From NCBI RefSeq assembly GCF_003002915.1, contig NZ_PVTG01000008.1:62001-126000 (forward strand): 64,000 nt of DNA, read 5' to 3'. Both the position numbers and the translations under genes were made by a program. This document shows, in pieces, positions 1 to 64,000 of this stretch (position 1 is the first letter of the stretch; each line of letters starts with the position of its first letter). The stretch comes from Geodermatophilus tzadiensis (lineage in GTDB: Bacteria; Actinomycetota; Actinomycetes; Mycobacteriales; Geodermatophilaceae). The notes beneath the pieces were generated by a model. That model ran no database searches. It was not told where the DNA came from and saw nothing but the letters and a program-made list of their open reading frames with translations.

Positions 1-758
1 TCGCGCCGGTGGCCGCGATGACCCACCACGTGTTCCAGGTGTCGGCGACGGACAAGGCCGACGTCGTCCGGGAGCTGGCCTCCGGGCTGGGCCGCAGCGT
101 GCTGTTCACCCGCACCAAGCACCAGGCCAAGAAGCTGGCCAAGCAGCTCACCGCGGCCGGCGTCCCGGCCGTCGACCTGCACGGCAACCTCAGCCAGAAC
201 GCCCGCGAGCGCAACCTCGAGGCCTTCAGCACCGGCGGCACCCGGGTGCTGTGCGCCACCGACATCGCCGCCCGCGGCATCCACGTCGACGACGTCGCGC
301 TGGTCGTGCACGTCGACCCGCCGACCGAGCACAAGGCCTACCTGCACCGCTCCGGGCGCACCGCCCGCGCCGGTGCCGGCGGCACGGTGGTCACGCTGTC
401 GACCCCGGACCAGCACGCCGAGGTCCGCACGCTGACCCGCCAGGCCGGCATCTCACCCGTCGTGGCCTCGGTGCGCCCCGGCGCCGAGCAGATCACCGCG
501 CTCACCGGCCCGGCCGCGCCGCACGTCGAGCCGGCCCCGGCGCCCGCCCCGCAGCCCCAGGGCCAGGGCGGCGGCGGACGGCGGCGCCGCGGCGGTTCGG
601 GCGGCGGCGGGTCGGCCGCCACCCCCGCGGCCGGCGGTGGCCGCAGCGGCTCGGGCCGCGCCTCGGGCCCGGCGCGCACCCGCGCCGAGCTGGCCGCGCG
701 GGCGGGCACGCACACCGCGGCGTCGTTCAGCGGCCGCTCGCGGCGCGGCGGTCGCTGA
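1..758 (+). CDS. DEAD-box RNA helicase, C-terminal part (5' end outside window)
   Basis: Only the last 250 or so residues are in the window; the reading frame is open to the left edge. Seen: the second RecA-like lobe of a superfamily 2 helicase, with the segment GRSVLFTRTKHQAKK, motif V as VLCATDIAARGIHV and motif VI as YLHRSGRTARAG (HRxGRxxR). The last 80 residues form a basic Gly/Arg/Ala/Pro tail (GGGGRRRRGGSGGGG), the usual RNA-binding tail of actinobacterial RhlE/DeaD-like helicases. Family role: ATP-dependent unwinding of RNA duplexes in ribosome assembly and mRNA turnover, in the cytoplasm. The N-terminal lobe with Walker A and the DEAD box cannot be seen, so subfamily is open. Confidence 0.93.
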   Translation, partial: APVAAMTHHVFQVSATDKADVVRELASGLGRSVLFTRTKHQAKKLAKQLTAAGVPAVDLHGNLSQNARERNLEAFSTGGTRVLCATDIAARGIHVDDVALVVHVDPPTEHKAYLHRSGRTARAGAGGTVVTLSTPDQHAEVRTLTRQAGISPVVASVRPGAEQITALTGPAAPHVEPAPAPAPQPQGQGGGGRRRRGGSGGGGSAATPAAGGGRSGSGRASGPARTRAELAARAGTHTAASFSGRSRRGGR

Positions 759-777
759 GCCCGGCGGGGTTCACGCC

Positions 778-812
778 GGGGACGGTCGGGAAGAGGACCC
801 CCGACCGTCCCC
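778..812 (+). terminator. Hairpin terminator behind the helicase gene
   Basis: Perfect 13-bp inverted repeat (GGGGACGGTCGGG at 778-790, its complement at 800-812) with a 9-nt loop, starting 19 nt after the helicase stop codon. There is no T-tract, as is common for high-GC actinobacterial terminators. It ends 19 nt before the next start codon, so it could also act as an attenuator for the downstream gene. Confidence 0.65.
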
Positions 813-831
813 GACGACCCGAGGAGTGCCC

Positions 832-1344
832 GTGGCACTGCCCATCACCCTCTCCGAGATCGGCCCGCGCATCTCGGCCGGCGCGTTCATCCTCAACAGC
901 GGGCTGGGCAAGCGCGCCGCCGACGACCAGACCGCGGCCGGCCTGCACGGCTTCGCCACCGGCACCTACCCGTTCCTCAAGGACGTCGAGCCCCAGCAGT
1001 TCGTCCGGGTCCTGTCGACGGCGGAGATCGCCGTCGGCGCCGCGCTGCTGACGCCGTTCGTGCCCACCGCCCTGGCCGGCGCGGTCCTCACCGGCTTCGC
1101 CGGCGGCCTGCTGGGCCTGTACCTGCGCACGCCCGGCATGCACAAGGAGGGCAGCCTCGCCCCGACCGAGCAGGGCCTGTCCATCGCCAAGGACGTCTGG
1201 CTGCTCGGCATCGGCGTCGGCCTGCTCACCCGCGGCACCGTCGACCGCGGTGACCGCAAGGTGAGCCGGGCGGCCAGGACGCTGGCCAAGGCCAACCGGA
1301 AGGTGTCCAAGGCCGAGCGCAGGGCCGAGCGCAGGGCCGCCTGA
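832..1344 (+). CDS. DoxX-like integral membrane protein
   Basis: 170 residues. The GTG at 832 is chosen because GAGGAG lies just upstream (about 821-826) and the protein then begins at the first conserved-looking segment (ALPITLSEIGPRISAGAF). Seen: hydrophobic stretches around residues 60-100 (AEIAVGAALLTPFVPTALAG, TGFAGGLLGLYL) and 115-135 (IAKDVWLLGIGVGLL), and a highly basic C-terminal tail with repeated AERRAERR. The pattern suits the DoxX/DoxD-like family of small membrane proteins, whose role is mostly undefined. It follows a helicase gene behind a strong hairpin, so is probably separately expressed, and converges with the ArsR-type gene. The family call is tentative. Confidence 0.75.
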   Translation: MALPITLSEIGPRISAGAFILNSGLGKRAADDQTAAGLHGFATGTYPFLKDVEPQQFVRVLSTAEIAVGAALLTPFVPTALAGAVLTGFAGGLLGLYLRTPGMHKEGSLAPTEQGLSIAKDVWLLGIGVGLLTRGTVDRGDRKVSRAARTLAKANRKVSKAERRAERRAA

Positions 1345-1348
1345 GGAA

Positions 1349-1402
1349 GGACCCCGTCCCCCTCACGCCTCGCAGGCTCGGCGCGAGCCTCCGGACGGGG
1401 CC
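1349..1402. terminator. Nested palindrome between convergent genes (copy 1 of a dispersed family)
   Basis: Outer arms GGACCCCGTCC (1349-1359) and GGACGGGGCC (1393-1402) enclose a second hairpin, AGGCTCG-GCG-CGAGCCT (1374-1390). It sits between two converging genes and should act as a bidirectional terminator. Similar nested elements occur at 14304-14359 and 37799-37855. Confidence 0.65.
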
Positions 1403-1430
1403 GAGGAGCGCAGGTGCCTGCGGCGCCGCA

Positions 1431-1970
1431 TCAGCTGCCGGGCAGGAACACCGTCCCGACCAGGCGGCGGCGGCGTGATCCGCCGGGCCCGTGCGCCAGC
1501 CGCCCGGCCAGCACCCCGCGCAGCTCCGCGAGCAACGCGGCGAACTCCTCGTCGTCCAGCCACAGGCCGGTCATCCGGTAGCCCACCCCGTCCCGGGCGG
1601 CGTCCAGCCCGCCCGGGACGGCGGCGGCGCCGTCGACCCACCGGTCGAAGTCGGCCAGCAGCGCGGCGACGAACGTGCCGAAGGCCCGCCGGTGCTCCTC
1701 GGGCCCCATGGCCGCCGCCTCCTCCGGCCCGACCGAGGCCGCCGCCGGAACCAGCCGGTAGGTCCGCTCGGTGCTGCCGCGCACCCGCCGCTCCCCCACC
1801 ACCTCCAGGACGCCGGCCTCGGCGAGCACGCCGACGTGCCGGTAGAGCGTCGCGACCGGGACGTCGGGCAGCTCGGCGTGCAGATCGCCCGTGGTCAGCG
1901 CCCGGTCGCCGAGCAGCGCCTGGACGACGCGCAGCCGCACCGGGTGCAGGAGCAGGTCCGCAGACGCCAC
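1431..1970 (-). CDS. ArsR-type winged-helix transcriptional regulator
   Basis: 179 residues. The GTG at 1970 is preferred over the in-frame GTG at 1979 because AAAGGTGG lies 8 nt before it. Seen: a winged-helix domain over residues 1-85 (HPVRLRVVQALLGDRALTTG, then the recognition helix region PVATLYRHVGVLAEAGVLEV and a wing with STERTYRLVP), then an alpha-helical half (residues 95-179) with acidic LDDEEFAALLAELRGVL. The layout fits ArsR-family regulators with a C-terminal helical domain rather than the short metal sensors; no Cys cluster is seen. It is divergent from the gene at 2026 and shares overlapping promoters with it, so it most likely controls that unit and itself. Confidence 0.85.
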   Translation of the reverse strand: MASADLLLHPVRLRVVQALLGDRALTTGDLHAELPDVPVATLYRHVGVLAEAGVLEVVGERRVRGSTERTYRLVPAAASVGPEEAAAMGPEEHRRAFGTFVAALLADFDRWVDGAAAVPGGLDAARDGVGYRMTGLWLDDEEFAALLAELRGVLAGRLAHGPGGSRRRRLVGTVFLPGS

Positions 1971-1989
1971 GCGCCCCACCTTTATCAAG

Positions 1990-2019
1990 ATTGACAATGG
2001 TCTCAGGTTCGAGAACAAT
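1990..2019. promoter_or_regulatory. Overlapping divergent promoters; right-hand transcript probably leaderless
   Basis: Rightward: TTGACA (1991-1996), 17-bp spacer, AACAAT (2014-2019), then ATG at 2026, so the predicted transcript starts at or next to the start codon. Leftward: TTGTTC (complement of 2013-2018), 17-bp spacer, GTCAAT (complement of 1990-1995). The two promoters occupy the same 30 bp on opposite strands. ACAATGGT occurs twice (1994-2001 and 2015-2022), a possible regulator site. Confidence 0.6.
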
Positions 2020-2025
2020 GGTGCC

Positions 2026-2385
2026 ATGGCCACGATCCGAACGACAGCCGAGACCCTGACCGTCACCCTCACCCGCGCCGAGAAGGTCCTCGGCCTGCTC
2101 CGCGACCTCGAGGTCCCGCTGTCCGCGGTGCGCTCGGTGGAGGTCGTCCCCGACGGCCTCGCCGCCGCCCGCGGGCTGCGCGCCCCCGGCCTGGGCCTCC
2201 CGGGCCGGCGCCTGATCGGGACGTGGCGACGGCGGGGGACCCGCACGCTGGTCAGCGTGCGCCGCGGCGAGCCCGCCGTGCGGATCGGCCTCGCCGGGCA
2301 GCGCTTCGACACCGTGCTGGTGTCGGGCGCCGACACGGCCGACGTCGCCGCCTCCCTCACCGCGGCCGTCCCCAGCGGGCGCTGA
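2026..2385 (+). CDS. Small protein of unknown function, PH-like
   Basis: 119 residues, ATG at 2026, with no ribosome site in front of it; the upstream promoter places the transcription start at the ATG, so it is probably a leaderless gene. The sequence (a basic middle with RLIGTWRRRGTRTLVSVRRG, then FDTVLVSGADTADVAASL) looks like the short beta-rich bacterial PH-type proteins found in actinobacteria; the closing pattern of phosphate-binding-like strands plus a helix is a resemblance only. It is followed after 2 nt by a hydrolase gene and they form one unit controlled by the divergent ArsR-type regulator. No specific function is assigned. Confidence 0.75.
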   Translation: MATIRTTAETLTVTLTRAEKVLGLLRDLEVPLSAVRSVEVVPDGLAAARGLRAPGLGLPGRRLIGTWRRRGTRTLVSVRRGEPAVRIGLAGQRFDTVLVSGADTADVAASLTAAVPSGR

Positions 2386-2387
2386 CG

Positions 2388-3314
2388 GTGCGCGAGGTCG
2401 CGGTGACCGTGCCCGGTGAGCCCCCGCTCGCCGGCACGCTCACCCTCCCCGACGTCCCCGGGCCCGTCCCGGCGGTGCTGCTCGCGCCGGGGTCGGGCCC
2501 CCTCGACCGCGACTCCGACCACCGGCGGGCGCGCTTCGGCGTGACCCGCGCGCTGGCGCACGCCCTCGCCGAGGGCGGGCTCGCCTCGCTCCGCTACGAC
2601 AAGCGCGGCGTCGGCGGCACCCCCGGCGACTGGCGCCGGGCCGGCCTGCACGACGGCGCCGACGACGTCGCCCGCGCCCGCGACGCGCTGGCCGCCCGGC
2701 CCGAGGTCGACGGCGACCGGGTGGTGCTGGCCGGCCACAGCGAGGGCGCGCTGCTGGCGGCCGCGGTGGCCGCGCGCGGCGTCCCGGTGGCCGGCGTCGT
2801 CCTGCTCGCGGCGTCGGCCACCCCCGGCGACGAGCTGCTGCGCTGGCAGGCCCGGCAGCTCGGCCCGACGCTGCCCGCGCCGGTGCGGGGGCTGCTGCGC
2901 CTGCTGCGCACCGACCTGGAGGCGAAGGTCGCGGCCAACCACGCGCGGATCCGCGCGACCACGACCGACGTCGCCCGCGTCGGCGGCGTGCGGGTCAACG
3001 CGCGGTGGACCCGCGAGTTCCTCGACCACGACCCGCGCACCGACCTCGCCCGGCTGCGGGTGCCGGTCCTCGCGGTGACCGGGAGCAAGGACCTGCAGGT
3101 CCGGCCCGGGGACCTCGCGGTGGTCGCGGCGACCGTGCCCGGGCCGGTCGAGACCCACCTGGTGCCCGACCTCACCCACACGCTGCGCCGCCAGCCGGGC
3201 GCGGCGTCGCTGCGCGCCTACCGGGGCGAGCTGCGCCGGCCCGTCGACGCGGAGGTGCTGGCGACCGTGGTGGCCTGGTGCCGGCGCACCACCGCCGTTC
3301 CGTCCCCGTCGTGA
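2388..3314 (+). CDS. Alpha/beta hydrolase
   Basis: 308 residues, GTG start 2 nt after the previous stop, hence translationally coupled. Seen: an N-terminal beta-sheet entry, the oxyanion-loop segment LLAPGSGPLDRDSD, the nucleophile elbow GHSEG (Ser118), the acid strand region TGSKDLQV and the late histidine in DLTHTLR, i.e. a complete catalytic triad. The GSGPxDRD segment is typical of the YbbA/esterase-like group that hydrolyses small acyl esters. Cytoplasmic, no signal peptide. Substrate is unknown; the ArsR-type regulator next door suggests inducible expression, perhaps with the PH-like protein. Confidence 0.88.
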   Translation: MREVAVTVPGEPPLAGTLTLPDVPGPVPAVLLAPGSGPLDRDSDHRRARFGVTRALAHALAEGGLASLRYDKRGVGGTPGDWRRAGLHDGADDVARARDALAARPEVDGDRVVLAGHSEGALLAAAVAARGVPVAGVVLLAASATPGDELLRWQARQLGPTLPAPVRGLLRLLRTDLEAKVAANHARIRATTTDVARVGGVRVNARWTREFLDHDPRTDLARLRVPVLAVTGSKDLQVRPGDLAVVAATVPGPVETHLVPDLTHTLRRQPGAASLRAYRGELRRPVDAEVLATVVAWCRRTTAVPSPS

Positions 3315-3321
3315 TCCGGGA

Positions 3322-3338
3322 CCGGAAGGGCTTTCCGG
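3322..3338 (+). terminator. Short hairpin after the hydrolase gene
   Basis: CCGGAA (3322-3327) and TTCCGG (3333-3338) form a 6-bp stem beginning 7 nt after the stop codon. It is weak compared with other hairpins in the window; a terminator is plausible but not certain. Confidence 0.35.
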
Positions 3339-3419
3339 GAGGTGCTGCAAGGTTGCAGGATCGCCTCCCATCGGGGGGCCGCTGAGGGGGCGGGACCCCG
3401 CCGGCTCCAGGAGGCTCGC

Positions 3420-3950
3420 GTGCCCCGTCCCACCCGCCGTTCCGCGGCCCTCGTCCTCGCCCTGGGCCTCGGCCTGCTGAGCGGCTGCTCCGACGACGGC
3501 GGCACCAGCGCCGACGCCGCCACGGCCAGCAGCCACGCCGAGGGCGAGCACTCGGAGAGCCCGTCGGCGAGCGCGTCCGGCGAGGCCACCCCGTCGAGCA
3601 GCGCCGCCGGGGGCAGCGCGGCACCGGAGAGCGCCGCCCCCACCAGCGAGGCCGCTCCCCCGGTCGAGGCGCAGACCGTCACCGCCACCGAGGGCGAGAT
3701 GTTCATCGAGCTCTCGCAGGACTCGTTCTCGCCCGGCGAGGTCACCATCGAGGTGGTCAACGAGGGCAACGCCACCCACGACCTGGTGGTCGAGCGCGAC
3801 GGCGCGGACGTCGTCGCGAGCGACTCCATCGGCCCGGGGCAGTCGACCACGGTCACCGTGACCCTCGAGGCGGGTGAGTACGTCTTCTACTGCTCCATCG
3901 GCAACCACCGGGCCATGGGCATGGAGACCACCGTGACGGTCGCCGCGTGA
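3420..3950 (+). CDS. Cupredoxin-domain lipoprotein
   Basis: 176 residues, GTG start with CAGGAGG 6 nt upstream. Seen: a lipoprotein signal peptide with lipobox LSGC (Cys23), a long Ser/Ala/Glu linker to about residue 80 and a single cupredoxin-like beta domain to the end. Candidate type 1 copper ligands are His in NATHDLVV and Cys, His and Met in FYCSIGNHRAMGM. Family role: membrane-anchored electron transfer or copper binding outside the cytoplasmic membrane. The stop overlaps the start of the next gene (GTGA), a small four-helix membrane protein, so the two are probably made together and may act as one redox or copper-handling pair. Confidence 0.88.
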   Translation: MPRPTRRSAALVLALGLGLLSGCSDDGGTSADAATASSHAEGEHSESPSASASGEATPSSSAAGGSAAPESAAPTSEAAPPVEAQTVTATEGEMFIELSQDSFSPGEVTIEVVNEGNATHDLVVERDGADVVASDSIGPGQSTTVTVTLEAGEYVFYCSIGNHRAMGMETTVTVAA

Positions 3951-4366
3951 CCGGGGGCACCGCGACCCGACCCCCGCGGACCGGCGTCGCCATCGGGGTG
4001 CTGCGGCTGGCCGGCGCGGTCCTGCTGGCCGCGATCGCCGTCATCCACGTCTACCTGTGGCAGCAGGGCTACAGCGGCATCGAGGTCATCGGCCCGGCGT
4101 TCCTGGTGCAGGCGGTGCTCGGGGCCGGTGGCGCGCTGCTGCTGCTCGTCGCGCCACCGCGCCTGGTGTCGTGGGCGGCCGTGCTGGGGGCGCTGTTCGC
4201 CGCCGGCTCGCTGGCCGCGCTCCTGGTGTCGACGACGGTCGGCCTGTTCGGCTTCGTCGAGTCGACCGTGGCGACGCTGTGGTGGGAGTCGTTCTGGGTG
4301 GAGGTCGCCGCCGTCGTCGTGCTGGTGACGCTGGCGGTCCTCGCCCGGCGGCGCGCCGCCCGCTGA
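3947..4366 (+). CDS. Four-helix membrane protein coupled to the cupredoxin
   Basis: 139 residues, GTG start inside the previous stop codon (4-nt overlap). Seen: four hydrophobic helices, about residues 18-38 (LRLAGAVLLAAIAVIHVYLW), 50-66, 72-95 and 115-133, with short loops and a basic C-terminal tail (ARRRAAR). I do not recognise a named family with certainty; similar proteins of this size sit beside copper-binding lipoproteins in actinobacteria. His34 within the first helix (AVIHVY) is a possible cofactor or metal ligand. The last codons form half of the terminator hairpin described next. Confidence 0.8.
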   Translation: MTGGTATRPPRTGVAIGVLRLAGAVLLAAIAVIHVYLWQQGYSGIEVIGPAFLVQAVLGAGGALLLLVAPPRLVSWAAVLGALFAAGSLAALLVSTTVGLFGFVESTVATLWWESFWVEVAAVVVLVTLAVLARRRAAR

Positions 4367-4382
4367 GCGCGGGCGGCGCGCC
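4350..4382. terminator. Bidirectional terminator with the stop codon in its loop
   Basis: Perfect 14-bp arms GGCGCGCCGCCCGC (4350-4363) and the complement (4369-4382) enclose a 5-nt loop TGAGC that contains the TGA stop of the upstream gene. The left arm is coding (end of the Arg-rich tail). The leftward gene stops at 4388, so the hairpin serves both convergent genes. Confidence 0.75.
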
Positions 4383-4387
4383 CTGGC

Positions 4388-5395
4388 TCAGCTGCCGGAG
4401 GAGAAGGCCGCGTCGAAGGCGGCGGCCGGCGGGTCGAACGCCAGGCGGCGGACGAAGGCCAGTGCCTCGGGGGCACCGACCAGGCGGTCCATGCCGGCGT
4501 CCTCCCACTCCACCGAGATGGGCCCGTCGTAGCCGATGGTGTTCAGCATCCGGAAGCAGGCCTCCCACGGGACGTCGCCGTGGCCGGTGGAGACGAAGTC
4601 CCAGCCGCGCCGCGGGTCGGCCCAGGGCAGGTGCGAGCCCATCCGGCCGTTGCGCCCGTTGCCCACCTGGCGCTTCGCGTCCTTGCAGTCGACGTGGTAG
4701 ATCCGGTCCTTGAAGTCCCAGATGAACCCGACCGGGTCGAGGTCCTGCCACACGAAGTGCGAGGGGTCCCAGTTCAGGCCGAAGGCCTCGCGGTGGCCGA
4801 TGGCCTCCATGGTGCGGACCGTCGTCCAGTAGTCGTAGGCGATCTCCGACGGGTGCACCTCGTGGGCGAACCGGACGCCGACCTCGTCGAAGACGTCGAG
4901 GATCGGGTTCCACCGGTCGGCGAAGTCGCGGTAGCCGTCCTCGACCATCGACTCGGGCACCGGCGGGAACATCGCCACGGTCTTCCAGACCTTCGACCCG
5001 GTGAACCCGACGACGGTCTTCACGCCCAGCTTCGCCGCGGCGCGGGCGGTCAGCTTCATCTCCTCGGCCGCGCGCTGCCGGACGCCCTCCGGGTCGCCGT
5101 CGCCCCACACGCGCGGGTGGACGATGCCGCGGTGCCGCTCGTCGATCGGGTCGTCGCAGACGGCCTGGCCGTTGAGGTGGTTGGAGATGGCGAAGACCTG
5201 CAGGTCGTACCGCTTGAGCAGGTCGAGCTTCTCCTGCACGTACGCGTCGTCGTTGGCGGCGCGCTCGACGTCGAGGTGGTCGCCCCAGCAGGCGATCTCC
5301 AGGCCGTCGTAGCCCCACTCGGAGGCCAGCCGGGCCACCTCCTCGAAGGGCAGGTCGGCCCACTGACCGGTGAACAGGGTGACGGGACGGGGCAT
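4388..5395 (-). CDS. Sugar phosphate isomerase/epimerase (AP endonuclease 2 fold)
   Basis: 335 residues. Seen: a TIM-barrel of the xylose isomerase/IolE/IolI type. The metal-site pattern is visible as [31 protein letters not shown] and [11 protein letters not shown]. Family role: divalent-metal-dependent isomerisation or epimerisation of sugars or keto-inositols. The ATG overlaps the stop of the upstream oxidoreductase (TGATG), so both are translated as a pair. Such pairs process the imported sugar, alternating NAD-dependent oxidation with keto-sugar isomerisation. It is the last gene of the sugar ABC operon. The precise substrate (inositol-like, rare hexose or glycoside) cannot be read from sequence. 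Confidence 0.88.
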
Positions 5396-6597
5396 CAGTC
5401 GGTCCTCTCGGGGTCCTGGGCGGCGATCGGGGTCCACACGGAGTCGGCCGCGGCGCTGCGCTCGACGGCGTCGAGCACCCGCTGCACCTGCAGGCCGTCG
5501 GCGAACGAGGGGACGGGGTCCTCGTCCTTGGCGATCGCGGTCACCAGGTCGACGACCTGGTGGGTGAAGCCGTGCTCGTAGCCGAGGCCGTGCCCGGCCG
5601 GCCACCACGCGGCGATGTAGGGGTGCTCGGGCTCGGTGACGATGATCCGCCGGAAGCCGGCCCGCTCGGCGGGCTCGCTGCCGTCGAAGAACTCCAGGAC
5701 GTTCATGTCCTCGAAGTCGAAGGCCAGGCTGCCCTCGGAGCCGTTGACCTCGATGCGGATGCCGTTCTTGCGGCCCAGCGCGAAGCGGGTGGCCTCGAAG
5801 GTGGCCAGCGCCCCGCCGGAGAAGCGGGCCAGGAAGACGGCGGCGTCGTCGACGGTCACCCGGCCCATGCCCTCGCCGGCCGTGCCGGACAGCGAACCGG
5901 CCGAGGCGGGGAGCGGGCGCTCCGTGACGAAGGTCTCCAGCAGCGCGCTCACGCCGGTGAGGGTCTCGCCGGTGATGTACTGCGTCAGGTCGACGACGTG
6001 CGCGCCGATGTCGCCGAGCGCGCCGGAGCCGGCCTTGTCCTTCTCCAGCCGCCAGGACATCGGCGCGGCCGGGTCGGCGATCCAGTCCTGCAGGTAGGCC
6101 GCGCGCACGTGCCGGATCCGGCCGAGGCGGCCCTCGGCGACCAACCGGCGGGCCAGGCCGATGGCCGGCACCCGCCGGTAGGTGAAGCCGACCATCGAGC
6201 GCACGCCGCGGGCGGCGGCGCGCTGCGCGGCCTCGGTCATCGCCTCGGCCTCGGCGACGGAGTTGGCCAGCGGCTTCTCGCACAGGACGTGCTTGCCGGC
6301 CTCGAGCGCCGCGATGGCGATCTCGGCGTGGGTGTCGCCGGGCGTGCAGACGTCGACCAGGCCGACGTCGGCGCGCTCGACCACGCGCCGCCAGTCGGTC
6401 TCGGTCTCCGCCCAGCCGAGCTTGCCGGCGGCCTCGGCCACCCGGTCGGCGTCGCGGCCGGCGAGCACCCGGAGGTCCGGGCGCAGCGGCAGGTCGAAGA
6501 AGTGGGGGGCGGTGCGCCAGGCCTGCGAGTGCGCCGCGCCCATGAAGGCGTAGCCGATCAGGCCCACCCCGAGGGTCGGCCGGTCGGGCGAGGTCAT
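5395..6597 (-). CDS. Gfo/Idh/MocA family NAD(P)-dependent oxidoreductase
   Basis: 400 residues. Seen: Rossmann start [18 protein letters not shown], the family's catalytic motif CEKPLANS (EKP with Lys), and a C-terminal alpha/beta domain with [10 protein letters not shown] and a long variable region. Family role: oxidation of a sugar or inositol hydroxyl with NAD(P). It lies behind the periplasmic binding protein gene across a strong hairpin and is coupled to the isomerase by TGATG, so it is the first catabolic step of this import operon or an epimerising partner of the isomerase. Similar length to usual family members (350-400). Confidence 0.92.
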
Positions 6598-6618
6598 CGG
6601 GTTCTCCTCGGGGAGGGA

Positions 6619-6649
6619 GGCGGGGCCGCCGGCGACCGGCGGCCCCGCC
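6619..6649 (-). terminator. Intercistronic hairpin between binding protein and oxidoreductase genes
   Basis: Perfect 14-bp arms (GGCGGGGCCGCCGG at 6619-6632; complement at 6636-6649) with a 3-nt loop, 9 nt downstream of the binding protein stop. It probably terminates part of the transcripts or shields the upstream mRNA, keeping binding protein above the catabolic enzymes. Confidence 0.6.
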
Positions 6650-6658
6650 CCGGGGGGC

Positions 6659-7714
6659 TCAGGACTCGAAGGCTGTGTCGATGTACTGGTCGACGTTGTC
6701 CGCGGTGACGACCGGCGCGTTGAGCACGATCTGGCGCGGGATCTCGACCTCGACCAGGTCGGACAGGGCCTTGTCCTGCGCGATCAGGCGGGCCAGGCGG
6801 ACACCGTCGGCAGCCTGGGTCGACGGGTAGATGACCGTCGCCTGCAGCACCGAGTCGCCCTCCTGGATGGACCGCATGGCGTTGGCCGAGCCCGCGCCGC
6901 CGACCATGAAGAACTCGTCGCGGCCGGCGCTCTCGATCGCGGCCAGGACGCCGACGCCCTGGTCGTCGTCGTGGTTCCAGATCGCGTCGATCTGCGGCGC
7001 CGCCTGGAGCAGGTTGGAGGCCGCCTCCTCGCCGCCCTCGACGGTGAAGTCGGCGGCGACGCGGTTGTCGACGTTCAGCCCGCACTCGGCCAGCGCGTCG
7101 GCGAAGCCCTGGCTGCGGTCCTGGGTCAGGGGCAGCGAGTCGATGCCGGCGATCTCGGCGACGACGGCGTCGGGGGTGTCCCCGAGCTGCTCGCAGATGT
7201 AGGTGCCGGCCGACACGCCCATGCCGTAGTTGTCGCCGAGGATCGTGGTGCGGGCGGCGAAGGGGCTGTCGAACTCGCGGTCGACGTTGATGACCGGGAT
7301 GCCGGCCTCCATCGCCTGCAGCGCGACCGGGGTCATCGCCGCGCCGTCGAAGGGCAGCAGCACGATGGCGTCGACGCCGTCGTTGATGAACGTCTCGACC
7401 TGGCTGATCTGGGTGCTGACGTCGTTGGTGCCCTCCGCGACCACCAACTCCACGTCCTCGTACCCCTCGGCCTCGGCGCGGGCGGCCTCGGTGATGCCGG
7501 CCATCCAGCCGTGGTCGGCGGCCGGCGCCGAGAAGCCGATGGTGACGGTGTCGCCGGCCTCGTCGTTGTCGCTGGCGGCCTGGTTGCCGCCACCGCCGCT
7601 GCTGGACTCCTCGGGCGTGTTGCTGGTGCAGCCGGCCACGAGCACGCCCGCGCTGAGCAGGGCGACCGTGGCGTACGGCAGGCGGCGGAACGGACGCTGC
7701 CTCGTTGCGGACAT
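6659..7714 (-). CDS. ABC transporter sugar-binding lipoprotein (RbsB-like)
   Basis: 351 residues, ATG with GAGAGAG just upstream. Seen: lipoprotein signal with Cys29 (GVLVAGC), an acidic/Ser linker, then a type I periplasmic-binding fold of the ribose/galactose group: TVTIGFSAPAADHGWMAGIT, AIVLLPFDGAAMTPVA, GIPVINVDREF, and IDAIWNHDDDQGVGVLAAIE in the second lobe. Role: captures a monosaccharide or polyol outside the membrane and delivers it to the permease. It is the third gene of the importer, after ATPase and permease, separated from the permease by 121 nt with hairpins, which allows its own transcript level. Confidence 0.93.
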   Translation of the reverse strand: MSATRQRPFRRLPYATVALLSAGVLVAGCTSNTPEESSSGGGGNQAASDNDEAGDTVTIGFSAPAADHGWMAGITEAARAEAEGYEDVELVVAEGTNDVSTQISQVETFINDGVDAIVLLPFDGAAMTPVALQAMEAGIPVINVDREFDSPFAARTTILGDNYGMGVSAGTYICEQLGDTPDAVVAEIAGIDSLPLTQDRSQGFADALAECGLNVDNRVAADFTVEGGEEAASNLLQAAPQIDAIWNHDDDQGVGVLAAIESAGRDEFFMVGGAGSANAMRSIQEGDSVLQATVIYPSTQAADGVRLARLIAQDKALSDLVEVEIPRQIVLNAPVVTADNVDQYIDTAFES

Positions 7715-7751
7715 GCTCTCTCCTCGGGTGTCGCCCCCTGTGCGGGAGCGG

Positions 7752-7818
7752 GGTGGGTTCCCACCGGACGGAGGACCGGTGGGGAGTGCGGCCGGCGCGC
7801 GTGGGGAGGGCGCGCCGG
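7752..7818 (-). terminator. Hairpins in the permease to binding-protein spacer
   Basis: Two inverted repeats lie in the spacer: GGTGGG-TT-CCCACC (7752-7765) and CCGGCGCGC (7792-7800) with GCGCGCCGG (7810-7818). They sit inside the operon, so they more likely tune read-through or mRNA decay than end the transcript. Confidence 0.45.
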
Positions 7819-7835
7819 ACTGTCGGTGGGTGCGG

Positions 7836-9005
7836 TCAGGGGGTCGTGCCGCCGCCGGCGGCGGACCGGGCCCCGCCGGGACCGCCGTCGGCGGTGGTGC
7901 CGCCGGAGACCGCGCCCGACGGCGCACCGCTGAGCGCGGGGCCGCCGGCCGTGCCGCCGGAGGACGGCCGGCGGAAGCTGAAGCCGCCGGTGGCCAGGCG
8001 CTGCTGCAGCAGGACGGCGGCGATGATGATCACGCCGCGGGCCACGGCCTGCGCCGAGCTCGACAGGTTGTTCAGCGTGAAGACGTTGCCGAGCGTGGTG
8101 AAGATCAACACGCCGAGGACGGTGCCGACGATCGTGCCGCGGCCGCCGATGAGCAGCGTGCCGCCGATGACGACGGCGGCGATGGCGTCGAGCTCGTAGA
8201 GCGTGCCGTGGGTCGAGCTGCCGGTGGTCGTGCGGGCCATGAGCATCACGGCCGCGATGCCGCAGCAGACGCCGGACAGCACGTAGAGCTTCACCGTGTG
8301 CCGCTGCACCCGGATGCCGGCCAGCCGGGCGGCCTCGGCGTTGCCGCCGACGGCGAAGGTGCGCCGGCCGAAGGTGGTGCGGTTGAGCAGCACCCACCCG
8401 GCGACGGCGACCAGCACGAAGATGATCACCAGCGTCGGGATGCCGAGGACGTCGCCGGAGAAGAAGCCGAGGAAGTCGCGGTCGCGCACGATCTGGGTGC
8501 GGCGGTTGGCGATGATCTCGGCCAGGCCGCGGGCGGCGGCCAGCATCGCCAGCGTCGCGATGAACGCGGCCAGTCTCCCGTAGGCGATGACCAGGCCGTT
8601 GACCAGTCCGGCGACCGAGCCGACGACGACCGCGGTGAAGACCATGACGATCCAGTGGACGTCCTCGGCCATCTGCTGGGTGGCCAGCGTGGTGGCCCAG
8701 ACCGAGGCCAGTGCCACCAGCGCGCCGACCGACAGGTCGATGCCGCCGCCGATGATCACGAACGTCATGCCGACGCTGACCACGCCGATGACCGAGGCCA
8801 GCCGCAGGATCGTCAGCACGTTGTCGACGCTGGCGAAGCGGTCCCCCGCGGTGGCCAGGCCGACGACGCAGAGGAGGACCAGCGCGACGACCAGGCCGAA
8901 GTTGCGGAAGAGCGGGCCGGCCAGCAGGCCGCCGCCGGAGCGGCCGCGGCCCTCCGCCGCGCCCGTGTCCGTCGCCGTCGTCGTCACCGTGCTGCCCTGG
9001 CTCAT
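7836..9005 (-). CDS. ABC transporter permease (RbsC-like)
   Basis: 389 residues, ATG overlapping the ATPase stop by 4 nt (ATGA). Seen: about ten hydrophobic helices and the ribose-permease hallmark FVIIGGGIDLSVGALVALAS early, with VIGGTLLIGGRGTIVGTVLGV late (the coupling loop to the ATPase). The first 35 and last 55 residues are low-complexity (Gly/Ala/Ser). Role: membrane channel of the sugar importer, family BPD_transp_2. Operon partners are the ATPase upstream and binding protein downstream. Confidence 0.94.
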   Translation of the reverse strand: MSQGSTVTTTATDTGAAEGRGRSGGGLLAGPLFRNFGLVVALVLLCVVGLATAGDRFASVDNVLTILRLASVIGVVSVGMTFVIIGGGIDLSVGALVALASVWATTLATQQMAEDVHWIVMVFTAVVVGSVAGLVNGLVIAYGRLAAFIATLAMLAAARGLAEIIANRRTQIVRDRDFLGFFSGDVLGIPTLVIIFVLVAVAGWVLLNRTTFGRRTFAVGGNAEAARLAGIRVQRHTVKLYVLSGVCCGIAAVMLMARTTTGSSTHGTLYELDAIAAVVIGGTLLIGGRGTIVGTVLGVLIFTTLGNVFTLNNLSSSAQAVARGVIIIAAVLLQQRLATGGFSFRRPSSGGTAGGPALSGAPSGAVSGGTTADGGPGGARSAAGGGTTP

Positions 9006-10702
9006 GCCACGGTCCCTTCGTGCTGCGTCTTCTCGAGGCGCGTCGTCCCGGCGCCTGTCGGGTGGTGGAGTTCCGGCGCGACGCCGTGCGTGGTGGTCCC
9101 CTGCATGACGAGGTCGAGCACGCGGTGCTCGTCGAGGGCGCCGGCCGGCTCCTCGGCCATGACCCGGCCCTCCGCGATGACGAGCACGCGGTCGGCCAGG
9201 CCCAGGACCTCAGGGATCTCGCTGGAGACGACGACGACGGCCACGCCGCGGTCGGCGAGGTCGCGCACCAGCGCGTAGATCTCCGAGCGGGCGCCGACGT
9301 CGACGCCGCGGGTGGGCTCGTCGAGCAGCAGCACCCGGCAGTCGCGCAGCAGCCACCGGGCCAGCACGACCTTCTGCTGGTTGCCGCCGGAGAGGGTGCG
9401 CACCTCGCGCGTCTCGTCGGCGGGGCGCACGTCGAGCGAGCGGACCTGCTCGCGGGCGGCGCCGCGCTCGGCGGCCCCGGCGAGGAAGCCGCCGCGGGAG
9501 AACCGGGCCAGGCTGGAGATGCTGATGTTGCGGGCCACGGACTCGCCGAGCAGCAGCGCCTGGCTCTTGCGCTCCTCGGGGGCCAGGCCCACGCCGGCGG
9601 CGACCGCGGCACCGACGTCGCCGCGCCGCAGCACGCGGCCGCCCACGCGCACGGCCCCGCCGGTGGCCCGGCGCGCGCCGTAGACGGTCTCGAGGATCTC
9701 CGAACGCCCGGAGCCGACGAGCCCGGCCAGACCGACGATCTCGCCGGGCCGCACGGTGAAGGAGACGCCGGAGAAGGAGCCGCGCAGCTCGAGGTCCTCG
9801 ACCTCCAGCAGCGGCGGGGTGCCGGCCGGCACCGCGGTGCGGCGCTCCGGGAAGACGTACTCGATGGTGCGGCCGGTCATCAGCGTGATGACCTCGCGGG
9901 TGGGCGTCTCGCGGGCCGGGAGCCCGGTGGCCACCGTGCGGCCGTCCTTGAGCACGGTGATCCGGTCGCCGATCTCGCGGATCTCCTCCAGGCGGTGGGA
10001 GATGTAGACGACCGCGACACCGTCGGCGGTGAGGTCGCGGATGACGGCGAAGAGCCGCTCGACCTCCTCGTTGTCCAGCACCGCGGAGGGCTCGTCCATG
10101 ATGATCAGCCGCGCGTCCTGCGACAGCGCCCGCGCGATGCTGACCATCTGCTGCGAGGCCGCCGACAGCGAGCCGACCTCGGCGCCGGGCCGGATCTCGG
10201 GGTGGCCGAGCCGGGTGAGCAGCTCGGCGGCCCGCCGGTTGATCTCACGGGGCCGCACGAAGCCGAGCTGCGCCTGCTCGCGGCCGAGGAAGACGTTGTC
10301 GGCGACGGTGAGCCCGGCGACCAGGTCGAGCTCCTGGTAGATCGTCGCGATGCCCAGCCGCAGGGCCGCCTGCGGGTTGCCCAGCGTGACCCGCTCGCCC
10401 TGCCAGGTGATGACGCCCTCGTCGGGCTGGTGGGCACCGGCGAGCACCTTGATCAGCGTCGACTTGCCCGCGCCGTTCTGGCCGAGCAGGCAGTGCACCT
10501 CGCCGGCCCGCACGTCGAGGTCCACCCCGCCGAGGGCCCGCACACCGGGGAAGGTCTTGACGATGCCCTGCATCTCCAGCAGCGGCGCACCTGCCGGCGC
10601 CGCCGCCCGTGCCGGCGCGGTCACCGGGCGCCTGCCCGTGTGCCGCCGGTGGTCGGCCGTCGTGTCCTGGCTCCCACGGCGCTCCTCCCGACTTCTGCTC
10701 AT
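9002..10702 (-). CDS. ABC transporter duplicated ATPase (RbsA-like)
   Basis: 566 residues from ATG at 10702; an in-frame GTG at 10624 would remove 26 basic residues before the conserved start PLLEMQGIVKTF and cannot be excluded. Seen: two nucleotide-binding domains. The first has Walker A GQNGAGKST (about 74-82), signature SAASQQ and Walker B LIIMDEPS; the second has the degenerate Walker A typical of this family (GLVGSGRSE), signature LSGGNQQK and Walker B VLLLDEPTRGVD. Role: drives sugar import. First gene of the operon, behind a good promoter with an operator-like palindrome. Confidence 0.94.
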   Translation of the reverse strand: MSRSREERRGSQDTTADHRRHTGRRPVTAPARAAAPAGAPLLEMQGIVKTFPGVRALGGVDLDVRAGEVHCLLGQNGAGKSTLIKVLAGAHQPDEGVITWQGERVTLGNPQAALRLGIATIYQELDLVAGLTVADNVFLGREQAQLGFVRPREINRRAAELLTRLGHPEIRPGAEVGSLSAASQQMVSIARALSQDARLIIMDEPSAVLDNEEVERLFAVIRDLTADGVAVVYISHRLEEIREIGDRITVLKDGRTVATGLPARETPTREVITLMTGRTIEYVFPERRTAVPAGTPPLLEVEDLELRGSFSGVSFTVRPGEIVGLAGLVGSGRSEILETVYGARRATGGAVRVGGRVLRRGDVGAAVAAGVGLAPEERKSQALLLGESVARNISISSLARFSRGGFLAGAAERGAAREQVRSLDVRPADETREVRTLSGGNQQKVVLARWLLRDCRVLLLDEPTRGVDVGARSEIYALVRDLADRGVAVVVVSSEIPEVLGLADRVLVIAEGRVMAEEPAGALDEHRVLDLVMQGTTTHGVAPELHHPTGAGTTRLEKTQHEGTVA

Positions 10703-10716
10703 CGTTGACCATTAGT

Positions 10717-10727
10717 CCGCTGAGCGG
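10717..10727 (-). promoter_or_regulatory. Operator-like palindrome at the ABC operon start site
   Basis: CCGCTGAGCGG is a perfect 5-bp-arm palindrome around a central G. It lies between the -10 box (10730-10735) and the ATG at 10702, over the expected transcription start, the usual position for repressor binding. The neighbouring ROK repressor is the obvious candidate ligand-responsive regulator. Confidence 0.5.
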
Positions 10728-10729
10728 AG

Positions 10730-10759
10730 AACATATGAGCCGAGTCACCGGGAGGTCAA
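10730..10759 (-). promoter_or_regulatory. Promoter of the sugar ABC operon
   Basis: On the minus strand: TTGACC (complement of 10754-10759), 18-bp spacer, TATGTT (complement of 10730-10735). This is close to the sigma-70-type consensus and unusual in such GC-rich DNA. It would start transcription about 20 nt before the ATPase start codon. Confidence 0.6.
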
Positions 10760-10839
10760 GCCCCCGGGCGGGGGGAGACCGGATCGAGACGTGCGCGGAC
10801 GCCGGGAGTGGCGCGTCAGGGAGGGCGGCGCCCCGGGGG

Positions 10840-12042
10840 TCAGCGGGCGACGGCGGCGCGCTCGAGCGCCTGGTGGACCGAGTCCTCGTCGAGCCAGCCC
10901 TCGATGGCCATGAGCGCGGCGCCGACCCGGCCGGAGAGGTCGGGCGCCTCGCTGACGGTGATCTCCAGCGCCCGGGCGGCCAGGGGCATCGAGCGGGCGT
11001 AGACGGCCTCGCGGATGCCGGCGAGCAGCGGCACGCCGGCGCGGGCGACGCCGCCGGACATGACGATCCGGTGCGGGTTGAAGAAGTTGACCAGGGCGGC
11101 CAGCACGGTGCCGATGGTGCGCCCGGCGGCGCGGACCAGCTCCAGCGCCTGGCCGTCGCCGAGGGCGGCACGCTCCACGACCTCGCGGGTCGTCGTCACC
11201 GGCATCCCGGCCGCCTGCGCGTCGCGCAGCAGCGCCCCGCCGCCGGCGATCGCCTCGAGGCAGTTGACCTGGCCGCAGCGGCAGACGACCTCGCGGCCGT
11301 CGGCGGTCGGGACGTAGATGTGCCCGATGTCGCCGGCGCTGCCCTGGGCGCCCCGGTAGACCCCGCCGTCGACGATGATCCCGCAGCCGATGCCGGTGCC
11401 CACCTTGACGACGAGGACGTCCTGCACCGACCCGGCGACGCCCATCTCGCCGAGCGCCATGACGTTGACGTCGTTGTCGACGAACACCGGGCAGCCGTAG
11501 CGGCCGAACGCCGACGGGATCGGGTGGTCGTGCCAGCCGGGCATGATCGGCGGGTGCGAGGGCCGCCCGGTCGAGAACTCCACCGGGCCGGGGACGCCGA
11601 CGCCGACGGCGCACACGTCGGCCGGGGTCAGCCCCGCCTCGGCGAGCACCTGCTGGGCCAGCCGGTCGACCTCGGCCAGCACCCGGTCGGGGCCCTCGGC
11701 GATGTCGATCGGGTGGCCGACGGTGGCCAGGACCTGCGCCGAGAGGTCGGTGACCGCCACATCGACGCTGGTCACCCCGAGGTCGACGGCGAGCACGCAC
11801 CCCGCCGCGCTGTTGAACCGCAGCAGCGTCGGCGGCCGCCCGCCGGTGCTCCAGCCGCGGCCGCCCTCCTCCAGCAGCCCCGCGGCGATGAGCTGGTCGA
11901 CGCGCGCGCTGACGGTGTTGCGCGCGGCGCCGGTCAGCGCGACCAGCTCGGCCCGGCTCCGCGCGCGACCGGTGCGCACGTGGTGGAGCAGCGCGCCGGC
12001 GGAGGCGGAGGAGGTGGCCATGGGGTCATGGTGACACGCCAC
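10840..12042 (-). CDS. ROK family transcriptional repressor
   Basis: 400 residues. GTG at 12042 is chosen because GGGGAGG precedes it at good distance; the inner ATG at 12021 lacks a ribosome site. Seen: N-terminal winged helix (residues 15-75, RAELVALTGAARNTVSARVD), ROK sugar-kinase-like domain with AVDLGVTSVDVAV, DNDVNVMALGE, KVGTGIGCGIIVDG and the zinc site GHIYV..VCRCGQVNCLE (His and three Cys). Role: sugar-responsive repressor, sometimes with kinase ancestry. It stands directly upstream of the ABC importer on the same strand, so it should control it through the palindrome at 10717. Its 5' end overlaps the end of the upstream hydrolase gene by 17 nt. Confidence 0.92.
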   Translation of the reverse strand: MACHHDPMATSSASAGALLHHVRTGRARSRAELVALTGAARNTVSARVDQLIAAGLLEEGGRGWSTGGRPPTLLRFNSAAGCVLAVDLGVTSVDVAVTDLSAQVLATVGHPIDIAEGPDRVLAEVDRLAQQVLAEAGLTPADVCAVGVGVPGPVEFSTGRPSHPPIMPGWHDHPIPSAFGRYGCPVFVDNDVNVMALGEMGVAGSVQDVLVVKVGTGIGCGIIVDGGVYRGAQGSAGDIGHIYVPTADGREVVCRCGQVNCLEAIAGGGALLRDAQAAGMPVTTTREVVERAALGDGQALELVRAAGRTIGTVLAALVNFFNPHRIVMSGGVARAGVPLLAGIREAVYARSMPLAARALEITVSEAPDLSGRVGAALMAIEGWLDEDSVHQALERAAVAR

Positions 12043-12754
12043 CGGCCCTCCCCCCGCCGGGCGCCGTCGCCCCGGCGAGTGCCTCGCGCAGCACCGCGGC
12101 GACCGCGTCGGGGTGCGTCTGCGGGGTCATGTGCGCCGCGCCCGGCACCTCCACCAGCGACCCCCGCGGCGCGGCCGCGGCCACCTGCCTCGCCCAGTCG
12201 CCCGGGCACAGCCGGTCGCGGGTTCCCCGGACGACGGTCACCGGCACGCCGACGGCCCGCAGCCGCGCGTCGATCCGGTCGGGGGCGGCGACCCGCCACA
12301 GCGCCCGCATCGCGCGCGGCCCGGTCGAGAGCCACTGGAGGAGCACCAGCGGCAGCTGCCACCACGGCTCGCGCAGCGCCGTCCGCAGCCACCACGTTCC
12401 CAGCCGGCGGACCGAGTGCAGCCGCGGGTCGGTGGTGGGGCCGAGCAGCACCACGCCGGCCACCCGGGGGTCGACGGCGGCCGCGGCGACCACCTGGCAG
12501 CTCTGCGAGTGCCCGACGAGCACCACGGGTCCGGTGCCCAGGCGGGTGCGGAGCCGGGCGGCCAGCACGTCGAGGCCGGGAACGGGTGCAGAGCGCCCCA
12601 TCCCGGGTAGGAGGACCAGGTCGGCGGCCACCCGCCGGCGCAACCGCCGCGACGACCGGTCGTCGAGCCCCAGGCCCGGCACCAGCACGAGTCGGGGGAT
12701 GACCGGGCGCACCGGACCGGTTGTACCCAACGGCGGTACCAGCCGCGAGCGCAC
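12026..12754 (-). CDS. Alpha/beta hydrolase
   Basis: 242 residues from GTG at 12754; a second GTG at 12712 (before the core segment RPVIPRLVLVPGLGLDD) is equally possible as neither has a good ribosome site. Seen: lipase-like start VPGLGLDDRS, nucleophile elbow GHSQSC, acid in VVRGTRDRLCPGD, and His in VPGAAHMTPQTHP: complete triad. The Trp-rich cap (RTALREPWWQLPLVLLQWL) suggests a hydrophobic substrate. It runs into the ROK gene with a 17-nt overlap. It is divergent from the NADH dehydrogenase gene. Specific substrate unknown. Confidence 0.82.
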   Translation of the reverse strand: MRSRLVPPLGTTGPVRPVIPRLVLVPGLGLDDRSSRRLRRRVAADLVLLPGMGRSAPVPGLDVLAARLRTRLGTGPVVLVGHSQSCQVVAAAAVDPRVAGVVLLGPTTDPRLHSVRRLGTWWLRTALREPWWQLPLVLLQWLSTGPRAMRALWRVAAPDRIDARLRAVGVPVTVVRGTRDRLCPGDWARQVAAAAPRGSLVEVPGAAHMTPQTHPDAVAAVLREALAGATAPGGGRAGGVSP

Positions 12755-12838
12755 CGAGAGGCCGCCGTGACCGGGATCACCCGCCCGCCCGGCCGGTCAC
12801 CGGACGCCGGACCTCCTGACAGGAGAGGATCAGTCATC

Positions 12839-14290
12839 ATGACGACATCACCTGCGCCCACCGCCCACGGCACCTCCCCGACCGGCCGGCCGCGGGTCGT
12901 CGTCGTCGGCTCGGGCTTCGGCGGGCTGTTCGCCGCCAAGGCCCTGCGGAAGGCGCCGGTCGACGTCACCGTCATCGGCAAGACCGGCCACCACCTGTTC
13001 CAGCCGCTGCTCTACCAGGTGGCCACGGGCATCCTGTCCGAGGGCGAGATCGCCCCGGCCACCCGCGAGGTGCTGCGCCACCAGCAGAACGCCCGCGTGG
13101 TGCTCGGCGAGGTCGTCGACATCGACGTGGACGCCCGCACGGTGACCTCCACCGTCCTCGGCCGGACCACGGTCCACCCCTACGACGAGCTCATCGTCGC
13201 CGCGGGTGCGGGCCAGTCCTACTTCGGCAACGACCGGTTCGCCGAGTTCGCCCCCGGCATGAAGTCCATCGACGACGCCCTCGAGCTGCGCGGCCGCATC
13301 TTCGGCGCCTTCGAGCTGGCCGAGCTGGCCACCGACCCCGCCGAGATCGACCGGCTGATGACCTTCGTGGTCGTCGGCGCCGGCCCCACCGGCGTGGAGA
13401 TGGCCGGCCAGATCGCCGAGCTGGCGCACCGCACGCTGCGCCGCGACTTCCGCAACATCGACCCCGAGCGGGCGCGGATCATCCTGCTCGACGGCGCGCC
13501 GCAGGTGCTGCCGCCGTTCGGGCCGAAGCTCGGTGAGAAGGCCCGCCGGCACCTCAACGAGATGGGCATCGAGGTGCAGCTCGGCACGCTGGTCACCGAC
13601 CTCGACGCCGAGGGCCTGACCGTCAAGGACTCCGACGGCCAGGAGCGCCGCATCTCGGCGGCCACCAAGGTGTGGGCCGCCGGCGTGCAGGCCTCCCCCC
13701 TCGGCCGGCTGCTGGGCGACGCGACCGGCGCCGAGGTCGACCGCGCCGGGCGCATCACGGTGCAGCCGGACCTCACGCTGCCCGGCCACCCCGAGATCCA
13801 CGTCGTCGGCGACATGGCCAACCACCCCGACCGGTACCCCGGCGTCGCGCAGGTGGCCATCCAGGGCGGCCGCTACGCCGCTGAGCAGATCCAGCGCCGA
13901 CTGGCCGGCAAGGCCCCGAAGGGCCCGTTCCGGTACCGCGACAAGGGCAACATGGCGACGATCTCGCGGTTCTCCGCGGTGGCCGACATCAAGAAGCTCA
14001 AGTTCGAGGGCTTCATCGCCTGGGTGCTCTGGCTGGTGGTGCACCTCTTCTACATCATCGGCTTCAAGAGCCGGATCACCACGGTGCTGCACTGGGTGGT
14101 CAGCTTCCTGGGCCGCGGCCGCTCCCAGCGCGTGGCCACCCAGCAGCAGGTCTACGGCCGGCTGGCGCTGGAGAAGCTCGGCGCGGGCTTCGCGGCGTCG
14201 AAGACCGGCGGGCCCAAGGACCACCCGCAGTCGCCGGACTCGGTCAACCCCGACCAGCAGCACGACCTGGTCGGCCGCCGCACGGCATAG
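12839..14290 (+). CDS. ndh: Type II NADH dehydrogenase
   Basis: 483 residues, ATG behind AGGAGAGG. Seen: two dinucleotide-binding folds, VVVGSGFGGLFAAKAL near the N terminus for FAD and FVVVGAGPTGVEMAGQIAEL around residue 180 for NADH; IHVVGDMANHP late in the protein for flavin contact; and a C-terminal hydrophobic segment (FIAWVLWLVVHLFYIIGF) that docks on the membrane. Role: non-proton-pumping NADH:menaquinone oxidoreductase of the respiratory chain on the inner membrane face. Length and motifs fit mycobacterial Ndh. It appears monocistronic, ending in a nested palindrome. Confidence 0.96.
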   Translation: MTTSPAPTAHGTSPTGRPRVVVVGSGFGGLFAAKALRKAPVDVTVIGKTGHHLFQPLLYQVATGILSEGEIAPATREVLRHQQNARVVLGEVVDIDVDARTVTSTVLGRTTVHPYDELIVAAGAGQSYFGNDRFAEFAPGMKSIDDALELRGRIFGAFELAELATDPAEIDRLMTFVVVGAGPTGVEMAGQIAELAHRTLRRDFRNIDPERARIILLDGAPQVLPPFGPKLGEKARRHLNEMGIEVQLGTLVTDLDAEGLTVKDSDGQERRISAATKVWAAGVQASPLGRLLGDATGAEVDRAGRITVQPDLTLPGHPEIHVVGDMANHPDRYPGVAQVAIQGGRYAAEQIQRRLAGKAPKGPFRYRDKGNMATISRFSAVADIKKLKFEGFIAWVLWLVVHLFYIIGFKSRITTVLHWVVSFLGRGRSQRVATQQQVYGRLALEKLGAGFAASKTGGPKDHPQSPDSVNPDQQHDLVGRRTA

Positions 14291-14303
14291 CGGTCCCGAG
14301 GGT

Positions 14304-14359
14304 GGCCCCCCTGCAGGGGCCCGCCGCGAGCTCGCGAGCGGTGGGGAGCAGGGGGGTCC
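14304..14359. terminator. Nested palindrome between convergent genes (copy 2)
   Basis: Outer arms GGCCCCCCTGC (14304-14314) and GCAGGGGGGTCC (14348-14359); inner perfect palindrome CGCGAGCTCGCG (14325-14336). The 27 bases at 14320-14346, read on the minus strand, match 37813-37839 with two mismatches. It separates ndh from the leftward hydrolase and should terminate both. Confidence 0.7.
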
Positions 14360-14360
14360 T

Positions 14361-15041
14361 TCAGCAGCCGGGCGGGCCGAGCCACGTGTCGAGGGCGGCG
14401 GTGACGAGGGCGGGGGTCACCACGTGGCCGCCGTCGAACTCCTCGTAGACGACGTCGTAGCCGGCCGCGGTGAGGCTCTGCGCCACCCGGCGGCCGCAGC
14501 GTGCCACCGGCAGCACCCGGTCGTGCGTGCCGTGCGCGATCCACACCCGCGGCCGGCCCTCCCGCCCGGGCGGTGCGACGAAGCCGGGCGAGAAGGCCAG
14601 CAGCGCCTCGAACAGGCCGCCGTTGGCCAGCCCCAGCGACAGCGCGTACGAGCCGCCGTCGGAGAACCCGCTCAGCGCCGTCCGGGTGACCGCGAGCCGG
14701 TCGGTCACCTGCTCGAGGGCCGCGTCGAGGACGGCGACGTCGCGGCCGAGCCCGCCGGCCAGCAGGTCCCAGGTGGCGGCGACGGAGGTGGTCGCCAGCA
14801 CCGCGACCCCGCGGTCGGCGGCCACCGCGCCCACCGCGGCCAGCGACTGCCCGGCCGAGCCCCCGGCGCCGTGGCAGAACACCAGCAGCGGCCGCGGCCC
14901 GGGTGGTCCGGGCGGGACGGCGACCAGCGCCTCGGCCTGTCCGCCGAGGTCGAGGGCGGTGGTGCCGGGCGGCAGCGGCGGGCCGGGCGGGTCGGTGCCG
15001 GGCCGCGCGTCGAGCAGGCCCTCGTCGGCAGGACGCGTCAC
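14361..15041 (-). CDS. Alpha/beta hydrolase (esterase/dienelactone hydrolase-like)
   Basis: 226 residues, GTG 4 nt after the upstream stop. Seen: LLVFCHGAGGSAGQ (oxyanion loop), nucleophile GFSDG, acid in WIAHGTHDRVLPV and histidine in FDGGHVVTP. The compact size and HGAGG start fit the phospholipase/carboxylesterase or PHB-depolymerase-like esterases. Last gene of a three-gene operon (carboxylate-amine ligase, erythromycin-esterase-like, hydrolase). No signal peptide. Substrate unknown. Confidence 0.85.
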   Translation of the reverse strand: MTRPADEGLLDARPGTDPPGPPLPPGTTALDLGGQAEALVAVPPGPPGPRPLLVFCHGAGGSAGQSLAAVGAVAADRGVAVLATTSVAATWDLLAGGLGRDVAVLDAALEQVTDRLAVTRTALSGFSDGGSYALSLGLANGGLFEALLAFSPGFVAPPGREGRPRVWIAHGTHDRVLPVARCGRRVAQSLTAAGYDVVYEEFDGGHVVTPALVTAALDTWLGPPGC

Positions 15042-15045
15042 CGGC

Positions 15046-16317
15046 TCACACCGCGTGGGCCGCGGGCGGCACGTTCTCGTCGGGCTGCTCGAGGTGCAGC
15101 GGCTGCAGCGGGGTCGTCTCCTCCAGCCACAGGAAGGCGTCGTAGCGCTCGCCGAGCACCGTGGGCACGTAGTTGCCCCAGCGCTCGCGCTCGGGCCGGT
15201 ACACGACGCCGATGGCCCGGTGCCCGAGCCGCTCGTCGAGCCAGGCCGGGCGCTGCCCGCCCGGGACGACCACCAGCGCGTCCCGGCCGAGCTCGCGGTG
15301 CAGCAGGGCCTCGAGGCTGCCCTCGCGGGCAGGCGGCACGGTCATCCGCTCCACCTGCGCGCCCCACTCGCGGCCCGCGACCACGCCGCCGCGGTGCCCG
15401 CCGAACCCGACCAGGACGACGTCGTCGGCACCGTGCCGCTCGCGCAGCAGCCGGCCCAGGTTCGTCATCCCGGCGTCGGCCATGTCGGTGGCCCGGGCGT
15501 CGCCGACGTGCGTGTTGTGCTCCCAGACGACGGCCTTCGCGCCGGTGTGCGCCAGCAGCCGGTCGAGGGTGTCGGCCATGTGCACGTCGCGGACGTTCCA
15601 CGACTCCGCCGACCCGGCCACCATCGCCCGGTAGTACCGCTCGGCGCCGACGACGACCGCGGCGTTCTGCTCGGCGGCGAACCGGTCGTCGGGGTCGTCG
15701 TCCGCGCCGCGCGCCTCGCACAGCCGGTGCAGCAGCTCGACGACGGTCGCCTCGCAGGCCGCCGGCGCGAAGCGCTGCGCGAAGGCGTACTCGGCGCCGT
15801 CCTCCCCGAACGGCTCGAAGCAGCGCAGCGCCTGCCGCGCCGCGCCCACGTGGTCGGGCTCGTGCTCCCCGACCCACGCCAGCAGCTCGTGCATCGAGTC
15901 CCAGAGGCTGTAGACGTCCAGGCCGGCGAAGCGCACCCGCTCGGCCTCGGGGCGGGCCGCGTTGTGCGCCCGCAGCAAGCGGCAGAAGTCGACGACGTCG
16001 TCGTTGGCCCACATCCACGTCGGCCAGCGGGAGATCGCGTCCAGCGCCGTCCGCGGGTCCTCGGCGCCGCCGGGCCGCAGCCGCACGCTGCGGTCGACCC
16101 GGGCGCAGTCGGGCCAGTCGCCCTCCACGGCGACCAGGCCGAAGCCGCGCTCCTCGACGAGCCGGCGGGTGAGCGCCGCGCGCCAGGCATAGTACTCGTG
16201 CGTGCCGTGGCTGGCCTCGCCGACCGCCACGACGCGCGCGTCCCCGATCCGCTCGAGCAGCGGGTCGAGGTCGGCGGCGTCGCGCAGCGGGCGGGCCACT
16301 CCCCCGAGTCCGTCCAT
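15046..16317 (-). CDS. Erythromycin esterase-like family protein
   Basis: 423 residues, ATG overlapping the upstream stop (TGATG). Seen: the family's catalytic segment VVAVGEASHGTHEYYAWR (Glu and His), FVAVEGDWPDCARVDR-type strand (VAVEGDWPDCARV), WMWANDDVVDF and VVWEHNTHVGDARATDM. Family members include macrolide-lactone hydrolases EreA/EreB, but most actinobacterial homologues are of unknown substrate, so resistance should not be inferred. Close coupling with a GCS2-type ligase suggests action on an amide or ester of a small acid. Cytoplasmic. Confidence 0.88.
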   Translation of the reverse strand: MDGLGGVARPLRDAADLDPLLERIGDARVVAVGEASHGTHEYYAWRAALTRRLVEERGFGLVAVEGDWPDCARVDRSVRLRPGGAEDPRTALDAISRWPTWMWANDDVVDFCRLLRAHNAARPEAERVRFAGLDVYSLWDSMHELLAWVGEHEPDHVGAARQALRCFEPFGEDGAEYAFAQRFAPAACEATVVELLHRLCEARGADDDPDDRFAAEQNAAVVVGAERYYRAMVAGSAESWNVRDVHMADTLDRLLAHTGAKAVVWEHNTHVGDARATDMADAGMTNLGRLLRERHGADDVVLVGFGGHRGGVVAGREWGAQVERMTVPPAREGSLEALLHRELGRDALVVVPGGQRPAWLDERLGHRAIGVVYRPERERWGNYVPTVLGERYDAFLWLEETTPLQPLHLEQPDENVPPAAHAV

Positions 16318-17453
16318 CAGGTCCTCCCGGCCGCGCCCTCGCGGACGACCTGCTCGGCGACCGCGCGGCGGTCCCCCGTGCGCAGCCAGGTGCTCCGCTG
16401 CCGCGCCGCCGAGGTACCCCGGCCGAGCAGCTCCTGCACCATCGCGCGGACCTCGTCCTCCTCGCCGGCGTCGGCGAGGTCGCCGGCGAGCTCGGCCAGC
16501 AGCGCCTCCACCGCCTCGCGCGGGTCGACCAGCTCGCCGCGCAGCGGGTCGAACAGCGGGCCGGACAGGCCCGAGCGGGCGGCCCGCCACCGCGCGGCGC
16601 GCAGCAGCTCGGGGCGGACCCCGGGCACCGGCTCGCCGCGGGCGGCCCGGCCGGCGAGCACCCGCACCAGCGAGCGGACCAGCGCGGCGTGCAGGACGGC
16701 GTCGTCGAGGGTGGTGCACACGTCGGCCAGCCGGAACTCGATCGTGGGCAGCCGGGCCGAGGGCCGCACGTCCCAGTACAGGTGCGAGCCGTCCTCGACC
16801 ACGCCGCTGGCCACCAGCCCGGCCAGCACCCGGCGGTAGCCGTCGGCGGTCCCGAGGGGCTCGGGCGCGCCGGCGTGCGGGAAGCGGGTCCACCACAGCG
16901 TGCGCGAGGACTCGTAGCCGGTGTCCACGCCGTCGTGGAACGGCGAGCTGCCGGTCATCGCCAGCAGCACCGGCAGGTACGGGCGGGCCCGGTCGAGCAC
17001 GGCGACGGCGGTGTCGAGGTCGGGGACGCCGACGTGGACGTGGCAGCCGCAGATGTCCTGCTGCCGCGCCAGGCCCGCCCAGCGGCCGACCATCGCCTCG
17101 TACCGCTCCCCCGGCGTCATCGGCATGGTGTGCCACGAGCTCCACGGGTGGGTGGAGGCCGCCAGCAGGAGCAGGCCGTCGCGTTCCGCCGCCTCGGCCG
17201 CCTCGGCACGGGCGGCCACCAGCTCGGACCGGACCTGCTCCAGCGTCGTGCACACGCCGGTGGCGATCTCCAGCTGGGTGGTCGAGATCTCCGGGTGCAC
17301 CCGCGCCCCCGCCTCGCCGGCGAGCGCGGCGGCCGACGCGCGCGGGCCCGGGGTCAGCTCCAGGGTGTCGGGGTCGACGAGGTGGAACTCCTCCTCGACG
17401 CCGAGGGTGCGCCCGACCGCGGCGCCCTCGGTCTGCAGGCCGTCGGTGCGCAC
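16317..17453 (-). CDS. Carboxylate-amine ligase, GCS2/YbdK type
   Basis: 378 residues; GTG at 17453 has GAGGAGG a few bases upstream and starts 15 residues before the conserved GVEEEFHLVDPDTLEL. Seen: GCS2 features STTQLEIATGVC, CGCHVHVGVPD and IEFRLADVCTTLDDAV. Family role: ATP-dependent ligation of a carboxylate, often glutamate, to an amine (weak glutamate-cysteine ligase activity in YbdK). First gene of a three-gene operon with an esterase-like protein and a hydrolase. Divergent from the HtrA-like gene, with tandem hairpins in the 271-nt gap. The acceptor is not known. Confidence 0.9.
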   Translation of the reverse strand: MRTDGLQTEGAAVGRTLGVEEEFHLVDPDTLELTPGPRASAAALAGEAGARVHPEISTTQLEIATGVCTTLEQVRSELVAARAEAAEAAERDGLLLLAASTHPWSSWHTMPMTPGERYEAMVGRWAGLARQQDICGCHVHVGVPDLDTAVAVLDRARPYLPVLLAMTGSSPFHDGVDTGYESSRTLWWTRFPHAGAPEPLGTADGYRRVLAGLVASGVVEDGSHLYWDVRPSARLPTIEFRLADVCTTLDDAVLHAALVRSLVRVLAGRAARGEPVPGVRPELLRAARWRAARSGLSGPLFDPLRGELVDPREAVEALLAELAGDLADAGEEDEVRAMVQELLGRGTSAARQRSTWLRTGDRRAVAEQVVREGAAGRT

Positions 17454-17542
17454 GCCCCTCCTCGGTGCCGGTCCCGGGTCGCCGGGCAGGCCGACGCTAC
17501 GGCCGCCGCTCCCCCGCCGCACCTGCTGACCAACACGGTCGT

Positions 17543-17615
17543 GCTCTGCCCCCAACCCCGGGGCAGAGCTCGAGACGCGCCTCGTGCTCTGCCCACACCG
17601 GCGGGGCAGAGCACG
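17543..17615. repeat. Two tandem related hairpins (REP-like)
   Basis: First: GCTCTGCCCC (17543-17552) with GGGGCAGAGC (17560-17569). Second: CGTGCTCTGCCC (17583-17594) with GGGCAGAGCACG (17604-17615), a perfect 12-bp stem. Both share GCTCTGCCC arms. They lie between two divergent genes, upstream of both, so are not terminators of either. No other signal is obvious in the rest of the 17454-17724 gap. Confidence 0.65.
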
Positions 17616-17724
17616 ACCGGGCGCGGGAGGACCTGATCGCTCTCGGCGTAGCGACAGGGGTGGCCGCGTCGGCCCGCGTGGGCGTCCACTGGTCGGTGCA
17701 ACGGTGTAATCAAGGAGGTGCGTC

Positions 17725-18666
17725 GTGACCCGACCGGACACCGACGCGGCGCTGGACGCCTACTCGCAGGTGGTCACCGCGGTGGCCGCCGACCTCACCC
17801 CGCACGTGGCCGCCCTGCAGGTCACCGCGCCCGACGGCCGGGCCGGCGCGGGCTCGGCGGTGGTCGTCCCCGGTGACGGCCTGCTGCTCACCAACGCGCA
17901 CGTCGTCGGCCGGGCCCGCACCGGGCGGGCGGTGTTCGGCGACGGCACCGAGACGCCGGTCGAGGTCGTGGGCACCGACCCGCTGTCCGACCTCGCCGTC
18001 GTCCGCGCCACCGCCGGCGCCCCCGAACCGGCCGTGCTCGGCGACGCCGCCGCGCTGCGGGTCGGCCAGCTCGTCGTCGCCGTCGGCAACCCGCTCGGGC
18101 TGGCCGGGTCGGTCACCGCCGGCGTCGTCAGCGGCCTGGGCCGGTCGCTGCCCACCCGTGACGGGCGGACCGCGCGCGTGGTCGAGGACGTCATCCAGAC
18201 CGACGCCGCGCTCAACCCGGGCAACTCCGGCGGTGCGCTCGCCGACGCCGCCAGCCGGGTGGTCGGCATCAACACCGCCGTCGCCGGGTGGGGGCTGGGG
18301 CTGGCCGTGCCGGTCAACGACACCACCCGCCGGATCATCGCCGCCCTCGTGCGCGACGGCCGGGTGCGGCGGGCCTACCTGGGCCTGGTGAGCAGCCCGG
18401 CACCGCTGCCGGCCGAGCTGGCCGAGCGCACCGGCCGGAAGCGCGGGCTGCGGGTGGTCGACGTCGTCGCCGGGTCACCGGCCGACCGCGCGGGGCTGCG
18501 CGCCGGCGACCTGGTGCTCGAGGCGGCCCGCTCGCCCGTGGCCGAGGCGCAGAGCCTGCAGCGGCTGCTGTTCGCCGAGGCGGTGGGCCGGCCGCTGCCG
18601 GTGACGGTCTTCCGGCGCGGCGCCATGGTCGACGTGATCGCCGTCCCCACGGAGCTGACGGGCTGA
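17725..18666 (+). CDS. HtrA-like serine protease with PDZ domain, no membrane anchor
   Basis: 313 residues, GTG behind AAGGAGGTG. Seen: trypsin-like domain with catalytic His59 (LTNAHVVG), Asp89 (SDLAVVRA) and Ser168 (NPGNSGGAL), followed by a PDZ domain (about 220-310; GLRVVDVVAGSPADRAGLRAGD). Usual actinobacterial HtrA proteins carry a transmembrane helix and cytoplasmic tail; here the N terminus is hydrophilic with no signal peptide, so a cytoplasmic protease or an unusual export route is implied. Role by family: degradation of misfolded proteins. It stands alone. Confidence 0.92.
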   Translation: MTRPDTDAALDAYSQVVTAVAADLTPHVAALQVTAPDGRAGAGSAVVVPGDGLLLTNAHVVGRARTGRAVFGDGTETPVEVVGTDPLSDLAVVRATAGAPEPAVLGDAAALRVGQLVVAVGNPLGLAGSVTAGVVSGLGRSLPTRDGRTARVVEDVIQTDAALNPGNSGGALADAASRVVGINTAVAGWGLGLAVPVNDTTRRIIAALVRDGRVRRAYLGLVSSPAPLPAELAERTGRKRGLRVVDVVAGSPADRAGLRAGDLVLEAARSPVAEAQSLQRLLFAEAVGRPLPVTVFRRGAMVDVIAVPTELTG

Positions 18667-18750
18667 CCCCTCCTCCGGGTGGGACCGCCCGTGGCACCCT
18701 CCAGGTCGCACCGCCGGGCGACGATGCCCCGGCGACGGAGGGAGACACCG

Positions 18751-19698
18751 GTGCACGGGGACCGCAGGGGCGCGCTGGGCCTGCTCGCGCTGCTGTACGG
18801 CTGCGCGGCCGCGCTGTGCGCCGCGGGCGCGCTGCGACCGATGGACGCCCGCACGCCGGTGGCGCTGCTGGCCGTCCTCGCCCTCCTCGGCGGCCTGGCC
18901 GCCGGCGGGCTGTGGCTGGGCCGCGACCGGCTGCCCGGGGGTGCCGTGCACGCCGCGCTCGCGCTGTTCGGCGGGCTCACCGCCGTGCTGGCCTGGCAGT
19001 CGGCCACCGCGGTCGGCGTCGTCGGGCTCGGCCCCGCGCTGGTGGCCACCGGCGTGCTCGCCGGACACGTGCTGCCCGCGGCGCAGGCCCGCCTGCACGC
19101 GGCCGGCGCGGTCGCCGTCGTCTCCGCCGGGGTCCTGGCCGCGGCGCCGTCGGACGTCGCCACCCCCTGGCTGACCGCCGTCGCCGCCACCGCCGTGCTC
19201 ACCGAGGCGCAGGTGCGCCAGACCGGGGCGCTGCGCCGCGCGGCCGGCACCGACCCGCTCACCGGGGTGGCCAACCGCCGCTCGTGGGCCGACGGCGCCG
19301 GCCGGCTGCTGGCCGCTGCCGGGCGCGCCGGGCAGCCGGTCACCGTCGCGCTGCTCGACCTCGACGACTTCAAGGTGGTCAACGACACCGAGGGCCACGC
19401 CGCCGGCGACGCGCTGCTGCGCTCGCTCACGGCCGGCTGGCGCCGGGAGCTGCGCCGCTCGGACCTGCTCGGCCGGCTGGGCGGGGACGAGTTCGTCCTG
19501 TGCCTGCCCGGCAGCGACGCCGCGGCCACCGCCGAACTGCTCGACCGGCTGCGCGCCGCCTCCGCGGGCGCCTGGTCGGCCGGGACGGCCACCGCCTGCC
19601 CCGGGGAGGACCTCGACGAGGTGCTCGCCCGGGCCGACGCCGACCTCTACCGCCGGAAGGCCGCCCGCCCGGCGCGGCGCCCGACGACGGTGGACTGA
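18751..19698 (+). CDS. Membrane-bound diguanylate cyclase (GGDEF)
   Basis: 315 residues; GTG at 18751 chosen for GGAGGGAG upstream (an ATG at 18724 is also in frame). Seen: five to six hydrophobic helices over residues 8-150, then a GGDEF domain (about 165-305) with DPLTGVANRRS, LLDLDDFKVVNDTEGHAAGD and the catalytic GGDEF at 244-248. RRSD at 235-238, five residues before GGDEF, is the RxxD inhibitory site. Role: makes cyclic di-GMP from two GTP with feedback control. The catalytic motif is intact. The domain is slightly short at its end. It stands alone. Confidence 0.93.
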   Translation: MHGDRRGALGLLALLYGCAAALCAAGALRPMDARTPVALLAVLALLGGLAAGGLWLGRDRLPGGAVHAALALFGGLTAVLAWQSATAVGVVGLGPALVATGVLAGHVLPAAQARLHAAGAVAVVSAGVLAAAPSDVATPWLTAVAATAVLTEAQVRQTGALRRAAGTDPLTGVANRRSWADGAGRLLAAAGRAGQPVTVALLDLDDFKVVNDTEGHAAGDALLRSLTAGWRRELRRSDLLGRLGGDEFVLCLPGSDAAATAELLDRLRAASAGAWSAGTATACPGEDLDEVLARADADLYRRKAARPARRPTTVD

Positions 19699-19842
19699 GC
19701 CCCGGTCGGTCACGCCCGTCCGGCGCTGCGTGCCGACGCGCCCGGGGCCGAGGACACCGCGGCCGCAGCCGTCCCCGCCCCGGCGCGCCGGGAGGAGCCT
19801 GCACGCGACCACGGGGACCGACCTCGGCGCGAGGAGGCGGAC

Positions 19843-21240
19843 ATGGCCTCGGTGGTGGTCTGCGGCGGCAGCGTGATCGGGCTGTGCGCCGCCGCGGTGC
19901 TGGCCCGGGACGGGCACGAGGTGACCGTCCTGGAGGCCGACCCCGACGCCGCGCCCGCGACGCCCGCCGAGGCGTGGGAGGCCTGGCGCCGCCGCGGCGT
20001 GGCCCAGTTCCGGCAGCCGCACACCCTGCACGCCCGCTTCCGCGCCGTCGCGGACGAGCAGCTGCCCGGCCTGACCGCACGCCTGCTGGAGGCCGGCTGC
20101 GTCTGGGTCGACCGGCTCACCGCGATGCCGCCCTCCCTCGCCGACCGCATCCCGCGGGAGGGCGACGAGCGGCTGCGCAGCGTCACCGGACGGCGGCCGG
20201 TCGTCGAGTCGGCCGTGGCGGTGGCCGCCGAGGACACCCCCGGGGTCACCGTCCGTCGCGGCGTCGGGGTGGCGGGACTGCTGCCCGGGCCCTCGGCGCT
20301 GCCGGGCGTGCCGCACGCCGGCGGGGTCCGGACGACGGCGGGCGAGGACCTGCGCGCCGACCTCGTCGTCGACGCGACCGGCCGGCGGACGCGCTCGGCC
20401 GGCTGGCTGGCCGACCTCGGCGCCGGCCCGCCGCGGACACGGGCGCAGGACTCCGGGTTCGTCTACTACACGCGGTACCTCACCGGGCCGCGGGCGCCCG
20501 CCGTGCTCGGCCCGCCGCTGTACCCGCTGGGCAGCATCTCGGTCCTCACCCTCGTCGGGGACTCCGACACCTGGTCGGTGACCTTCTTCGGCCAGACCGG
20601 GGACACCCCGCTCCGGGCGCTGCGCGAGCCCGCGGCGTTCGACCGGGTGCTCGCGGCGTGTCCCCGGCAGGCGCACTGGCTCGACGGGCGCCCGCTCGGC
20701 GGCGTGCTGGCGATGGCCGGAGGACTCGACTGCGCCCGCCGATTCGTCGTGGACGGTCGTCCGGTGGTCACCGGGTTCGCCGCCGTCGGGGACGCCTGGG
20801 CCTGCACCAACCCCTCGGCCGGGCGGGGCCTGTCGGTCGGCCTCCTGCACACGGCACTGCTCCGCACCGCGGTCGCCGGGCACCTGGACCGGCCCGCCGA
20901 CCTCGCGGCGGCGTTCGACGCGGCCACCGAGGCCACGGTGGCGCCCTTCGTCGAGGAGCAACTGGCCGAGGACCGGGTCCGGCTCGCGGAGATGGCCGCC
21001 GCCCGGGAGGGGCGGCCGGCTCCACCGCCACCCCCGGGGCCGGCGTCCTTCCTCGCTGCGGCGGTGCAGGACGCCGACCTCTTCCGCGCGATGCTGGAGT
21101 ACCGGCTGTGCCTGGCGCCGCTAGCCGAGGTCCTGGCCCGGCCCGCGGTGCGCGAGCGGGTGGCCGCCACCTCGCCCGGGCCGCCGCCGCGCTCCCCCGG
21201 TCCCGACCGCGCCCGCCTGCTCGAGCTCCTGGCCGGCTGA
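19843..21240 (+). CDS. FAD-dependent oxidoreductase (epoxidase/halogenase-like)
   Basis: 465 residues, ATG behind GAGGAGGCGG. Seen: Rossmann start [30 protein letters not shown] (first Gly replaced by Cys-Gly-Gly), a substrate segment [33 protein letters not shown], and the second FAD contact [20 protein letters not shown]. The pattern resembles actinobacterial squalene-epoxidase/halogenase-like flavoproteins of unknown substrate. No operon partner: the next gene is convergent with only 3 nt between stop codons. Low-complexity Pro stretch near residue 390. Confidence 0.85.
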
Positions 21241-21243
21241 GCG

Positions 21244-22050
21244 CTACGGGCGGCGCCAGTCGTCGCCGGTGAGGTGGGAGCCGGCCATCGGGCCCATCTG
21301 CAGCATGCCGCCGTCCACGGCGTAGGAGGAACCGGTGACGTAGGAGGCCGCCGGCGAGGCGAGGAAGGCCACCACGGCGGCCACCTCGTGCGCGTCGCCG
21401 GGCCGGCCGACCGGGACGCCGGGGCGCTCGTGGCCCGGTGCGGTCGGGTCCTCGTCCTCCTGGCCGGTCATCGGCGTGGCGATCTCCCCCGGCGCGACGG
21501 CGTTGACGGTGATGCCGTGCTCGGCCAGCTCGATCGCCGCCACCCGGGTGAGCAGGCCGAGGCCGCCCTTGGCCGCGCAGTAGGCGGCCGCGCCGACGCG
21601 CGGCTGGTGCTCGTGGACGCTGGTGACGTTGACGATCCGCCCGCCGCGACCCGCCGCCACCATGCGCCGCGCGGCGCGCTGCAGGCAGAGGAACGCCGCG
21701 TCGAGGTCGGTGGCCACGACCTCGCGCCAGGTCTCGTAGTCGGTGTCCAGGATCAGCGTCGAGTGGCCGGTGCCGGCGTCGTTGACCAGGACGTCGATGC
21801 CGCCCAGCGCGTCGGCCAACTCGTCGACGACGGCGGCGGCGCCGGGCAGCTGGGTGAGGTCGACCGGGCGGACCTCGGCCCGGCGACCGCGCGAGCGCAC
21901 CTCCTCGGCGGTGCCCTGCGCGTGCGCCTCGTCGCGGTACCAGGTGATCCCGACGTCGCAGCCCTGCTCGGCGAGCGCGACCGCCACCGCCCGCCCGATC
22001 CCCGACTCCGACCCGGTGACGACCGCGACGCGGCCCGGTGCATCCGTCAT
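21244..22050 (-). CDS. Short-chain dehydrogenase/reductase
   Basis: 268 residues, ATG at 22050. Seen: TGSESGIGRAVAVALAEQG (NAD(P)-binding TGxxxGIG), NDAGTGHS (usual NAG motif changed to DAG), a Ser in NVTSVHEHQ and the catalytic YCAAK, then PGEIATPMTG and the C-terminal SYVTGSSYAVDGGML. Classical SDR, tetrameric cytoplasmic oxidoreductase; the ITWYRDEAHAQ loop after the second strand is typical of NADP-preferring members. Substrate unknown. Convergent with the preceding flavoprotein, divergent from the pseudokinase gene. Confidence 0.92.
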   Translation of the reverse strand: MTDAPGRVAVVTGSESGIGRAVAVALAEQGCDVGITWYRDEAHAQGTAEEVRSRGRRAEVRPVDLTQLPGAAAVVDELADALGGIDVLVNDAGTGHSTLILDTDYETWREVVATDLDAAFLCLQRAARRMVAAGRGGRIVNVTSVHEHQPRVGAAAYCAAKGGLGLLTRVAAIELAEHGITVNAVAPGEIATPMTGQEDEDPTAPGHERPGVPVGRPGDAHEVAAVVAFLASPAASYVTGSSYAVDGGMLQMGPMAGSHLTGDDWRRP

Positions 22051-22241
22051 GTGCCCATGCTGGGGGCGCGGGCCGCCCGCCGCCGGACGACGTCTCACCG
22101 TCCGCGTCTCACCGTGCGCAGTGCCGCCGCGACCGCCCGCTGCGGTCGACCGCGCGTTGCACGACCGGGTGGCAGGCCAGCCGGTCGCGGCCGACACTCG
22201 CGGAGGACGGAGCCCCCCGTCGCTCCGGCTCCCCCCGGGAG

Positions 22242-24614
22242 ATGCTCCTGAGCCCCCAGACCCTCGGCCCCTACGAGCTCGACGAGCTGCTCGGCCGCGG
22301 ACGCACCGGCGAGGTGTACCGCGCCTGGGACACCCGCCGCTCGCGCGCCGTCGCGCTCGAGCTGGTCTCCCCCGCGCTCAGCGCCGACCCCCGCTTCCGC
22401 GCCCGCTTCCAGCAGGTGTGTGCCGCCGTCGCGCAACTGGACGAGCCGCACGTCCTCGCCGTGCACGAGATCGGCGAGGTCGACGGCCGGCTCTACGTCG
22501 ACAGCCAGCTGGTCGACGGCCGGTCGCTGGCGGCGGTGCTCGCCGCCGAGGGTCCCCTGCCGGCCGCGCTCGCGGTCGACGTCGTCGGCCAGGTGGCCGC
22601 GGCGCTCGACGCGGCGCACGCCGCGGGGATCGTGCACGGCGAGATCCGGGCGGCCGACGTCCTGCTGTCCGGGCACCCCGACCGCCCCGACGCCCACCTG
22701 TCCGGCTTCGGCCTCGCCGGCGCCGTCGGAGGCAGGACCACCGACCGCCGGGCCGACGTCTCCGCGCTGGCGGCCCTCCTCCACGAGGCGGTCACCGGCC
22801 GGCCGCCGGGCGACTCCCGGCGCGCCGGCGCGCTGCCGGGGGCGCTGGACGAGGTGGTGGCGCGGGGGACGGCCGCGGACCCCGGCCGGCGCTTCGCCAG
22901 CGCCGGCGAGCTCGCCGGTGCCGCCCGGGCGGCGCTGCGTCCGGCGGCCGACACCATCCCGGCGCGGGTGGTGGCCGCGCCGGCCCCGGCCGGCGCGGCG
23001 GCGTCGCGCGGTGCCGTGGCGGGGGCAGCGGCGTCGCGCGGTGCCGCGGTGGGGGCAGCGGCGTCGCGTGGTGCCGCGGCGGCGGTCCGCGGCCCGCGGC
23101 ACCGCCCGCCGGGGCGGTGGTCCGGACGCCGACGGGGCCTCGCCGCGGCGCTGATCGCCGGCGCGGTGGCGTTGAGCACCGCGGGCGGGGTGGCCGCGGT
23201 CCGGCTGGCCTCGGACGACTCCAGCGCGGCGACCTCGACGCCGGTCGTCGTGGAACCCTCCGACGAGCCCGGCGAGGACCCCTTCGTGCCGGCGCCGCCG
23301 GGCAGCGCCGACCCCACCCCGGGCACCGCCGACCCCAGCGGGAGCACCGCCGAGCCGTCGCAGGGCACCGCGGACCCGACCCAGGGCACCACCGGCCCAA
23401 CGGACGGGTCCGCGGCCGGGACCGCGGAGTCCCCATCGGGGACCGACACCTCGGGATCAGGGGCCGGGGCCTCGGGAGCAGGGCCCGGGGCCTCGGGATC
23501 GGGGGCCGGCACGCCGGCCGCGGCGGCGGCGGCGGGCGGCACGGTGCCGGGTGACCGGCCCGGTCTCTACGGCGGGTCCGGGGCCGAGGTCTGCGACGCC
23601 GCCGGCATGGCCGCGTTCCTCGCCGCGCACCCCGACCGGGGCGCTGCGTTCGCCGCCGTGGAGAGCATCCCGACCGACGGGATCGACACCTACCTGGCGT
23701 CCCTGACCCCGGTGGTGCTCCGCTTCGACACCGCCGTCACCAACCACGGGTTCGCCGACGGGCAGGCCGTCCCGTTCCAGTCCGTGCTGCAGGCCGGCAC
23801 CGCCGTGCTGGTCGACGACTCGGGCGTCCCGCAGGTCCGCTGCATCTGCGGCAACCCCCTGCAGCCGCCCGCCGACCGCCCGTCCCCCGAGTACGAGGGC
23901 GAGCCGTGGCCCGGCTTCGCGCCAGGGGCGGTGGTCGTGGTGGAGCGCAGCCCCGCGCCGCTGTCGGCGCTGGTGCTCGCGGATACGACGACCGGCGCGG
24001 TCGTGGCGCGGCCCGTGCACACCACGGGCGACACCGACCAGCCGGTCGACGCCACGCTGGCCGAGCGCGCCCGCGCGTTCGACGGGGACACCGGCGCGGG
24101 CAGGACGACGGCACCGGGCCCCGGCACGGAGGGACCGGCCGGCGAGGAGCCGCCGGACCCGGGCAGCACGGGCCAGGACGACCCGGGCCGAGGCGACACC
24201 GGCCGGAGCGACGGCGGCCAGGACGCCCCGGGTCAGGGCGAACCCGGCCAGGACGACACCGGCCAGGACGACACCGGCGAGCCGGACACCGCGACACCGG
24301 ACGGCGACGACGAGGCACCGGGCGAGACACCCGCCGAGGAGCCGAGCGAGGAGCCGAGCGAGGCGCCGGCCGAGGAGCCGGGCGATCAGCCGACGCCGAC
24401 CGGGGAGACGCCCAGCGACCAGCCGGCCCGCACCGAGGACACACCCACCGACGAGTCCCCGGAGGAACCGACCGAGGAGACGACGACCGGGCAGTCCCCG
24501 GCCGAGGAGTCGCCCACGGAGGAACCGACGGAGCAACCGACCGAGCAACCGACCGAGCAACCGACCGAGGAGCCGGCGACCACGACGTCCACCGGAGGAA
24601 CGTCCACTCCCTGA
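22242..24614 (+). CDS. Transmembrane pseudokinase with extracytoplasmic domain
   Basis: About 790 residues. A kinase-like domain (1-260) lacks every key catalytic residue: Glu40 replaces the ATP-binding Lys (RAVALEL), Val59 the helix-C Glu, HGE (132-134) replaces HRD, Asp139 the catalytic-loop Asn, Gly155 the DFG Asp, and the activation loop is some 25 residues shorter than in its neighbour. A transmembrane helix follows (about 300-322), a Ser/Thr/Pro/Gly linker, then a domain (about 436-612) shared with the next gene ([41 protein letters not shown]), and an acidic repeat tail. The ATG at 22242 touches GGGAG; a CTG at 22248 aligns with the neighbour's start. Likely a partner or regulator of the next kinase. 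Confidence 0.88.
22998..23087 (+). repeat. Three 30-bp tandem repeats in the pseudokinase linker
   Basis: A 30-bp unit repeats three times with few changes (phases at 23001, 23031 and 23061), encoding [14 protein letters not shown] decapeptides just before the membrane helix. Perfect period in codons keeps the frame; copy number could vary between strains. Confidence 0.8.
24517..24570 (+). repeat. 12-bp tandem repeats in the pseudokinase tail
   Basis: Units of the form GAGCAACCGACC repeat about four times, encoding Glu-Gln-Pro-Thr. They are part of a longer acidic Glu/Pro/Thr tail (24310-24600) expected to be disordered outside the membrane. Confidence 0.75.
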
Positions 24615-24839
24615 CCGGCGCGTGTGGAGCCCGGAGGACGGCCGGCGTCCCCGTCGGTCGTGACGGACCCCTCCTCCTCACCCGCTGCAGCCGTGTCGCG
24701 ACCCCCTGGTGGCCCACGCCGGGGCCGCTCCACGGTGGCCCGGACGGCGCCCGGGTGGGTGGACACGGGCGCCGGGTGCTCCGGAGACTCCGCGTCCGGC
24801 GCAGCACCTTGCCGTCAGCACCACCCGGGAGGTCCACCC

Positions 24840-27227
24840 GTGAACCCGGAGACCTTCGGTCCGTACGAGCTGCTCGAGCTGCTCGGCCGGGGCGGCATGG
24901 GCGAGGTCCACCGCGCCTGGGACACCCGCCGGGGGCGGGTGGTGGCGCTCAAGCGACTCCTCCCCGAGCTGGCCGACGACGAGCAGTTCCGCGCCCGCTT
25001 CTACCGGGAGTGCAACGGCGCGGCCCGGCTCAACGAGGCACACGTCGTCCCCATCCACGACTTCGGCGAGATCGACGGCCGGCTCTACCTCGACATGCGC
25101 CTGGTCGACGGCCGGGACCTGTCCGAGCTCCTCGAGCAGGAGGGGCCGTTCCCGGCCGACCTGGCCGTCACCGTCGTCGAGCAGGTGGCGGCGGCGCTGG
25201 ACGCCGCGCACGCGGCCGGGATCGTCCACCGCGACGTCAAGCCGTCGAACGTGCTGGTGACCGGCACGGGGACGGTCCCGCACTGCTACCTGGTCGACTT
25301 CGGCATCGCCGGGACCACCGGAGGGCGGACGACCGGCTCGCTGACCCGGACCGGCATGTTCGTCGGGACCCTGGAGTACGTCGCACCGGAGCGCCTGGGC
25401 GACGGCCCGACCGACCACCGCGTCGACGTCTACTCCCTGGCCTGCTTGCTCCACCAGCTCCTCATCGGCCAGCCGCCGTTCCCCACCTCCGAACCGGCCG
25501 CGCTGTGCGCGGCGCACCTCTACCGCGAGCCGCCACGGCCGTCGGAGACGGTGCCCTCCCTGCCCCGGGCACTGGACACGGTCATCGCCCGCGGGATGGC
25601 CAAGGACCCCGAGGCCCGGTACCCGAGCGCGGGAGCGCTGGCCTGGGCGGCCCGGGCGGCGCTGGGCGACGACCACGTCCGGACGCCGGTCGGGCCCGTC
25701 GGGGGCGCGCCGCCGACCACGACCCCGCCGCCCCCGGCCCGACCGCCCCTGACGCCACCGCCTCCGGTGCCGCCTGCAGCGTCGACGACCGGTGGGTACG
25801 GGGCCGCCGCGTTCCCACCACCGCCTCCGACCCTGGTCCCGGCGGCCCGCTCCGAGGGAGGCCTGCCCCCGACCGCCACCGGGACGGCGTCGCCACCGCC
25901 CGACGGGCCCCGCGCTGCGCGGCGGCCGGCGGGGACGCGGCCGGCCCGGCGGCGTCTCACGGCAGCCCTGGTCGCCCTCGCGGTCGCCGCCGCCGCCGCG
26001 GGCGGAGTGGTCGCGGCACAGCTCCTCGGTGAGGGCACCGCGGTGGCCACCGAGGCGATCGACGACCCCGGCGACCACCCGTTCCACGTCCCCACGCCCG
26101 AGGCCGGAGGCCAGATGGGCGAGCAGGCGCCCCCGCCCGATCCTCCGTCGACCGCGCCGCCGGAGGGCGTGTACGGCGACCAGCCCGGCCTCTACGGCGG
26201 GACGGGAGCGGAGGTGTGTGACAAGGCAGCGCTGACCGAGTTCCTCGAGACCCACCCCAGCGAGGCGGCCGCCTGGGCGGACGCGCAGGACATCGCACCC
26301 ACCGAGATCGGCGCCTACATCGACCGACTGACGCCGGTGGTGCTCCGCTTCGACACCGCCGTGACCAACCACGGGTTCGAGGGTGGCCGGGCGACGCCGT
26401 TCCAGTCGGTGCTCCAGGCCGGGACCGCGGTCCTCGTCGACGAGTACGGCTCACCGCAGGTGCGCTGCGCGTGCGGCAACCCGCTCGACCCGCCCGCACC
26501 CCGTCCGTCCCCGGAGTACGAGGACGCGGCGTGGCCGGCGTTCTCCGACGACGTCGTGGTCGAGGTGACGCCGGCGGTCGTGGTCGTCGAGGTCCTGGTC
26601 GTCGTCGAGATCGACGGGCAGATCGTGGAACGGCCGCGAGGGACCACCGGTGAGGCGGACCGGGCACCCGACCCCAAGACGTTGGAGGAGGCCCAGGACT
26701 TCGTCGAGGACCCGACGACCGCCACCCCGCCCCCGGCCACCACGAGCCCGGCCGGCACGGCCCCCACCACCACGAGCCCGACCACCACGAGCCCGACCAC
26801 CAGACCGACCACGACGCACCCCACCACCGCAGCGACCACCACGGCCACCACCACCACCACCGCACCGACCACCACCACGCCTGCCCCGACCACCACGAAC
26901 CCGGCCACCACGGCACCGACCACGACGGCACGGACCACCACCACGGCACCGACCACCACCAGCCCGACCACCACAGCCCCCACCACCAGCCCGACCACCA
27001 CCACGGCACCGACCACCACCAGCCCGACCACCACGGCCCCGACCACCACGCCCCCCTCGACGTCCGCGGGGCCGTCCACCGACGACGCGAGCGAGGGTCC
27101 GACGGGCGGGTCCCCGGACACCACCACCGGCGACGCCGAGGAACCACCGGACGACGGAGCTCCACCGGCCGGTGGGGAACAGCCGCCGGTCGACACGGGT
27201 CCAGCGGACGGCGAGCCCGGCGCCTGA
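24840..27227 (+). CDS. Transmembrane serine/threonine protein kinase (PknB-like, intact)
   Basis: 795 residues, GTG behind GGGAGGTCC. Seen: complete kinase domain (1-270) with glycine loop GRGGMGEV, Lys38 (VVALKRL), Glu57, HRDVKPSN (130-137), DFG (153-155) and activation segment TGMFVGTLEYVAPERL. A Pro-rich juxtamembrane stretch leads to a membrane helix near 372-397 (LTAALVALAVAAAAAGG), then an extracytoplasmic domain (about 442-616: QPGLYGGTGAEVCDK, TNHGFEGGRATPFQSVLQ, RCACGNPLD) and a long Thr/Pro/Ser tail (TTTSPTTTAPTTT). From memory the domain resembles the uncharacterised actinobacterial DUF6777. Role: phosphorelay by Ser/Thr phosphorylation in response to an external cue. Paralogue of the upstream pseudokinase. 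Confidence 0.94.
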   Translation: MNPETFGPYELLELLGRGGMGEVHRAWDTRRGRVVALKRLLPELADDEQFRARFYRECNGAARLNEAHVVPIHDFGEIDGRLYLDMRLVDGRDLSELLEQEGPFPADLAVTVVEQVAAALDAAHAAGIVHRDVKPSNVLVTGTGTVPHCYLVDFGIAGTTGGRTTGSLTRTGMFVGTLEYVAPERLGDGPTDHRVDVYSLACLLHQLLIGQPPFPTSEPAALCAAHLYREPPRPSETVPSLPRALDTVIARGMAKDPEARYPSAGALAWAARAALGDDHVRTPVGPVGGAPPTTTPPPPARPPLTPPPPVPPAASTTGGYGAAAFPPPPPTLVPAARSEGGLPPTATGTASPPPDGPRAARRPAGTRPARRRLTAALVALAVAAAAAGGVVAAQLLGEGTAVATEAIDDPGDHPFHVPTPEAGGQMGEQAPPPDPPSTAPPEGVYGDQPGLYGGTGAEVCDKAALTEFLETHPSEAAAWADAQDIAPTEIGAYIDRLTPVVLRFDTAVTNHGFEGGRATPFQSVLQAGTAVLVDEYGSPQVRCACGNPLDPPAPRPSPEYEDAAWPAFSDDVVVEVTPAVVVVEVLVVVEIDGQIVERPRGTTGEADRAPDPKTLEEAQDFVEDPTTATPPPATTSPAGTAPTTTSPTTTSPTTRPTTTHPTTAATTTATTTTTAPTTTTPAPTTTNPATTAPTTTARTTTTAPTTTSPTTTAPTTSPTTTTAPTTTSPTTTAPTTTPPSTSAGPSTDDASEGPTGGSPDTTTGDAEEPPDDGAPPAGGEQPPVDTGPADGEPGA
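26730..27056 (+). repeat. ACC-rich codon repeats encoding a Thr/Pro stalk
   Basis: The kinase gene's 3' part is an imperfect repeat of ACCACC and CCGACCACC units (threonine and proline codons, some Ser/Ala). The protein segment resembles mucin-like stalks that actinobacteria can O-mannosylate. Prone to length variation. Confidence 0.8.
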
Positions 27228-27245
27228 GTGCGTGCAGTGCCGACG

Positions 27246-28208
27246 TCAGGCGGTCCCCGCCGCTGCGGTGTACCGGGCGGCGAGCACCCGCAGGTGCGGC
27301 ACCATCTCCGGCGGGGACAGCACGGTGAACGGTGCGCCGGTGACGCCCAGCGCCAGCGCGGCCCAGTCGAGGTCGTCGCCCTCGATCCGCACCCGGCAGC
27401 CGTCCCCGTCGCCGGTCACCGTGGCCCAGCGGCCGATCCGCCGGCGCACCTCGTCGGCCGGCGCGGCCACCGTCGCCTCGACGACGTGCCGGGTCCAGGC
27501 GCTGCCGATCCGCTCGCGCACGTACGCCGCCGCGTCCTCGGCGGGGAAGCGGCGGGGGCCGAAGACGGCGCCGGTGCCGCGCGGGGCGTCGAGCCGGTCG
27601 AGCCGGAACACCCGCCAGTCGCCGCGGTCGAGGTCGTAGCCGACGAGGTACCAGCGCCGGCCGAGCGCGACCAGCCGGTGCGGCTCGACCGTGCGCTCGG
27701 TGCGCTCCCGGCCGGGCGGGGTGTAGCCGAAGACGGTCCGCTCGGTGTCGCGGCAGGCGAGCGCGACGGCGGTGAGCACGGCCGGGTCGACGACGTCGCG
27801 GGGCGGGCCGTCCCACCCGCCCGGCACGGTCATCGCCCGCAGGGCCTCCACCCGCCGCCGCAGCCGGGCCGGCATCACCTGCACCACCTTGGCCAGCGCC
27901 CGCACCGACGTCTCGGCCATCCCCGCGACCGGTCCGGAGGCGGCCGCCTGCAGCCCCAGCGCCAGCGCGACCGCCTCGTCGTCGTCGAGGACCAGCGGCG
28001 GCAGCGCCGCGCCGGGGGCGAGCGCGTAGCCGCCGTCCACCCCGCGCGAGGCGGCCACCGGGTAGCCGAGCTCCCGCAGCCGGTCGACGTCGCGGCGCAG
28101 GGTGCGCACCGAGACGCCGAGCCGGCCGGCGAGGTCGGGCCCCGGCCAGTACCGGCGCGACTGCAGGAGGGACAGCAGCCGCAGGGTGCGCGCGCCCGGG
28201 TCGCTCAT
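27246..28208 (-). CDS. WYL-domain transcriptional regulator (YafY type)
   Basis: 320 residues, ATG at 28208. Seen: N-terminal HTH_11 (DLAGRLGVSVRTLRRDVDRL, residues 22-42), GYPVAASRGVDGGYALAPG, then the WYL domain (ALGRRWYLVGYDLDRGDWRV, FRLDRL) and C-terminal WCX extension. Role: dimeric DNA-binding regulator whose WYL domain senses a ligand or nucleic acid. The divergent DinB gene 92 nt away is the likely target; this pairing is frequent in actinobacteria. Ends 19 nt from the convergent kinase stop. Confidence 0.93.
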   Translation of the reverse strand: MSDPGARTLRLLSLLQSRRYWPGPDLAGRLGVSVRTLRRDVDRLRELGYPVAASRGVDGGYALAPGAALPPLVLDDDEAVALALGLQAAASGPVAGMAETSVRALAKVVQVMPARLRRRVEALRAMTVPGGWDGPPRDVVDPAVLTAVALACRDTERTVFGYTPPGRERTERTVEPHRLVALGRRWYLVGYDLDRGDWRVFRLDRLDAPRGTGAVFGPRRFPAEDAAAYVRERIGSAWTRHVVEATVAAPADEVRRRIGRWATVTGDGDGCRVRIEGDDLDWAALALGVTGAPFTVLSPPEMVPHLRVLAARYTAAAGTA

Positions 28209-28300
28209 CCGCCCATCGTGGCCGACACAGCGGACAGGATCTGACCTCAATGGGCGCGATGCTGGTCCGGCACACGACGACGAGCCCACCGGAGGACACC

Positions 28301-28807
28301 GTGACCGCTCCGACCGCCCTCACCACCGAGCGCGCCGACCTGCTCGAGACCCTGCGGACGCACCGCGCGTTCCTGCGCTTCACCGTGCGCGGGCTGACCG
28401 ACGAGCAGGCCACCCGCCGTACCACCGCCAGCCAGCTGACCCTCGCCGGGCTGGTCAAGCACGTCTCCTGCACCGAGGCGACGTGGGCCGACTTCGCCGT
28501 CCGCGGCGCGGAGGCCTTCGCCGCCACCACCCCGGAGGTGTGGGCGCAGGAGTGGGTGCTGCAGCCCGGCGAGACGCTGGCGGGCGTGCTGGCCGACTAC
28601 GAGGAGGTCGCCGCCCGCACCGACGAGCTGGTGGGCACCATCGACCTGGACCTGAGCCACCCGCTGCCCGAGGCGCCGTGGTTCGAGCCCGGCGCGGTCC
28701 GCTCGGCCCGGCGGACCTTCCTGCACCTGGTGGCCGAGACCGCGCAGCACGCCGGGCACGCGGACATCCTGCGGGAGTCCCTCGACGGCCAGAAGACGAT
28801 GGGCTGA
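28301..28807 (+). CDS. DinB-family metal-dependent hydrolase/thiol transferase-like protein
   Basis: 168 residues. GTG at 28301 chosen because GGAGG (28291-28295) precedes it; ATGs at 28250 and 28259 are in frame but lack this. Seen: four-helix DinB/DUF664 pattern with candidate metal His in GLVKHVSCTEATWADF, and HLVAETAQHAGHADILRESL (two more His). Family role: bacillithiol or mycothiol S-transferase-like enzymes that need a divalent metal; many are unassigned. In a mycothiol-producing actinobacterium a mycothiol-linked detoxification role is reasonable. Divergent from the WYL regulator. Confidence 0.88.
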   Translation: MTAPTALTTERADLLETLRTHRAFLRFTVRGLTDEQATRRTTASQLTLAGLVKHVSCTEATWADFAVRGAEAFAATTPEVWAQEWVLQPGETLAGVLADYEEVAARTDELVGTIDLDLSHPLPEAPWFEPGAVRSARRTFLHLVAETAQHAGHADILRESLDGQKTMG

Positions 28808-28851
28808 CGGCGGCGGGCTGACGACGGTGGGCCGACGACGGCGCCGAGCGG

Positions 28852-29787
28852 CTACTCCTCCAGCGGGGCCCGCTCGAGCTCGGTCACCCGGGCCGCGGCG
28901 CGCTCGCGCTCCCCCGCCGCCCGTCGCGCGACCCGGTCGGCCGCCGTCGCCCGCCGGGCCGCCCGGCCGGCGTCGGCCCCGGCCGCGGCCGCCTCCTCCC
29001 GGACCCGCTCCAGCTCGGCGGCCAGCTCCTCGGCCCGCGCCTCCAGGCCGGCCTGCCGCGCGGCGGCCCGGTCGGCACGATCGTGCGCGTCCCGGGCGGC
29101 CTCCTCCGCCTCCTCGGCCGCAGCGGCCGCAGCGCCGGCCTCCTCCCGGGCGTCGGCCAGCTCGCGCTCCCGGCGCTCCTCGGCGGCGCGCCGGCGCTCC
29201 TCCGCCGCCCGCCGCGCCTCCTCCTCGGCCCGCCGCCGCCGGGCGGGGACCTGCGCCGCCGGCTCCGCCCGCGCCGGCCGCGGCGGCGGCACCACCCGCA
29301 GGTCGGGCCGCACGCCCAGCCCCGTGCCGCGGTAGGACAGCGGGCCGGTCAGCCGGCCGGCCAGCAGCGCCTCCCCCGCCTCCGGGTCGGCGAGCGCGGC
29401 ACGCAGCGTCTCCTCGACCTGGGTGGCGACGGCGTCCGACAGCGGGTGGCCCAGCCCGGCCGCCACCACCCGCGCCTGGCGGGTGAGCGCGGACAGCAGC
29501 CGGGAGCGCTGGGTGCCCAGCGCCCTCAGCTCGTCGCCGGCCAGGGTCTGCTGGGCCTCGCGGAGCAGGTCGCCGAGCTCGACGAGGCCGGCGATCTCGT
29601 CGGGCTGCTCGCGCACCAGCGCGTTGCACGCCCACGCCGCCGTCGACGGCTTGCCGAGCGCGGCGATCCGCCCGGCCAGCGCCCGGTCCCCGGCGGCCCG
29701 CGCCCGGCGGGCCGCCTCGGTGCGGGCGGCGACGAACTCGCCGGGCGGCAGCGCGTACAGCTCGTCGGCGACCTCGTCGAGGTCCAC
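28852..29787 (-). CDS. Coiled-coil protein of unknown function
   Basis: 311 residues, GTG at 29787 with GGGAGG 5 nt upstream. Seen: a globular N-terminal part (1-150; VDLDEVADELYALPPGEFVA, KPSTAAWACNALVREQ), a Pro-rich bridge (PDLRVVPPPRPARAEP), and a long Glu/Arg/Ala coiled coil to the end (EEEARRAAEERRRAAEERRE). Actinobacterial genomes carry homologues with the same ALGKPSxAAWxxN segment but no function is known to me. No signal or membrane helix; cytoplasmic. It is divergent from the zinc finger gene. Confidence 0.82.
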   Translation of the reverse strand: MDLDEVADELYALPPGEFVAARTEAARRARAAGDRALAGRIAALGKPSTAAWACNALVREQPDEIAGLVELGDLLREAQQTLAGDELRALGTQRSRLLSALTRQARVVAAGLGHPLSDAVATQVEETLRAALADPEAGEALLAGRLTGPLSYRGTGLGVRPDLRVVPPPRPARAEPAAQVPARRRRAEEEARRAAEERRRAAEERRERELADAREEAGAAAAAAEEAEEAARDAHDRADRAAARQAGLEARAEELAAELERVREEAAAAGADAGRAARRATAADRVARRAAGERERAAARVTELERAPLEE

Positions 29788-29936
29788 GGCACCTCCCGAT
29801 CCCGTCCGGACGTCGCCCGCCGACCCTGCCACGGCCCACCGGGAAGACAGCGGGCACGGGGAGGCGTTGCCGCCGTCGTCGCGGGGGTGGTCGACTCCAG
29901 GCGCTCCCGGACACGGACGACGAGAGGGGTGGCGGG

Positions 29937-30194
29937 ATGACCACGTGCGGGCACCTGGACCAGATCCGGGACGTGACGCCGGACTCGACGGAGGGCTGCA
30001 CCGACTGCCTGGCGATCGGGTCGACGTGGGTGCACCTGCGGGAGTGCCTGTCCTGCGGCCACGTCGCGTGCTGCGACTCCTCGCCCAACCGGCACGCCAC
30101 CGCGCACGCCGAGGGCAGCGGGCACCCGATCATCCGGTCCTTCGAGCCGGGTGAGGACTGGCGCTGGTGCTACCCGGACCAGTCGATCGTCTGA
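29937..30194 (+). CDS. UBP-type zinc finger protein
   Basis: 85 residues, ATG with GAGAGGGG upstream. The whole protein is one ZnF-UBP domain: CGHLDQI, GCTDCLAIG, HLRECLSCGHVACCDSS, NRHATAHAEGSGHPIIRSFE, WRWCYPD, giving the Cys/His ligand set. In eukaryotes the fold binds ubiquitin C termini; in actinobacteria stand-alone copies are common and unassigned, often next to or fused with antiporters or redox proteins. Here the CPA1 antiporter follows after one nucleotide, so the two are coupled. A regulatory role for the antiporter is an inference. Confidence 0.93.
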   Translation: MTTCGHLDQIRDVTPDSTEGCTDCLAIGSTWVHLRECLSCGHVACCDSSPNRHATAHAEGSGHPIIRSFEPGEDWRWCYPDQSIV

Positions 30195-30195
30195 G

Positions 30196-31767
30196 GTGGA
30201 GCTCTCGGTCGTCGGCCTGCTGGCCGGCTCCTTCGCGGTCACCGCGCTGGCCCGGCGGCTCGGGGTGTCGCCGCCGCTGGTGCTCGTCGTCGCCGGGCTC
30301 GCACTGTCGTTCGTGCCGGGCGTCCCCGACTACGCGCTCGACCCGGAGCTGATCCTCACCCTGGTGCTGCCGCCGCTGCTCTACTCGGCGGCGCTGGACA
30401 GCTCCTACCTGCGGCTGCGGGCCAACCTGCGGGCGATCGGCATGCTCGCCGTCGGCGCGGTGCTGTTCACCACGCTCGCCGTCGGGCTGGCCGCCTGGTG
30501 GCTGGTGCCGGGGCTGCCGCTGGCCTCGGCCCTGGTGCTGGGGGCCGTGGTCGCCCCGCCCGACGCGGTGGCGGCCACCGCCGTCGGCCGCCGGCTGGGC
30601 CTGCCGCGCAAGGTGATGACCATCCTCGGCGGCGAGAGCCTGGTGAACGACGCCACCGCGCTGACCGCGTTCCGGGTGGCCGTCGCGCTCGCCGCCGGTG
30701 CCGGCTACGGCATCGCCGAGGGCCTCGGCGTGTTCGCGCTGGCCGCGGCCGGCGGCGCGGCGATCGGCTGGGCGCTGGGCTGGCTGGTGCACCGGGTGCG
30801 GCGGGCACTCGGCGACGGCGTGCTGGAGAGCGCGCTGGGCCTGCTGGTGCCCTTCGTCGGCTTCGTCGTCGCCGAGGAGGTGCACGCCTCCGGGGTGCTG
30901 GCGGTGGTCCTGGCCGGCCTCTACCTCGGCCACCGCTCGCCGCAGGCCGACCCGGTCGCCCGCCTGCAGGACCGCGCGGTGTGGCAGGCCGCCGACACGG
31001 TGCTCGAGGCGACGGTGTTCGCGCTCATCGGCCTGCAGCTGCCCACCGTCGTCGCCGGTGTGGGCCCCGACCTCGGCACGCTGACCGCCGTCGGGCTGGC
31101 CCTGGTCCTCGTCGCGCTGCTGGCCCGCGTCGCCTTCGTCTTCCCCACCGCCTACCTGCGCCCCGTCGCCCGCCGCCGGCCCGGCTGGGTCCCGCCGCCC
31201 TGGACCCACGCCGTGGTGATCTCGTGGGCCGGGATGCGCGGTGTGGTGTCGCTGGCCGCCGCGTCCGGCATCCCGCTGACCACGATGTCGGGCGACCCGT
31301 TCCCGGGCCGCGCCGAGGTGCTCTACCTGACCTTCGTGGTCACCGTCGGCACGCTGCTGCTGCACGGGCTGACGCTGCCCGCGGTGATCCGCCGCCTCGG
31401 CGTGCAGGCCTCGGAGGACTCCGCCGACGCGCTGGCCGAGGCGCAGGCGCAGTCCGACGCCGGCCGGGCCGCGGCCGCCCGGCTCGACGACCTCGACGAC
31501 GGCGACCCGCTGCACGCGCAGGCGGTCACCGAGCTGCGGCAGCGCATCGAGGCGCGCACCAACGCCGCGTGGGAGCGGCTGGGCGGGCCGGTGCCCCACG
31601 GCGGCGAGACGCCGAGCGCGCGCTACCGGCGGCTGCGCCGGGCGATGCTCGAGGCCGAGCGCGAGGTGTTCGTCCGGCACCGCGACCAGCGGCGCATCGA
31701 CGACGAGGTGTTCCGGCGGGTGCAGCACGAGCTCGACCTCGAGGAGGTCACGCTGCTGCGGGAGTGA
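30196..31767 (+). CDS. CPA1-family Na+/H+ antiporter
   Basis: 523 residues from GTG at 30196, one nucleotide after the zinc finger stop. Seen: 11-12 hydrophobic helices, the extended unwound-helix region LGAVVAPPDAVAATAVGRRL and the ion-binding motif GGESLVNDATAL (Asn-Asp, helix 5), and RGVVSLAAASGIP in helix 10/11, then an 130-residue cytoplasmic tail rich in charged helices. Role: exchange of Na+ or K+ for protons, pH and salt homeostasis. The tail could contact the zinc finger partner. Confidence 0.94.
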   Translation: MELSVVGLLAGSFAVTALARRLGVSPPLVLVVAGLALSFVPGVPDYALDPELILTLVLPPLLYSAALDSSYLRLRANLRAIGMLAVGAVLFTTLAVGLAAWWLVPGLPLASALVLGAVVAPPDAVAATAVGRRLGLPRKVMTILGGESLVNDATALTAFRVAVALAAGAGYGIAEGLGVFALAAAGGAAIGWALGWLVHRVRRALGDGVLESALGLLVPFVGFVVAEEVHASGVLAVVLAGLYLGHRSPQADPVARLQDRAVWQAADTVLEATVFALIGLQLPTVVAGVGPDLGTLTAVGLALVLVALLARVAFVFPTAYLRPVARRRPGWVPPPWTHAVVISWAGMRGVVSLAAASGIPLTTMSGDPFPGRAEVLYLTFVVTVGTLLLHGLTLPAVIRRLGVQASEDSADALAEAQAQSDAGRAAAARLDDLDDGDPLHAQAVTELRQRIEARTNAAWERLGGPVPHGGETPSARYRRLRRAMLEAEREVFVRHRDQRRIDDEVFRRVQHELDLEEVTLLRE

Positions 31768-31868
31768 CCCCTTCCCGCCCGCGGGGTGCCGGTGGCACGG
31801 TGTGCCCCCGGGAGGACGGCGCGGTCCCCCAGGGGGAACGTCCTGTCCCGACCACCCGGAGGTCCGCC

Positions 31869-32309
31869 GTGGTCCCCTCCCCGCACACCCAGCCCAGCGC
31901 CGCCGCCGCGCACGTCGGCCCGCCGACGGTGCTCTTCGTCGGGGCACGCGACGCCGCCACGTCGCAGATGGCCGCCGCGCTGCTCGCCACCCACGCCGGC
32001 GGCCGGGTGCGCGCGCTGTCGGCCGGCTCCGCGCCCGCGGTCCGGGTCGACCCGGCGGCGGTGGCGGCGATGGCCGAGGTGGGCATCGACCTCACCACCC
32101 GCTTCCCCAAGCCGCTGACCGCCGACGCGGTGCTCGTCTCCGACGTGGTGGTCACCCTCGGCGGGGCCCAGCCGTGCCCGGTGCTGCCGGGCACCCGCTA
32201 CCTCGCCTGGCCGGTCGAGGACCCCTCCGGTCGCGACGTCGCCGGCGTCCGCCCGGTGCGCGACGAGCTCGACCGCCGGGTGCGCGGCCTGCTCACCGAG
32301 CTCGGCTGA
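31869..32309 (+). CDS. Arsenate-reductase-like protein with the active site lost
   Basis: 146 residues, GTG behind GGAGGTCC. The fold of low-molecular-weight phosphatase/ArsC is recognisable: VLFVGARDAATSQMAAALL, RALSAGSAPAVRVDP, AMAEVGIDLTTRFPKPLT, SDVVVTLGG, RYLAWPVEDPSG, VRPVRDEL. In the phosphate loop the nucleophile Cys is Gly and the Arg of CX5R is Thr (GARDAATS for the usual CxxNAGRS); the downstream MGCGD motif is LGGAQ. So it cannot work by the family's thiol mechanism. It may be a binding or regulatory protein, or an early pseudogene; the open frame and retained core argue for a functioning protein. Confidence 0.85.
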   Translation: MVPSPHTQPSAAAAHVGPPTVLFVGARDAATSQMAAALLATHAGGRVRALSAGSAPAVRVDPAAVAAMAEVGIDLTTRFPKPLTADAVLVSDVVVTLGGAQPCPVLPGTRYLAWPVEDPSGRDVAGVRPVRDELDRRVRGLLTELG

Positions 32310-32322
32310 CCCCCGTCCGCGC

Positions 32323-32718
32323 TCAGGTCCGGCCGAGGGCGGCCAGCCGCTCCGCGCGGGCGGCCCGCAGCAGCGCGGGCAGCCGCGGGTCGGCGAGCAC
32401 GTCGGCGCCGCGGACGGCGACCTTGCGGAACGACCGGCCGGTGCCCTCGAGCAGCCCGCCGTCGAGCCCGGCCTCCGCGAGTGCGGCGCCGCGGTTGAGG
32501 CCCAGGTTGAGGTGCCGGTCGTAGACGTCGAGGTAGGCGTAGTGCTCGCTGTTCTTCCGGGGGCCCACGCCGTAGCCGACCGTGCGCTGGTGCGGCCAGA
32601 CCACGCGGACGACGTCTGGGTCGAGTCCGCGGACCAGCGCGTCGGCGGTGCGCACGAGGTCGGCCGTCGCGGGCGTCAGCGCCGCGAGGAACGCGTCCCA
32701 GGTCTCGTCCACGACCAC
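32323..32718 (-). CDS. DUF1801-like protein
   Basis: 131 residues, GTG at 32718 with GGCAGGATGG upstream. Seen: ETWDAFLAALTPATADLVRT, VVWPHQRTVGYGVGPRKN and a C-terminal LADPRLPALLRAARAERLAAL, the plan of YdhG/DUF1801 proteins (SufE-like small alpha+beta fold; frataxin-like in some descriptions). Biochemical role unknown. It converges with the ArsC-like gene with 13 nt between the stops. It is divergent from a tiny membrane protein gene. Confidence 0.78.
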   Translation of the reverse strand: MVVDETWDAFLAALTPATADLVRTADALVRGLDPDVVRVVWPHQRTVGYGVGPRKNSEHYAYLDVYDRHLNLGLNRGAALAEAGLDGGLLEGTGRSFRKVAVRGADVLADPRLPALLRAARAERLAALGRT

Positions 32719-32777
32719 CCATCCTGCCCTGACCCTAGGCTGGCCGGGTCCGTCCCGACGGCTCCCCGGAGGTCCCC

Positions 32778-32933
32778 GTGCTGCTGCGCCTGCTCGGCCT
32801 GCTGGTGCTCGTCTGGCTGGTCGTGACCGTCGTCGGCTGGGTCGTCGAGGGCCTGTTCTGGCTGGCCGTCGTGGGGCTGGGTCTGCTCCTCGTCACCGGC
32901 GCCCTGGGCGTGCGGGAGCGCACCCGCCGCTGA
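32778..32933 (+). CDS. 51-residue membrane protein
   Basis: GTG with CCGGAGGTCC 5 nt upstream. The product is almost wholly hydrophobic: LLRLLGLLVLVWLVVTVVGW and then EGLFWLAVVGLGLLLVTG, i.e. two membrane helices, ending in the basic tail REERTRR-like (VRERTRR). Codon choice and ribosome site are those of a real gene. Small two-helix proteins of this type are widespread in actinobacteria without known function. Confidence 0.75.
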   Translation: MLLRLLGLLVLVWLVVTVVGWVVEGLFWLAVVGLGLLLVTGALGVRERTRR

Positions 32934-32940
32934 CCGGGGC

Positions 32941-33160
32941 CCAGCGGGGCGACCGGCCGCTGAGCACGAACCCGTTGCCGTCGGGGTCGCGGAAGACCGC
33001 CTGCCGGCCCCACCTCGGACACCACGCCCCGCAGCGCCCTGGGCGGCATCCGGTCGAACCAGGTGACCAGCGAGAGCGAGGTCGCCGCGCCGGGCGACCC
33101 GACCTGCACCCGGCGCGCCGGGCGCGGACCCGGCGTCGGCGAGCGGGACCGGTGGGGTCG
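32941..33160 (-). pseudogene. Remnant of a VOC/glyoxalase family gene
   Basis: In the 336-nt gap 32934-33269 the minus strand holds two pieces of a VOC protein in different frames: VQVGSPGAATSLSLVTWFDR followed by GVVSEV, and GRQAVFRDPDGNGFVLSGR. These are the middle and C-terminal parts of glyoxalase-like proteins; the segment that should join them (about 30 residues) and the N terminus are missing. So an internal deletion with frame loss and loss of the 5' part is likely. Confidence 0.65.
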
Positions 33161-33200
33161 GTGTCGAGGAGGGCACCGACGCGACGGGCTCCGGACGTGC

Positions 33201-33237
33201 CGGTGCCCCGGCCGCCGGGAGGCAGGCCGGGGCACCG
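33201..33237 (-). terminator. Hairpin behind the MFS transporter gene
   Basis: Perfect 13-bp arms CGGTGCCCCGGCC (33201-33213) and complement (33225-33237), 11-nt loop, beginning 32 nt after the MFS stop on the minus strand. Good stem, no T-tract. Confidence 0.65.
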
Positions 33238-33269
33238 GGGACCGGTGCGCCGTGGTCGGGGCGCGGTGG

Positions 33270-34526
33270 TCAGTGCGCGGCGACCGGGGTGGGCCGGGCC
33301 AGACGGACGCCGGCCGCCGCCACCAGGCTCACCGCGCCGAGGACGGCCAGCGCGGTGCCGAGACCGCCGAGGGCGCCGGTGAGCGCGAGGACGACGAGCG
33401 GGCAGACGAACTGCCCGATGAAGAAGGCCGACGTCCAGATGCCGGTGCCACGACCGCGCTGCTCGAAGCTCAGCGAGCCGAGGGCCCAGGTGAGCAGGGA
33501 CGGCAGGATCAGCCCGTTGCCGAGACCGGTGACCACGGCGAACGCGATCACCGCGGGGACCGCCGAGGACAGGCCGAGGCCGACGATGCCGACGCCGGAG
33601 AGGGCGAAGGCGAGCGGCACGAGGACCGCCGGACCGCGCTTGGCCAGCCGGCCGAAGAGGATGCCGCCGACCGCGGTGCCGACCGACGCGATCGCGCTGG
33701 CGGCGCCGATGACCGCCGTGGACTCCACGCCGATGTCGTCGAGCTTGAAGGACAGCTGGACGATCAGGACGTAGAAGACCAGCCCGCCCACCAGGGACAC
33801 CCCGATCGGGGCGGCGAGGCGACGCCACGGCAGGGCCGGCAGCTTCTCGGCGCGGGCCGCCGCCTGCGCCTGCGGCGCCGGCTGCCAGACCAGCTTGGCG
33901 GCCGCGAGCGCCAGCGGCAGGCTGACCGCGTACAGCCAGAACGGCGTCCGCCAGTCGGCCGCGCCCAACGCGCCGCCGACCCCGAAGAACACCGTGGCGG
34001 CGACGGTGGTGAAGACGACCTGCAGGCCGAAGTACCGCTCCCGCTGCGAGCCGTGGAAGTAGTCGGCCAGCAGGGTGGTGCAGCAGGTCATGATCGCCGC
34101 CTCGGTGAGGCCGAGGAGCACGCGGCTGGCCACGATCAGCTCCAGCGAGGGCAGCCACAGCGGCGCGGTGCCCACGAAGGCGTAGGCGACGAGCGAGCCG
34201 ACGAGCAGGCGCTTGCGGCCCACCCGGTCGACGATGCGGCCGGCGATCATCGCGGTGAGACCGATGACCAGCGCCGGTGCGGTGAGCACGATCGGGGTCA
34301 GCGCCTCGACCCCCGGGGTGCCGGCGAAGGCGTCCTGGATGCGGGGCAGGACGGGTGCCAGCAGCACCGCGCCGAGCACCGCGAGGCAGCTGGACAGCAG
34401 CAGGACCAGCGCCTGCGGCCGGCCGGCCGGCCGACCGGTGGCGGGGTCGACGGCGACCTCACCGGCCAGCGGCTCCTCGGCCGGCCGCTCAGGGCTCAGG
34501 ACGTTCTCCGACACGGGCGTCTCCAT
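33270..34526 (-). CDS. MFS transporter
   Basis: 418 residues, ATG at 34526. Seen: twelve hydrophobic helices, the loop 2-3 signature GRIVDRVGRKRLLVGSL and its counterpart in the second half (FGRLAKRGPAVLV), and a hydrophilic N-terminal 35 residues. Family role: proton-coupled import or efflux of a small molecule. It lies downstream of the LysR gene on the same strand, beside the aromatic operon, so uptake of the aromatic substrate or of a related acid is the most economical role. Substrate is not readable from the motifs. Confidence 0.9.
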   Translation of the reverse strand: METPVSENVLSPERPAEEPLAGEVAVDPATGRPAGRPQALVLLLSSCLAVLGAVLLAPVLPRIQDAFAGTPGVEALTPIVLTAPALVIGLTAMIAGRIVDRVGRKRLLVGSLVAYAFVGTAPLWLPSLELIVASRVLLGLTEAAIMTCCTTLLADYFHGSQRERYFGLQVVFTTVAATVFFGVGGALGAADWRTPFWLYAVSLPLALAAAKLVWQPAPQAQAAARAEKLPALPWRRLAAPIGVSLVGGLVFYVLIVQLSFKLDDIGVESTAVIGAASAIASVGTAVGGILFGRLAKRGPAVLVPLAFALSGVGIVGLGLSSAVPAVIAFAVVTGLGNGLILPSLLTWALGSLSFEQRGRGTGIWTSAFFIGQFVCPLVVLALTGALGGLGTALAVLGAVSLVAAAGVRLARPTPVAAH

Positions 34527-34599
34527 CGACGGGCGTGCCGGTCCCGGTGACCGGCATCACTGGCGGGACAGTGTCAGGACGCCGCCCGCCGAGCGGAAA

Positions 34600-35559
34600 T
34601 CACTTGTTGTGCTGACCCCCATCGACCACGTCGATACCCGTCGACCGGCGGCCCACCGCCAGGGCGGCCGCTCGGACCACCAGGTCCCGCAGGTAGACGT
34701 GCTCGGGGTCGTCGTCGAAGACCGGGTGCCACCACATCGCCTCGATGAGCGGTCCGGCGTCGAAGGGGCACGGCAGCGCCCGGATCCCGGTGTCGAGGGG
34801 CAGCAGGTCGACCAGCCTGCGCTGCAGCAGCGCGACCCGGCCGGTGCCGGCGACCAGCGCGGGCACGGTCAGGAAGCTCTCCGTGACCACCTGGACGCGC
34901 GGCTCGATCCCCAGCATGCGCATCTGGCGCGCGGCCGGGGTCGACGCCGTCGGCCCGTGGTAGGTGGCCACCCAGGGGAGGGTCTCGAGGTCGGCGACGG
35001 TCAGGCCCACGTCCGCGACCGGGTTGTCCGCGGCCACCACGCAGACCCACTCGTCGCGGTACAGGTCGCGGCGGGACAGGTCGGTGAGGAACCCGGGCGG
35101 CAGGAAGAGGAGGTCGGCCGACAGCAGCGCCTGCTCGGCCCGGTCCACGATCGCCGGGGAGTGCGCGCTCAGCCGCAGCCGGGTGTGCGGCGCCTCTTCG
35201 GCCAGCAGGCCGGCCACGGTGTCCCCGAGCACCGTGACGACGTAGTCGCTGACGAGCAGGGTGAACTCGCGCGTCGAGGACGCCGGGTCGAACTCCGGCT
35301 GGGCGGAGAACACCCGCTCGACACCCGAGAGGGCGATGCGGGCGAGCTCCCGGAGCTGCACCGCGAGCGGCGTCAGGCGGTACTCGTTGCCGACGCGGGT
35401 GAGCAGCTCGTCGTCGAAGTGGCGGCGGAGCCGGGCCAGCGACGCCGAGAGCGCCGGCTGGCTCAGCCCCATCTGCGCGGCGGCCCGCGTGACGCTGCGC
35501 TGCTGCAGCAGGGCGTCGAGCGACACGAGCAGGTTGAGGTCCAGGCTCGCGAGGTTCAC
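34600..35559 (-). CDS. LysR-family transcriptional regulator
   Basis: 319 residues; GTG at 35559 gives the family-typical start NLASLDLNLLVSLDALL. An upstream ATG would add 14 odd residues. Seen: winged helix at 5-65 (SVTRAAAQMGLSQPALSASL) and a two-lobe effector domain (REFTLLVSDYVVTVLGDTV, DLLFLPPGFL, ALVAGTGRVALLQRRL). The NodD-like SDYV segment is typical of the LysR group that controls aromatic catabolism (NodD/NahR-like). It is divergent from the cyclase gene across 85 nt, so it should activate that operon in response to the substrate or an intermediate, and perhaps the MFS gene behind it. Confidence 0.93.
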   Translation of the reverse strand: MNLASLDLNLLVSLDALLQQRSVTRAAAQMGLSQPALSASLARLRRHFDDELLTRVGNEYRLTPLAVQLRELARIALSGVERVFSAQPEFDPASSTREFTLLVSDYVVTVLGDTVAGLLAEEAPHTRLRLSAHSPAIVDRAEQALLSADLLFLPPGFLTDLSRRDLYRDEWVCVVAADNPVADVGLTVADLETLPWVATYHGPTASTPAARQMRMLGIEPRVQVVTESFLTVPALVAGTGRVALLQRRLVDLLPLDTGIRALPCPFDAGPLIEAMWWHPVFDDDPEHVYLRDLVVRAAALAVGRRSTGIDVVDGGQHNK

Positions 35560-35644
35560 GGACGCACCGTATTGACGTCGTCGATGCCCGTCATCAGGCA
35601 TTCGGTCTTCCCTCACTCGTGTGGGCTGGCCCACTGTCGAGGGC

Positions 35645-36643
35645 ATGCACGAGACCCCTGACCGGCTGGACCGCAGCGATCCCGAGGGCGCCATCGCCGC
35701 CGCCGCGAAGCGCTGCTCGAACTGGGGCCGGTGGGGCGCCGACGACGTGCTCGGCACGCTCAACTTCCTCGACGACGCCAAGCGGCGCGAGGGCGCGGCG
35801 CTGGTCCGCCGGGGGGCGAGCTTCTCGCTGTCGCAGTCCTTCGACATGGACGGCCCGCAGAAGGGCTGGCGGCGGCGGAACAACCCCGTCCACACGATGA
35901 CCGACACCGGCCTGGACGCCGAGCGCGGGGTGCAGGGCTTCCCGCACGGCATCGGCGGCGCCGACGACTACATCGCCATGCCGCTGCAGGCCTCCACGCA
36001 GTGGGACGGCCTCGGGCACATCTTCGACCACGGCATGGCCTGGAACGGGCGCCGTGCCGGCGACGTCGTGACCAGCCTGGGCGACGCGGTGACCGGCATC
36101 GAGACCGTCGCCGACCTGATCGCCGGGCGCGGGGTGCTGCTGGACGTCGGCCGGGCGGTCGGCACCGACGGGGAGCTGCCCGACGGCTTCGCGATCACCG
36201 CCGAGCACCTGGAGGCCACGATCGCCGCCCAGGGCGCGTCGTCGGCCGTTGGCCGGGGCGACCTGCTGCTGGTGCGCACCGGGCGACTCACCCGGGCGCG
36301 ACGCGACATCGCCGAGGGCCGCGGCTGGGGCGACTACGCCGGCGGCGCGGCCCCCGGGCTGTCGTTCACCACCGCCGACTGGCTGCACGCCTCCGAGGTC
36401 GCCGGCGTCGCCACCGACACGTGGGGCTTCGAGGTCCGGCCCAACGAGTTCGACGTGGCCTTCCAGCCGCTGCACCAGGTGGCCATCCCGAACATGGGCC
36501 TGTTCATCGGCGAGATGTGGGACCTCGACGCGCTCGCCGCCGACTGCGCGCAGGACGGCCGCTACGACTTCTGGCTCACCGCCGCCCCCCTGCGCGTGAC
36601 CGGCGCCGTCGGCGCCCCGGTCAACCCGATCGCCGTCAAGTAG
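35645..36643 (+). CDS. Cyclase family protein (kynurenine formamidase-like hydrolase)
   Basis: 332 residues, ATG with CGAGGG upstream. Seen: the cyclase-family metal motif region QWDGLGHIFDHGMAWNG (usual HxGTHxDxxxH is altered here to QWDGLGH..DH, as in the longer subfamily), LDVGRAVGTDGELPDGFAIT, LLLVRTGRLTRAR, ADWLHASEVAGVATDTWGFE and LHQVAIPNMGLFIGE. Family role: metal-dependent hydrolysis of amides, esters or lactones (formylkynurenine, isatin). First gene of the catabolic operon, so it may open the starting substrate or a lactone intermediate. Length about 330, as in the aromatic-cluster members rather than the 210-residue formamidases. Confidence 0.88.
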   Translation: MHETPDRLDRSDPEGAIAAAAKRCSNWGRWGADDVLGTLNFLDDAKRREGAALVRRGASFSLSQSFDMDGPQKGWRRRNNPVHTMTDTGLDAERGVQGFPHGIGGADDYIAMPLQASTQWDGLGHIFDHGMAWNGRRAGDVVTSLGDAVTGIETVADLIAGRGVLLDVGRAVGTDGELPDGFAITAEHLEATIAAQGASSAVGRGDLLLVRTGRLTRARRDIAEGRGWGDYAGGAAPGLSFTTADWLHASEVAGVATDTWGFEVRPNEFDVAFQPLHQVAIPNMGLFIGEMWDLDALAADCAQDGRYDFWLTAAPLRVTGAVGAPVNPIAVK

Positions 36644-36663
36644 CCGGACGAAGGAGTCCCGAC

Positions 36664-37794
36664 ATGCCCGCTGTGAACAGCGTCCTCGTCGTGGGCGGCG
36701 GCCTGGCCGGCGCCGCCACCGCGATCCACCTCGCGCAGGCCGGCGTCGCCGTCGACCTGGTCGAGATCAAGCCCGACGTCGCCGCCCTCGGCTCGGGCAT
36801 CACCCTGCAGGGCAACGCGCTGCGCGAGCTCCGCACCCTCGGGGTGTGGGACCAGGTGCAGGCGGCCGGCTACGCCTTCGACGTCACCGGCATCCGCGCC
36901 CCCGATCCGCACGGCACCGTCGTCGCCGAGATCCCCGACGCCAAGACCGGCGGCCCGGACCTGCCCGCCGCCATGGGCATGCCCCGCCCCGAGCTGGCCC
37001 GGATCCTGGTCGACCGCGCGACGGAGGTCGGCGCCAAGGTGCGCTTCGGCACCACCCACACGGCGCTGGGCCAGGACGCCGACGGCGTCGACGTGACCTT
37101 CTCCGACGGTTCCACCGGCCGCTACGACGTCGTGGTCGGTGCGGACGGCGTCCGGTCGTGGACCCGGCGCGCGCTCGGCGTGGACCTGGAGACCCGGTCG
37201 GTCGGCATGGGCATCTGGCGGGCGTTCGGGCCGCGGCCGGCGAGCGTCACCCGCACCGACCTCTACTACGGCGGCCCCTCCTACATCGCCGGCTACTGCC
37301 CCACCGGTGAGGACTCCCTCTACGCCTACATCGTCGAGGACGCCCAGGACCGCAGCGCGCTGACCCCCGAGGAGCAGCTCGCCACGATGAAGGAGCTCTC
37401 CCGGGCCTACCACGGCCCCTGGGACGAGATCCGCGAGACGCTGACCGACCCGAGCCGGGTGAACTACACCTGGTTCGAGACGCACGTCCTCGACGAGCCG
37501 TGGAACCGCGGCCGGGTCGTGCTCATCGGCGACGCCGCGCACACCTGCCCGCCCACCATCGCCCAGGGCGGCGCCATGGCCCTGGAGGACGCCGTCGTCC
37601 TCGCCGAGCTGCTGGTCGAGCGGCCCGCGCTCGACCAGGACCTGTGGGACGCCTTCACGGCCCGCCGCCACCGGCGCGCGAAGACCGTCGTGGACGCGTC
37701 CAACCAGCTCGCCCAGTGGCAGCTCGACCACGTCCAGGGCGACATCCCCTCGATGATGCGCTCGATCGCCCAGCTCACCAGCCAGCCCGCCTGA
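36664..37794 (+). CDS. FAD-dependent aromatic monooxygenase
   Basis: 376 residues, ATG with GAAGGAG upstream. Seen: class A flavin hydroxylase: VLVVGGGLAGAATAIHLAQ (FAD), DVVVGADGVRSWTRRAL (DG motif, FAD/NADPH), and VVLIGDAAHTCPPTIAQGG (GD motif) with ALEDAVVLAELL. Relatives hydroxylate salicylate, 3- or 6-hydroxynicotinate, hydroxybenzoates and dihydroxypyridines. Role here: ring hydroxylation to give the catechol- or hydroxyquinol-type substrate of the extradiol dioxygenase that follows. Cytoplasmic. Separated from it by 78 nt that hold a nested palindrome. Confidence 0.93.
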   Translation: MPAVNSVLVVGGGLAGAATAIHLAQAGVAVDLVEIKPDVAALGSGITLQGNALRELRTLGVWDQVQAAGYAFDVTGIRAPDPHGTVVAEIPDAKTGGPDLPAAMGMPRPELARILVDRATEVGAKVRFGTTHTALGQDADGVDVTFSDGSTGRYDVVVGADGVRSWTRRALGVDLETRSVGMGIWRAFGPRPASVTRTDLYYGGPSYIAGYCPTGEDSLYAYIVEDAQDRSALTPEEQLATMKELSRAYHGPWDEIRETLTDPSRVNYTWFETHVLDEPWNRGRVVLIGDAAHTCPPTIAQGGAMALEDAVVLAELLVERPALDQDLWDAFTARRHRRAKTVVDASNQLAQWQLDHVQGDIPSMMRSIAQLTSQPA

Positions 37795-37798
37795 GACA

Positions 37799-37855
37799 GG
37801 ACCCTCCCTGCCCCCCACCGCTCGCACGCTCGCGGCGGGGCCCTGCGGGAGGGCC
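37799..37855 (+). repeat. Nested palindrome inside the catabolic operon (copy 3)
   Basis: Outer arms GGACCCTCCCTGC (37799-37811) and CTGCGGGAGGGCC (37843-37855), one mismatch/bulge; inner pairing CCGC/GCGG. Bases 37813-37839 match copy 2 (14320-14346, reverse strand) with two differences. Lying between two genes of one operon, it may attenuate transcription or stabilise mRNA ends. Confidence 0.65.
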
Positions 37856-37872
37856 GCCCCGAAGGGATCCCG

Positions 37873-38811
37873 ATGACCCAGCGACTGATCACCCACCTGC
37901 GGCACGTCGACCTCGCCGTGCCCGACTTCGCCCGGCAGCTCGACTTCTACTCCGGCACCTGGGGGCTGACGACCGAGCACACCGACACCGGCCTCGCCTT
38001 CCTGGCTGCCGAGGGGTCGCCGGAGCAGTACATCGTCCGGCTGCGCGAGGCGACCGACAAGCGCATCGACCTGATCAGCTTCGGCGCCAAGGACCGGGCC
38101 GACGTCGACACCCTCGCCGGGCGGCTGGCCGCCGACGGCGTCCAGCTGGTGCACGAGCCGACCGACCTGCAGACCCCCGGCGGCGGCTACGGCTTCCGGT
38201 TCTTCGACAACGAGGGCCGCACCATCGAGGTCAGCTCCGACGTCGAGGTCCGGCAGCACCGGACGATCGAGGAGGGCGAGTCGATCCCGGTGCGGCTGTC
38301 GCACGTGGTGATCAACTCCGCCGACCCCGAGGGCACCGTCGCCTTCTACGACAAGCACCTGGCCTTCTCGCTGTCGGACACGCTCATGCACCCGCGGATG
38401 GGCAACATGATGTGGTTCCTCCGCACCAACGCCTGGCACCACAGCATGGCCATCGCCCGGGGCCCGCACGCGTCGCTGCACCACGCCTCGTTCGAGATGC
38501 GCGGCATCGACGAGTACATGCGCGGCACCGGCCGGCTGCTGCGCGCCGGCGTGGAGAAGGTCTGGGGGCCGGGCCGGCACCTGGCCGGGAACAACACCTT
38601 CAGCTACTTCCTCGACCCGCACGGCAACACCGTCGAGTACACGACCGAGCTGGAGACCCTCGACGAGGACACCTGGCACCCGCACCTCTACGACATCAGC
38701 AACCCCGAGGTCTCCGACCAGTGGGGGACGGCGAACGCGATGAACGAGTTCGTCGCGCAGAAGTCGTTCAACGACCCGGACAAGGGCCTGTTCGTGGCCC
38801 CGCCGGTCTGA
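37873..38811 (+). CDS. Type I extradiol ring-cleavage dioxygenase (VOC family)
   Basis: 312 residues, ATG with GAAGGGATC upstream. Seen: two VOC modules; the C-terminal one holds the iron ligands expected of catechol 2,3-dioxygenase-type enzymes: His144 (LSHVVIN), His203 or His204 (LHHASFEM) and Glu255 (TVEYTTE). Also HSMAIARGPHA and DPHGNTVEY. Role: Fe(II)- or Mn(II)-dependent meta cleavage of a catecholic ring. The stop overlaps the next start (TGATG). Dioxygen-dependent opening of the product of the upstream hydroxylase is inferred from order. Confidence 0.93.
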   Translation: MTQRLITHLRHVDLAVPDFARQLDFYSGTWGLTTEHTDTGLAFLAAEGSPEQYIVRLREATDKRIDLISFGAKDRADVDTLAGRLAADGVQLVHEPTDLQTPGGGYGFRFFDNEGRTIEVSSDVEVRQHRTIEEGESIPVRLSHVVINSADPEGTVAFYDKHLAFSLSDTLMHPRMGNMMWFLRTNAWHHSMAIARGPHASLHHASFEMRGIDEYMRGTGRLLRAGVEKVWGPGRHLAGNNTFSYFLDPHGNTVEYTTELETLDEDTWHPHLYDISNPEVSDQWGTANAMNEFVAQKSFNDPDKGLFVAPPV

Positions 38812-39773
38812 TGCGGTTCGCCACCTGGGAGGCCGACGGCGTCGTCTCCGCCGGGGCCGTGTCCGACGCGGGCCTGCACGCGCTGCCGGAGGGGACGACG
38901 GTCCTCGACCTCGTCCGCGCCGGCCTGTCCGCCGCGCTGGAGGCGGGCGCCGAGGCGCTGCGCGGCCCCGCCGTGCCGGTCGACTCGGTCCGGCTGCTGC
39001 CGCCGCTGGAGGCGCCGACGGTGCGCGACTTCGTCGCCTTCGAGGAGCACGTCGAGGGCATGGTCGCGCCCAGCGGTGAGCCGGTCGCGCCGGAGTGGTA
39101 CCAGGCGCCGACCTTCTACTTCACCAACCCGTACGCGCTGATCGGCGCGCACGACGACGTCGCGGTGCCGCCGGGCTCCCAGCGCTTCGACTTCGAGCTC
39201 GAGGTCGCCGCCGTCGTGGGGCGGGACGGCGCCTCGCTCACCCCGGAGCAGGCCCGCGAGGCGATCTTCGGCTACACGGTCCTCAACGACTGGTCGGCCC
39301 GCGACCTGCAGTTCCGGGAGATGGCCGTCCGGCTCGGCCCGGCCAAGGGCAAGGACTCCGCCACCACGCTCGGCCCGTGGCTGGTCACCGCCGACGAACT
39401 GGAGCCGCACCGCGACGACGAGGGCTTCCTGGCCCTGGACATGCGCGTCAGCGTCAACGGCACCGAGATCGGCCAGGACCTGCTGTCGAACATGGGCTGG
39501 CCGTTCGAGGAGCTCCTCGCCTACGCCTCCCGCGGCACCGAGGTGCGGGCCGGTGACGTGCTCGGCTCGGGCACCTGCGGCAACGGCGGGTGCCTCGGCG
39601 AGCTGTGGGGCCGCCGCGGTGAGCTCTCCCCTCCCCCGCTGCAGCCCGGCGACGTGGTGGAGATGACCGTCGAGGGGATCGGCACGATCCGCAACCGCGT
39701 CGTCGAGGGCGTCGACCTGCCGCCGGTGCGCGCCGCCCGCCCCCGGCCGCGCACCCGCAAGCGCCCGGCGTGA
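38811..39773 (+). CDS. Fumarylacetoacetate hydrolase family enzyme
   Basis: 320 residues, ATG overlapping the previous stop. Seen: FAH C-terminal domain with the metal ligand pattern [33 protein letters not shown], and [31 protein letters not shown]. Family role: Mg2+-dependent hydrolysis of acylpyruvates or decarboxylation/isomerisation of oxo-dienoates in meta pathways. The N-terminal 70 residues form the usual small cap. It should process the ring-opened product. GTGA overlap with the next gene indicates coupling. Confidence 0.93.
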
Positions 39774-40519
39774 GCCTGACCGGCCGGGTCGTCGTCGTGA
39801 CCGGCGCGGCCCAGGGACAGGGTGCGGCCGAGGCCCGGCTGCTGACCGCCGAGGGCGCGACCGTCGTCGCCACCGACGTGCAGGACGCCCCCGCCGAGGA
39901 CCTCGGCGGGGCGGCCTACCGGCGGCTCGACGTCACCGACGCCGCCGGGTGGGCGGCGCTGGCCGCCGACCTGCGCGCCGAGCACGGCCGCGTGCACGGG
40001 CTGGTCGCCAACGCCGGGATCACGTGGCGCGCGCGCCTGGGGGACCTCGACCCCGCCGACCTCGCCCGGGTCGGCGAGGTCAACGTCACCGGCACGCTGC
40101 TCGGCATCCAGGCACTCACCCCGCTGATGACCGGCGGCGGGTCGGTCGTCGTCGTCGGCTCCGTCGCCGGGCTCACCGGCCACTACCCGGTCGCCTACAC
40201 CACCTCGAAGTGGGCGCTGCGCGGCCTGGCCAAGGCCGCCTGCCTCGAACTCGGCCCGCGCGGCATCCGGGTCAACACCGTCCACCCCGGCTACGTCGAG
40301 ACGCCGATGACCGCCTCGGCGGCGCCGGCGTTCCGCGCGGCCAACGTCGCCGAGACCCCGCTCGGCCGCACCGGCACCGTCGACGAGGTCGCGCCCCTGG
40401 TGGCGTTCCTCCTGTCCGACGGCGCCTCCTTCATCACCGGCGCCGAGATCCCCGTCGACGGCGGGATGACCGCCCACGGCGGCGTGAAGTCGATCAGCGA
40501 CGCCGTCCGTACCGCCTGA
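39770..40519 (+). CDS. Short-chain dehydrogenase/reductase of the catabolic operon
   Basis: 249 residues, GTG in a 4-nt overlap with the previous stop. Seen: [29 protein letters not shown], Ser in [10 protein letters not shown], catalytic [20 protein letters not shown], and C-terminal [15 protein letters not shown]. Classical SDR of the NAD-type (Asp after the second strand, ATDVQD). Probably oxidises or reduces a side-chain alcohol or hydroxy acid in the same pathway. Its exact step is not defined by sequence. Confidence 0.92.
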
Positions 40520-40530
40520 GAGGAACTCCC

Positions 40531-41715
40531 GTGTTCGAGTACTTCCCCACCGGCCCCTACACCTGGAACCTCAGCGTCGTCGCCACGCTGAACTCCGGCG
40601 GGCTGATCGACGAGGTCGACCGCGCGTGCCGGCCGATCAAGGACGCCGCGAACGCCGGCGAGGACGCCGGGACGCCGGACTTCCTGCGCGCCTGGACCGC
40701 GCTGACCGACCAGCTCGTCGGCCAGGCCGAGGAGGCGGAGAAGGCCGGCCACGTGCGCACCGCCGGGCAGCTGTGGTTCCGCGCCAGCAACTACCTGGCG
40801 CAGGCCGAGCGGATGCTGGCCCACTCCGACCCGAACCGGGTGCCCACCTACCGGCGGATGCTGGAGATCGCGCAGAAGGCGTTCGAGACGCACAGCCCGC
40901 GCGTCTCCCGCGTGGAGGTCCCCTACGAGGGGACGACGCTGCCGGCGTACTTCTCCGCCGCGCCCGCCGCCGACGACGGCCCGGTGCCGGTGGTCGTGCT
41001 GGTCAACGGGCTGGACTCCACCAAGGAGCACATGTACGCCTCCGACCACTGGGAGGAGCTGGCCGCCCGCGGCATCTCCTGCCTGATGCTCGACCAGCCC
41101 GGCACCGGCGAGGCGCTGCGGCTGCAGGGGCTGACCGCCCGGGTGGACACCGAGGCGTGGGGCGCCGCCGCCGTCGACTACCTCGAGACGCGCGACGACG
41201 TCGACGCGTCGCGGATCGGGATCGTCGGCTGGTCACTGGGCGGCTACTACGCCCCGCGGGCGGCGGCGTTCGAGAAGCGCTTCGCGCTGTGCGTGGCGTG
41301 GGGCGCCAACCACGACTGGGGCGCGGTGCAGCGCCGCCGCCGGGAGCGCGAGGGCGAGCGTCCGGTGCCGCACTACTGGGAGCACGTGCTCTGGGTGTGG
41401 GGGCAGCAGGGCGACGAGAGCGACCTCGACGGGTTCCTCGACTTCGCCGACCAGGTGAACCTCGAGGGCGTCGTCGAGCAGATCACCGTGCCGTTCCTCG
41501 TCGCGCACGGCGCCAACGACCGGCAGATCCCGCTGGAGATGGCCCACCGCTCCTACGACCAGGCGGTCAACTCCCCCAAGCGGGAGCTGCGGGTGTTCAC
41601 GCCCGAGGAGGGCGCCACCGAGCACATCGGCCTGGACCACCTGCCGTACGTGAGCACCTTCGTCGCCGACTGGGTCGCCGACACCTTCGCCGAGCTGGCC
41701 GCGCGGCGCGGCTGA
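40531..41715 (+). CDS. Alpha/beta hydrolase of the C-C-bond hydrolase type
   Basis: 394 residues, GTG with GAGGAACTCCC upstream. Seen: a long N-terminal helical cap (1-125) followed by the hydrolase fold: VVLVNGLDSTKEHMY, nucleophile Ser235 in GWSLGGYYAPRAAA, acid in VAHGANDRQIP and His in TEHIGLDHLP. The plan and length resemble 2,6-dihydroxypseudooxynicotine hydrolase and FrsA/DUF1100 enzymes, which cleave a C-C bond next to a ketone. Role here: possibly retro-Claisen removal of an acyl side chain from an aromatic ketone. Last gene of the operon, followed by a 16-bp-arm terminator. Confidence 0.9.
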   Translation: MFEYFPTGPYTWNLSVVATLNSGGLIDEVDRACRPIKDAANAGEDAGTPDFLRAWTALTDQLVGQAEEAEKAGHVRTAGQLWFRASNYLAQAERMLAHSDPNRVPTYRRMLEIAQKAFETHSPRVSRVEVPYEGTTLPAYFSAAPAADDGPVPVVVLVNGLDSTKEHMYASDHWEELAARGISCLMLDQPGTGEALRLQGLTARVDTEAWGAAAVDYLETRDDVDASRIGIVGWSLGGYYAPRAAAFEKRFALCVAWGANHDWGAVQRRRREREGERPVPHYWEHVLWVWGQQGDESDLDGFLDFADQVNLEGVVEQITVPFLVAHGANDRQIPLEMAHRSYDQAVNSPKRELRVFTPEEGATEHIGLDHLPYVSTFVADWVADTFAELAARRG

Positions 41716-41721
41716 CCGCCG

Positions 41722-41774
41722 GGTGTCGACCTGCTGCGGTCTCCGGCCTCAGGAGGGCGCAGCAGGTCGACACC
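41722..41774. terminator. Bidirectional terminator, 16-bp perfect arms
   Basis: GGTGTCGACCTGCTGC (41722-41737) and its exact complement (41759-41774) flank a 21-nt loop that itself contains CTCC/GGAG pairing. It fills the gap between converging genes ending at 41715 and 41781. Confidence 0.8.
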
Positions 41775-41780
41775 GGACGC

Positions 41781-43061
41781 TCACCAGAGCTCGATCGAGC
41801 GGGTGAACACCCCCGCCAGGTCGTCCTCGGTGACGTCCCGCGGGCAGGTGGCCAGCAGCCGCTGCTGCTTCATCGCGCCCTCGACCAGCGACGGGACGTC
41901 GCCCTCCCCGAACCCGACCGCGCCGATCCCGTTGGGGATGTCGATGTCGCGCATGAGGTCGGTCAGCACCGTGGGCAGGAACTCGGCCGGCTCGTCGGGG
42001 GTGCCGGCGTTGGGCGCGAGCAGCGACGCGGCGCGCAGGTGCCGCTCGGGCGCGGCCTCGAAGGTGAACCGGAAGGCCTCCGGCGCGGTCAGCGCCACCG
42101 ACATCCCGTGCGGCACCATCGCGTGGTCGGCCGGGTAGTCCTTCGGGTGGAAGTCGCGCACCTGACCGGCGATCGGGTAGGCGTTGGCGTGCGGCACGTG
42201 GACGCCGGCGTTGCCGAAGCCCATCCCGGCGAAGGTGGCCGCCATGGCCATGTCCGCGCGGGCCTGCCGGTCGTCGCCGTGGCGCACCGCGCGCCGGAAG
42301 GAGCCGGCGAGCAGGGTGAGCGCCTTCTCCGACCACATGTCCGAGATCGGGTTGGACCCGCAGTAGGGCACCCGCTGCTCCGGGGCCTTGCGGTCGTAGG
42401 TGGTGTACCAGCGGGCGGTGTAGCTCTCCAGCGCGTGGCACAGGATGTCCATGCCCGAGGCCGCGGTGACCCCGGCCGGCTGGGTGAGCGTCAGCTCGGG
42501 GTCGATGACGGCGAGGGTGGGCCGCAGCCACGGGTGGCTGATGCCGGACTTCACCTTCTGCGCGAGCACGTCGAGCACGCAGATGGTGGTGCTCTCCGAG
42601 CCGGTGCCGGTCGTCGTCGGGACGGCGACCAGCGGCTTGAGCTGGTGCTCCGGGGCCCGTCCCTTCCCCACCGGCACGTTGACGTAGTCCATGAGCTCGC
42701 CGGGGTTGGTGGTGAGCAGGTCGACGGCCTTGGCGGTGTCGATGCTCGACCCGCCGCCGACGGCGACGAAGGCGTCCCACGGCCCCGACGAGCGGGCCTC
42801 CTCGGCCGCCGCGGCCAGGCTGGCGTCGGTGGGCTCGACCTGCGCGCCGTCGTAGACGTGCGCCTCGATGTCGAAGCGGGCCATCTGGTCGGCCACCCGC
42901 TGCGGCAGCCCGGTGGCCGCCACCCCGGGGTCGGTCACCACGAGGACCCTCCGGACGCCGAACCGGCTCAGGTCGTAGCCGATCTCGTCGGAGGCGCCGC
43001 TGCCGAACTTCAGCTGCGGCGCTCCGTAGGTGAAGACGGACTCGGACGTCGGGCTGCTCAT
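41781..43061 (-). CDS. Iron-containing alcohol dehydrogenase (hydroxyacid-oxoacid transhydrogenase-like)
   Basis: 426 residues, ATG at 43061. Seen: NAD-binding GGGSSIDTAKAVDLL, VAVPTTTGTGSESTTICVLD, and the metal region SGMDILCHALESYTARWYTT, HANAYPIAG, DHAMVPHGMSVAL. The long insert after the metal helix (PEQRVPYCGSNPISDMWSEK) is typical of ADHFE1/HOT-type enzymes, which oxidise 4-hydroxybutyrate with 2-oxoglutarate as acceptor. It is divergent from the acyl-CoA ligase and next to the catabolic operon, so may handle a hydroxy acid released from the side chain. Confidence 0.9.
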   Translation of the reverse strand: MSSPTSESVFTYGAPQLKFGSGASDEIGYDLSRFGVRRVLVVTDPGVAATGLPQRVADQMARFDIEAHVYDGAQVEPTDASLAAAAEEARSSGPWDAFVAVGGGSSIDTAKAVDLLTTNPGELMDYVNVPVGKGRAPEHQLKPLVAVPTTTGTGSESTTICVLDVLAQKVKSGISHPWLRPTLAVIDPELTLTQPAGVTAASGMDILCHALESYTARWYTTYDRKAPEQRVPYCGSNPISDMWSEKALTLLAGSFRRAVRHGDDRQARADMAMAATFAGMGFGNAGVHVPHANAYPIAGQVRDFHPKDYPADHAMVPHGMSVALTAPEAFRFTFEAAPERHLRAASLLAPNAGTPDEPAEFLPTVLTDLMRDIDIPNGIGAVGFGEGDVPSLVEGAMKQQRLLATCPRDVTEDDLAGVFTRSIELW

Positions 43062-43178
43062 GGCGGGTCCTCCCCCGGGGCGCGGTACCGGTCGCGGGCA
43101 GCGTCGCACGTGCTTGTGGTCGTGACCACAGCGCGGCAGGGTCAGCAGTGCTCCGCCGCCGTCGTCCGGAGGTGCCCG

Positions 43179-43223
43179 GTGACCGCTCCCCTCGTGCCCC
43201 TGCCCGCCGGGGCCCGGCCGTGA
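43179..43223 (+). CDS. Possible 14-residue leader peptide of the CoA ligase gene
   Basis: GTG with the best local ribosome site (CGGAGG, 43167-43172) opens a 15-codon frame (VTAPLVPLPAGARP) whose TGA overlaps the GTG of the ligase as GTGA. Either it is a short coupled leader or the site serves an in-frame upstream start of the ligase (GTG at 43148 is in the ligase frame but too far upstream). Confidence 0.4.
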   Translation: MTAPLVPLPAGARP

Positions 43224-44869
43224 GCGTCTACGACAAGCGGCCGTGGCTGGCCCGCTACGGCGACCAGCCCGCCGACTACGACCTGGAGTTCGACGACGCG
43301 CTCTCGATGTTCCGCGCCGGCGTGCAGCGCGATCCCGACGGCGACGCGTTGCGCTACTTCGACGGCACGGTCGTCCGCCGCGACCTCGACGCCACGACCG
43401 ACGCCCTGGCAGCCGGCCTCCTGGACGCAGGTCTCCGGCGGGGCGACCGGGTGGCGGTCTACCTGCAGAACGTGCCCCAGTTCGTCTTGGCCGTGGTCGG
43501 CACGTGGAAGGCCGGCGGGGTGGTGGTGCCGATCAACCCGATGAGCCGGGCGCGGGAGCTGTCGTACCTGCTGGCCGACTCCGGGGCGGCGGTGCTGGTC
43601 TGCCTGGAGCACCTCCACGACGAGGTGGCCCGGGAGGTCGTGCCCGGCACCGGCGTGCACCTGGTGCTGACCACCAGCGGCCTGGACCTGCAGACGCGGG
43701 ACGACCAGCGGCTGTTCGCCGGCGTCACGCGACAGCGGCACGAGGGCACCACCGACCTGCTCGGGTTCGTCGAGCGGTACCGCGGACGGACCCCGCCACC
43801 TGTGGACCTCGGGCCCGACGACGTCGCGTTCCTGACCTACACCTCGGGCACGACCGGAGTGCCGAAGGGGGCGATGAACACCCACCGCAACGTCGTCTTC
43901 ACCGCGCAGGTCTACCGCGACTGGATGCGCGCCGGGCGGGACGGCCCGGTCCTCGCCCTCGCCCCGCTGTTCCACATCACCGGGTTGATCGGCCACGTCG
44001 CCGTCAGCCTGCTGGCACCGGCACCCCTGGTGCTCGCCTACCGCTACGAGCCCCGGGTGGTGCTCGACGCCCTGCTGGAGCACCGTCCCGCGTTCACCAT
44101 CGGCGCGATCACCGCCCTCACCGGACTGGTCGACGCCCCCGGGTGCACGCGCGACCACTTCGCGTCCCTCACGTCCGTCTACTCCGGCGGGGCGGCCATC
44201 TCCCCGGCGGCCGAGCGGCGGTTCCTCGAGGCCACCGGCACGCGGGTGCACAACGCCTACGGCCTCACCGAGACCACGTCGCCGATGACGGTCACGCCCT
44301 TCGGCACGCCCGGCCCGGTCGACCCGGCCTCCGGTGCGCTGTCGGTGGGTGTGCCCGCGCCGAACACCGTCGTCCGCATCCAGGACGACGACGGGCACGA
44401 CCTGCCGCTGGGCGAGGTGGGCGAGATCGTGGCCGAGGGCCCGCAGGTGGTGCCCGGCTACTGGGGCAAGCCCGAGCAGACGGCGGTGGACCTGCCCGGC
44501 GGCGCGCTCCGGAGCGGCGACGTCGGGATCATGGACCCAGAGGGCTGGGTCTACATCGTCGACCGCAAGAAGGACATGATCAACGCGTCGGGCTACAAGG
44601 TCTGGCCGCGCGAGGTCGAGGACGTGCTCGCCGAGCACCCGGCCGTCCGCGAGTCCGCCGTCATCGGCGTCCCCGACGAGAGGCGCGGCGAGACGGTCAA
44701 GGCGTTCGTCAGCCTCCGGCCCGGGACGAGCGCCACGCCCGAGGACCTGATCGCGCACTGCCGGGAGCGGATGGCGGCCTACAAGTACCCGCGCAGCGTC
44801 GTGCTGCTCGACGAGCTGCCGAAGACCGTCACCGGCAAGATCCTCCGGCGCGAGCTGCGCGGTACCTGA
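43220..44869 (+). CDS. AMP-forming acyl-CoA ligase
   Basis: 549 residues from GTG at 43220, which gives the natural start SVYDKRPWLARYGDQPADYD. Seen: phosphate loop YTSGTTGVPKGAMNTH, LAPLFHITGLIGH, YGLTETTSPMT, GWVYIVDRKKDMINASGYKV and the C-terminal catalytic Lys in TGKILRREL. Long-chain/aryl CoA synthetase group (class I adenylate-forming). Role: activates a carboxylic acid, plausibly the substrate's acid or the side chain, with CoA at the cost of ATP to AMP. Divergent from the dehydrogenase gene. Confidence 0.94.
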   Translation: MSVYDKRPWLARYGDQPADYDLEFDDALSMFRAGVQRDPDGDALRYFDGTVVRRDLDATTDALAAGLLDAGLRRGDRVAVYLQNVPQFVLAVVGTWKAGGVVVPINPMSRARELSYLLADSGAAVLVCLEHLHDEVAREVVPGTGVHLVLTTSGLDLQTRDDQRLFAGVTRQRHEGTTDLLGFVERYRGRTPPPVDLGPDDVAFLTYTSGTTGVPKGAMNTHRNVVFTAQVYRDWMRAGRDGPVLALAPLFHITGLIGHVAVSLLAPAPLVLAYRYEPRVVLDALLEHRPAFTIGAITALTGLVDAPGCTRDHFASLTSVYSGGAAISPAAERRFLEATGTRVHNAYGLTETTSPMTVTPFGTPGPVDPASGALSVGVPAPNTVVRIQDDDGHDLPLGEVGEIVAEGPQVVPGYWGKPEQTAVDLPGGALRSGDVGIMDPEGWVYIVDRKKDMINASGYKVWPREVEDVLAEHPAVRESAVIGVPDERRGETVKAFVSLRPGTSATPEDLIAHCRERMAAYKYPRSVVLLDELPKTVTGKILRRELRGT

Positions 44870-44887
44870 CCGGCAGGCCGGCCACGC

Positions 44888-45700
44888 TCAGCGCAGCAGC
44901 GGCCGCAGGTTCTCCGTCCACACGTCCCAGCCCAGCCGGGCGATCAGCGCGGTGACCACGACGAGGAAGACCCCGCGGACGAAGCCGGTGCCGCGGCTGG
45001 TGGCAGTGCGCGACCCCAGGTAGCCGCCGAGCGTGTTGGCCGCCGCGAGCAGCAGGCCCAGGCCCCAGACGACCGAGCCGTGCGGCACGAAGAACGCCAG
45101 CGCGCCGACGTTGGTGGCGACGTTGACGATCTTCGCCTTGGCGCTGGCCGACAGGAAGTCGTAGCCGAGCAGCGCCACGAGGGAGAACACGAGGAAGGAG
45201 CCGGTGCCGGGGCCGAGGACGCCGTCGTAGAAGCCGATGACCGCGCCGACGGCCAGCGCGGTGCCGTGGTGCCGGCGGCCGGTGTGGCGCAGCGCGGTCA
45301 CCTCGCCGAGCGCCGGGCGGAACGCGGTGAACAGCGCGATGCCCACCAGCGCCACGACGATCACCGGCTTGAACACCGCGGCCGGCAGCAGCGCGGCGAC
45401 CGACGCGCCGCCGAAGGAGGCCACCAGGGCGACGCCCGCCATCGGCAGGGCGGTGCGCAGGTCGGGGTGCACGCGCCGCTGGTAGGTGACGGCGCTGGTC
45501 GTGGTGCCGAAGAACGAGGCCAGCTTGTTCGTGGCCAGCGCCTGCACCGGGGACAGGCCCGGCACGAGCAGCAGGGCGGGCAGCTGCAACAGGCCGCCGC
45601 CCCCGACCACGGCGTCCACCCAGCCGGCGGCCAGCGCCGCGACGAGCACGAACGCGAGCACCCACGGCGTCAGCCCGTCGGGGAGGAGGACGTCGCTCAC
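44888..45700 (-). CDS. TSUP-family (TauE/SafE) anion exporter
   Basis: 270 residues, GTG at 45700; GGGGGAGG lies about 10 nt upstream. Seen: eight hydrophobic helices in two repeats with the family's Gly-rich entry segments AGWVDAVVGGGGLLQLPALL and GFYDGVLGPGTGSF, plus LATNKLASFFGT and KAKIVNVATNVGAL. Role: membrane transport of sulfite, sulfoacetate or other small organosulfonates/anions; direction and substrate vary. Converges with the CoA ligase gene 18 nt away; divergent from the BrkB gene. Confidence 0.93.
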   Translation of the reverse strand: MSDVLLPDGLTPWVLAFVLVAALAAGWVDAVVGGGGLLQLPALLLVPGLSPVQALATNKLASFFGTTTSAVTYQRRVHPDLRTALPMAGVALVASFGGASVAALLPAAVFKPVIVVALVGIALFTAFRPALGEVTALRHTGRRHHGTALAVGAVIGFYDGVLGPGTGSFLVFSLVALLGYDFLSASAKAKIVNVATNVGALAFFVPHGSVVWGLGLLLAAANTLGGYLGSRTATSRGTGFVRGVFLVVVTALIARLGWDVWTENLRPLLR

Positions 45701-45785
45701 GAGGGGCCAGCCTCCCCCAGCCGCGGCCGGGCGGGACGGCGGGGTCCGGCGTTGCGGCCGGTGCCCGGCGGCGGTCAGATGACGC

Positions 45786-46751
45786 ATGGCGCGCGCACGG
45801 GCCGGCGGGCACGCGGCCAGCGAGGCCGACTCCCCGCACCGGCTGCCCCTGCGGGACTGGCGGCCGGTCCTGCGCCGCGTCCTCCGGCACGCCCTCAGCG
45901 ACCGGCTCATGGTGCAGGCGGCGGGGGTGGCCTTCTTCGCCGTCCTGTCCGTCGCGCCGGTGCTGGTGACCGCCGTGTCGGTCTACGGCGCGGTGAACAC
46001 CCCGGAGGACGCCCTCCGGCAGCTGTCGAGCGTGGCCGGGATGCTCCCCGAGGACCTGCGGTCGGTGGTCGCCGACCAGCTGGTCACGGTCACCACCGCT
46101 TCCGGGCAGGTGCTCACCTTCCGCGGCATCACCGGCCTGGCCGCTGCCCTCTACACCGCCACCACGGCGATGACGTACCTGGTCGACGGGCTGACGCTGG
46201 CCTACCACGAGGAGGAGACCCGGGGGTTCCTCCGGCGCAGCGCGCTCGCGCTCGCCCTCGTGCTGGGCGGCGCGGTGCTGCTCGCCGCCGTGTTCACCGT
46301 GGCCGGGCTCGTCCCCGGTGCCGTCGACGGGGCACCCGGCGCGGTGCGGGCGGCCGTCCCGGTGCTGGCCTGGGTCGCGGCCGCGGCGCTGATGGCCGGG
46401 GTGCTCGCCGTCCTCTACCGCCTGGGGCCCGACCGGAAGCAGGCTCGCTGGCGGTGGATCACCCCCGGCTCGGTCGTGGTCACCGCGCTGTGGCTGGCGA
46501 CGACGATCGGCTTCTTCGCCTACGTCAGCAGCCTGGGCAGCTACGCGGCGACCTACGGCTCGCTGGCCGGCGTGGCGATCAGCATGTTCTGGCTGTGGGT
46601 GACCGTGTTCCTGGTGTTCCTGGGCGCGGCGTTCAACGCCGAGGCCGAGCGCCAGACGGCGCGCGACTCGACCGTCGGCCCGGAGCGCCCGCTGGGCGAG
46701 CGGGGCGCCGTCGTCGCCGACAGCGTCCCGCCCTACCCCAGCGAGCGGTGA
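45786..46751 (+). CDS. YihY/BrkB-family membrane protein
   Basis: 321 residues, ATG at 45786 (weak ribosome site). Seen: six hydrophobic helices, the family's first-helix segment LMVQAAGVAFFAVLSVAPVL, GITGLAALYTATTAM-like region (ITGLAAALYTATTAMTYLVD), YRLGPDRKQARWRWITPGSV and YGSLAGVAISMFWLWVTVF. Family once thought to be RNase BN; now regarded as integral membrane proteins of unsettled function (lipid or solute handling). Hydrophilic N and C termini. Confidence 0.93.
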   Translation: MARARAGGHAASEADSPHRLPLRDWRPVLRRVLRHALSDRLMVQAAGVAFFAVLSVAPVLVTAVSVYGAVNTPEDALRQLSSVAGMLPEDLRSVVADQLVTVTTASGQVLTFRGITGLAAALYTATTAMTYLVDGLTLAYHEEETRGFLRRSALALALVLGGAVLLAAVFTVAGLVPGAVDGAPGAVRAAVPVLAWVAAAALMAGVLAVLYRLGPDRKQARWRWITPGSVVVTALWLATTIGFFAYVSSLGSYAATYGSLAGVAISMFWLWVTVFLVFLGAAFNAEAERQTARDSTVGPERPLGERGAVVADSVPPYPSER

Positions 46752-46781
46752 CGCCGGCGGCGCCGGCTCGGGCGACCCGCC

Positions 46782-47663
46782 TCAGGCGACCTGGAACGAG
46801 CGCTTGGCCAGGCCGATGAAGAAGCCGTCGACCGTGGTGGTGACGCCGGCGGCCGGATCGGTCGCCGCACCCAGGGTGACGAACAGCGGCGTGAAGTGCT
46901 CCACCGTCGGGTGGGCGTAGCGCAGCCCGGGCGCCCGCAGCCGGAACCGGGACAGCTCCTCGACGTCGCCACGGCCGAGCGCGTCGGCGGCCCAGGCGTC
47001 GAAGTCCGCCGACCAGTCCGGGACGGCGCCGCCGAGCATCTCCCGCGTCAGGTAGGGCAGCCCGTGGGTCATGAAGCCCGACCCGACGACGAGCACGCCC
47101 TGCTCGCGCAGCGGGCGCAGCCGCTCGCCGAGGGCCAGCAGCGTGGCGGTGTCGTGCGTGGGCAGGCTCAGCTGCAGCACCGGGACGTCGGCCTCGGGGT
47201 ACATGACCTTCAGCGGCACCCAGGCGCCGTGGTCGAGGCCGCGGCTGCGGTGCTCGTGCACGTGCGCGGTCTCCGGCAGCACGGCCAGCAGCTGCCGCGC
47301 CAGGTCGGAGGCCTCCGGGGTGTCGTAGCGCATCGAGGAGTACAGCGGGTCGAAGCCGCCGAAGTCGTAGACCAGCCCGGTGGGCGCGGTGCTGGCGATG
47401 CCGAGGGAGTCCGACTCCCAGTGCGCGCTGACGATGAGCACCGCCCGCGGCCGGGGCAGCGCGCGGGCCCAGGCGGCCAGCTGCCGCATCCACGGGGTGT
47501 CCTCGAACAGCGGCGGAGCACCGTGGGAGAGGTAGAGCGCCGGCAGCGGGCCGTCGTCCGGCGTCCAGGACCGGTGCGGTCCGAGGCCGGCGACGTGCCG
47601 CAGGTGCGCGGCGAACGGGTGGCGGGGGTCGATGCGCGCGTCGGCGACGGCGGTGGGGTGCAC
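46782..47663 (-). CDS. LigB-type extradiol dioxygenase (4,5-DOPA dioxygenase family)
   Basis: 293 residues, GTG 14 nt after ribA. Seen: metal-binding pattern ALYLSHGAPPLFED (His), LIVSAHWESDSLG (His), SRGLDHGAWVPLKVMYPEAD (His) and GSGFMTHGLPYL. Class III (LigB) fold; relatives are plant/bacterial DOPA 4,5-dioxygenase and E. coli YgiD, which use a Zn or Fe ion. Role: extradiol opening of a small catechol. In an operon with RibA under MarR control, hence perhaps induced by catechols or quinones. Some 30 residues longer at the N terminus than usual. Confidence 0.91.
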   Translation of the reverse strand: MHPTAVADARIDPRHPFAAHLRHVAGLGPHRSWTPDDGPLPALYLSHGAPPLFEDTPWMRQLAAWARALPRPRAVLIVSAHWESDSLGIASTAPTGLVYDFGGFDPLYSSMRYDTPEASDLARQLLAVLPETAHVHEHRSRGLDHGAWVPLKVMYPEADVPVLQLSLPTHDTATLLALGERLRPLREQGVLVVGSGFMTHGLPYLTREMLGGAVPDWSADFDAWAADALGRGDVEELSRFRLRAPGLRYAHPTVEHFTPLFVTLGAATDPAAGVTTTVDGFFIGLAKRSFQVA

Positions 47664-47677
47664 GGGGTCTCCCGGGG

Positions 47678-48358
47678 TCAGCCGGCCAGCGGCAGGTCGA
47701 GGGTGTGGGCGGTGTGGTCGCGCTTGACGGCGAGGTAGCGGGCGTTGGCGGCCGACAGGTGGACGCCGGTGGGCACCCGCTCGGTGACCGCGACGCCGAG
47801 CAGCCCCAGCTGGGCGGCCTTGTCGGGGTTGTTGGACAGCAGCCGCACCCGGTCGACGCCGAGCGCGGTGAGCATCTGCGCGGCGGCGGTGTAGTCGCGC
47901 TCGTCCTCGCCGCGGCCGAGGGCCAGGTTGGCCTGGTAGGTGTCCAGGCCGGCGTCCTGGAGGGCGTAGGCGTCGAGCTTGGCGTAGAGGCCGATGCCGC
48001 GGCCCTCCTGGCGCAGGTACAGCAGGACGCCGCCGGCGCCGGTGATCCGCTCGGCCGCCTCGCGCAGCTGCGGCCCGCAGTCGCACCGCTCGCTGCCGAG
48101 CACGTCGCCGGTCAGGCACTCGCTGTGCGGGCGCACCAGCGGCGCCTCGCCGCCGGCCCCGGCACGGTCCGCCGCGCCGCGCCAGTCGCCCAGCCCGAGG
48201 GCCAGGTGCTCCCCGCCGTCGGCCAGGCCGGTGAAGGTGAACACCTCGGCGGTCGTGGCGTACCCGTCGGCGAAGCGCAGCGGCACGGTCACCCGGGTGC
48301 GCACGGTCGCCGGCGCCGGGGAGGCGGACACCGTGTCCGCGCCGAGGGTGAGGGTCAT
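47678..48358 (-). CDS. ribA: GTP cyclohydrolase II
   Basis: 226 residues, ATG with GGGAGG upstream. Seen: Zn site ECLTGDVLGSERCDCGPQL (C-x10-C-x-C), catalytic RQEGRGIGLYAKLDAYALQD and VRLLSNNPDKAAQLGLLGV. Role: first step of riboflavin synthesis, GTP to diaminoribosylamino-pyrimidinone phosphate, formate and pyrophosphate. It is a stand-alone domain, without the DHBP synthase half usual for housekeeping RibBA in actinobacteria, and it shares an operon with a dioxygenase behind a MarR operator, so it is probably a regulated extra copy linked to flavin-derived metabolism. Confidence 0.94.
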   Translation of the reverse strand: MTLTLGADTVSASPAPATVRTRVTVPLRFADGYATTAEVFTFTGLADGGEHLALGLGDWRGAADRAGAGGEAPLVRPHSECLTGDVLGSERCDCGPQLREAAERITGAGGVLLYLRQEGRGIGLYAKLDAYALQDAGLDTYQANLALGRGEDERDYTAAAQMLTALGVDRVRLLSNNPDKAAQLGLLGVAVTERVPTGVHLSAANARYLAVKRDHTAHTLDLPLAG

Positions 48359-48372
48359 GCCGGCCTCCCAAT

Positions 48373-48390
48373 CACTTGTACCTACAAGTG
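48373..48390. promoter_or_regulatory. MarR operator, perfect 8-bp-arm palindrome
   Basis: CACTTGTACCTACAAGTG: arms CACTTGTA and TACAAGTG around CC. A further half-site CTACAAGTA is at 48417-48425. The site lies between the divergent ribA and MarR genes, directly downstream of the leftward -10 box, a classical repressor position, and is AT-richer than its surroundings. Confidence 0.75.
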
Positions 48391-48393
48391 ACG

Positions 48394-48422
48394 ACCGTAG
48401 CCCACGGAGGTTGAAGCTACAA
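48394..48422 (-). promoter_or_regulatory. Promoter of the ribA/dioxygenase operon
   Basis: On the minus strand: TTGTAG (complement of 48417-48422), 17-bp spacer, TACGGT (complement of 48394-48399). The -35 box overlaps the second MarR half-site and the full palindrome follows the -10 box. Confidence 0.5.
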
Positions 48423-48446
48423 GTACCCGGGTGGGACCATGCCGGT

Positions 48447-48941
48447 GTGGAACCGCGGTGGCTCGACGAGGACGAGATGGCGGCGTGGCGGCGGCTGGTC
48501 GCCGTCGTCGAGCTGCTGCCCGGCGTCCTCGACGGCCAGCTGCGCCGCGACGCGCAGCTCACCCACTTCGACTACCACGTGCTCGCGATGCTGTCCGAGG
48601 CGCCGGACCGGGTGCTCCGGATGACCGACCTGGCCGCGCGCACCAACGCCACCCTCCCCCGGCTCTCCCACGTCGTCCGCCGGCTGGAGGAGCGCGGGCT
48701 GGTCGAGCGGGCGCCCTGCCCCTCCGACGGCCGGGCCACGAACGCGCGGCTGACCGAGGCCGGCTGGGCGAAGGTGCGCGAGACCGCGCCCGGCCACGTC
48801 GCCACGGTCCGCGAGCACGTGGTCGACGCGCTCACCCCGGAGCAGGTCACCCAGCTCGCCGGCATCGCGGACGCGCTGCTGCGGCGGCTGGACCCCGACG
48901 GCCGGCTGACCGGGGCGCTGGACCGGGCCGACCGGGACTAG
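48447..48941 (+). CDS. MarR-family transcriptional regulator
   Basis: 164 residues from GTG at 48447. Seen: winged helix at about 35-105 with VLRMTDLAARTNATLPRLSHVVRRLEERGLVERAPCPSDGRATNARLTEAGW (quoted in part: TLPRLSHVVRRLEERGL), the DGR wing, and flanking helices for dimerisation. Role: ligand- or oxidant-released repressor. It faces the ribA/dioxygenase operon across a strong palindrome and should repress both directions. Cys at the wing (APCPSDGR) could serve as a redox or quinone sensor. Its stop overlaps the convergent SDR stop (CTAG). Confidence 0.92.
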   Translation: MEPRWLDEDEMAAWRRLVAVVELLPGVLDGQLRRDAQLTHFDYHVLAMLSEAPDRVLRMTDLAARTNATLPRLSHVVRRLEERGLVERAPCPSDGRATNARLTEAGWAKVRETAPGHVATVREHVVDALTPEQVTQLAGIADALLRRLDPDGRLTGALDRADRD

Positions 48942-49723
48942 CCCGACGTCGAGCGCACCAGGCGGCGGACGCCGGCCAGCCACCGCTCCGGCTCGGCGGC
49001 CTTCTGCGCCCAGTACGTGGCCACCTCCGGGTGCGGGAGGATCAGGAACCGCTCGTCGGCGAGCCCCTCGACCACCGACTGCGCCACGTCCTCGGGCGTG
49101 ATCACCCGCCCGGAGGCAGCGACGACGGCGGCCGCCGACCGGCCCTGCTCCAGCGGGTCCATCAGCAGCGGCGTGCTCACCCCGAGCGGGCAGACGCAGC
49201 TGACGCCGATGCCGCGGTCGCCGTAGGTGACCGCCAGCCACTCGGCCAGCGCCACCGCGCCGTGCTTGGTCACCGTGTAGGGCGCGTCGCCGGGCGTGGT
49301 GAGCAGGCCGGCAGCCGACGCGACGTTGAGCAGGTGGCCCGAGCCCCGCTCCAGCATCGACGGCAGCACCGCGCGGGCGGCGTACACGTGGGCGAGCACG
49401 TTGACCGCGAACACCTGCTCCCACACGGCGGTGTCGGTCTCGATCCCGCCGCCGGAGAACACCCCGGCGTTGGAGCAGAACAGGTCGACCCGGCCGTGGG
49501 CGGCCACCGTCCGCTCCACCAGCGCCGCGACGGCGGCCTCGTCGGTGACGTCGGTGGCGTCGGCGGTGCCGCCGACCTCCCCGGCGACCCGCTCGGCCGC
49601 CGCGCCGTCGCGGTCGCTGACCACGACGGCGGCGGCTCCCTCGGCGGCGGCGCGGCGGGCCAGCGCGGCACCGATCCCGCTGCCGGCCCCGGTGACGACG
49701 ACGACGGCGTCCTGCAGCTGCAT
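48938..49723 (-). CDS. Short-chain dehydrogenase/reductase
   Basis: 261 residues, ATG at 49723. Seen: TGAGSGIGAALARRAAAEG, NAGVFSGGG, catalytic Ser in NVASAAGLLTT and YTVTKHGAVALAEWLA, PLGVSTPLL; SDRDGAAAERVA after strand 2 (Asp, NAD preference). The C-terminal part (FLILPHPEVATYWAQKAAEPERWL) is that of a group of actinobacterial SDRs often called PncA-linked or oxidoreductase without substrate. It converges with the MarR gene with overlapping stop codons and is divergent from a VOC gene. Confidence 0.92.
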   Translation of the reverse strand: MQLQDAVVVVTGAGSGIGAALARRAAAEGAAAVVVSDRDGAAAERVAGEVGGTADATDVTDEAAVAALVERTVAAHGRVDLFCSNAGVFSGGGIETDTAVWEQVFAVNVLAHVYAARAVLPSMLERGSGHLLNVASAAGLLTTPGDAPYTVTKHGAVALAEWLAVTYGDRGIGVSCVCPLGVSTPLLMDPLEQGRSAAAVVAASGRVITPEDVAQSVVEGLADERFLILPHPEVATYWAQKAAEPERWLAGVRRLVRSTSG

Positions 49724-49819
49724 GCCCGAGTCCTACCCCGGTCCCCGCGCCGGCGCGCGATGAGTCCCCCGCCGTCGGGCGGTCTGCCCTCCCACGACCC
49801 CGACGAGGAGCAGACCACC

Positions 49820-50155
49820 GTGACCGTCACCACCGTGCTCGCCCAGGCCACCGTCACCGACCTCGACCGCGCGGAGCGCTGGTACACCGCGCTGTTCGGC
49901 CGCGGCCCCGACAGCCGGCCGATGGACGGCCTGCTCGAGTGGCACCTCACCGACTCCGCCGGCGTGCAGGTGTGGCGGGAGCCGGGGCGCAGCGGCCGCT
50001 CGACCGTGGTGCTGGCCGTCTCCGACCTCGACGCCGTCGCCGCCGCCGCGAGCGCGGCGGGCACCGCGCACGACGGCCCGGAGCCCGGTGGCGGCGGCCG
50101 CCTGCTGCGGCTGGCCGACCCCGACGGCAACCGCGTCGTCGTCACGGGGGGCTGA
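49820..50155 (+). CDS. VOC-family glyoxalase-like protein
   Basis: 111 residues from GTG at 49820 (GAGGAG 8 nt upstream); an in-frame ATG at 49760 would add 20 residues. Seen: one glyoxalase module, VLAQATVTDLDRAERWYTAL, LEWHLTDSAGVQVWREP, LLRLADPDGNRVVV. Probably dimeric with a metal or binding role (bleomycin-binding or lyase-like). Metal ligands are not obvious: the usual first His is Gln. Function open. Confidence 0.86.
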   Translation: MTVTTVLAQATVTDLDRAERWYTALFGRGPDSRPMDGLLEWHLTDSAGVQVWREPGRSGRSTVVLAVSDLDAVAAAASAAGTAHDGPEPGGGGRLLRLADPDGNRVVVTGG

Positions 50156-50264
50156 CCGGCCAGGTCAGAGGCGGTACGCGACCGGCTGCCACCTGCCGTG
50201 TGCGGCGTCGGGACCGGGGGTAGTGCGCCACCGAGTCGCACACCACCGAGATCGAGGAGACCCC

Positions 50265-50522
50265 GTGACCGTTCCCGACACGACCACCCGCGACGCCGCC
50301 ACCGGTCAGCGCGACATCAAGTCGCACGAGACCACCAGCTTCGCCGACCTCGGCAAGGAGATGTGGTCCTACCTGACGGGGAAGGGCGCGGCGATCAACT
50401 ACGAGTTCGTGGACATGACCGTCGAGGTGCCGCGCGAGACCGGCCCGCAGGCGCCGCGCGCCACCTGGAAGCTCAACGGCACGCTGCGCATCACCACCGC
50501 CGAGAACGCCAGCCGGGGATGA
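50265..50522 (+). CDS. Small conserved-looking protein of unknown function
   Basis: 85 residues, GTG with GAGGAGACC upstream. Seen: hydrophilic start TRDAATGQRDIKSHETTSF, then FADLGKEMWSYLTGKGAAIN and a beta-like region YEFVDMTVEVP, TWKLNGTLRITT. No signal peptide or membrane helix. Coupled by ATGA to the next gene, so both act together. Similar paired proteins occur in Geodermatophilaceae-like genomes in my recollection but I know of no function. Confidence 0.72.
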   Translation: MTVPDTTTRDAATGQRDIKSHETTSFADLGKEMWSYLTGKGAAINYEFVDMTVEVPRETGPQAPRATWKLNGTLRITTAENASRG

Positions 50523-50950
50523 CGCCGGAGGGCGAGCACGCCCTCGAGGTGACCGCCGACCTCTCCGTCGAGGTCGACGGCGTCCCCGTGCGGGTGCAGG
50601 CCTCGGGCTCGGAGATCGAGGTGACCTCTCCCGACGTCCGGCGGCTGTTCGCCGCGGTGCGCGTGGCCGGCGGCGCGGCCACCCAGGGGTCGCCGGGCCG
50701 GGCCGAGCTGGCCCGGGTGGCCGACACGCTGGCCGACCACGGCCTGACGGCGCGGCTGGACGGACCGGCCGGGCGGGTGCTGTCGCTCGGCGCCGACGTC
50801 GACTCGGCCGCGGGCTCGGCACTGGTCGGCACCCGGCACGCGCGGCTGCACCCGGCGGGGGCGCTGCGCAGCAGCGGGCCGGCCGGCGTGCTGGCCGCGG
50901 CGGCGCTGCTCGTGGGGTTCGCCGTCCTGGCCCGCCGCCGGGGCCGCTGA
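50519..50950 (+). CDS. Membrane-anchored protein of unknown function
   Basis: 143 residues, ATG in a 4-nt overlap with the previous stop. Seen: a beta-rich first half (ADLSVEVDGVPVRVQASGSE, EIEVTSPDVRRLFAAVR), a helix (GRAELARVADTLADHGLTAR), a strand LDGPAGRVLSLGADV, and a C-terminal membrane helix GVLAAAALLVGFAVLARRR. The arrangement (cytoplasmic domain, C-terminal anchor with positive tail) suggests a tail-anchored protein. Its partner is the 85-residue protein. Not recognised. Confidence 0.75.
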   Translation: MTPEGEHALEVTADLSVEVDGVPVRVQASGSEIEVTSPDVRRLFAAVRVAGGAATQGSPGRAELARVADTLADHGLTARLDGPAGRVLSLGADVDSAAGSALVGTRHARLHPAGALRSSGPAGVLAAAALLVGFAVLARRRGR

Positions 50951-50954
50951 CCCG

Positions 50955-50994
50955 TCCCACCGGCCGCCGTCCCCTGCGGGACGGCGGCCGGTGG
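50955..50994. terminator. Bidirectional terminator, 18-bp perfect stem
   Basis: CCCACCGGCCGCCGTCCC (50955-50972) and its exact complement (50977-50994) around a CTGC tetraloop, lying between stop codons at 50950 and 50999. The longest perfect stem noted in this window. Confidence 0.85.
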
Positions 50995-50998
50995 GCGC

Positions 50999-52030
50999 TC
51001 AGGCGGTGCGGGCCCCCTGCCACAGGTCGACGCCGGCGTCGACGGCGTGCCGGTCGATGCGGGCGAGCTCGTCGTCGGTGAAGTCCAGCCGGTCGAGCGC
51101 GGCCACGTTCTGCTCGAGCTGCGTCACGCTGCTCGCGCCGATGAGCACGCTGGTCACCCGCCGGTCGCGCAGCGCCCAGGCCAGCGCCATCTGGGCGAGC
51201 GACTGCCCGCGCTCCTGGGCGATGTCGTTGAGCGCCCGCACGCGCTCGAGCGCCTCGTCGGTGAGCAGGTCGGTCGACAGCGACTTGCCCTGGCTGGCGC
51301 GCGAGCCCTCGGGGACGCCGCCGAGGTACTTGTCGGTGAGCATCCCCTGCGCCAGCGGCGAGAAGGCGATGCAGCCGGCGCCGACGTCGGCGAGGGTGTC
51401 GAGCAGCCCCTCGGTCTCGATCCAGCGGTTGAGCATCGAGTAGCTGGGCTGGTGGATCAGCAGCGGCGTGCCGAGGTCGGCCAGGATCGCGGCGGCGCGC
51501 GATGTGTCCTGCGGCGAGTACGACGAGATGCCGGCGTAGAGGGCCCTGCCCGAGCGGACGGCGGTGTCCAGCGCCCCCATCGTCTCCTCGAGCGGGGTCG
51601 TCGGGTCGGGCCGGTGGGAGTAGAAGACGTCGACGTAGTCCAGGCCCATGCGGCGCAGCGACTGGTCGAGGCTGGCCAGCACGTACTTCCGCGACCCGCC
51701 GCCCTGGCCGTAGGGGCCGGGCCACATGTCCCAGCCGGCCTTGGTGGAGAGCACCAGCTCGTCGCGGTAGGGACGGAAGTCGTCGCGCAGGTGGCGGCCG
51801 AAGTTGGTCTCGGCCGAGCCGTAGGGCGGGCCGTAGTTGTTGGCCAGGTCGAAGTGGGTGATCCCCAGGTCGAAGGCCCGCCGCAGCACGGCGCGCTGGC
51901 GCTCCATCGGGACGTCGTCGCCGAAGTTGTGCCACAGCCCGAGGCTGATCACCGGCAGGTCCAGGCCGCTGCGCCCGGTGCGGCGGTAGGTCATGGTCTC
52001 GTAGCGGTTCTCCGCAGCGGTGTGGGTCAT
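50999..52030 (-). CDS. Aldo/keto reductase (YghZ-like)
   Basis: 343 residues, ATG in a 4-nt overlap with the upstream GNAT gene. Seen: TIM-barrel AKR with catalytic Asp and Tyr in FDLANNYGPPYGSAETNFG, Lys in LVLSTKAGWDMWPG, His in VDVFYSHRPDP, GISSYSPQD and C-terminal NADPH loop VLIGASSVTQLEQNV. The segment PGPYGQGGGSRKYV is diagnostic of the E. coli YghZ (L-glyceraldehyde 3-phosphate/methylglyoxal reductase) group. Role: NADPH-dependent aldehyde detoxification. Coupled to an acetyltransferase. Confidence 0.94.
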   Translation of the reverse strand: MTHTAAENRYETMTYRRTGRSGLDLPVISLGLWHNFGDDVPMERQRAVLRRAFDLGITHFDLANNYGPPYGSAETNFGRHLRDDFRPYRDELVLSTKAGWDMWPGPYGQGGGSRKYVLASLDQSLRRMGLDYVDVFYSHRPDPTTPLEETMGALDTAVRSGRALYAGISSYSPQDTSRAAAILADLGTPLLIHQPSYSMLNRWIETEGLLDTLADVGAGCIAFSPLAQGMLTDKYLGGVPEGSRASQGKSLSTDLLTDEALERVRALNDIAQERGQSLAQMALAWALRDRRVTSVLIGASSVTQLEQNVAALDRLDFTDDELARIDRHAVDAGVDLWQGARTA

Positions 52031-52602
52031 GGCGCTGTCCTGCCCCCGCCCCGGCCCGGGGAACCGCGGCGGGCGTTCCCGGGCGCGGTACGGCACGGGA
52101 CCGGCCGGCGCAGGTCCAGCAGCATGACGTCGGAGTCGCCGAGCCGGCCGACGACGACGAAGCCGGCCCGCTCGTAGAGGACGCGGGCCCGGTTGCCGTC
52201 CTCGACGCTCAGCGACAGCGCACGCGCGCCTGTCTCCCGGGCGCGGGCGACCAGGCCGTCGAGCATCGCCGTGCCGATGCCCTGGCCCCGCCGCGCGGGC
52301 GCCACGCCCATCGAGACCTCCGGGACGTCCTCGGCGACGAACCCGTAGCCGGGGTCCCCCGCTGGGAAGGTGCGGCACCAGGCGGCGCCGACCGGTTCAC
52401 CACCGGCGACGACGGCGACGACGCCGAGGTCGCCGGGTCGCGGCCAGCCGGCCACGTAGTGGGCCAGGCGCGGGTCGGCCGCGATGTCGTCACGGGTGAG
52501 GCGGGCGGTGCCCTGCCAGGTGACCGCGCAGAACAGCGCATCGGTGAGCGCGGGAGCATCGCCGGCCGTGGCGTCGCGGAGCCGGACGCCCTCAGCACGC
52601 AC
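52027..52602 (-). CDS. GNAT-family N-acetyltransferase
   Basis: 191 residues, GTG at 52602. Seen: RLRDATAGDAPALTDALF, acetyl-CoA loop VAPARRGQGIGTAMLDGLV (R/QxxGxG) and C-terminal strand ALSLSVEDGNRARVLYERAG followed by FVVVGRL. The last 25 residues (RTAPGNARRGSPGRGG) are a low-complexity tail that overlaps the aldo/keto reductase start. Substrate unknown; small amine or peptide N-terminus. Confidence 0.9.
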   Translation of the reverse strand: MRAEGVRLRDATAGDAPALTDALFCAVTWQGTARLTRDDIAADPRLAHYVAGWPRPGDLGVVAVVAGGEPVGAAWCRTFPAGDPGYGFVAEDVPEVSMGVAPARRGQGIGTAMLDGLVARARETGARALSLSVEDGNRARVLYERAGFVVVGRLGDSDVMLLDLRRPVPCRTAPGNARRGSPGRGGGRTAP

Positions 52603-52681
52603 CGGCCGACGGTATCGACGCCGGCCCCACCTCTCCCCCGCCTCCCCGGCGCTGCCGGCGATCGCGTCGGCACCGTGTCGA

Positions 52682-52717
52682 CGGGTCGAGGTGGCGTCAG
52701 GTCGACCTGGCGACCCG
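52682..52717 (-). terminator. Nested hairpin behind the HNH endonuclease gene
   Basis: CGGGTCG (52682-52688) pairs with CGACCCG (52711-52717) around an inner perfect palindrome CAGGTCGACCTG (52699-52710). It starts 11 nt downstream of the stop codon on the minus strand. Confidence 0.5.
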
Positions 52718-52728
52718 GGCGAGCAGGG

Positions 52729-54237
52729 TCAGAAGGGCGGTGGGTCGTCGTCCGGATCGGTCGGCGGCCGTGGAGCCGGGCCGGCGTCGTCCGGTGGTGC
52801 GGGCTCGGCCGGCGCGGGTGGTCGCATGCCCGGTGGCCGGGTGGTGCGGGTGATCCCCGACGGGGTGGTCACGGTCAGCACGCCATCGGTGCTCATCTGG
52901 AAGTGCCAGCCGCGGGCGAAGGTCTTCAGCCGGTGGTGGCTGCGGCACAGGCAGCACAGGTTGGCGCAGTCGGTGGCGCCGCCGCGGGCGTGCGGGAGGA
53001 CGTGGTCGGCATCGGCCCACCCGACGCGTTGGCCGCAGCCGGGGAAGCGGCAGGTGCGGTCGCGGGTGTGGATGAACGCCTGCTGCGCCGCCGACGGCGC
53101 GTAGGCGGCGACCTCTCCGGGTCGGTCGAGCACGGCGCACCCGCACTCGTCCTGCCCGTGGGTGGTGCATCCCCGCTTGGCGAGGCGGCGCAGCTGCTCC
53201 AGCGTGGTGGTGGCGCGCAGGGCGCCGTCCTCGTCGGTCAGCGCCAGCGTCACCGAGCCACCCTCCGGCGTGCGCAGGCCGAGGGCGTCGAGCTGGGCGA
53301 GGAGGTCGCGGAGCTGGCCGATGGTGATCGGCAGCCCGTTGACCTCACCCGCCTGGCTCGACTCGCCCTTCAGTGCGCTGAGGGTGGCGATCAGCTGCAG
53401 GTGCGCCGTCACCGGCGGACGCGAGTCGTCCCACGGCCGCTGGAGCAGGTCGGCCAGCACCGCCGCGCGCAGCCGGCCGATGGGCCGGTCGTCACCGTCC
53501 TGCTTGAGCAGGACGGCCAGCTGGGCGACCAGGTCGAAGCACGCCGCCACCGGCGCCGGCAGATCGGCAGTCAGGGTGCTCATGCCCTCCCGCGGGGAGG
53601 GATAGACCCGCACATCGGCCTGCCGCTCGGCCTCCCGGCGCCGCTCATCAACGGCATCGGCGTCCACCGCCAGCAGCGCGGCCACGGCCCGCTTCCTGAG
53701 CATGTGGGTGGTCCAGCCGGCGGCCTCGGGCAGCAGCCGGGACTCCACCTGTCGGGCCACCGCCGGGTCGGTGTGCTGCAGCACGTCGACGAGCACCTTC
53801 GCTCGGGCCTCGTCCAGCGCCCCCTCGGCCAGCGCCGCCCAGGTGCCCGGGAGGGACTCCCGGTACACCCACGCCCGGTGCGCCAGCAGCGAGGCCGACC
53901 GGCGGCCGCAGTTGAGCACCATCGCCAGCTCGGCGGGAAAGAACTCACTCACGCCGGGCAGCTCCGGATCCGCCGCCCACGACCCCCGCGTCGCACCCGG
54001 TGTCCCGGGCGCGGGGTCCAGGTCGTCCGGGGTGTCGTCGGCCAAGCCGAGGACGAGCTCGGCCTCGTAGGCGGCCAGCCGGGCCTTGAGGGCGGCCACG
54101 TGCTCCAGCTCGGCGGCCTTCTGCTCGCGGGTCAGCAGCACCACCGGCAGTCGCCGCAGCTCCGGGGGCTCGGTCACGAGCAGGTCGAGGAGCCCCCCGG
54201 CGCACACCGGCGGCTGGTCCTCCTCGATCTCCTGCAC
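52729..54237 (-). CDS. DUF222/HNH endonuclease domain protein (13E12 family)
   Basis: 502 residues, GTG at 54237. Seen: an N-terminal DUF222 region (about 30-330; ELSVNEFFPAELAMVLNCGR-like VSEFFPAELAMVLNCGRR, WAALAEGALDEARAKVLVDV) and a C-terminal HNH nuclease: CRFPGCGQRVGWADADHVLP, HARGGATDCANLCCLCRSHH. The DxDH, N and HH residues of the nuclease are present. The family is multi-copy in actinobacteria (mycobacterial 13E12 repeat) and is sometimes mobile. Function is unproven; DNA cleavage is inferred from the motif. A long acidic/Pro tail follows. Confidence 0.94.
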   Translation of the reverse strand: MQEIEEDQPPVCAGGLLDLLVTEPPELRRLPVVLLTREQKAAELEHVAALKARLAAYEAELVLGLADDTPDDLDPAPGTPGATRGSWAADPELPGVSEFFPAELAMVLNCGRRSASLLAHRAWVYRESLPGTWAALAEGALDEARAKVLVDVLQHTDPAVARQVESRLLPEAAGWTTHMLRKRAVAALLAVDADAVDERRREAERQADVRVYPSPREGMSTLTADLPAPVAACFDLVAQLAVLLKQDGDDRPIGRLRAAVLADLLQRPWDDSRPPVTAHLQLIATLSALKGESSQAGEVNGLPITIGQLRDLLAQLDALGLRTPEGGSVTLALTDEDGALRATTTLEQLRRLAKRGCTTHGQDECGCAVLDRPGEVAAYAPSAAQQAFIHTRDRTCRFPGCGQRVGWADADHVLPHARGGATDCANLCCLCRSHHRLKTFARGWHFQMSTDGVLTVTTPSGITRTTRPPGMRPPAPAEPAPPDDAGPAPRPPTDPDDDPPPF

Positions 54238-54361
54238 GACCCGAACCTACGACCGGGGTACGACAGTTCCCGCAGGTCAGGGAGGTGACGGGCGAGGAGA
54301 TGTGGGGAGGTGAGAGCCCACAGCGCTGACCGCAGCGCCGACCAGCGGGAGTGGTGCTTGC

Positions 54362-55261
54362 ATGACCGGCATGACGACGCAGCGGGTGGCGGTGCTCGGA
54401 CCGGGCGGTGTCGGCGGGCTGCTGGCGGCCCTGCTGGCGCGGGTGGGCGCGGAGGTCACCTGCCTGGCGGGCGCGGACACGGTCGAGGTCCTGCGCCGCG
54501 ACGGCATCCGCCTGGCGAGCGCCCAGCTCGGCGACTCCACGGCCCGGGTGGACGCCGCCGAGGAGCTGACCGAGCCGGTCGACGTCTGCCTCGTCTGCGT
54601 CAAGGCCACGCAGCTCGACGCCGCCCTGGCGCGGGTGCCGGCCGGCGTCCTCGGCGGCGCGCTGCTGGTGCCGTTCCTCAACGGCGTCGAGCACGTCGAG
54701 GAACTGCGGCGGCGCTACCCCGACGCCGGCGTCGTCCCGGCCGCGATCCGGGTGGAGAGCACGCGCACGGCGCCGGGCGTCGTCCGGCACGGGAGCCCGT
54801 TCGTCTCCGTCGACCTGGTCGCCACCGGCGCGCTCGAGGAGCGGGTGCGGGGGCTGGCCGAGCTGCTCGGGCGCGCGGGCGTCGCCGTGCGGGTGGGGGA
54901 CGACGCCGCGGCCGTGCTGTGGGGCAAGCTCGCGTTCCTGGCACCGTTCGCGCTGCTCACCACGTCGGCGCGGGCGACGGCGGGCGAGGTCCGCGAGCAG
55001 CGCCGCGACGACCTGCTCGCCCTGGTCGCCGAGGTCGCGGCGGTGGCCGGCGCCGAGGGCGCCCCGACCGACGCCGAGGCGGTGGTGGCGTTCTTCGACG
55101 GGGTCCCGGCCGGGATGCGCTCGTCCATGCAGCGCGACGCCGAGGCGGGCCGGCCGACCGAGCTCGACGCGATCGGCGGCGCCGTCGTCCGCGCGGCCGG
55201 GCGGCACGGCCTCGCCGTCCCGGTGACCGCCCGCTACGTCGCGGAGCTCTCGGCCGGCTGA
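54362..55261 (+). CDS. Ketopantoate reductase family (ApbA/PanE) oxidoreductase
   Basis: 299 residues, ATG at 54362 (ATG 54371 also possible; GGGAGTGG upstream). Seen: NADP fold VAVLGPGGVGGLLAALLARV, VCVKATQLDAAL with the catalytic Lys region, LVPFLNGVEHVEEL (Asn), and the C-terminal helical domain with SSMQRDAEAGRPTELDAIGG. Role by family: NADPH reduction of 2-dehydropantoate or a related 2-oxo acid. As it stands alone and not with panB/panC, a different oxo acid is possible. It overlaps the convergent MFS gene by 28 nt. Confidence 0.9.
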   Translation: MTGMTTQRVAVLGPGGVGGLLAALLARVGAEVTCLAGADTVEVLRRDGIRLASAQLGDSTARVDAAEELTEPVDVCLVCVKATQLDAALARVPAGVLGGALLVPFLNGVEHVEELRRRYPDAGVVPAAIRVESTRTAPGVVRHGSPFVSVDLVATGALEERVRGLAELLGRAGVAVRVGDDAAAVLWGKLAFLAPFALLTTSARATAGEVREQRRDDLLALVAEVAAVAGAEGAPTDAEAVVAFFDGVPAGMRSSMQRDAEAGRPTELDAIGGAVVRAAGRHGLAVPVTARYVAELSAG

Positions 55262-56436
55262 GCGTCCAGCGGCCGGGTGGCGCCGGCGGCGAACAGGCCT
55301 GCCGCCAGCACGACGAGGACGACGAGCAGCGCGTCGACGATCCCGGTGGCCTCGGCGACGACGCCGATCAGCGGCGGGCCGGCGAGGAACGCGGTGTAGG
55401 CGATCGAGCTGACCACCGAGACCCGCGCGGCCGCCCGCGCGGGGTCGTCGGCGGCGGCACTCATGCCGACCGGGAAGCCGAGCGCCGCGCCGGCGCCCCA
55501 GAGCACCGCGCCCGCGACGGCCAGCGGCAGCGACGGCGCGACGACGAACAGCAGCAGCCCGAGGACGGCGGTCGCGCCGCCTCCCCGCAGGGTGGCCACC
55601 CGGCCCCACCGCGCGAGCAGCGAGCCGCCCAGCACCCGGACGGCGGTCATCGCCGTCACGAAGCAGGCGAACCCGACCGCGGCGGCCGCCTCCGAGACGC
55701 CCTGCCCGTCGACCAGCGCCACGGCCAGCCAGTCGTTGGCGCTGCCCTCGGTGAACGCGAAGGCGAGCGTGAGCGCGCCGACCAGCAGCGTGCGCGGCTC
55801 GCGCCAGGCGCGCCCGACGCCGGACCCCTCCGACCGGGCGGCCTCCTCGTCGGGGTCCGCGGGGAGGAACGAGCGGACGGCGAGCGCGATCGCGGCGAAG
55901 GACGCCGCCGCCACGAGGACCAGGTGCACCGGCAGCGGGAGCGCCAGCGCCGCCGCCGCGGCACCGAGCAGCGCGCCGGCCACCGTGCCGAGGCTGAACC
56001 CGGCGTGCAGCCGGGGCATGAGCGGGCGGGCGAGCCGCCGCTCGACGGCGGCGCCCTCGATGTTCATGGCGACGTCCCAGCCGCCGACGCCGGCGCCGGT
56101 GAGCGCCAGCCCCACCGCGGCCAGCGGGACCGAGGCGGTGCCGAGACCGGCGGCGAGCAGGAGTTGGCCCGTCGTGGTGACGGCGGCGCCGGCCAGCACG
56201 GTGCGCGCCGGGCCGAGGCGGTGCACGACCGGGCCGGTGGCCGGCAGCGCGACACCCGAGCCGAGAGCGAGGCACAGCAGCAGCAGGCCGAGCTGGGCGG
56301 CGGAGAGGTCGAGCGTGTCGCGGGCGGCCGGCACCCGCGAGATCCACGACGCGAAGGCGAACCCGTTGACGATGAAGGCGGTCGCCACGGCGGTGCGTGC
56401 GCGCCCGACCGTCGGGGCGGTGGTGCTGGTCGTCAC
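55234..56436 (-). CDS. MFS transporter under LacI-type control
   Basis: 400 residues, GTG with GAGGGAGAGC upstream. Seen: twelve hydrophobic helices, NGFAFASWISRVPAARDTLD (first helix and the following loop), GPVVHRLGPARTVLAGAAV, LPLPVHLVLVAAASFAAIAL. The pattern of FASWISRVP plus DLSAAQLGLLLL is that of YbjJ/YhcA-like efflux members. Probable sugar-like or small-metabolite exporter or importer. Divergent from the LacI regulator with a perfect palindrome between. Its 3' end overlaps panE-like gene by 28 nt, an unusual convergent overlap. Confidence 0.9.
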   Translation of the reverse strand: MTTSTTAPTVGRARTAVATAFIVNGFAFASWISRVPAARDTLDLSAAQLGLLLLCLALGSGVALPATGPVVHRLGPARTVLAGAAVTTTGQLLLAAGLGTASVPLAAVGLALTGAGVGGWDVAMNIEGAAVERRLARPLMPRLHAGFSLGTVAGALLGAAAAALALPLPVHLVLVAAASFAAIALAVRSFLPADPDEEAARSEGSGVGRAWREPRTLLVGALTLAFAFTEGSANDWLAVALVDGQGVSEAAAAVGFACFVTAMTAVRVLGGSLLARWGRVATLRGGGATAVLGLLLFVVAPSLPLAVAGAVLWGAGAALGFPVGMSAAADDPARAAARVSVVSSIAYTAFLAGPPLIGVVAEATGIVDALLVVLVVLAAGLFAAGATRPLDAQPAESSAT

Positions 56437-56475
56437 AGCTCTCCCTCGGCGTCGGTGCGGCCGGGAACCACCTTA

Positions 56476-56489
56476 TCGAATCGATTCGA
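56476..56489. promoter_or_regulatory. LacI-family operator, perfect 14-bp palindrome
   Basis: TCGAATCGATTCGA is self-complementary over all 14 bases and is AT-rich in a GC-rich setting. It stands 40 bp from the MFS start and 71 bp from the LacI-type regulator start, between divergent genes. The even palindrome with CG near the centre is typical of LacI-family sites (flanked by TAAGG-like sequence of the leftward promoter). Confidence 0.75.
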
Positions 56490-56559
56490 CACCGTGTCCT
56501 GGAGGGCGGCGCGCCACGGCCGTAGCGTCGTGGTGACCCCGTCCGCTCAGGAGGCGCGC

Positions 56560-57624
56560 GTGACCGACCGGAACCGGCCGACCCTGGCCACCGTCGCCGC
56601 GCGCGCCGAGGTGGCGCCGTCCACGGCGTCCCTGGCCTTCTCCGGGTCCTCGCGGGTCGCGCCGGCCACCCGCGAGCGCGTCCTGGCCGCGGCCGCGGAA
56701 CTGGGCTACGCCGGGCCGGACCCGGTCGCCCGCTCGCTGCGGTCCCGCCGCAGCGGGGTGGTCGGCGCGATGATCGGCGAGCGGCTGGCCTATGCGTTCA
56801 CCGACCCCGTGGCGGTGCAGCTGCTCGACGGCGTCACCGAGGTGCTCAGCCCGCTCGGCGTCGGCCTGCTGCTCCTGCCCGGGGACGCCGACCGGCAGGG
56901 CCCGACGGTCGACCAGCTGGCGCACGTGCCGCTCGACGCCGCGGTCTACGCCACCTGCGGGCTCGAGGACGACCCCGCCCTGGCGCACCTGCAGCGCCGC
57001 GGGGTGCCGGTCGTCGCCGTCGACGGGCCCCGGCTGGACGACGTCGTGTTCATCGGCATCCACGACCGGCGCGGGACGGCGGACCTGGCCCGGCACCTCG
57101 CCGGGCTCGGGCACCGCCGCGTCGCCGTCGTCGCCATGCCGCTGCGGCTGGACGGCACCCGCGGACCGGTCACCGCGGCCCGCCGGGCACGCGCGCACTA
57201 CCGCGACGTGCGCGAGCGGCTGCTCGGCGTCGAGGAGGTGTTCGGGCCGGTGCCGGCGGTGGAGGGCGCGAGCAACTCGGTCGGGGAGGGCGAGCGGGCC
57301 GGGCGGGCGCTGCTCGACGTCCCGGCCGCCGACCGGCCCACCGCCGTCGTCGCGCAGAGCGACCTCATGGCCGCCGGCGTGCTGCGCGCCGCCCAGGAAC
57401 TGGGACTGCGGGTGCCCGAGGACGTCAGCGTGGCCGGTTTCGACGGCGTGGAGCTGCCGTGGCTCGCGCCGGTCCGGCTGACCACCGTCGCGCAGCCGAC
57501 CACGGAGAAGGGCCGCGTGGTGGGCCGGGCGGTCGCCGAGCTGGTCGAGGGCCGGCGCCCGGAGGACGTCGTCCTCGACGTGCACGTCTCGGTCGGCACC
57601 ACCACCGGGCCGGCCCCGGGCTGA
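56560..57624 (+). CDS. LacI-family transcriptional regulator
   Basis: 354 residues, GTG with CAGGAGG upstream. Seen: HTH at 8-55 (LATVAARAEVAPSTASLAFS, RVAPATRERVLAAAAELGY; the hinge helix region DPVARSLRSRRSG), then a two-lobe effector domain (VGAMIGERLAYAF, VPVVAVDGPRLDDVVFIGI, HLAGLGHRRVAVVAMPL, PTAVVAQSDLMAAGVLRAAQ, VPEDVSVAGFDGVELPWLAP). Role: repressor released by a sugar or nucleoside-like ligand. Faces the MFS gene and should control it and itself. Confidence 0.94.
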   Translation: MTDRNRPTLATVAARAEVAPSTASLAFSGSSRVAPATRERVLAAAAELGYAGPDPVARSLRSRRSGVVGAMIGERLAYAFTDPVAVQLLDGVTEVLSPLGVGLLLLPGDADRQGPTVDQLAHVPLDAAVYATCGLEDDPALAHLQRRGVPVVAVDGPRLDDVVFIGIHDRRGTADLARHLAGLGHRRVAVVAMPLRLDGTRGPVTAARRARAHYRDVRERLLGVEEVFGPVPAVEGASNSVGEGERAGRALLDVPAADRPTAVVAQSDLMAAGVLRAAQELGLRVPEDVSVAGFDGVELPWLAPVRLTTVAQPTTEKGRVVGRAVAELVEGRRPEDVVLDVHVSVGTTTGPAPG

Positions 57625-57661
57625 GCCGCGTCGCCTCGGCCGGGCCCTCGGCGGGTCGTCC

Positions 57662-58735
57662 TCAGCCTCCTGGGGCGGGCGGCTCCCCGGCCCAGGCGGC
57701 GTGCAGCAGGGCCGCCACGCCGTCGCGGGTGACCGGGCGGGGGTTGGCGTAGGGGTCGGCCACGGCGAGGTCGGCGACGCGGGCGACGTCGTCCTCGGCC
57801 ATGCCCAGCTCGGCGAGGGAGCGGGGGGCGCCGAGCCGGCCGGCCAGCTCCCACAGCGCCCGGGCGGGGTCGGACGCCCCGCCCAGGGCCCGGGACAGGG
57901 CCGCCACGGCCCGGGGTGCGGCCGGGGCGTTGTAGGCCAGCGCGTGCGGCAGGACGACGGTGTGGGTGGGTGCGTGCGGCAGGTCGAGGGTGCCGCCGAG
58001 GGTGTGACACAGCTTGTGGTGCAGACCCATGGTGGTCGCGCCGAGCACCGCGCCGCACAGCCACGCGCCGTACTGGGCCTCGCCGCGGGCCGCCGGGTCG
58101 GCGCCGTCGGCGACCACGGCGGGCAGCGCGGCGGCCAGCGCCCGCACCCCCTCCTCGGCCATCAGGGAGACGATCGGGCTGGCGTCGGGGGCGTAGAGGC
58201 CCTCCACGGCGTGCGCGACCGCGTTGACGCCGGAGGTGACCGACAGCTGCGGCGGCAGGGTGAGCGTGAGCTCGGGGTCGTAGACGACGCTCCTCGGCAG
58301 CACGCGGGGGTCGCGGCCGGTGCGCTTGGCGCCGGCCTCGGTCAGTCCCCAGATCGGGGTCATCTCCGAGCCGGCGTAGGTGGTCGGCACCGCGACGACC
58401 GGCAGCCCGTGCGCCAGCGCGACGGCCTTGCCCAGCCCGATCGCCGAGCCGCCGCCGACGGCCACACAGCCGTCGGCGCCGGCGCCCCGGGCCAGCTCCT
58501 GTGCGCGGGAGGCGACCTCGACCGGCACGTGCATCCGCGCCTCGGGCAGCACCCCGGCCGCCCGCTCCCCCAGCGCGTCGGCGACCGTCCGGCCGGTGTC
58601 CGCCTGCTCCGGGGAGCACAGCACCAGCACCCGTCCCAGGCCCAGGGCGGCGACCTCCTCGGGCAGCCGGGCGAGCGACCCGGGTCCGAACACCACCCGC
58701 ATCGGCAGCGCGGTGTAGGCGAACGGCGCGATCAC
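57662..58735 (-). CDS. Maleylacetate reductase
   Basis: 357 residues, GTG overlapping the previous stop by 4 nt. Seen: iron-type ADH fold with GGGSAIGLGKAVALAHGLPV, VPTTYAGSEMTPIWGLTEAGAK (this segment is diagnostic for the subfamily), TSGVNAVAHAVEGLYAPDASP, HHKLCHTLGGTLDLPHAPTH and VVLPHALAYN (metal His). Role: NADH-dependent reduction of maleylacetate to 3-oxoadipate, last dedicated step of the hydroxyquinol route. It is the last gene of the operon after the intradiol dioxygenase that makes maleylacetate. Length as in TsdD/MacA-type enzymes. Confidence 0.94.
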   Translation of the reverse strand: MIAPFAYTALPMRVVFGPGSLARLPEEVAALGLGRVLVLCSPEQADTGRTVADALGERAAGVLPEARMHVPVEVASRAQELARGAGADGCVAVGGGSAIGLGKAVALAHGLPVVAVPTTYAGSEMTPIWGLTEAGAKRTGRDPRVLPRSVVYDPELTLTLPPQLSVTSGVNAVAHAVEGLYAPDASPIVSLMAEEGVRALAAALPAVVADGADPAARGEAQYGAWLCGAVLGATTMGLHHKLCHTLGGTLDLPHAPTHTVVLPHALAYNAPAAPRAVAALSRALGGASDPARALWELAGRLGAPRSLAELGMAEDDVARVADLAVADPYANPRPVTRDGVAALLHAAWAGEPPAPGG

Positions 58736-59610
58736 GCGCGGTCCTCGCGCAGCAGCGACAGGTCGAAGGTCAGCGTCCGGAACGGGTTGGCCAGCCCCAC
58801 CTCCGCCGCCCGCGCCGGGTCGTCGACCTCGGGCACCTCGCGCACCAGGCTCTCCTTGACCCCGAACACCGCGTCGGAGTCCAGGTACGGGGAGTCGGCC
58901 ACGAACACGTGCGTGGTCACCGGCCGGTACCCGGGTGCGTCGGCGATGAAGTGCAGGTGCGCCGGCCGGTTGGGGTGCCGCCCGGTGGCGGCCAGCAGCT
59001 GTCCCACCGGCCCGTCGTCGGGGATCGGGTAGAACCGCGGCACCACCGACCGGAACCAGAACCGGCCCTGCTCGTCGGCGGTGAACAACCCGCGCAGGTT
59101 GCCCGGCGGCTGGATGCCGGGCTGCTGCACGTCGTAGAAGCCGTCCTCGTTGGTCTGCCACACGTCCACGGTCGCGCCGGCCAGCGGCTCGCCGTCCGGG
59201 CCGGTGACCTGCCCCGACACCAGGCACGGGGTGCCCTTGCCGTCGAGGGCGATGTCGTCGCCGAGCCGCCGGGGCGGGGACTGCACCATGTGGAACGGGC
59301 CGAGCACCGTGGACTCGGTCGACGTGCCGCCGGTGCGGTGGTTGATCGTCTCCACCAGCATCGACACCCCCAGGACGTCGGAGAGCAGGATGAACTCCTG
59401 GCGCACCGCGTCGCTCGTGTGGCCGGTGCGGGTCAGGAAGTCGATCGCCACCGCCCACTCCGCCTCGGTGAGCTCCACGTCCTTGACGAAGGCGTGCAGG
59501 TGACCCACCAGCGAGGTCAGCACCTGCCGCAGCCGCGGGTCCGGGGTGTTCGCGAAACTGGCCGCGACCACCTCCGCCGACCGCTCCTCGCTGAACAGCT
59601 CCCCGCTCAC
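58732..59610 (-). CDS. Hydroxyquinol 1,2-dioxygenase (intradiol)
   Basis: 292 residues, GTG in a GTGA overlap with the hydroxylase. Seen: N-terminal helical dimer domain (1-95), then the beta core with non-haem Fe(III) ligands Tyr (EDGFYDVQQPG), Tyr (VVPRFYPIPDDGPVG) and the two His of RPAHLHFIADAPGY. ESTVLGPFHMVQSPPR is a hydroxyquinol-type rather than catechol-type segment. Role: ortho cleavage of 1,2,4-trihydroxybenzene to maleylacetate. Operon position between hydroxylase and maleylacetate reductase completes the pathway. Confidence 0.95.
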   Translation of the reverse strand: MSGELFSEERSAEVVAASFANTPDPRLRQVLTSLVGHLHAFVKDVELTEAEWAVAIDFLTRTGHTSDAVRQEFILLSDVLGVSMLVETINHRTGGTSTESTVLGPFHMVQSPPRRLGDDIALDGKGTPCLVSGQVTGPDGEPLAGATVDVWQTNEDGFYDVQQPGIQPPGNLRGLFTADEQGRFWFRSVVPRFYPIPDDGPVGQLLAATGRHPNRPAHLHFIADAPGYRPVTTHVFVADSPYLDSDAVFGVKESLVREVPEVDDPARAAEVGLANPFRTLTFDLSLLREDRA

Positions 59611-61361
59611 GCCGGCCGGTCCAGCACCGTGCGCAGGGCGGCCTCGAGCGCGGCCTCGGCGTCGGGCACGGGGCCGGCCGACCGGAAGGCGACGTAGTTG
59701 TCCGGACGGGCGAGCAGCACGCCGCCGTCGTCGGTGCCGCGCACCCGCGCCCAGTCGCCGTAGAGGTCGTCGTACCGCTGGCCGGGCCCGACGACGACCG
59801 CGGCCACCTCGACGCCGAGCCGCTCCCCCACGGTGGCCGCGGCGCGCACCCAGGCGTCCCCGCCGATGCCGGTGAAGACGGTGAACCGGCCCTGCCCACC
59901 GAGGTCGAGGGTGGAGACCTGCCGGCGCCGGGGCCCGGTCAGCCAGGCGTGCGGCAGCTTGGCGCCGGGCCGCGAGGACACGTGCGAGTACAGCTCCGGG
60001 TCGCGCACCGGCTCCTCGGGCGGCGTGCCGTCGGGCACCACCGCCGTCGACTCGTAGCGCTGGTCCATCTCCACGCCGTGGCAGTTGAACTCGTAGTCCT
60101 TGAACGCGATCGCCTCGCGCAGCGCCGCGCGCTGCTTCTCCGCCTCCGGCGTGGCCTGCTTGCGGGCGGCCATGTGCTCGACCATCAGGTCGGGGTCGGA
60201 GGTGTCGAGCAGGCCGAGCGCGTCGAAGATCCGCGCGGTGTCGGCGATCGACTGGTTGGCCCGGTCGACCACCTGCCGGCCCACCGGCGCCCGCTCGGCC
60301 GAGTAGGTCTCCAGCAGGCCCGGTCCGGCCTGCCCGCGGAGGACGGCGGCCAGCTTCCACGCCAGGTTGTAGGCGTCCTGGATGGAGGTGTTGGAGCCCA
60401 GCCCGTTCGACGGCGGGTGCCGGTGCACCGCGTCCCCGGCGCACAACACCCGGCCGGCGGAGTAGCGCTCGGCGGCCAGGTGGTTCACGGTCCACGCCGA
60501 GCTCGACGTGATGGTCACCGGAACCGAGTCGTCGCCGATCAGCCGGCGCACGATCCCGAGCGCGTACTCCTCGGTGAGGTCCGGCGGCGGGCCGTCGATG
60601 TCGTAGCCCCAGACGATCAGCCACTTGTGCCAGGGCCGGACCATCCGCACCAGGCCCGCGCCGATGCCGCCGACGTCGGCACCGGGCTGCAGCACCCAGT
60701 AGAGGACCGACGGGCGGTCGGCGACCAGGTGCGACAGGTCGGCCTCGAAGACGATGTTGATGCTGCCGCCGACGCCCATCTGCCCGCGCAGCGGCAGGCC
60801 GACCGCCTCGGCCACCTGGCTGCGGCCGCCGTCGGCACCGACGACGTAGCGGGCGCGGACGTCGTACTCGTCGCCGCGCAGCCGGTCGCGGACGTGCACC
60901 GTGACGCCGTCGTCGTCCTGCTCGAGGGAGACGAACTCGGTGTCGAACCGGACCGTCGCCCCGCGCGACTGGGCGGCGTGCACGAGCAGGGGCTCCATGA
61001 GGTCCTGGGGCATGTCGCACATCCGCGTGGGGCTGGCGGCGGAGTAGTCGGCCGTCCGGTCGGGCCGGGTGCCCCAGGCGTGCAGCCGGCCGAGCTCCTC
61101 GCCGGCGATGGAGGTGCAGTAGACGAGGTTGCCCATGAGGTGCTGCGGCGTGGCCTCGGCCTCGACCTCGCGCTGGACGCCGAGGTCGCGCAGCACCTCC
61201 ATCGTGCGCTGGTTGGTGATGTGCGCCCGCGGGGTGTCGGCCAGCTGCCCGTACTTGGTGATGACGGTGGTGTCGACGCCGTAGGTGGCCAGGGCCAGCG
61301 CGGCGGCCGAGCCGGCCGGTCCGCTGCCGACCACCAGGACGTCGGTCTCGAGGGTGGGCAC
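59607..61361 (-). CDS. FAD-dependent phenol hydroxylase (TfdB/PheA-like; probable resorcinol hydroxylase)
   Basis: 584 residues, GTG with GAGGAG upstream. Seen: VLVVGSGPAGSAAALALATY (FAD), PRAHITNQRTMEVLRDLG, YVVGADGGRSQVAEAVG, VLCAGDAVHRHPPSNGLGSN followed by SIQDAYNLAWKLAAVL, and a thioredoxin-like C-terminal third. Class A flavin monooxygenase of the 2,4-dichlorophenol 6-monooxygenase group. With hydroxyquinol dioxygenase behind it the natural product is 1,2,4-trihydroxybenzene, so resorcinol or a resorcylate-derived phenol is the best candidate substrate. NADPH- and O2-dependent, cytoplasmic. Confidence 0.92.
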   Translation of the reverse strand: MPTLETDVLVVGSGPAGSAAALALATYGVDTTVITKYGQLADTPRAHITNQRTMEVLRDLGVQREVEAEATPQHLMGNLVYCTSIAGEELGRLHAWGTRPDRTADYSAASPTRMCDMPQDLMEPLLVHAAQSRGATVRFDTEFVSLEQDDDGVTVHVRDRLRGDEYDVRARYVVGADGGRSQVAEAVGLPLRGQMGVGGSINIVFEADLSHLVADRPSVLYWVLQPGADVGGIGAGLVRMVRPWHKWLIVWGYDIDGPPPDLTEEYALGIVRRLIGDDSVPVTITSSSAWTVNHLAAERYSAGRVLCAGDAVHRHPPSNGLGSNTSIQDAYNLAWKLAAVLRGQAGPGLLETYSAERAPVGRQVVDRANQSIADTARIFDALGLLDTSDPDLMVEHMAARKQATPEAEKQRAALREAIAFKDYEFNCHGVEMDQRYESTAVVPDGTPPEEPVRDPELYSHVSSRPGAKLPHAWLTGPRRRQVSTLDLGGQGRFTVFTGIGGDAWVRAAATVGERLGVEVAAVVVGPGQRYDDLYGDWARVRGTDDGGVLLARPDNYVAFRSAGPVPDAEAALEAALRTVLDRPA

Positions 61362-61370
61362 GGGATCTCC

Positions 61371-61835
61371 TCAGCTCTCGCTCAGCCACGGGTAGCGGGC
61401 GGTGTCCTTGCCGGCGTAGTCCGGGTCCAGGTAGATGAAACAGCGCTGGATCAGGAAGTCGCGGATCTCGAACACGTCGCACCACCGGCCCGCGCCCCAC
61501 TCGGGCACCCCGGCCCGCCACGGCCCCTCCTTGTGCTCCCCGTGGCTGGTGCCCTCGACGACGACGAGGTCGGACCCGGAGAAGACCCAGGTGAACTCGG
61601 CGTAGTGGTGGGTGATCGAGGCCAGTGACCCACCGACGTCGGCGAAGAGCCGACCGATCTGCTCCCTGCCCGTCGCCAGTCCCCACTTGGGGAACATCAC
61701 CTGCGCGTCGGCGGCGAACAGGTCGAGGATGCTGCCGCCGGTCGAGGTGACCCCGGCGTTGTCGAAGGCCTTCAGGTACTCGAGCGCGACGGACTTGCGC
61801 TGCTCGTCGGTCATGGTCAGGGTCGCGATCGCCAC
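61371..61835 (-). CDS. SnoaL-like/NTF2-fold protein
   Basis: 154 residues from GTG at 61835 (GAGGAGAGG upstream); ATG at 61814 is an alternative. Seen: NTF2-like cone with a helix KSVALEYLKAFDNAG, ILDLFAADAQVMFPKWGLATG, and HHYAEFTWVFSGSDLVVVEG, a group seen as polyketide cyclases, steroid isomerases and dehydratases. It stands 9 nt upstream of the hydroxylase and behind the KstD-like dehydrogenase, so may be an isomerase or dehydratase preparing the alicyclic or ketone substrate. Catalytic residue is not clear; His/Asp pairs are present. Confidence 0.85.
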   Translation of the reverse strand: MAIATLTMTDEQRKSVALEYLKAFDNAGVTSTGGSILDLFAADAQVMFPKWGLATGREQIGRLFADVGGSLASITHHYAEFTWVFSGSDLVVVEGTSHGEHKEGPWRAGVPEWGAGRWCDVFEIRDFLIQRCFIYLDPDYAGKDTARYPWLSES

Positions 61836-61877
61836 GGTGGTGTCCTCTCCTCGGATGGGGTGGGTGCGGGGCCGGCG

Positions 61878-63587
61878 TCAGGCGGGGGTCAGCTGGGACG
61901 ACGGGGCAGCGGCCGGCTCGCGGACCGGTTCGCGGTCGGCGGCCTGGGCGGCACGGTGGGCGAAGGCGATGATCGGGCCGAGGGTCGCGCCACCGGCCCA
62001 GTAGGCCTGCGCCGAGGCCGACGCGACGCAGTTGCCGACGCCGTAGAGACCGGGCACGGGGGTGCCGGTGTCGTCGAGGACCTGACCGTCGGGGTTGGTC
62101 CTCGGGCCGCCCTTGGTGTCGAGCGTCCCGCCGGTGACCAGGGCGGCGTAGTAGGGGCCGCGGTCGCTGATGGGCCACATGGTCGGGTTGGTCCGGCCGG
62201 GCTCGTCCTTGACGACGCCGTTGAACAGCAGCTGCACGGGCTTCTCGCCGCGGTGGAAGTCCTCGTCCACCCCACGCTCGGCGAAGCCGTTGAACCGCTC
62301 GATCGTCTGCCGCAGCGTGGCGGCGAAGTCGGGGGCGAGGGTGAGGCCCCCGGTGACGCCGCGGTAGCGCTCCAGCCGTCGCGCGATCGCGGCGGACAGC
62401 TCCTCCAGCGTCTCGCCCCGGATGACGTGCGCGTCGTCGGTGCCGGGCGGCACGATCAGCCGGCCGTACTCGTCACTGGCGGAGTGGTCCTGGCTGCGCT
62501 GGTCCCAGACCTGGACGAGCACGAGGTGGGGGTACTCGCCCCGGTCGCCGTCGTAGGCGAAGAAGCGCTGGGCCAGCTCGTTGTACTGGAGCTTCTCGTT
62601 GACCACCCGGCGACCGGTCTTGTCGACGAAGACCATCGAGTCGCCGGCGACGGAGAACATGCCGCTCATGCCCGGGTCCCGGGCGACGGCCTTCTCCAGC
62701 GGGATCGGGCACATCCAGGCGTAGTTCATGTTCCTCAGCTGCGCGCCGACCGGGCCGGCGATGGCGAGGAAGTCGCCCTCGTTGGTGCTGGCGGCGCACC
62801 CGCCGTAGACCGGCGCGTGGAGGAAGTTGCGGCGGAGGTCGACGTCGTGGGTGAAACCGCCGGTGGCGAACACGACGGCCTTGCGGGCGGCCACGCGGGA
62901 GGTGCGCCCGTCGGCGGTGGTGGCCTCGACCCCGACGACCGCGCCGTCGCGGGTCACCAGGCGCTGCACGCGGTGCCCGGTGCGGACGTCGACGCCGTCC
63001 CGGGAGGCGGCCGCGCTCATCGAGGCGACCGCGACCAGACCACCGTCGGACATGCTCTCGCGGGCACCGGCGGGCACGAGGACGCGCCCGGTCGGCGCCT
63101 TGTCCTCGGGCAGCTCCGACCAGTAGTCGGGGACCCCCGCGCAGTGCCGGTACTCCAGCGCGCCACGCTCGGCGAGCAGCTCGGCGGCCGGGGAGGCGCT
63201 GGCGTAGATGGCGCGGCACATGTCGTACTCCCACGGCGACAGACCCAGGGTCGGCGACTCGGGGTCGTAGGCCGTCGGCCGGGCCAGGCGGGCGACGTAG
63301 CGCAGGAAGTCGGGCTCCTCGTCGGCGATGCCGGCCGCGCGCATCGGCTCGTTGGCCGGGACCCAGTACCAGAAGGCCGCCTTGCGGGCCGTGCCCCCGA
63401 GGACGTCGGCCTTCTCGAGGAGGACCACCTCGTTGCCCAGCCAGCGGCTGAAGAGGGCGGTCGGCAGTCCACCGCCACCGCCGCCGACGACGACCACGTC
63501 GGCGACGACGTCTGCCGGGCGGTCGTCGGGCACGGGCGCCGCCGACTCGCGGGCCGGGGCGTGCGGGGGCGCGGGGGTGCTGGTCAC
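61878..63587 (-). CDS. FAD-binding dehydrogenase (3-ketosteroid 1-dehydrogenase-like)
   Basis: 569 residues, GTG with GCGAGG upstream. Seen: FAD fold VVVVGGGGGGLPTALFSRWL, LLEKADVLGGTARKAAFWYW, VVFATGGFTHDVDLRRNFLH, and the closing TLGPIIAFAHRAAQ with GLYGVGNCVASASAQAYWAGG. Fumarate-reductase/KstD superfamily. Members near aromatic operons dehydrogenate cyclic ketones. Role inferred: introduction of a C=C bond alpha-beta to a carbonyl, e.g. aromatising an alicyclic 1,3-dione toward resorcinol. First structural gene behind the Fis activator. Confidence 0.88.
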   Translation of the reverse strand: MTSTPAPPHAPARESAAPVPDDRPADVVADVVVVGGGGGGLPTALFSRWLGNEVVLLEKADVLGGTARKAAFWYWVPANEPMRAAGIADEEPDFLRYVARLARPTAYDPESPTLGLSPWEYDMCRAIYASASPAAELLAERGALEYRHCAGVPDYWSELPEDKAPTGRVLVPAGARESMSDGGLVAVASMSAAASRDGVDVRTGHRVQRLVTRDGAVVGVEATTADGRTSRVAARKAVVFATGGFTHDVDLRRNFLHAPVYGGCAASTNEGDFLAIAGPVGAQLRNMNYAWMCPIPLEKAVARDPGMSGMFSVAGDSMVFVDKTGRRVVNEKLQYNELAQRFFAYDGDRGEYPHLVLVQVWDQRSQDHSASDEYGRLIVPPGTDDAHVIRGETLEELSAAIARRLERYRGVTGGLTLAPDFAATLRQTIERFNGFAERGVDEDFHRGEKPVQLLFNGVVKDEPGRTNPTMWPISDRGPYYAALVTGGTLDTKGGPRTNPDGQVLDDTGTPVPGLYGVGNCVASASAQAYWAGGATLGPIIAFAHRAAQAADREPVREPAAAPSSQLTPA

Positions 63588-63650
63588 GGGGTACCTCGCC
63601 GGATCCGGGTGTGGTTCAGGACACCCCGAGCGTGGAGCCGCCGGACCCGT

Positions 63651-63679
63651 GGCGGGTGTGCCGTTTCGGCACACCCGCC
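63651..63679. terminator. 13-bp-arm hairpin behind the Fis activator gene; possible activator site
   Basis: GGCGGGTGTGCCG (63651-63663) and its exact complement (63667-63679) around TTT, starting 6 nt after the activator stop. It also lies 64 nt upstream of the dehydrogenase start. It can be the activator gene's terminator, or the inverted site (TGTGCC...GGCACA) bound by the activator; both are possible together. Confidence 0.65.
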
Positions 63680-63685
63680 CGCCGC

Positions 63686-64000
63686 TCAGCCGCCGTCGAG
63701 TCCGTAGTAGCGGAGCTTGCGGTACAGGGTGGTCCGGCCGATGCCGAGGGTGTCCGCGGCGCGGGAGCGGTTGCCCGCCGAGGCCTGCAGCGCCGCGCGG
63801 ATCGCCGTCCGCTCGGCCTGCTCCAGCCCGGTGAAGACCCGCGTCACGCGGCGCAGCTCCTCCGGCAGGTCGGCCGAGGTCACCGGCCGGTCCTCGCCGA
63901 CCTCGCGGCACAGCCGCGCGACCAGCGCGCGCAGCTCCTCGACGTTGCCCGGCCACGCCCACCGGCGCAGCGCCGCCTCGGCGTCGAGGGCCAGGCGCAG
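63686..64000 (-). CDS. Fis-type transcriptional activator, C-terminal part (5' end outside window)
   Basis: Only the last 104 residues are in the window. Seen: the end of a sigma-54-activator-like AAA domain (WAWPGNVEELRALVARL, the R/WPGNxxEL motif) and a C-terminal Fis-type helix-turn-helix ERTAIRAALQASAGNRSRAA followed by DTLGIGRTTLYRKLRYYGL. Actinobacterial members of the AcoR/MimR-like group regulate catabolic operons even without sigma-54. It is adjacent to and on the same strand as the hydroxyquinol operon, so it should activate it on sensing a phenol or ketone. The N-terminal sensor domain (often GAF) is out of view. Confidence 0.93.
   Translation of the reverse strand: MRLALDAEAALRRWAWPGNVEELRALVARLCREVGEDRPVTSADLPEELRRVTRVFTGLEQAERTAIRAALQASAGNRSRAADTLGIGRTTLYRKLRYYGLDGG

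Follow-up and report, generated by a model that had tools for sequence, protein, structure and literature searches.

The window analyzed here, a stretch of 64,000 nucleotides from the soil actinobacterium Geodermatophilus tzadiensis, contains two adjacent genes, which we call a and b. Our results support the view that gene a encodes a genuine and conserved membrane-anchored pseudokinase that has kept its sensor domain, and that it is no broken gene. Gene b is, judged by alignment, its catalytically complete paralogue. Gene a persists in several related species, often in the absence of b, and probably has a function of its own beyond any help that it gives to b. Transmembrane pseudokinases of actinobacteria, including ActPs2 and ActPs3, are already known, and those of bacteria in general have been catalogued, few of them with a known job according to the available part of that survey (PMC12599244). 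What is new is a pseudokinase receptor that carries DUF6777 and appears to derive from active DUF6777 kinases. In the literature searched, no mention of DUF6777 and no paper on serine/threonine kinases of Geodermatophilus could be found.

Architecture of the two genes

Both genes lie on the forward strand with open frames. Gene a (22248..24614, from an inferred CTG start) would encode a pseudokinase domain (22263..22937), a transmembrane helix (23139..23201, by hydropathy), a DUF6777 domain (23541..24017; Pfam 4.8e-58) and an E/P/T-rich tail. Gene b (24840..27227, nominally 795 residues) follows the same plan with an active kinase domain (24855..25667), a transmembrane helix read by eye from the sequence (25956..26018), a DUF6777 domain (26169..26642; Pfam 3.6e-54) and a Thr/Pro repeat tail. 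This bears out the preliminary description of two same-strand paralogues of one plan, a Pfam Pkinase and a DUF6777 match being present in each, and the domain that it had noticed in both could be identified as DUF6777 (PF20568), with 57–60% identity between a and b and scores of 196 and 183.4 bits, respectively, against a cut-off of 27 bits. The predicted membrane topology would place DUF6777 outside the cell.

All residue losses previously named for gene a were recovered by alignment: the β3 Lys is replaced by Glu40, the αC Glu by Val59, HRD by HGE, the catalytic Asn by Asp139 and the DFG Asp by Gly155 (GFG), and the activation segment, the APE motif and the αG region are absent. The VAIK Lys, the HRD Asp and the DFG Asp, any of whose loss defines a pseudokinase, are thus all gone in the window copy, the product of which is probably catalytically dead. 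Gene b has K38, E57, HRD, N137, DFG and APE, as had been claimed. The earlier statement of loss at every site holds for the window copy but does not extend to the family, in which the HRD Asp is retained in 12 of 19 non-redundant a sequences, including the two nearest relatives (G006 and G025).

A kinase fold could be recognized in gene a by the Pfam Pkinase model (PF00069; 52.8 bits over residues 11–166 only, compared with 152.5 bits over residues 9–261 in gene b), by a match to mycobacterial PknE (4.8e-49) and by AlphaFold2, which predicted a confident small kinase fold from 37 aligned sequences (pLDDT 91.7, pTM 0.89). Together with the retained DUF6777 domain and ω values well below 1 (see below), this agrees with the proposal that fold and sensor have been conserved. 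By sequence, both kinase domains had PknE (PDB 2h34) as their nearest relative of solved structure; for that of gene a, the top solved structures were those of PknE, PknB and PknI. PADLOC matches of both genes were to general kinase models (PD-T4-6 and others) and are uninformative on defence.

The start of gene a had been missed in the preliminary description. The open reading frame from the ATG at 22242 (22242–24614, nominally 790 residues) is two codons longer than that from the CTG at 22248..22250 (forward strand), which aligns with the ATG or GTG starts of active paralogues. The ATG lies directly 3' of the putative ribosome-binding site of gene a (GGGAG, 22237..22241, forward strand, 6 nt before the CTG) and is absent from every other a copy. 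All nine genome copies of a read CTG where the active paralogues start, preceded at a distance of 5–6 nt by a Shine-Dalgarno-like site (GGAG in nine and GGGAG in eight of them), and the copy in G017 has zero ATG, GTG or TTG codons upstream in frame. In translated alignments, the residue at this position was Leu in 17 of 17 a sequences, and 21 of 22 active ones had Met or Val there. The comparison suggests that translation probably begins at the CTG and not at the ATG at 22242. Since CTG start codons are generally weak, gene a is likely to be expressed at a low level.

A candidate ribosome-binding site of gene b (GGGAGG, 24827..24832, forward strand) stands 7 nt ahead of its GTG. In the 225-bp gap between the genes (24615–24839), the blocks GGGTGGACAC and CTCCGGAGACTCC-like are kept in four of four genomes with the pair and are perhaps the promoter of b. 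A scan for promoter and terminator consensus sequences gave no match, about none being expected by chance in such GC-rich DNA.

For the DUF6777 domain, AlphaFold2 predicted a confident fold from 49 aligned sequences (pLDDT 92.2), and a profile search returned no solved relative at E values up to 1. In a DUF6777 alignment of 49 sequences (window 23541–24065; numbering of the first sequence), Cys 18 and 101 were invariant and Cys 103 nearly so, and D63, N68 and W123 were also invariant. A disulfide or a ligand site is possible at these conserved residues.

The pseudokinase clade and its conservation

In a search with the DUF6777 domain of gene a, the best 8000 candidates were scored, and the best 120 of 1135 hits plus 24 genome open reading frames gave a set of 144 proteins. 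A kinase domain was present in 78, of which P0092, P0097 and P0104 could not be scored. Among the matches listed, the remaining 75 kinases fell into 23 without the β3 Lys, the Asn and the DFG Asp and 52 with the Lys, αC Glu, HRD, Asn and DFG. After removal of nine duplicates, 19 a sequences and 47 active kinases were left, and the β3 Lys, the catalytic-loop Asn and the DFG Asp were gone in 19 of 19 and retained in 47 of 47, respectively, again among the matches listed. The 19 sequences come from nine genomes of the genus, five database proteins from Geodermatophilus (P0005, P0008, P0010, P0014 and P0015) and five JGI proteins (P0007, P0009, P0011, P0012 and P0013). It should be noted that some are nearly identical (P0010/G003 and P0011/G011), so that they are not independent. 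Source names of the clade are so far Geodermatophilus only, and more distant DUF6777 pseudokinases possibly exist outside the matches listed.

Within the 19 sequences, the β3 position is R in 10 and E in 9, the αC position is D in 9, V in 9 and E in 1, and the DFG Asp is replaced by G or H; the glycine loop is retained in every scored a sequence. The G017 copy still has HRD and keeps the APE Glu, and the activation-loop deletion varies inside the clade. Seven positions were fixed in 17 a sequences and rare in 22 active ones, namely the start codon, one position behind the kinase domain and five inside it.

In the kinase tree, the 19 a sequences formed one clade (100/100), which was joined (99/91) to a group of the four b genes, P0024 and P0026. 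The latter two, P0026 being from G. nigrescens, are active kinases close to b on long branches. The DUF6777 tree was based on 37 of 39 sequences (the cutting motif was not found in G001 and G086, which were dropped); it also recovered a as one clade (99/99), joined with b only at 87/70, and did not hold the b genes together. On the basis of these trees, a appears to have arisen as sister of the b lineage from active DUF6777 kinases.

A further conserved feature, not noticed before, is a short juxtamembrane motif, D-T-I-P in the window copy (22950..22961, forward strand), which is a candidate phospho-Thr docking site. Directly behind the last kinase helix, DT[VIL]P was present in 18 of 19 a sequences among the matches listed and genome open reading frames, and its Thr in all 19, the exception, P0005, reading ATVP. 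It is the single strongly conserved block from the last kinase helix to the basic residues before the membrane, the surrounding linker being variable. Behind the kinase domain, DT[VIL]P was found in none of the 47 active DUF6777 relatives among the matches listed; the same letters occur upstream of the kinase domain in the active relative G012, and RTP occurs near the equivalent place in the b genes of the window, G004 and G006. The Thr of this motif appears to be the likeliest phosphorylation site of gene a, but the motif may instead have some other purpose.

Constraint was measured with codon models (GY, F3X4), ω for trios of genes being estimated on a fixed grid. Nine a genes and four b genes gave, respectively, ω of 0.166 and 0.038 for the kinase domain, 0.095 and 0.125 for DUF6777, and 0.205 and 0.339 for the linkers; by grid, the b kinase domain was at 0.04 (0.03–0.06). 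In genomes with b (G000, G006 and G025), ω of the a kinase domain was 0.12 (grid interval 0.08–0.16; 2ΔlnL against ω = 1 of 105), and in genomes without b (G002, G003 and G008) it was 0.14 (0.10–0.20; 84). The NG86 ratios within the clade (0.27–0.50 for the a kinase domain, 0.12–0.26 for that of b) gave the same order of domains and were higher, as expected, because base and codon bias are ignored. Thus, the selection test that had been proposed for the pseudokinase indicated purifying selection, with ω of 0.12–0.17 and open frames in nine genomes; its pseudokinase domain is more loosely constrained than the active kinase and shows no visible drop in constraint without b. Compared with the kinase domain of b, this constraint is looser by a factor of three to four and near that of the linker (0.20–0.25), and part of it may be plain maintenance of the fold. 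Because the selection sets were small and linkers of biased composition also reach ω of 0.2–0.35, the margin above linker-like values is modest. The ω values and open frames make it unlikely that gene a is a pseudogene.

Occurrence and history of the locus

Using PF20568 as the only query, DUF6777 proteins were found in 14 of 26 genomes of the genus and 19 of 112 of the family, and the window genome has exactly two matches. Gene a is present, in frame and at one syntenic place, in nine of the 26 genomes, and gene b in four (G004, G000, G006 and G025), always adjoining a. In the other five carriers of a (G017, G011, G002, G003 and G008), a stands at the same locus without b and without any other DUF6777 gene. 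The view that gene a serves solely as partner to its active paralogue does not fit these five genomes, and strict co-occurrence is ruled out. The idea that the pair is conserved together stands in part, since four of nine a genomes have both genes and b occurs only beside a among the 26, but five a genomes lack b. Similarly, the pseudokinase frame, whose breakage or absence in sister strains had been named as telling against the proposal, is open in all nine carriers, whereas the whole cassette is absent from G007.

In all nine a genomes, the same two genes, for an SDR protein and a WYL regulator, flank the gene or pair; a serine protease gene lies upstream and one for a mycothiol-S-transferase downstream. 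The corresponding site was inspected in 11 further loci, from G007 and ten more genomes of the genus, and no match to the a/b kinases or DUF6777 was found. The aligned parts of SDR and WYL were separated by ∼390–470 bp in G012, G018, G013 and G016, by ∼620 bp in G019 and by 1.0–1.9 kb in G005, G009, G010 and G020; in G015 the SDR match was partial, at the edge of the locus. In G007 (L155:8392-8452), which lies inside the clade otherwise carrying a, the two aligned ends are only ∼60 bp apart.

In a midpoint-rooted rpoB tree, which covered all 26 genomes but G022 (no rpoB match) and thus 25, the nine a genomes and G007 formed one group (100/99), which suggests that a was present before these ten sampled genomes diversified. 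The cassette probably entered or formed at the SDR/WYL site before the clade split, because it occupies the same locus in nine genomes and was found at none of the others checked. Gene b was probably lost at least once, perhaps several times, and a was probably lost in G007. The position of G011 differed between trees: it grouped with G000, G006 and G025 in the kinase tree (100/98), and with G002, G003 and G008 (89/87) and with G017 (96/94) in the rpoB tree, so that a may have passed between species, or one of the trees may be wrong here. The clade offers a natural series that comprises active sisters, the partly altered G017 copy with HRD kept, the cut window copy, genomes with and without b, and the empty site of G007.

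Possible roles of the pseudokinase

The reading that we prefer, with confidence falling a little short of even, is that gene a encodes a phosphorylatable, non-catalytic DUF6777 receptor acting as a scaffold or regulator, in a mode like that of MviN though probably not of its lineage. It is suggested by the long retention of a dead kinase domain together with a new Thr motif close to the membrane. DUF6777 would read a signal outside the cell, and the pseudokinase domain inside would offer a folded scaffold or docking surface. The Thr of DT[VIL]P would accept phosphate from other Ser/Thr kinases (b where present, otherwise a kinase of the PknE/PknB type) and, once phosphorylated, might recruit a phospho-Thr-binding FHA protein. 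The CTG start would keep gene a at a low level, and a would persist where b is lost and may also tune b where it survives. Its phosphorylation, its reader protein and its signal are all presumed. The Thr motif and the CTG start are two handles that make the role of a dead bacterial receptor kinase testable in soil bacteria.

The FHA-recruiting step follows the precedent of MviN (Rv3910) of Mycobacterium tuberculosis, a pseudokinase described in the available part of PMC12599244 as deficient in ATP and Mg binding and as recruiting FhaA once PknB has phosphorylated its tail. Like ActPs3/MviN, gene a of the window is actinobacterial and has lost all catalytic motifs, with a deletion in the activation loop and a membrane anchor C-terminal to the kinase fold; in MviN, the phosphorylated tail likewise lies behind the pseudokinase domain. 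The motifs differ, being VALT and Lsidhpsr in MviN, as given in the same source (PMC12599244), and VAL[RE], H[GR][DEGS] and [GH]FG in gene a, which appears to be of PknE lineage. Descent from the MviN lineage looks unlikely; in the kinase tree, which was built without MviN, a was nearest to active DUF6777 kinases and b, and its best solved relatives (PknE, PknB and PknI) likewise speak against it. The exchange of the HRD Asp for Asn and the ∼250-aa activation-loop insertion that characterize ActPs2 were not found in gene a. ActPs1, which is reported to be close to Act1 and often to carry a PQQ domain (PMC12599244, available part), resembles it in the substitution of all three catalytic residues and in lacking αG (in ∼60% of ActPs1), but gene a carries DUF6777 and is nearest to active DUF6777 kinases. 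Among transmembrane Ser/Thr kinases of the PknE/StpK7 type, NF052427 (StpK7) ranked first of the NCBIfam models that match the kinase part, although its cut-off of 900 bits was not reached by a (176.9) or b (338.8); unlike these kinases, gene a has no catalytic residues, activation segment or αG, and its outer domain is DUF6777.

The preliminary proposal of a dedicated inactive partner, in which a tunes b within a heterodimer held together by DUF6777, by the kinase N-lobes or by both, now appears rather doubtful. The genes are in tandem on one strand with the same architecture and 57–60% identity in DUF6777, the pair is conserved in four genomes and b was seen only beside a. At the N-lobe dimer contacts of PknB, which we take to be Leu33 and Asp76, gene a has, by position, R33 and E76 (at the latter site, a genes vary between Glu, Asp and Gly), which is clear evidence neither for nor against a heterodimer. 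PknB and PknE-type kinases dimerise via the N-lobe, which activates PknB (PMC3601408, available part), and such dimers would provide a route for pairing. However, five of the nine a genomes lack b, the kinase domain of a is not visibly relaxed when b is missing, and the similar constraint with and without b is the main evidence against a job existing only through b. In addition, the conserved blocks in the gap mean that b may have its own promoter. A partner of a without DUF6777 would be missed by a search for PF20568 alone.

Less probable again is a decoy function, in which a, its cytoplasmic part idle, would vie with b or with further DUF6777 proteins over the ligand or over DUF6777 dimers. 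The DUF6777 domain is similarly constrained in a (ω 0.09–0.10) and b (0.12–0.135), and the a kinase domain is more relaxed than that of b; but that domain is under selection, DT[VIL]P has been kept and five genomes have no other DUF6777 protein with which a could compete.

Elements of these readings could be combined in the four pair genomes: DUF6777 would drive an a–b heterodimer, the CTG start would set a low ratio of pseudokinase to kinase, b would phosphorylate the Thr of DT[VIL]P to recruit an FHA effector, and after loss of b another kinase would take over a. We regard this full scheme as improbable. If true, bacteria would have their own version of the receptor kinase/pseudokinase pairs of eukaryotes, and one whose evolution can be followed stepwise in living species. 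In the C. elegans KIN-16 family, a receptor tyrosine kinase is paired with a pseudokinase (PMC10523662, available part), whereas here a often occurs without b and their pairing is only possible.

A decaying, functionless duplicate whose catalytic part rots first is very unlikely. In its favour, the losses are not the same in every sub-clade (β3 Lys to R or E, αC Glu to D or V, HRD retained in some only), the deletions grow in the E/V group and the cassette is absent from G007 inside the clade, but frames are open in nine of nine genomes, ω is well below 1 in both domains, the clade has its own motif and nine species retain a. Least credible, and hardly to be expected, is that a can still bind nucleotide or carry out some other transfer reaction, as in SelO or SidJ, in spite of its lost motifs; the glycine loop is present in all scored a sequences and in the R/D sub-group the β3 Arg and αC Asp could pair, but the metal-binding Asp and the Asn are lost in 19 of 19, and among the residues fixed specifically in a (17 a against 22 active sequences), the five that lie within the domain offer no evident catalytic substitute for a repurposed nucleotide pocket.

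DUF6777 was found attached to kinases, TIR, Hsp70-like and other modules, and looks like a general outer sensor module for kinase and TIR proteins. The DUF6777 proteins L118:7630-10701 (G001), L106:8053-11238 (a third copy in G004) and L123:9598-12249 (G086) have an N-terminus without match to the a/b kinase domains; that of G001 gave only an APH hit below cut-off and is perhaps a further divergent kinase. Fusions of an Hsp70/MreB-like ATPase to DUF6777 were seen in P0040, P0043, P0060, P0086, P0103 and P0115. N-terminal TIR–DUF6777 fusions occur in L114:7554-10511 (G009, same genus), P0028, P0031, P0033–P0035, P0087 and others, P0087 being a weak match to a ThsB-type TIR model.
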